Shown in pieces: positions 1-16,574 of a stretch of 16,574 nucleotides of DNA (positions are counted from its first letter, which is position 1; every line of letters starts with the position of its first letter). Position numbers and translations under genes: made by a program. Origin of the DNA: Bacteroidota bacterium (GTDB lineage Bacteria; Spirochaetota; Spirochaetia; JABMQR01); the NCBI GenBank assembly GCA_013202335.1, contig JABMQR010000231.1, positions 1 to 16,574 of the forward strand, given 5' to 3'. The notes under the pieces are model-generated. The model made no database searches. It saw nothing but the letters and a program-made list of their open reading frames with translations, and was not told the origin of the DNA.

Positions 1-59
1 CCGGAAAAAGATTTGCTCACGTCTTTAATTTGAAGAACATATTCAGACTGCAAACACAT
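1..59 (-). CDS. mglA: MglA, galactose/methyl-galactoside ABC transporter ATPase (5' end only)
   Basis: Partial gene running off the left edge. The minus strand from the ATG at 59-57 encodes 20 residues beginning MCLQSEYVLQIKDVSKSFSG. This matches the N-terminus of sugar ABC ATPases of the MglA/RbsA/XylG class, where a short lead is followed by a 'hL-hhh-hsKsFpG' strand ahead of the Walker A motif; E. coli MglA has 'EYLLEMSGINKSFPG' here. A purine-rich stretch (GAGAGGTG, revcomp of 60-67) lies just before the ATG, closer than ideal for a ribosome binding site. Its place directly downstream of mglB fits the usual mglB-mglA-mglC order. The Walker motifs are outside the window, so the substrate is assigned from the neighbouring mglB. 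The family call is fairly safe. Confidence 0.8.
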   Translation of the reverse strand, partial: MCLQSEYVLQIKDVSKSFS

Positions 60-124
60 CACCTCTCACATTGAAATTTTCATTTTCACACAAAATAGAA
101 AAGGAATCCTGTACTATTTTGCTG

Positions 125-166
125 AAAAAGCCTGATGACGAGATTTAAGAAAATCCCACCATCAGG
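125..166 (-). terminator. Intercistronic factor-independent terminator between mglB and mglA
   Basis: On the minus strand CCTGATG (166-160) pairs with CATCAGG (137-131). Inside is a second stem, GATTT (155-151) with AAATC (146-142), around a 4-nt loop. A run of five T follows (129-125). The stem plus U-tract is the classic intrinsic terminator shape. It lies inside an operon, so it probably works as a partial terminator that lowers mglA relative to mglB. How leaky it is cannot be read from sequence. Confidence 0.7.
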
Positions 167-185
167 TATTATGCTGATAAACAAT

Positions 186-218
186 AACAGGGCTTCAGGA
201 TTACCCTTCCGCCCTGTT
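186..218 (-). terminator. Second stem-loop in the mglB-mglA gap
   Basis: AACAGGGC (186-193) and GCCCTGTT (211-218) are perfect 8-bp inverted repeats with a 17-nt loop. Read on the minus strand the stem is followed by ATTGTTTAT, T-rich but not a clean U-tract. It may be a weak terminator or a 3' stabilising hairpin protecting mglB mRNA. On the plus strand the downstream sequence is A-rich, so it would not terminate that way. Confidence 0.45.
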
Positions 219-241
219 TAAAAATTCAAATAGTAAACTTT

Positions 242-282
242 AGAAGTCGGACTTCATTAGAAGTCGGACTTCATTAGAAGTC
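242..282. repeat. 17-bp tandem repeat across the mglB stop codon
   Basis: AGAAGTCGGACTTCATT occurs twice in tandem (242-258, 259-275), followed by a partial third copy (276-282). In the mglB message each unit reads GACTTC-TAAT-GAAGTC, a 6-bp stem whose 4-nt loop holds the stop codon TAA in the first copy. The period of 17 is not a multiple of three, and because the first copy already stops translation the duplication adds nothing to the protein. Confidence 0.9.
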
Positions 283-1290
283 TTGGTAGTTTTCAGGGGT
301 TACTGCTACATATGCTACACGTACTGCTTTCGATCCATCGGTATCTACAACCCATGAATTTCCTGCAGTTACATCGTTACCCATTGCTACATTCTTTGCA
401 AGATCAAGTGTTGCACGAGCCTGGTTAACACCATCGTTCAGTACTGTTCCATTCATTTCGCCGTCCGCGATGTGCTGGAGAGCCTGTGCAAGTGCATCAA
501 CACCATAGAGAGGAAGCTCTACGTTAGCAGCTTTCAGTGCATTGATTGCACCAAATGCCATTCCGTCGTTGTTACAGATTACAAGCTCAATGTCGTTACC
601 AAAACTTGCGGTAAGCCATGCAGCCATCTTATCATTTCCATGAGCAGTTGACCAGTTAGGATCTGCTTCAAGAGCAAGTTCGTCTACAGCAATACCGGCA
701 TCGGTAAAAGCTTTTACGGAATAGATAGTTCTTGCTTCTGCATCAGGATGTCCGGGTTCACCTTTAAGAAGTACATACTGTACAACTCCGTCGCCGTTTT
801 TGTCCCAGTCTGGGTTTGCTTTCCAGTCATTTACCATCATTTCGCCCTGGATAATTCCGGATTCTGCTGAGTTTGTTCCAACATACCATACTTTATCATA
901 AGAGTTCATTACACCGGCTTCTGTTGCTTCTTTGTTGAAAAGAATCAGAGGGATGTCAGCTTTTTTAGCTTTTTCGATAATTGACATTGCTGATGCAGGA
1001 TCAACAAGGTTGATTGCCAGAACGTCTACGCCTTTTGTGATATAAACATCTACCTGGTCATTCAATTTAGCCTGCTGGCCTTCTGAATCCACGATGTCAA
1101 TTTCAACACCAATTTCTTCGGCATATCTTTCCAGTTCGGGTTTGATAACTCCGTTCATGAAATTATCCTGAAAACTATAGATATTCGCACCAATTGTTAC
1201 TGCGCCGTCTTCAGCGTCAGCACCTGCAAAAACTCCTGCAAGAGGAATGAGCATCATTATAACTAATGCTGTTAAAAAAAACTTTTTCAT
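274..1290 (-). CDS. mglB: MglB, periplasmic galactose/glucose-binding protein
   Basis: Periplasmic receptor that delivers D-galactose or D-glucose to the MglAC ABC transporter. The 338-residue protein starts with a Sec signal peptide (MKKFF, then a hydrophobic stretch to about residue 22) and has no lipobox Cys, so it should be free in the periplasm. Hallmarks of the family are all present: DNF at 42-44, a sugar-contact block with H181, D183 and R187, W213, N240-N241-D242, D265 in GVDAL and N285 in VLND. A calcium loop (D163, N165, D167, Q171) matches that of E. coli MglB, with E235 as the probable distal ligand. The ATG at 1290 is chosen over an upstream in-frame ATG at 1368 because it has TAAGGAG at 1304-1298 and opens directly into the signal peptide. 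The gene follows a paralogous lipoprotein and precedes mglA. Confidence 0.95.
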   Translation of the reverse strand: MKKFFLTALVIMMLIPLAGVFAGADAEDGAVTIGANIYSFQDNFMNGVIKPELERYAEEIGVEIDIVDSEGQQAKLNDQVDVYITKGVDVLAINLVDPASAMSIIEKAKKADIPLILFNKEATEAGVMNSYDKVWYVGTNSAESGIIQGEMMVNDWKANPDWDKNGDGVVQYVLLKGEPGHPDAEARTIYSVKAFTDAGIAVDELALEADPNWSTAHGNDKMAAWLTASFGNDIELVICNNDGMAFGAINALKAANVELPLYGVDALAQALQHIADGEMNGTVLNDGVNQARATLDLAKNVAMGNDVTAGNSWVVDTDGSKAVRVAYVAVTPENYQDF

Positions 1291-1297
1291 ACCGTTT

Positions 1298-1329
1298 CTC
1301 CTTAGGTTAGTCTGGTATCTTCTGATACC
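1298..1329 (-). promoter_or_regulatory. mglB ribosome binding site with a leader hairpin beside it
   Basis: TAAGGAG (1304-1298) lies 7 nt from the mglB ATG and fixes the start. Nine bases further upstream GGTATC and GATACC (1314-1319, 1324-1329) form a perfect 6-bp inverted repeat around a 4-nt loop. It could be a 5' mRNA stabiliser or an operator half-site pair. Confidence 0.6.
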
Positions 1330-1340
1330 GGTATGTAAAA

Positions 1341-1368
1341 ATTTTAGCATCGATCCTGATCCAAACAA
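1341..1368 (-). promoter_or_regulatory. Candidate internal sigma-70 promoter for mglB
   Basis: On the minus strand TTGTTT (1368-1363) and TAAAAT (1346-1341) are separated by 16 nt; the -10 box matches five of six consensus bases and the -35 box three of six. The site lies in the 136-nt gap between the lipoprotein gene and mglB, whereas the genes upstream overlap, so a separate promoter for the abundant binding protein is plausible. A weak -35 would suit activation by the AraC-type regulator encoded upstream. Confidence 0.4.
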
Positions 1369-1426
1369 TGTAATATCTTCTTCTCTCTTTATAAGATTTT
1401 ACAATTTTGCCAATAATCGTATTATT

Positions 1427-2479
1427 TCAATCCAGAGTGAACACTTTGTAATCTATCCAGATATATTTATCATCAATAATCTCAAAACTCATCTGATCCA
1501 GCGCCTTCTTGCCCAGAATATATTCAGACAACTCAACAATTGCTTTTGCCTGGGTCAGAGAATCGTTTAATACTGTCCCGTAGAGGTATCCCTGTTCAAT
1601 CTCCTCCACTGCTTCAGCCAGCCCGTCAATTCCTACAACCGGCAGCCAGTCATCATCCAGGGGGTCTATACGGCTATTTCCATTTGTATCGCTAAACACC
1701 TCTTCCTGCCGAATCCTATCAAGCGCACCTATAGCCATTGCATCATTGTTAGAGAGAAGAACCTCCATATCCCCACCGTACGTTTTAAGAATTTGCTCCA
1801 TTTTCTCAAAAGCCTGCACCTGATTCCAGTTTGCAACCTCGGTGATTAGGATTTCCAGATTAAATCCACGCTCCTGAAAAGCCCTGACAACCTCCACCGT
1901 CCTGATCTCCGCATCCTGATGTCCCTGTTCGCCTTTCAGAATTACGGCTTGAATTATATTATCCCCATTCCGGTCGTACCGGTTCAAATGATCAGGATCA
2001 CTGCCAAACAGTTCCATTATCAGTTCAGCCTGAAGCTGGCCTGACTGCTCCGCTCTTGCCCCTACATAGTAGGCTTTCTCCCAGAGCTTCAGATCCTCAA
2101 TCAGCGGTTCCCGATTGAAAAAGATTATCGGCATCTCCTGATCCTTCATCTTCTTCACCAAAGAGTAAGCTCCAAGCCGGTCCACCGGATTGATAATTAA
2201 CAAATCTCTCCCTTTAGCAGCCATTTCTTCAATCTGCTCATTCTGGAGGATTTGGGAATTTTGTGAGTCGAGGGTTTCCAGCTGATAGTTCGGAATACCG
2301 CTGGTAAGGTCTTCGAGTTGACGGGCAAAAGTATAGATAAACGGATCATTTTCATTATAGAGAATAAGTGCCGTCTGCTTCTCTTGCTGACTGCATCCGG
2401 CTGCTGAAATAATAAGTGCAAAAGTTATCAGCAGCAGTAATCCGCAGCTTGCGGTACGAGTTGTAAATCGGCTTTTCAT
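1427..2479 (-). CDS. Galactose-binding lipoprotein, MglB paralog, likely co-receptor of the sensor kinase
   Basis: A 350-residue periplasmic binding protein of the MglB family with a lipoprotein signal: hydrophobic residues 13-27 and a lipobox ending in Cys29 (SAAGC). It should therefore be membrane-anchored, unlike the MglB encoded next to it. The ligand residues of galactose-binding protein are kept (D45, F47, H187, D189, R193, W218, N244-N245-D246, D285, N305), as is the calcium loop (D169, N171, D173, Q177). An extra Asp/Asn-rich segment at 264-277 has no counterpart in MglB. Its ATG overlaps the kinase stop codon (ATGA), with AAGGAG 8 nt upstream. Anchoring, kept ligand residues and coupling to a kinase/regulator pair suggest a sensory role, as in AraPST of Geobacillus and XylFII-LytS-YesN of clostridia. 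A second transport receptor is the alternative. Confidence 0.85.
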   Translation of the reverse strand: MKSRFTTRTASCGLLLLITFALIISAAGCSQQEKQTALILYNENDPFIYTFARQLEDLTSGIPNYQLETLDSQNSQILQNEQIEEMAAKGRDLLIINPVDRLGAYSLVKKMKDQEMPIIFFNREPLIEDLKLWEKAYYVGARAEQSGQLQAELIMELFGSDPDHLNRYDRNGDNIIQAVILKGEQGHQDAEIRTVEVVRAFQERGFNLEILITEVANWNQVQAFEKMEQILKTYGGDMEVLLSNNDAMAIGALDRIRQEEVFSDTNGNSRIDPLDDDWLPVVGIDGLAEAVEEIEQGYLYGTVLNDSLTQAKAIVELSEYILGKKALDQMSFEIIDDKYIWIDYKVFTLD

Positions 2480-4215
2480 GCATTTTTCTCCTTACCGGTC
2501 GGCAGTTCAGCAGGCAACTCAATGGGAATCACCAGTTTGATGTTTGTCATCTCATCAAGCTTACTGGTAATTATGATATTCCCCTCAGCACCGTAATAGA
2601 GTTTAAGCCGCTGGTAGACATTTCGTATCCCGACACTGTTCACTTCGTGGGTACCGTCAAGAATCTCATACATTTCGCTGATTCTCTCCTCAGTAACACC
2701 ATACCCGGTATTTTCCACTTCAAATATCAGCAGACCGTTCTCCTTGTAGCCGCGAATAGTGATCTTTTCCTGCTCATCTCCTATCCCGTGATAAATTGCA
2801 TTCTCGACAATGGGCTGGAGAATAAGCTTCATTACCTTATACTCGTAAATCCCTTCATCAATCTCAAAGGTATAGGTAAATTTTTCCTGATACCGAATTT
2901 GCTGGATGGTGAGATAGTTCCTGATATGAGAGAGCTCATCGGTTACCGGAATAAAAGTCTCGCCCCGTGAAATACTAATCCGGAAAAACTTTGCCAGGGC
3001 AACTACGGTGGTTATAACATCATCGGTACGGTTGTTCTCAGCAAGCCAGACTATGGAGTCCAGCGTGTTGTAGAGGAAATGGGGATTAATCTGATTCTGG
3101 AGTGCACGCAGTTCGGTTTTTCTTTTATCACGCTGCTCCTCAACAACTTTCTCCATAAGCGAACGTATGGTATCGATCATGCGGTTAAATGAAGCAGCAA
3201 GGTGCACGACCTCACGCTGTCCGGAAACTGAGACTTTTGAATAAAAATCACCCTTCTCAATATTGGCCATGCTCTCACGAAGCAGTTTCATCGGGCTTGA
3301 TATTCTGCGGGAAATTGCTACTGCGGAGGCAGCAGCAACAACCCCTGATACGATGAAAATAATTACCAGGATCAGGAGCATCCTCCGTTTGGCACGTGCT
3401 ACTTCATCTACATCATTCACCGTAACAATACGCCAGCGGGTTTGTGAGAGCGGTGTAATATTCATGTGCATCACTTTATCGTCTATCTCAGCCGGAAAAC
3501 CGCCAAAGTAGTTCTGTACCGCAATATTTATACTCTCCTGTGACCTTATCTGATCGTAGGTTCCCGATGAGTATATCAGTGAGTCATCAGCATCCAGAAT
3601 AAGAATATGGCCGTTGGGACCCAGATTCGTTTTTTCAGCCAGATCGGTTATAGTCCGGAAATTGAGCTCTATCAGAATTACCCCATTTTCGTTTTTTCCG
3701 GTATCGGTATATTTAACGGACCGCGATACTGAAATTACCTGTTCATCATTATCTGCAGAGACACTCTGACTGTTTACTGCGGAAAAATGGAATATTGATT
3801 TCTCTTCAAGTGCACTGACAAACCATGATTCACCTGATATTCCCTCCCGACGGGTCTCCCTGACAGGATCACCCAGGATTTGCACACCCTGAGAATCAAA
3901 GAGTAATATTGAAACAACATCTCTCTTAATCTCTGAATTGATGAGATAGATATCCTGCAGTTCCGGTGCGGCACTGTTAACATCCAGGTTCAATGATGCA
4001 TACTGCACATAATTCGCTGTCTCTATAACACTGTTAATATAGCTCTCATAATTGAGCACTATCTGCTTGTTAATTTCCCGCGACTGGCTCTCTACCAGGT
4101 TGTCTGTTCTCTGAGAAAAGGTGGTATAGAAGATGATCCCGGTTACAAGCAGCATCGAAAATACGATCCCGAGAATCGCGATGAGTATGTTTTGTCCTAT
4201 GGAGAGCTTACGCAT
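2476..4215 (-). CDS. YesM-type sensor histidine kinase (dCache, HAMP, His_kinase)
   Basis: A 579-residue inner-membrane kinase. Transmembrane helices at about 11-31 and 279-301 flank an extracytoplasmic domain of roughly 245 residues with dCache-like features. A HAMP linker (about 302-355), the His_kinase domain with phospho-acceptor H379 in the NPHFLYN motif, and an ATPase domain with N-box QPIVENA (467-473) and G-box NTGYG (502-506) follow. This is the LytS/YesM class, which pairs with AraC-type regulators. The ATG at 4215 is preferred over longer starts because it opens the first helix and overlaps the regulator's stop by 8 nt. No strong ribosome binding site precedes it, so translational coupling is likely. 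The lipoprotein encoded immediately downstream is the probable ligand-bearing partner of the extracytoplasmic domain; that partnership is inferred from gene order. Confidence 0.92.
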   Translation of the reverse strand: MRKLSIGQNILIAILGIVFSMLLVTGIIFYTTFSQRTDNLVESQSREINKQIVLNYESYINSVIETANYVQYASLNLDVNSAAPELQDIYLINSEIKRDVVSILLFDSQGVQILGDPVRETRREGISGESWFVSALEEKSIFHFSAVNSQSVSADNDEQVISVSRSVKYTDTGKNENGVILIELNFRTITDLAEKTNLGPNGHILILDADDSLIYSSGTYDQIRSQESINIAVQNYFGGFPAEIDDKVMHMNITPLSQTRWRIVTVNDVDEVARAKRRMLLILVIIFIVSGVVAAASAVAISRRISSPMKLLRESMANIEKGDFYSKVSVSGQREVVHLAASFNRMIDTIRSLMEKVVEEQRDKRKTELRALQNQINPHFLYNTLDSIVWLAENNRTDDVITTVVALAKFFRISISRGETFIPVTDELSHIRNYLTIQQIRYQEKFTYTFEIDEGIYEYKVMKLILQPIVENAIYHGIGDEQEKITIRGYKENGLLIFEVENTGYGVTEERISEMYEILDGTHEVNSVGIRNVYQRLKLYYGAEGNIIITSKLDEMTNIKLVIPIELPAELPTGKEKNA

Positions 4216-5812
4216 TATTTTTATCACGATAATTCTTTGGGGAGACTCCTTTGTATTTTTTAAAGCTGTGACTGAAATAGTAGACATCGCGGTATCCGCA
4301 CTGGTGTGCAATTTCTACAATTCTGTCTCCGGTAAAATTCAGCAGCTCCTGAGCTTTCTCCATTCGAACTTTTGTAAGATATTTTACAAAGGTAGTGCTT
4401 TTATGTTTTTTAAACAGCAGGCTGAGATAGGAGATACTTATCCCCAGCTCATCACAAACCTGCTCCATCGACAGGTTGGGATCGCGATAATTGGTGGTTA
4501 TATAGGTGACGGCACTATCCAAAAGTCGCTGAGAGTTGGTCATTTTTGTAGTATCATTCAAGGTTCTCAACTGGAGGAGTACTGAAAGCACCCAGTCAAA
4601 CAGCTGTTCAAGGTTGCGGAACCCTGCGATTTTTTCCAACAGATCCTCGCCGAGGATTCCGTGCAGATCCGCCTTAACTGACTCTGCAAAATTTACCACC
4701 ACATTTACCAGATTGATAATATAGAGTCGATAATTTGCCAGTGCATGATTATGCTGGAGTGCTGCAGCCCGGAGATCGCCGATAACTTTCCGTATTTCAT
4801 CCTCACTCCCGAACTTCGCGGTATACTCGATAGTCTGGACTTCAGCATCAGAGAGATTAAGAACTTTCGGCTTTTGCCCTTCCAACTGATTTATATAGAC
4901 AATTCTTCCGGTATTCAGGAATTTACTATATCCGAGGGCCTTTTCCGCCTCCTGATATGCATTTCTCAGGGTTCTGAACTCCCTGTGCAGTTCACTGACT
5001 CCTATGTCAATTTTTGCTGAGAGAAATTTTTCGGCCATCTTCACCATCTCATAAAAGGCCTGATCCACCCGCTTGAGAAACTGGCGTCCTCCCTCTTTTA
5101 TCAGGAAGACGATGCCGTCATGAAACATAAAACTGTAATAACTGAAGGTATAGCGTTCAAGTATGGTCTGGATAATTGAACGAACCGAAAGCTTGAGTTT
5201 CTCGTACTCTATAACATCCCTCAGGTTCTCATCCCGCTCCAGCTGTACAAACGAAAGGAGGTAACGGGTATCATCAAGGGATATCCCATACTCTTTTAAG
5301 TTTTCAATATCTGACGCACTCCCTGCCAGAGCAGTAATAAGAAATGAGCTGAAGTAGTTGTCGATTATAAGCGGGATACTTTGTTCGTAGCGCTTTCGAA
5401 GAGCCTCAATGTTGTATTTTTCCTGGAATTCATTATCGAGTTCGATTTTCAGTTTTTGCAGAAAATTGGATATGTCATCCTGAGTAACCGGTTTAGTGAG
5501 ATAACTTGAGACGTGGAGTTCCACAGCTTCCCGGGCATAATCAAACTCATCATATCCGGTGATAAATGCTACGCGAACCGTGGGAAAGTCACGTTTAATT
5601 ATGGTAGCAAGCTCAATTCCGTCAATGTAGGGCATTTTTATATCGGTGAGAACGACATGCGGAGAGTGCTGCTCTATAAGTTCGATGGCGTCATAGCCGT
5701 TTCCGGCAGTGCCCACAACAGTAAATCCGCTGTCACTGGATATTTTTGAGTTGATGCGTCCACGAACTTCGTCTTCATCATCAACCAGTATCATCTTGTA
5801 CGGTTCGTTCAT
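4208..5812 (-). CDS. YesN-type response regulator (receiver plus AraC-family DNA-binding domain)
   Basis: A 534-residue cytoplasmic regulator. Residues 1-120 are a receiver with acidic pocket D11-D12, phospho-acceptor D57, T85 and K107. Residues about 121-425 form a long linker region with no motif I recognise. Residues about 430-530 are an AraC/XylS double helix-turn-helix, with the second-helix signature around GYRDVYYFSHSFKKYKGVSP. The ATG at 5812 has GGGAG at 5823-5819. As first gene of the block it precedes its cognate kinase, the lipoprotein, mglB and mglA, so it most likely activates mglBA and perhaps its own operon when phosphorylated. The target sites are not known; the palindromes near its promoter and in the mglB leader are candidates. 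Confidence 0.92.
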   Translation of the reverse strand: MNEPYKMILVDDEDEVRGRINSKISSDSGFTVVGTAGNGYDAIELIEQHSPHVVLTDIKMPYIDGIELATIIKRDFPTVRVAFITGYDEFDYAREAVELHVSSYLTKPVTQDDISNFLQKLKIELDNEFQEKYNIEALRKRYEQSIPLIIDNYFSSFLITALAGSASDIENLKEYGISLDDTRYLLSFVQLERDENLRDVIEYEKLKLSVRSIIQTILERYTFSYYSFMFHDGIVFLIKEGGRQFLKRVDQAFYEMVKMAEKFLSAKIDIGVSELHREFRTLRNAYQEAEKALGYSKFLNTGRIVYINQLEGQKPKVLNLSDAEVQTIEYTAKFGSEDEIRKVIGDLRAAALQHNHALANYRLYIINLVNVVVNFAESVKADLHGILGEDLLEKIAGFRNLEQLFDWVLSVLLQLRTLNDTTKMTNSQRLLDSAVTYITTNYRDPNLSMEQVCDELGISISYLSLLFKKHKSTTFVKYLTKVRMEKAQELLNFTGDRIVEIAHQCGYRDVYYFSHSFKKYKGVSPKNYRDKNNA

Positions 5813-5847
5813 ATAAGACTCCCGGGTTGTAATGCGCTATATACAAC

Positions 5848-5876
5848 ATAATCCCTTATTTGCCTGTATTTGGCAA
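5848..5876 (-). promoter_or_regulatory. Candidate promoter of the regulator-kinase-mgl operon, with an inverted repeat
   Basis: On the minus strand TTGCCA (5876-5871) and GATTAT (5853-5848) are 17 nt apart, matching five and four of six consensus bases. TTGCC and GGCAA (5860-5864, 5872-5876) form an inverted repeat with a 7-nt spacer that covers the -35 box and half the spacer, where a repressor or regulator could sit. It lies in the only sizeable gap (113 nt) between coaX and the regulator gene. Confidence 0.45.
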
Positions 5877-5895
5877 CCTAAAAAATCCAGGAGAG

Positions 5896-5910
5896 TACAT
5901 ACAGTATGTA
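5896..5910. promoter_or_regulatory. 15-bp perfect palindrome upstream of the regulator promoter
   Basis: TACATAC-A-GTATGTA is a perfect inverted repeat with 7-bp arms and one central base. It lies 20 bp upstream of the candidate -35 box and 16 bp past the coaX stop codon. That suits a dimeric regulator's upstream site. The arms are A/T-rich and no U-tract follows directly, so a terminator is less likely. The bound protein is unknown. Confidence 0.5.
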
Positions 5911-5925
5911 AATTCAAGTTCAGGC

Positions 5926-6708
5926 CTACGATTCCCGGGTATTCATCTGCAGAGTCTGGAAAATTCCTTCCAGCACAAGATCCGGTATTACTTCGTCGAA
6001 GACCCCGGCCTCACGAAACAGTGTAGAGAAACCACCGGTTGCCAATACTTTTAAATCCTTGTCGCCGGAGAAATTTTCCTCTGACAATCTGGTTACTAAT
6101 TCCCGTACTGCTCCCAGATTGCCATAAAAAAGCCCTGACTGAATGCTTTCCTCTGTGCTCTGACCACAAACACGATCGGGCTGTACGATTTCCACTTTTG
6201 GAAGTTTCGCCGTATGCTCCTCAAGGGCCTGCATACCAAGGCGCATGCCGGAAATTATGGCACCTCCAAGGTATTCTTTATCTGCGGTAATAACATCAAA
6301 GGTTGTTGCTGTTCCAAAATCAGTTATAATCAGATTTTTACCGGGATATCGGTGTATTCCCCCTATTGCATTGGCTATTCGGTCTGCGCCAACTGCCTGC
6401 GGATTCTTATATTTAATTTTCAGCCCTGTTCTGACACCAGCTTTCAGTACAAACGGTTCCTGACCAAAGTATCGTCTGCAGCTATTTATTACCGCATGGT
6501 TCATATCAGGAACTACAGAACAATAAGCGATGTGTTTCACTTCATAAGGGTCGAATCCGTTCTCCCGAATTGCACCACAGAGAAACAGCCCTATTTCATC
6601 CGAGGAGGCAGCCTGATCCGATACTTTTCTAAATCTGAGAACTATCTGATCATCCTGATAAAGCCCGCAGTATATCTGTGAGTTTCCTGCATCGATGCAA
6701 AGTATCAT
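5926..6708 (-). CDS. coaX: Type III pantothenate kinase CoaX
   Basis: Phosphorylates pantothenate with ATP to 4'-phosphopantothenate, the first committed step of CoA synthesis. The 260-residue protein has the acetate/sugar kinase-fold motifs of CoaX: DAGNS at 6-10 (phosphate loop), PQAVGADRIANA at 103-114 with likely catalytic D109, and TDFGTATTFD at 129-138. Length is normal. CoaX-type kinases are known to need a monovalent cation and to escape CoA feedback inhibition, so flux control here would have to lie elsewhere, possibly at transcription. Its ATG overlaps the coaB stop (ATGA), with AGGAG 9 nt upstream. It is the last gene of the pan-coa operon. Confidence 0.95.
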   Translation of the reverse strand: MILCIDAGNSQIYCGLYQDDQIVLRFRKVSDQAASSDEIGLFLCGAIRENGFDPYEVKHIAYCSVVPDMNHAVINSCRRYFGQEPFVLKAGVRTGLKIKYKNPQAVGADRIANAIGGIHRYPGKNLIITDFGTATTFDVITADKEYLGGAIISGMRLGMQALEEHTAKLPKVEIVQPDRVCGQSTEESIQSGLFYGNLGAVRELVTRLSEENFSGDKDLKVLATGGFSTLFREAGVFDEVIPDLVLEGIFQTLQMNTRES

Positions 6709-7418
6709 GTGTGTAATCTCCTATCTAATTGGCAAATATGGGTATAGAGCTGCTCAAAAAGCTGCTGTTTTGTTTGTGTTTGCGATAGTAGTGTCCCATC
6801 CGCAGCGTAGAGGTAAGCAGCATGGTGTGCATCATCAGGTTTAGTTCCTATCTCGTTCAGGTCATTATGAACCAGCAGATCACAGAGATCTTCCTGCAGG
6901 ATTTTTTGAACAGCCTGAGACTTCTCATCTGGATCCACGGTATTGGTCAGCTTAAATCCGGTCAGAATAATATCTCTTCCTCGGGCATATCCCCGGATTT
7001 TTGAAAGAATTTTGTAGTTTCTCCTGAACCGGACTATCATTGTCTCTGATCCGGAGGAGATTTTCCCCTGCCCGCCAACCGGTAGGGTAGTTCCATCAGG
7101 TGTTTCTATGAATTCAGGGGTATAATCGCTAACTGCAGCCAGGTGAATTACGGCGTTAATATCCCTTTCGTTTCCCAGAATTTTCTGCAGTTGTGCATCA
7201 AGATCTGAAAAGGTCCTGTATCGGACAGTGTCGATGGTGCCGTTCTCAGCATCACCGGGCAATACTGCATGATAGCCATGCAGCAGAACAACTTCGGTTC
7301 CCTTAGCAGCTATATATTCAGCAAGTCCTGCCCCGGTTCGACCGGTCGAGAAATTCGTGATATAGCGAACGCCGTCCAGAGGTTCTTCTGTTCCCCCGGA
7401 AGTAATTAATATTTTCAT
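6705..7418 (-). CDS. coaB: Monofunctional phosphopantothenate-cysteine ligase CoaB
   Basis: Joins phosphopantothenate and cysteine to phosphopantothenoylcysteine, normally at the expense of CTP. The 237-residue protein is only the ligase half of the usual CoaBC fusion. Visible motifs: nucleotide-binding TSGGTEEPLDGVRYITN at 6-22, AAVSDYTP at 94-101, a GKISS lysine loop at 118-122, TGFKL at 153-157 and HNDL at 184-187. From memory these resemble the stand-alone CoaB of streptococci and enterococci (AVSDYTP, KISS, GFKL) more than the fused enterobacterial enzyme. The ATG overlaps the coaC stop (ATGA), and the nearest GGGGAG is 14 nt away, so translation is probably coupled to coaC. Confidence 0.92.
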   Translation of the reverse strand: MKILITSGGTEEPLDGVRYITNFSTGRTGAGLAEYIAAKGTEVVLLHGYHAVLPGDAENGTIDTVRYRTFSDLDAQLQKILGNERDINAVIHLAAVSDYTPEFIETPDGTTLPVGGQGKISSGSETMIVRFRRNYKILSKIRGYARGRDIILTGFKLTNTVDPDEKSQAVQKILQEDLCDLLVHNDLNEIGTKPDDAHHAAYLYAADGTLLSQTQTKQQLFEQLYTHICQLDRRLHT

Positions 7419-7984
7419 AGTTTCTGAAAGTGCTCCCCTATCATGACATGAATCGTTTCCGGCTCAACCAGTCTTCCTGTACCTATTTCACCGCAAGCGA
7501 GAATCCCAGCTTCCGTTTCGATGATTCGGGCACCCCATCCCGAAAGTATGTTGAGGTTCTCCTGTGTTGCCGGATTTTCAAGCATGTTACTGTTCATTGC
7601 CGGAGCAATCCAGTAGGGAGCCTGGAAATTGTTTGCAAGAAAAATAGCGCTTACCAGGTCCTCTGCCAGTCCCATCCGCAGTCGTGCAATGGTTGCTGCA
7701 GAGGCGGGATAAAGAAGGATAAGATCCGCCCATCTGGCCAGCTCTATATGCTCTATTTCTGATGAATTGGCGAACATCTCTCTCTTCAAAGGTTTCCGGG
7801 TTATTCCTTCAAGGGCAGCCGGTCCAATAAACTGTACGGCTGATTCAGTTGCGACGCACTGTACTTCATGACCCTCTTTTACCAGGGCTGAAGCAAGGGC
7901 TGCTGCTTTGTATGCCGATATGGAACCGGACAGGCAGAGCAGAATATGTTTACTCTCAGTATTTGCATCAGTATCTTTCAACAT
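7415..7984 (-). CDS. coaC: Phosphopantothenoylcysteine decarboxylase CoaC
   Basis: FMN-dependent decarboxylation of phosphopantothenoylcysteine to 4'-phosphopantetheine. The 189-residue flavoprotein shows GSISAYK at 20-26 (FMN phosphate site), catalytic H79 in the EHIEL segment, PAMNSNM at 128-134 (substrate-binding Asn131) and the ACGEIGTGRL flap at 163-172 with redox-active C164. All key residues of the HFCD family are present. I take the ATG at 7984 rather than an in-frame TTG two codons upstream. GAGG lies about 10 nt before the ATG, and the gene overlaps panC by 17 nt. CoaC precedes CoaB, as in fused CoaBC, but the two are separate proteins overlapping by ATGA. Confidence 0.94.
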   Translation of the reverse strand: MLKDTDANTESKHILLCLSGSISAYKAAALASALVKEGHEVQCVATESAVQFIGPAALEGITRKPLKREMFANSSEIEHIELARWADLILLYPASAATIARLRMGLAEDLVSAIFLANNFQAPYWIAPAMNSNMLENPATQENLNILSGWGARIIETEAGILACGEIGTGRLVEPETIHVMIGEHFQKL

Positions 7985-8750
7985 TGTCAATTAACCTCAC
8001 TTTTCCTATATTTACAGCAGCCAACAGCCGCTTTCTAAGTTCACGATCAGTAAATTCTTCAATATATTCTACTTCAAACCCTTTTTCTTCCAGGGTCTTA
8101 CGCACTTCATCCACGTTAGCACCGGATATAAGGGTTTTATAGAGCCATGCGGCTGTTTCCCGCTCTTCCGGAGTTAGGCGCGAGTTTCGGGAGCTCATTG
8201 CCAGTCCCGAAGTCTCCCTGATAGTTGGGCAGGGAACAATTTCTGTCTCAAGGAAAAAAGCCTCTGCCATCCTGCGTATAAGGACAAGCTGCTGCCAGTC
8301 TTTCTCCCCAAAATAGGCACGGTCTGCATGTGTCAGATTCAGCAGTTTCAGTACCACTGTCAGTACACCATCAAAATGACCGGGCCGAAATTCACCACAA
8401 TATTTCTGCGACAGTTCCTGCTCCAGAACTCTGTATTGGTAGTTATCGGGATACATGCTGCCTGTTTCAGGATAGAGGAGCATATCCACGCCGGCAGCCT
8501 CCAATGCGGTAATATCTTCATCCCAGGTAGTTGGATAATTATCCAGGTCCTCCGGATTGTCGAACTGGGCCGGATTGACAAATATGCTGGCACAGGTTAT
8601 GTCATTCTCCTCATTGGAACGATGGATAAGGCTGATGTGGCCTTCATGCAGCGCTCCCATGGTCGGGACGAAACCTATGCTTTTACCTGCCTGTTTATGC
8701 GCGCTTGTCTGCCGCTGCCATTCAAGCGGGTTACGTACTATCTGTATCAT
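7968..8750 (-). CDS. panC: Pantothenate synthetase PanC
   Basis: Condenses pantoate with beta-alanine using ATP to form pantothenate. The 260-residue protein has the nucleotidyltransferase motifs of PanC: HEGH at 35-38 (the HIGH equivalent), FVNPAQF at 57-63, FRPGHFDGV at 121-129, GEKDWQQL at 148-155 and MSSRN at 185-189 (the KMSKS equivalent). It is somewhat shorter than the roughly 280 residues common in the family, mostly through a trimmed C-terminal domain. GEKD is followed by Trp where Tyr or Phe is usual. The ATG overlaps the panB stop (ATGA); only a weak GAGAG lies upstream, so coupling is likely. No panD for beta-alanine is present in the window. Confidence 0.95.
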   Translation of the reverse strand: MIQIVRNPLEWQRQTSAHKQAGKSIGFVPTMGALHEGHISLIHRSNEENDITCASIFVNPAQFDNPEDLDNYPTTWDEDITALEAAGVDMLLYPETGSMYPDNYQYRVLEQELSQKYCGEFRPGHFDGVLTVVLKLLNLTHADRAYFGEKDWQQLVLIRRMAEAFFLETEIVPCPTIRETSGLAMSSRNSRLTPEERETAAWLYKTLISGANVDEVRKTLEEKGFEVEYIEEFTDRELRKRLLAAVNIGKVRLIDNVERY

Positions 8751-9535
8751 CTATAGCTCTCTTTTTGAGAGGGAAATGTTTTTGCCAGCACATCCTGGTG
8801 GTACTGATTTAAGGCTTCACCAATCAGCTTTGCCCCTTCCAGATATCGGCGTACAAATTTCGGGTCTTTACCGGTGCCCATGCCCAGCATATCCTGCAGT
8901 ACCAGGACTTGCCCGTCGACTCCGTTTCCTGCACCTATCCCAATAATAGGTATAGTGAGGCTCTCTGCTATCTTTTTCCCCAGTGTTTCAGGGACACATT
9001 CCAGAACAATGGCAAAACAGCCGGCTTTTTCAAGCTGCAGGGCTTCTTCCAGAAGGATCATCCGTGACTGATCCTCTTTTCCCTGTACCCGGTATCCGCC
9101 AAACTGGTTCACCGATTGGGGTGTCAGGCCTAAATGCCCCATCACCGGTACGCCGGAATCTACAATATGTGTTATGATTTCAAGGTTTCCCCTGGCTCCC
9201 TCAAGTTTCACTGCGTTAGCTCCCGCCTGCATGAGCTGCCGGACATTTTCCAATACGATGTCAAGGCTGACACGGTTTGAGAGAAAGGGCATGTCTCCAA
9301 TTATGAATGCATTAGGTGCTCCACGGCGAACGGCTGCGGTGTGTGATGCCATCATCTCAGTTGTGGCCTGTATGGTTGATTCGTATCCATGCATTACCAT
9401 GGATGCACTGTCACCTACGAGTATGCAGTCCAACTCGGTTCCTGCAATTATTGCAGCACTCCAGCTGTCATAGCAGGTGATCATAGAGATTGGTTTGCCT
9501 TGTTGTTTTCTGGTGATAAATTCTGGTGCGGTCAT
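8747..9535 (-). CDS. panB: Ketopantoate hydroxymethyltransferase PanB
   Basis: Transfers a hydroxymethyl group from 5,10-methylenetetrahydrofolate to 2-oxoisovalerate, giving ketopantoate. The 262-residue TIM-barrel protein has the Mg-binding GDSASMVMHG at 41-50, LTPQSVNQFGGYRVQGK at 137-153, likely catalytic E179 in LECVP and the GIGAG...DGQVLVLQDMLG block at 199-218. Length is typical. It is the first gene of the pan-coa operon, preceded by a leader of about 150 nt and a near-consensus promoter. AGG and AGGT elements lie within 15 nt of the ATG. The reading frame stays open upstream to a stop near the -10 box but offers no ATG, GTG or TTG, so 9535 is the best start. PanE, the next enzyme, is not encoded here; IlvC could substitute. 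Confidence 0.95.
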   Translation of the reverse strand: MTAPEFITRKQQGKPISMITCYDSWSAAIIAGTELDCILVGDSASMVMHGYESTIQATTEMMASHTAAVRRGAPNAFIIGDMPFLSNRVSLDIVLENVRQLMQAGANAVKLEGARGNLEIITHIVDSGVPVMGHLGLTPQSVNQFGGYRVQGKEDQSRMILLEEALQLEKAGCFAIVLECVPETLGKKIAESLTIPIIGIGAGNGVDGQVLVLQDMLGMGTGKDPKFVRRYLEGAKLIGEALNQYHQDVLAKTFPSQKESYR

Positions 9536-9685
9536 GTGGTACCTGTCCTTTGGATCAAGTCCTGTGTGTATTGCGAAATCTTCACTGAAAGATTCAGATT
9601 CCTTAGTGGTCGGGGTGTTGGGAGTCTTTCGGACTTCCCTGGCATCTCCGCCGGGTATGTTTCTTTCTTGTATGGTTCTTTCGCT
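9536..9685 (-). promoter_or_regulatory. Long 5' leader of the pan-coa operon with stem-loops
   Basis: About 150 nt separate the predicted transcription start from the panB ATG. One hairpin pairs GGGAAGTC (9639-9632) with GACTCCC (9626-9620), with one bulged A and a CGAAA loop. A second, weaker one pairs AATCTT with AAGATT further downstream. No known riboswitch consensus is recognised. A leader this long with structure could hold post-initiation control, but it may simply be untranslated spacer. Confidence 0.35.
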
Positions 9686-9692
9686 TAGTTAG

Positions 9693-9722
9693 ATAATAGG
9701 CATGAGGAGACCTCGGTGTCAA
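9693..9722 (-). promoter_or_regulatory. Promoter of the panB-panC-coaC-coaB-coaX operon
   Basis: On the minus strand a perfect TTGACA (9722-9717) and TATTAT (9698-9693, five of six bases) are 18 nt apart. This is the best sigma-70-type promoter in the window and sits ahead of an uninterrupted five-gene operon. The stretch from 9723 to 9797 upstream of it holds no gene or element I can identify, apart from a former stop codon of the kinase gene at 9786-9788. Confidence 0.7.
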
Positions 9723-9797
9723 TAGTTATTGCAGAGTTCTGTTCGGTTTCGTGGGGGGAGGAATTCATTAAATCCCAGTACAGCTCTATCTTTCTAT

Positions 9798-9982
9798 TAA
9801 TACTTTTAAACTGACCGGAAGCCGGTGGGTTATCTAATTGATAAACCTATTTAAACAAAAGAATTATTCGAACAAAAAACTTTTTCGCATTTTTTAGTGA
9901 ATATTTCATTGCTAATTTCTTTCTACCCGTAGATTTCCAGCTGGTAGAATCCCACCGGCTTCCGGTCAGTTTATAATACTTT
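9798..9982. repeat. 9-bp target site duplication flanking the miniature element
   Basis: TAATACTTT occurs at 9798-9806 and again at 9974-9982, exactly abutting the outer ends of the 23-bp terminal inverted repeats. Directly flanking identical 9-mers are what DDE-type transposition leaves behind. The right copy lies within the last codons of the soluble kinase gene, the left copy in what was once its continuation. Confidence 0.85.
9807..9973. mobile_element. Miniature inverted-repeat transposable element (MITE), 167 bp
   Basis: The ends are perfect 23-bp inverted repeats (9807-9829 and 9951-9973, outer end TAAACTGACCGG). Each contains an inner small palindrome, ACCGG-AAG-CCGGT. The 121-bp interior is strongly A/T-rich and too short for a transposase. 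It holds small inverted repeats (TTATC...GATAA at 9830-9844; TTCTACC...GGTAGAA within about 9921-9948). Bordering 9-bp direct repeats show it arrived by transposition as a non-autonomous element. No transposase is in the window, so the parent IS family is unknown; several families make 9-bp duplications. The right end supplies the stop codon of the adjacent kinase gene. Confidence 0.85.
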
Positions 9983-12325
9983 ATTCAACGTTTCCCGAAG
10001 TTTGGTAAGTGTATACGGTTTTGCAGCAACACCTTTAAACCCATAGTCTGCATAGTTTGCCATTATAGGATCATCAGTATATCCGCTGGAGACTATAACT
10101 TTTGCGTTTGGATCAATTTCAAGAATGTTTTTTACTGCATCTTTCCCGCCTATTCCACCAGGAATAGTGAGATCCATAATTACCGCAGCAAAGGACTTCC
10201 CCTGTTCCATCATCTCACGGTATCTGGTTAGGGCCTGATGCCCATCCTCAACTGTCTCAACTGAGTACCCAATTCTTCCCAAAAGTAATGCTACAATATC
10301 CCGAACAACTTTTTCATCATCCATCACCAAAATGTTCAAGTTTTGCTCCGAATGCAAAATTTCTTTCTCAACATCCTTAGCCTTCAGTGATTGAAGAATA
10401 TTTACTGCTGGAAGGTAAAACGTAATGGTGGTTCCCTGATCAATTATCGAATCAATCTGTAAAAGCCCATTGTGTTTCTGAATTATTGAATAGACTACAG
10501 CTAACCCTAACCCATTCCCCGTCTGCTTAGTGGTAAAATAGGGATCAAACACCTGATTAATGTATTCTTCAGGGATGCCTGCCCCATCATCACGAACAGT
10601 TACTTTTATATATTCTCCCGGGCTAAGACCGGGCACTGTATCCTCAGACACCTTTAGATTTTCTAAATTGACAAAGAAATAGCCGCCTTCAGGCATTGCC
10701 TCCTTAGCATTAATGGCAAGATTCGAAAACACCTGTTCAAGCTGCCCTTTGTCAGCCATAGCTATCCATAAGTCATCATCCTGTTGAAATACGGGTTTTA
10801 CTTTGCTGCCTGCAAAATCAAATCGTACAATATCATGTACAAATTCAATAAGATGAACACTCTCTTTAATGGGGGTCCCTCCCTTGGAAAAGGTCAGCAA
10901 CTGTCCGGTAAGTCGTCGGGCCCGATCCATTGACTTCTCAGCATCCAAAATAAAATTCATACATGGGGCATTTTCCGGAAGAGAGAGTTTTGCCATTGCA
11001 ATATTCCCGAATATACCCATGAGAATATTGTTAAAATCATGAGCAATTCCACTTGCCAGGGTTCCGATGGATTCAAGTTTCTGCATTTTCCACAGCTCTT
11101 TTTCTATCTGTCGGCTGTCTGAGATATCCAGTAGGGATGCAACACTATTTTGTGTACCAGGGATCTTTTTTATCGTAAGGAAAACATCCTTAATTACACT
11201 ATTTTTATCAATAAACCTGAATTCCAGCTGATGAGATTCAGTACAAGAACACTCTTTCCCTCTGGGGTCCAGCAGCTTAAGGTCTCCTTTGCTCTCTTCC
11301 TTCACAAATTCAATCCATTTTTTCTTACCAATTATTTCATCCTGGGTATAGCCGGACAGCTTTAAAAACATTTCGTTTGCGGATATAATAGTATTATCAG
11401 CTTGATAGATTATTGTGGCTGCACCGGTATTTTCAAAAATAGCCTGGTAGTAATCTTTACTCTCACGAACACTTTGTTCTGCTAATTTGCGGGCAGTTAT
11501 ATCCGTGTACTGCTCAATTCTACCACCTGCATACAGTCCCGACTTTATCGGTTGGCTCCAGTAGCTGAACCAGCGCTCTTCACGATTTTCCGAAGATAAC
11601 ATATGACATTCAAATTCATCAATATAGGTATTGTCATTATATGCGGCCAAAAGTCTTTGCTTAAATCTTTCCGAATCCTCAAAATTATCTTTTAGTACTG
11701 ATGAGACAAGGTACCGATTATCTATCCCGATAACATATTCCTTCTTCAACCCAAAAAAATTCTCGGCTGCCTTGTTTATCCATTCATCCTGCATATCTTT
11801 ATTAAGGATAAATATTCCTACTGATGAGGTATCCAGCGCATCATTCATTAACGAACGGTATTTCTCTTCACTTTTCCAAAGCTCTTTTGTTCTCTCTTTA
11901 ATGATCTTTTCCAGATTTGTTTTTTCCGAACGAAGTGTATCCTCCCCCCTCTTTAGTCTCAGCATTACATTGATCTGGGCTACAAGTTCATTTGGTTCAA
12001 AGGGTTTGGACAGGAAAGCATCCGCACCAAAATTCAAACCCCTGATACGACTAGCCGTATCAGTCTTAATTGCTGTAAGCATTACAATCGGAATATGTTT
12101 TGTAATTTCATACTGTTTCAGAACCCTACAAACTTCATACCCATCCATTTCCGGCATGATAATATCAAGAAGTATGGTATCCGGAAACTCCGTCTTGGCC
12201 AGAGCTATTCCCTCTTGTCCAGACATAGCGGTGAAAACCTTACACCCGGGTAAATAGATTTTTAGCAGCGCTTCAATGGAAATCAGGTTATCCTGTTGAT
12301 CATCAATTACTAATAGTTTAGACAT
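9971..12325 (-). CDS. Soluble hybrid histidine kinase (REC-PAS-PAS-HisKA-HATPase-REC)
   Basis: A 784-residue kinase without membrane segments. Order: receiver at 1-122 (phospho-acceptor D54, K107), a coiled-coil linker at about 125-155, PAS domains at about 156-280 and 288-408, a HisKA domain with H429 in GIAHDFNN, an ATPase domain with N539 in the N-box, DDGAGIP (579-585) and GNGLGLA (603-609), and a C-terminal receiver at about 664-784 (D718, K769). The N-terminal receiver could accept phosphate from the kinase encoded just upstream, whose stop overlaps this ATG by 8 nt. AGGA lies about 7 nt before the ATG. The stop codon TAA comes from the inserted miniature element; without it the protein would end three residues later. 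The ligand of the PAS domains is unknown. Confidence 0.92.
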   Translation of the reverse strand: MSKLLVIDDQQDNLISIEALLKIYLPGCKVFTAMSGQEGIALAKTEFPDTILLDIIMPEMDGYEVCRVLKQYEITKHIPIVMLTAIKTDTASRIRGLNFGADAFLSKPFEPNELVAQINVMLRLKRGEDTLRSEKTNLEKIIKERTKELWKSEEKYRSLMNDALDTSSVGIFILNKDMQDEWINKAAENFFGLKKEYVIGIDNRYLVSSVLKDNFEDSERFKQRLLAAYNDNTYIDEFECHMLSSENREERWFSYWSQPIKSGLYAGGRIEQYTDITARKLAEQSVRESKDYYQAIFENTGAATIIYQADNTIISANEMFLKLSGYTQDEIIGKKKWIEFVKEESKGDLKLLDPRGKECSCTESHQLEFRFIDKNSVIKDVFLTIKKIPGTQNSVASLLDISDSRQIEKELWKMQKLESIGTLASGIAHDFNNILMGIFGNIAMAKLSLPENAPCMNFILDAEKSMDRARRLTGQLLTFSKGGTPIKESVHLIEFVHDIVRFDFAGSKVKPVFQQDDDLWIAMADKGQLEQVFSNLAINAKEAMPEGGYFFVNLENLKVSEDTVPGLSPGEYIKVTVRDDGAGIPEEYINQVFDPYFTTKQTGNGLGLAVVYSIIQKHNGLLQIDSIIDQGTTITFYLPAVNILQSLKAKDVEKEILHSEQNLNILVMDDEKVVRDIVALLLGRIGYSVETVEDGHQALTRYREMMEQGKSFAAVIMDLTIPGGIGGKDAVKNILEIDPNAKVIVSSGYTDDPIMANYADYGFKGVAAKPYTLTKLRETLNKVL

Positions 12326-15300
12326 CTGTTTTCCTGATTTTCAGCCACCTGTCCAACACTGTAAGGAGAAGTTCCTGATCTATGGGTTTTGTCACATAAT
12401 CATCAAATCCACCGGAAAGAAATCTCTCTTTATCTTTCCACATAGCATGGGCGGTTACAGCAACTACCGGGATGTTTTGGGTCTTTTTATCTTTTTTCAA
12501 TGCATTTACAACTTCCAATCCATCCATACGTGGAAGTGATGCATCAAGCAAAATAAGATCCGGCTGCTCTTTAAATGCGCAGGCGAGTCCTTGTTCTCCA
12601 TCGAAAGCTTCAAGTACCGTACAATAACACTGTATAATTGCCTTTATGGTTATCATGTTATCCATATTATCTTCTACAACAAGCACTCTGGGAAGTCCTG
12701 AAATATTTTTATCAGCAACTTCTTTCTTTATTGGATCAGGTGCGGCAGAAACTATTCTCTCTTTTGTCTTTTGCATATGTGTCTGTTTTTCAGAAAATTT
12801 CGGCTGATTCCCAAGCATCAACCTCACCCTAAAAAGCAAGCCGTCAATATCAACATCCCCTTTTTGGATGAGCTGCTGAATATTATTGCTGCTCAATTTT
12901 GACAAATCTTCTTTAGTCAAATCTTTTGCTGTTAATATCAATACCGGAATATTCTTTGTCTCTTCGGTACCCCGTATGCTTTCCAATACTTCAAATCCAT
13001 CAACATCAGGCATCATCAAATCGAGTATTATTCCGTCAGGTTTGTTATACTTCATATAATCCAAAGCCTGCTTCCCACCCGGGGCAATATCAACTATAAA
13101 GTTCTCCTTTACAAGAACTTTTTTTATTTGAATAACCGCTACCTCATTGTCCTCAACTATCAAAATACGGGGTTCTGTTTGCTGTTTTTTAGAATAAATC
13201 CTCTTTTCAGGCTGATGCAATTCAAACAAAATACGCTTTACTTCCTGCAGTAAATTTTTGGAGATAGACTCGTCTTTAGTTAATATTGATGAAGCTTTAC
13301 CTGCAATTCGTTCCCGTTCCTGTGCAGTTAAATCCTTTGCGGTAACAATAATAACCGGTAAGTTTTTCAATTCCGCTGTACTTCGCACTCTATCCAGTAC
13401 TTCAAACCCATTCATTTCCGGCATGAGTAAATCCAGTACCAGTACATCCGGAATATATTTCTGCAGTAATTTCAGGCACTCTTTTCCACTCTCTGCCATA
13501 ACAGTATGGATATTATATGAATTTATTATTTCTGCCAGCTGTTTGCGGTCTAACTCATCATTATCAACAATCATTACAGTAGCTGGATTCTGGTGCAGCT
13601 TATATATCTCTGTAATCAGTTGTTGTTTATTAACCGGTTTTTGTATATACCCAACTGCCCCCAGGGCAAATGCAATCTCCTTGTTATTAGATACGGATAC
13701 CATAATGACAGGAATATCTTGTGTCTCCTGCTTGCTCTTTAAAACCTGAAGCACTTCCCACCCATCAATTTCCGGCATAATTATATCTGAAACAATCGCA
13801 AAGGGTCGATAGATTTCAGCAAGATTCAAAGCCATTTTCCCGGATGCTGCCCGCAGCGTCTTATATCCCGCCTCTTCAAGATCCCGGGAAATTTCTTTAA
13901 GGTACTCCGGATCATCATCAACCACAAGTATGGTTTTTTGTTCGGGTTTGTATGCTATCGGTTTGAATGTCGGTACATTCGCTGTATCTACTTCTCCCTG
14001 CCATTCCATTGGGATCGTTATAGTGAATAGTGTTCCTTCCCCAAGTTCACTTACAACCTGTATATCTCCACTGAGATTTTTAATCAACTTATAGGCTATG
14101 GCCAATCCCAGCCCTGTTCCTTCGTATTGACGTGAAGAGGAACCGTCAGCCTGCCTGAACTCTTCAAATATATGAGGAAGTGCCTGCCTGGAGATTCCAA
14201 TTCCGGTATCTTTCACAACAATGGAAATTTTTTCCGATGTGAATGAAACTGCTACATCAACAAACCCCTTTTCAGTGAATTTAACGGCATTACTAATAAT
14301 ATTCTGCAGCACCTGATGCAGCTTCCCCTCATCCGTCACTACTTGCTGCAACCCTTCAGCAAAGTTCAGCCTGAATTCCAAACCCTTGTTCTGGACAATA
14401 GGAAAAAGACTATCTCTAATATTGTTGAGAAGGGTTTGCAGAGAACTGGTTGTTGGATGTAATTCAATCTTTCCTGCTTCGATTTTTGATAGATCAAGTA
14501 TGTCGTTAATAAGATACAAAAGATTTTTCCCGTTTCTTTCAACAATTTTCAGGTAGTTATTCTCTTCTTCAGATAGTTTATCTTCAGCCTGCATAATAAG
14601 TACGCGTGAAAGAGCCATAATTGAGTTCAATGGCGTACGTAATTCATGACTCATATTGGAAAGAAATTCACTCTTTAAACGGTTTGTCTCTTCACCCTGC
14701 TTTCTCTGCCTTTCCAGCTCAATATTCTGCTCCTGCAGCTCTTCTGATTGCTCCTGCAGCTCTTCAGTTTGCTCCTGCAGCTCTTCAGTTTGAGATTCCA
14801 GCTGCTGGTTGACAATTGCCATACGTTCAGCTAACGCTTTTGTCTTTTCATTTGCCAATAACCTGGAGTACGAAGAGTTTATATTTGTCCATGACAGCTG
14901 GAGGATGTCATGGCAATTATCACCGAATTTTTTAATGCTGATCAGAGAGATAAGGGCAACGACGGTTGTATCAACTACCACGGGAATAGTGATTATCTCT
15001 CTTGGCAGCATATCACCGGCAACTGTCCGGTAGGTGAACACGGTATCTTCCGGGATGTTTCGAAAATGTACAATCTCTCTCTTCTCCACAGCCTGCCAGA
15101 ATTCACCCTCCGGGTTCTCTGCACTAAACGGTTTAAGCAGCTCATCATTCACCCCCATAGAGAGAAAGTGTTCAAATTCATTACGCTGCTCATTTAAGAC
15201 ATAGAAGGTTCCCATATTCGCATTAGTCGTTTTCATCAACTCTTTGAGCAGGTTTTGAGAAAAAACTTGCTGAGTCGTGTAATCAACCATGGCGGCAGCA

Positions 15301-16475
15301 ATAGTTATAATATTTTCTTGGTTGGAAACCCGTGACTCTATAGAGTCTGCCATGGAATTGATTGATTCCGCAAGAATTTCCAGTTCATTTCCTGCCTGTA
15401 TATCGTTTCTCACCAGCAAATCGCCATTTTTTATTTTTTGAGCGTTTTGGCTCATTAAAACAATAGGACCTGATATTCTCTTACTTACCCAGGAAACAAT
15501 CAGTAACACAACAACCATGGAACAAGCCAGTAAAATGATTGAATATCTAATCAAACGATCGATAGGGGCATTCAGTTCAGCAAGATCCTGTTTAGCAACA
15601 AATCCCCAACCTGTTTTCGGAATGTATGTATACGCAGACAGCATACTCACTCCTCTATAATCTACTCCCTTTGCAATTCCCGTCTCACCTTGCGAGGCCA
15701 GGATAGTAGGTCCGGCATTTAACTTCAAATGTAAAGGGGCATCCTCATACCAACGAAGTTCGTTCAATACAACTACATCTTTATTAACAATCAGCGTCTC
15801 CCCGGTTTTACCAAGACCAGTTTTATTAAGCAGCAAAGGATACAAAGAGTTATTCAGGTCAACACGCATTGCCATAATACCAACAATATCCCTCGAATTA
15901 TGCTCTACACAAAATATGGGTATTGAAAAAATCATCTCGTTTTCTGCCGATTCTATAGAGTAGTAAATATCACCAATATATAGTTCCCCGGTCTTTGCCG
16001 GTAAGGTAAAATATTCTCTATCTGATTTATCCTGCCCTTCGGACTCATTATTTGAAGACAACTCGATAATACCTGTAGTGGGATTCATGATGAAGAGTTC
16101 TTCATAAGTAACGTAATTGCTTACGTAACGGCCCATTATACTGCGAATATTTTCATAATTGTCAAGATCTTTCTGCTCCTTCTCGCTGGCGCTTTTAGAG
16201 AAACTATCTTCAATTTCGACAAATTCACTACTAGAAGATACTGTTTTCAGATCCCCCACCCTTTCGTTGAGCCAATTATTAACCTGCTGGACTTTGAGAT
16301 CCCGAATTGCTGTCAGCTTGTCATAAGTTTCTTGTTCCAATTCCTTCTTTTGCTGGTCATAGGTTATCAGCATGCCTATAAACAGGGGTGCTAACGCAAG
16401 AACCAGAAACCAGATAGTAAGATTGGTTCTTATGGTTTTGGGTAGCAGTTTTTTCATCTTTTTTATTAGTTTCAT
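12318..16475 (-). CDS. Membrane-bound hybrid histidine kinase with four receiver domains
   Basis: A 1385-residue sensor. Helices at about 19-39 and 311-330 bound an extracytoplasmic dCache-like domain. Then come HAMP (about 331-385), a GAF-like domain (about 386-540), a heptad coiled coil (about 545-598), HisKA with H610 in SHELRTP, and an ATPase domain with DTGIGIS (756-762) and GTGLGLA (786-792). Four receivers follow, with phospho-acceptors D897, D1015, D1152 and D1311 and partner lysines K946, K1067, K1205 and K1363, so none looks degenerate. The ATG at 16475 is chosen; an in-frame TTG directly before it is 7 nt from AAGGA and cannot be excluded. Partners are probably the overlapping soluble kinase and unseen HPt or output proteins. 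The signal is unknown. Confidence 0.92.
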   Translation of the reverse strand: MKLIKKMKKLLPKTIRTNLTIWFLVLALAPLFIGMLITYDQQKKELEQETYDKLTAIRDLKVQQVNNWLNERVGDLKTVSSSSEFVEIEDSFSKSASEKEQKDLDNYENIRSIMGRYVSNYVTYEELFIMNPTTGIIELSSNNESEGQDKSDREYFTLPAKTGELYIGDIYYSIESAENEMIFSIPIFCVEHNSRDIVGIMAMRVDLNNSLYPLLLNKTGLGKTGETLIVNKDVVVLNELRWYEDAPLHLKLNAGPTILASQGETGIAKGVDYRGVSMLSAYTYIPKTGWGFVAKQDLAELNAPIDRLIRYSIILLACSMVVVLLIVSWVSKRISGPIVLMSQNAQKIKNGDLLVRNDIQAGNELEILAESINSMADSIESRVSNQENIITIAAAMVDYTTQQVFSQNLLKELMKTTNANMGTFYVLNEQRNEFEHFLSMGVNDELLKPFSAENPEGEFWQAVEKREIVHFRNIPEDTVFTYRTVAGDMLPREIITIPVVVDTTVVALISLISIKKFGDNCHDILQLSWTNINSSYSRLLANEKTKALAERMAIVNQQLESQTEELQEQTEELQEQSEELQEQNIELERQRKQGEETNRLKSEFLSNMSHELRTPLNSIMALSRVLIMQAEDKLSEEENNYLKIVERNGKNLLYLINDILDLSKIEAGKIELHPTTSSLQTLLNNIRDSLFPIVQNKGLEFRLNFAEGLQQVVTDEGKLHQVLQNIISNAVKFTEKGFVDVAVSFTSEKISIVVKDTGIGISRQALPHIFEEFRQADGSSSRQYEGTGLGLAIAYKLIKNLSGDIQVVSELGEGTLFTITIPMEWQGEVDTANVPTFKPIAYKPEQKTILVVDDDPEYLKEISRDLEEAGYKTLRAASGKMALNLAEIYRPFAIVSDIIMPEIDGWEVLQVLKSKQETQDIPVIMVSVSNNKEIAFALGAVGYIQKPVNKQQLITEIYKLHQNPATVMIVDNDELDRKQLAEIINSYNIHTVMAESGKECLKLLQKYIPDVLVLDLLMPEMNGFEVLDRVRSTAELKNLPVIIVTAKDLTAQERERIAGKASSILTKDESISKNLLQEVKRILFELHQPEKRIYSKKQQTEPRILIVEDNEVAVIQIKKVLVKENFIVDIAPGGKQALDYMKYNKPDGIILDLMMPDVDGFEVLESIRGTEETKNIPVLILTAKDLTKEDLSKLSSNNIQQLIQKGDVDIDGLLFRVRLMLGNQPKFSEKQTHMQKTKERIVSAAPDPIKKEVADKNISGLPRVLVVEDNMDNMITIKAIIQCYCTVLEAFDGEQGLACAFKEQPDLILLDASLPRMDGLEVVNALKKDKKTQNIPVVAVTAHAMWKDKERFLSGGFDDYVTKPIDQELLLTVLDRWLKIRKTDV
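14729..14791 (-). repeat. Three 21-bp tandem repeats encoding a heptad coiled coil
   Basis: GCTCCTGCAGCTCTTCAGTTT occurs at 14750-14770 and 14771-14791, with a two-base variant at 14729-14749. Each copy encodes one EELQEQ-type heptad of the helix linking the GAF-like domain to the histidine kinase core. Seven codons per unit keep both reading frame and coiled-coil phase, so copy-number change would alter only helix length. Confidence 0.9.
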
Positions 16476-16495
16476 CAAGTATCGATCCTTTTTTG

Positions 16496-16574
16496 CTAAG
16501 ATTTATTGCAGGTATCATCTTTTTTGATATATTTTACAACACCTGTTGACTCTCCTGAATCTATCCTTATACCC
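16496..16574 (-). CDS. Possible 3' end of an unrecognised upstream gene
   Basis: One minus-strand frame enters from the right edge and stays open for 25 codons to a TAG at 16498-16496, reading GIRIDSGESTGVVKYIKK and then DDTCNKS. The stop lies 20 nt before the kinase ATG, with the kinase's AAGGA site in the gap, as expected inside an operon. A second frame is open for 19 codons, so chance cannot be excluded. I recognise no family from this tail. Confidence 0.4.
   Translation of the reverse strand, partial: GIRIDSGESTGVVKYIKKDDTCNKS

Follow-up and report, generated by a model that had tools for sequence, protein, structure and literature searches.

A probable MITE-type insertion at the 3' end of a hybrid histidine kinase gene in a little-sampled spirochaete order

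Is a short non-coding segment with matching inverted ends, lying between a histidine kinase gene and panB, a mobile element that has inserted there, or a fixed structural feature that only looks like one? The segment occupies positions 9807-9973 of the window, that is, of the whole 16,574-bp stretch of DNA analysed here. It measures 167 bp and has perfect 23-bp terminal inverted repeats (TIRs) of sequence TAAACTGACCGGAAGCCGGTGGG. It is very probably a MITE-type, non-autonomous DNA transposon, presumably moved by a DDE-type transposase. The features on which this reading depends are as follows.

9798..9806, no strand: left target-site duplication, TAATACTTT, read from the sequence
9807..9829, plus strand: left TIR, TAAACTGACCGGAAGCCGGTGGG, an inverted match to the right TIR at 23/23 positions
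9830..9950, no strand: non-coding core of 121 bp, 26% GC, with no Rfam family above its cut-off and at most 43 codons between stops
9951..9973, minus strand: right TIR, an inverted copy identical to the left TIR (23/23)
9971..12325, minus strand: response-regulator / PAS / hybrid histidine kinase gene, 784 aa, with its stop codon inside the element
9974..9982, no strand: right target-site duplication, TAATACTTT, read from the sequence; its minus strand encodes the kinase's terminal KVL

The physical description given in the first-pass annotation, namely perfect 23-bp inverted repeats, 167 bp overall, identical flanking 9-mers and no coding capacity, holds on re-examination. The two arms agree at 23 of 23 positions (9807-9829 on the plus strand against 9951-9973 on the minus strand), and the direct repeat TAATACTTT, 9 bp long and perfect, abuts both ends of the element at 9798-9806 and 9974-9982. 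By simple arithmetic, with both ends of the element already fixed, a 9-bp match next to them would arise by chance with a probability of ~4^-9, or 4e-6. Across the 16,574-bp window, a scan for perfect arms of at least 12 bp with starts less than 400 bp apart returned the element's pair as the sole inverted repeat, and the 23-mer end, allowing up to three mismatches, occurred in none of 200 dinucleotide shuffles of the window. Base composition differs between the parts, with 61% GC in the TIRs and 26% in the core, compared with 43% in the window. Stops interrupt all six reading frames of the element (1-6 per frame), the longest stretch between them being 43 codons, and an Rfam search of the element found no family at gathering score. 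Plant microRNA hairpin models appeared only at permissive Rfam E-values, far below the cut-off, and are attributed to the long perfect stem. The element thus combines the features by which MITEs are recognised: TIRs, a flanking target-site duplication, and short length without coding capacity.

Other repeats occur elsewhere in the window. At 240-282, a small palindromic unit of 17 bp, TTAGAAGTCGGACTTCA, is repeated 2.5 times, and the repeat overlaps the gene for a sugar-binding protein (minus strand, 274-1368) at its 3' end. Positions 14728-14803 hold a 21-bp tandem repeat within a large hybrid kinase gene, where it encodes repeated EELQEQ units.

The right end of the element coincides with the end of the neighbouring kinase gene. 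The kinase ORF ends in KVL followed by TAA, and on the minus strand this TAA (9973-9971) forms the outermost triplet of the right TIR. In-silico removal of the element and one duplication gives a frame that reads ...LNKVLIER*, suggesting that the insertion displaced the kinase's last three codons. The C-termini of five homologues were read, three of which stop three residues past VL (P0002 VLQSE, P0003 VLAME and P0004 VLQSG); P0005 stops two residues past IL, and P0006 is longer. A related ORF in genome G001 ends in QVLQSE, also three residues past VL. The chance of a stop at exactly that codon is about 4%, again by arithmetic. Since the stop is supplied by the element, the kinase would lose only about three residues, and the insertion would be tolerated. 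On the other side of the element, a promoter-like TTGACA-18-TATTAT (11/12) lies at 9693-9722 on the minus strand, between the element and panB, with the element upstream of it. Promoter-like sites in the region are at shuffle level, with two found against a shuffle mean of 1.8.

Comparison with relatives provides a partial view of the site before insertion. Among GTDB genome contigs, the best PanB matches come from Spirochaetales RS_6_9 (86%; contig L002 of G001) and Spirochaetia BS150m-G37 (87%; contig L003 of G002), while the third-best reaches 66%. By sequence comparison, the window's host is placed as an uncultured member of the Spirochaetales; the collection includes four genomes for G001's family and likewise four for its order. 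The window, at 16,574 bp, is as long as the longest contig recorded for its own kinase protein and is probably a complete metagenomic contig. In G001, too, the kinase-related ORF sits upstream of the pantothenate genes, separated from them by two or more genes. Its match to the kinase is confined to the C-terminal part (63% over kinase residues 501-784), and the gene is a partial rather than a full ortholog. Within this stretch of G001 (L002 99-3944), a CheR domain is fused in front of the part that matches the kinase C-terminus. Between the ORF and panB there are genes for an FAD oxidoreductase and for a repressor of the peptidase-S24 type; none of these features occurs at this place in the window.

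The 3' end of this related kinase gene in G001 carries no element. A check for an empty site in close relatives had been suggested, and in G001, the one relative in which it could be viewed, the view covers the gene side alone. The element is absent at the gene end, which would support insertion for the gene-side half of the site. The far flank does not contribute: G001 DNA past the kinase-related stop codon shows no alignment to the window flank, and the joined flanks and the occupied sequence score alike against L002 (137 vs 138), both matching only up to the gene end.

Searches for further copies, a check that the first-pass annotation had suggested for the host and related genomes, gave no full-length match to the element in G001-G005, though G001 has three end-like sites. 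No contig of the genome-contig collection contains the end's exact 21-bp core. With up to three mismatches, the window's own end has three sites in G001 (2.8 Mb) and none in G002, G003 or G006. A degenerate consensus of the end, allowing T or G at position 11, matched three of 392 genomes sampled evenly across the phylum. G001 contributed three sites at two mismatches, and the 391 other genomes contributed two single sites (L093 and L094) at three mismatches each, neither with an inverted partner within ~1.5 kb. A reversed control pattern had 0 matches in G001. In a class sample searched with a 19-mer at one mismatch, G001 was the one matching genome of 394, with two sites.

All three G001 sites have TAAACTGACCTGAAGCCGGTGGGATTG-like letters in common. 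One of them (L092, at L128 4819-4869) is a 51-bp imperfect palindrome that carries both ends and has no visible target duplication, and the other two are single ends. One single end opens with the TAG stop codon of metA (homoserine O-succinyltransferase); at the junction of metA with its convergent gene in G002 and G003, where the neighbour was recognised by eye from its final residues, no such end sequence is found. Most simply, the three sites would be remnants of a related element, as decayed copies or as fragments.

Looser searches returned mainly background. A shorter 18-mer at three mismatches matches in all six relatives examined, and matches at that level were set aside. In G001, three of nine 18-mer matches, at one or two mismatches, have agreeing inner letters; another at two mismatches sits in a coding ORF and was rejected. 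A sequence-only model of the ends (R1) is convincing only at the G001 sites, which are its training sequences and match by construction. Its matches in G003 (L172, E 0.002) and G006 (L177, E 0.19) are, by eye, apparently one homologous coding stretch, and a further G006 match (L173, E 0.03) and the remaining rows (E at least 0.3), mostly uninspected, were treated as background. Plasmid matches (one record) and phage matches (three records) are short pieces at E about 0.5, none of them full-length. In viral contigs, the degenerate 18-mer had 0 matches, and the single 18-mer match (L001) lies in unrelated GC-rich DNA with no inverted partner. A paired-end pattern picked out 20 stretches of viral contigs, of which 19 are taken as chance pairs, their repeat ending within two bases outward and at 9-11 inward; the twentieth (L198) is part of a coding stretch duplicated in inverted orientation, which differs in its letters from the element and is unrelated to it. 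This duplication (L198 6712-7027; 95 nt, 91%) is either a genuine rearrangement or an assembly artefact.

The ends had also been singled out for folding on themselves. The motif ACCGG-AAG-CCGGT is indeed present within each TIR, and the 23-mer alone folds at -9.1 kcal/mol; the whole element forms a stem of -70.4 kcal/mol (z -10.3). The fold is real, but its special status is not supported by comparison with G001, where at all three sites the first of the two G is replaced by T (ACCTG or ATCTG) and nothing compensates for it. Two of these three sites fold no better than shuffles, and the third (the 51-bp palindrome) forms a single long stem. There is no support for a functional hairpin within the individual ends.

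Families of insertion sequences (IS) that make 9-bp duplications include IS10, IS903, IS256, IS1 and ISLre2, which resemble the element in duplication length. Transposase loci of three families were read in G001, G002, G003 and G006, the four genomes of the order, covering the one PF00872 (IS256-type) match, 12 of 14 PF01609 matches and all seven PF01797 (Y1) matches. Across these 20 loci, each reaching ~1.5 kb or less on either side of the match, nothing matches the end of the element with fewer than 7 mismatches in 23; the order's genomes are fragmentary or small, and none is the host itself. In G001, a transposase ~0.5 kb away from the 51-bp palindrome was rejected as a parent, its IS having unrelated ends of its own (GAGCCTGTCCCAAAAGCA). 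This IS (L128 2599-4435 in G001) is ~1.8 kb long, with ends like GAGCCTGTCCCAAAAGCA and a transposase split over two ORFs, and a short ORF beside it looks truncated by eye. The element would have been moved by a transposase encoded elsewhere, as the first-pass annotation proposed, presumably of the DDE type.

Other origins can be weighed against the same evidence. The small palindrome in each end and the mutual inversion of the ends recall a REPIN, a pair of inverted, foldable repetitive extragenic palindromes that a Y1 (RAYT) transposase mobilises without duplicating the target. Y1 transposase matches do occur in G001 (two) and G003 (five), with none in G002 or G006, and the G001 end-like singletons and the one short doublet sit outside predicted main genes, as this origin would allow. 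REPINs are not known to leave a target-site duplication, however, and here a perfect one of 9 bp flanks the element on each side. Nor does the palindrome persist at the three G001 sites, the end motif accompanies none of the seven Y1 loci (best, 7 mismatches of 23), and just three sites at up to three mismatches occur in the 2.8 Mb of G001. The two REP superfamilies carry a GTAG or CGTC tag (PMC3733652, in the part consulted), and neither tag is present in the 23-bp end. A REPIN origin is accordingly very improbable.

Slightly more improbable still is a fixed structural element that resembles a transposon only in appearance, such as a bidirectional terminator or an mRNA-stabilising stem-loop between genes. 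An intergenic position, a very stable stem (the -70.4 kcal/mol and z score given above) and the location of two of the three G001 end-like sites between convergent genes would fit such a role. The 9-bp duplication would not, and the 121-nt loop between the arms is unlike that of an intrinsic terminator; a terminator scan of 9400-10300 found its sole terminator-like site at 9638-9655, outside the element. Absence at the kinase gene end in G001, the one relative viewable there, and absence of the G001 metA site from both viewable relatives, G002 and G003, also speak against a fixed feature. MITEs commonly arise from an IS by internal deletion, and the segment could instead be the decayed remnant of one full-length IS that lost its transposase by deletion in place and was never mobile in its present form. 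The single full copy known is compatible with this, but perfect ends, a perfect duplication and a core without coding trace fit insertion as a 167-bp unit better, and we regard the decayed remnant as improbable.

Among described elements, MITEAba12 of Acinetobacter offers the closest parallel in kind. As far as the consulted part of its description goes, it is a 113-bp AT-rich element without a known coding sequence, with a 9-bp target-site duplication and a preference for AT-rich targets, and one copy creates a stop at the 3' end of a gene, premature by 398 residues (PMC6382973). It has 16-bp imperfect TIRs, 90 copies and a proposed parent, ISAba12 (PMC6382973). The element described here shares with it short length, AT-richness, lack of coding capacity, short TIRs, a 9-bp duplication, an AT-rich target and the creation of a stop; the likeness is one of description. 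Unlike MITEAba12, it has perfect 23-bp TIRs and an unrelated host, and neither a parent nor a second full copy was found in the genomes searched. REP and REPIN sequences, as partly consulted, share with it an extragenic inverted pair of short palindromic units, from which it differs in having no GTAG or CGTC tag, a long perfect TIR and a perfect 9-bp duplication (PMC3733652). Searches of open-licence literature on spirochaete MITEs and insertion sequences gave no title on such an element in this lineage; one spirochaete title deals with IS605 stem-loops in Borrelia plasmids (PMC2775950). The element is ordinary in kind, a bacterial MITE that duplicates 9 bp and creates a stop being already in print (PMC6382973).

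The proposal of a mobile insertion is supported, mainly by the perfect TIRs and target-site duplication, with secondary support from the G001 gene end, where the element is missing, and from the frame length of the joined flanks. Mobility, the class of transposase, the loss of three residues and the neutrality of the insertion are inferred. A DDE-type transposase encoded elsewhere would have recognised the 23-bp ends and taken the element from another site. The element would then have been joined to a staggered 9-bp cut in the AT-rich DNA where the kinase gene ends, and gap filling by host repair would have made the TAATACTTT duplication. In this sequence of events, the element's first triplet, TAA, would have become the kinase's new stop codon, at a cost of only about three C-terminal residues and with the insertion tolerated. 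Judged by its perfect ends and duplication, the insertion can reasonably be called fairly recent, an age that carries no date.

The element might also be the first seen member of a transposon family restricted to an uncultured spirochaete order, with self-complementary ends and a parent transposase of a type new to such ends. We consider this unlikely; if true, each end of the family would open with a stop codon (TAAACTGA, stops in two of three frames), and its insertions at gene ends would cost the host only a few residues. Read as a MITE-type insertion, the element documents a recent-looking event in a little-sampled spirochaete order, with a distribution that is narrow in the collections searched. 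It provides an example of a MITE-type element that takes over a gene's stop codon, and leaves the general view of such elements unchanged.
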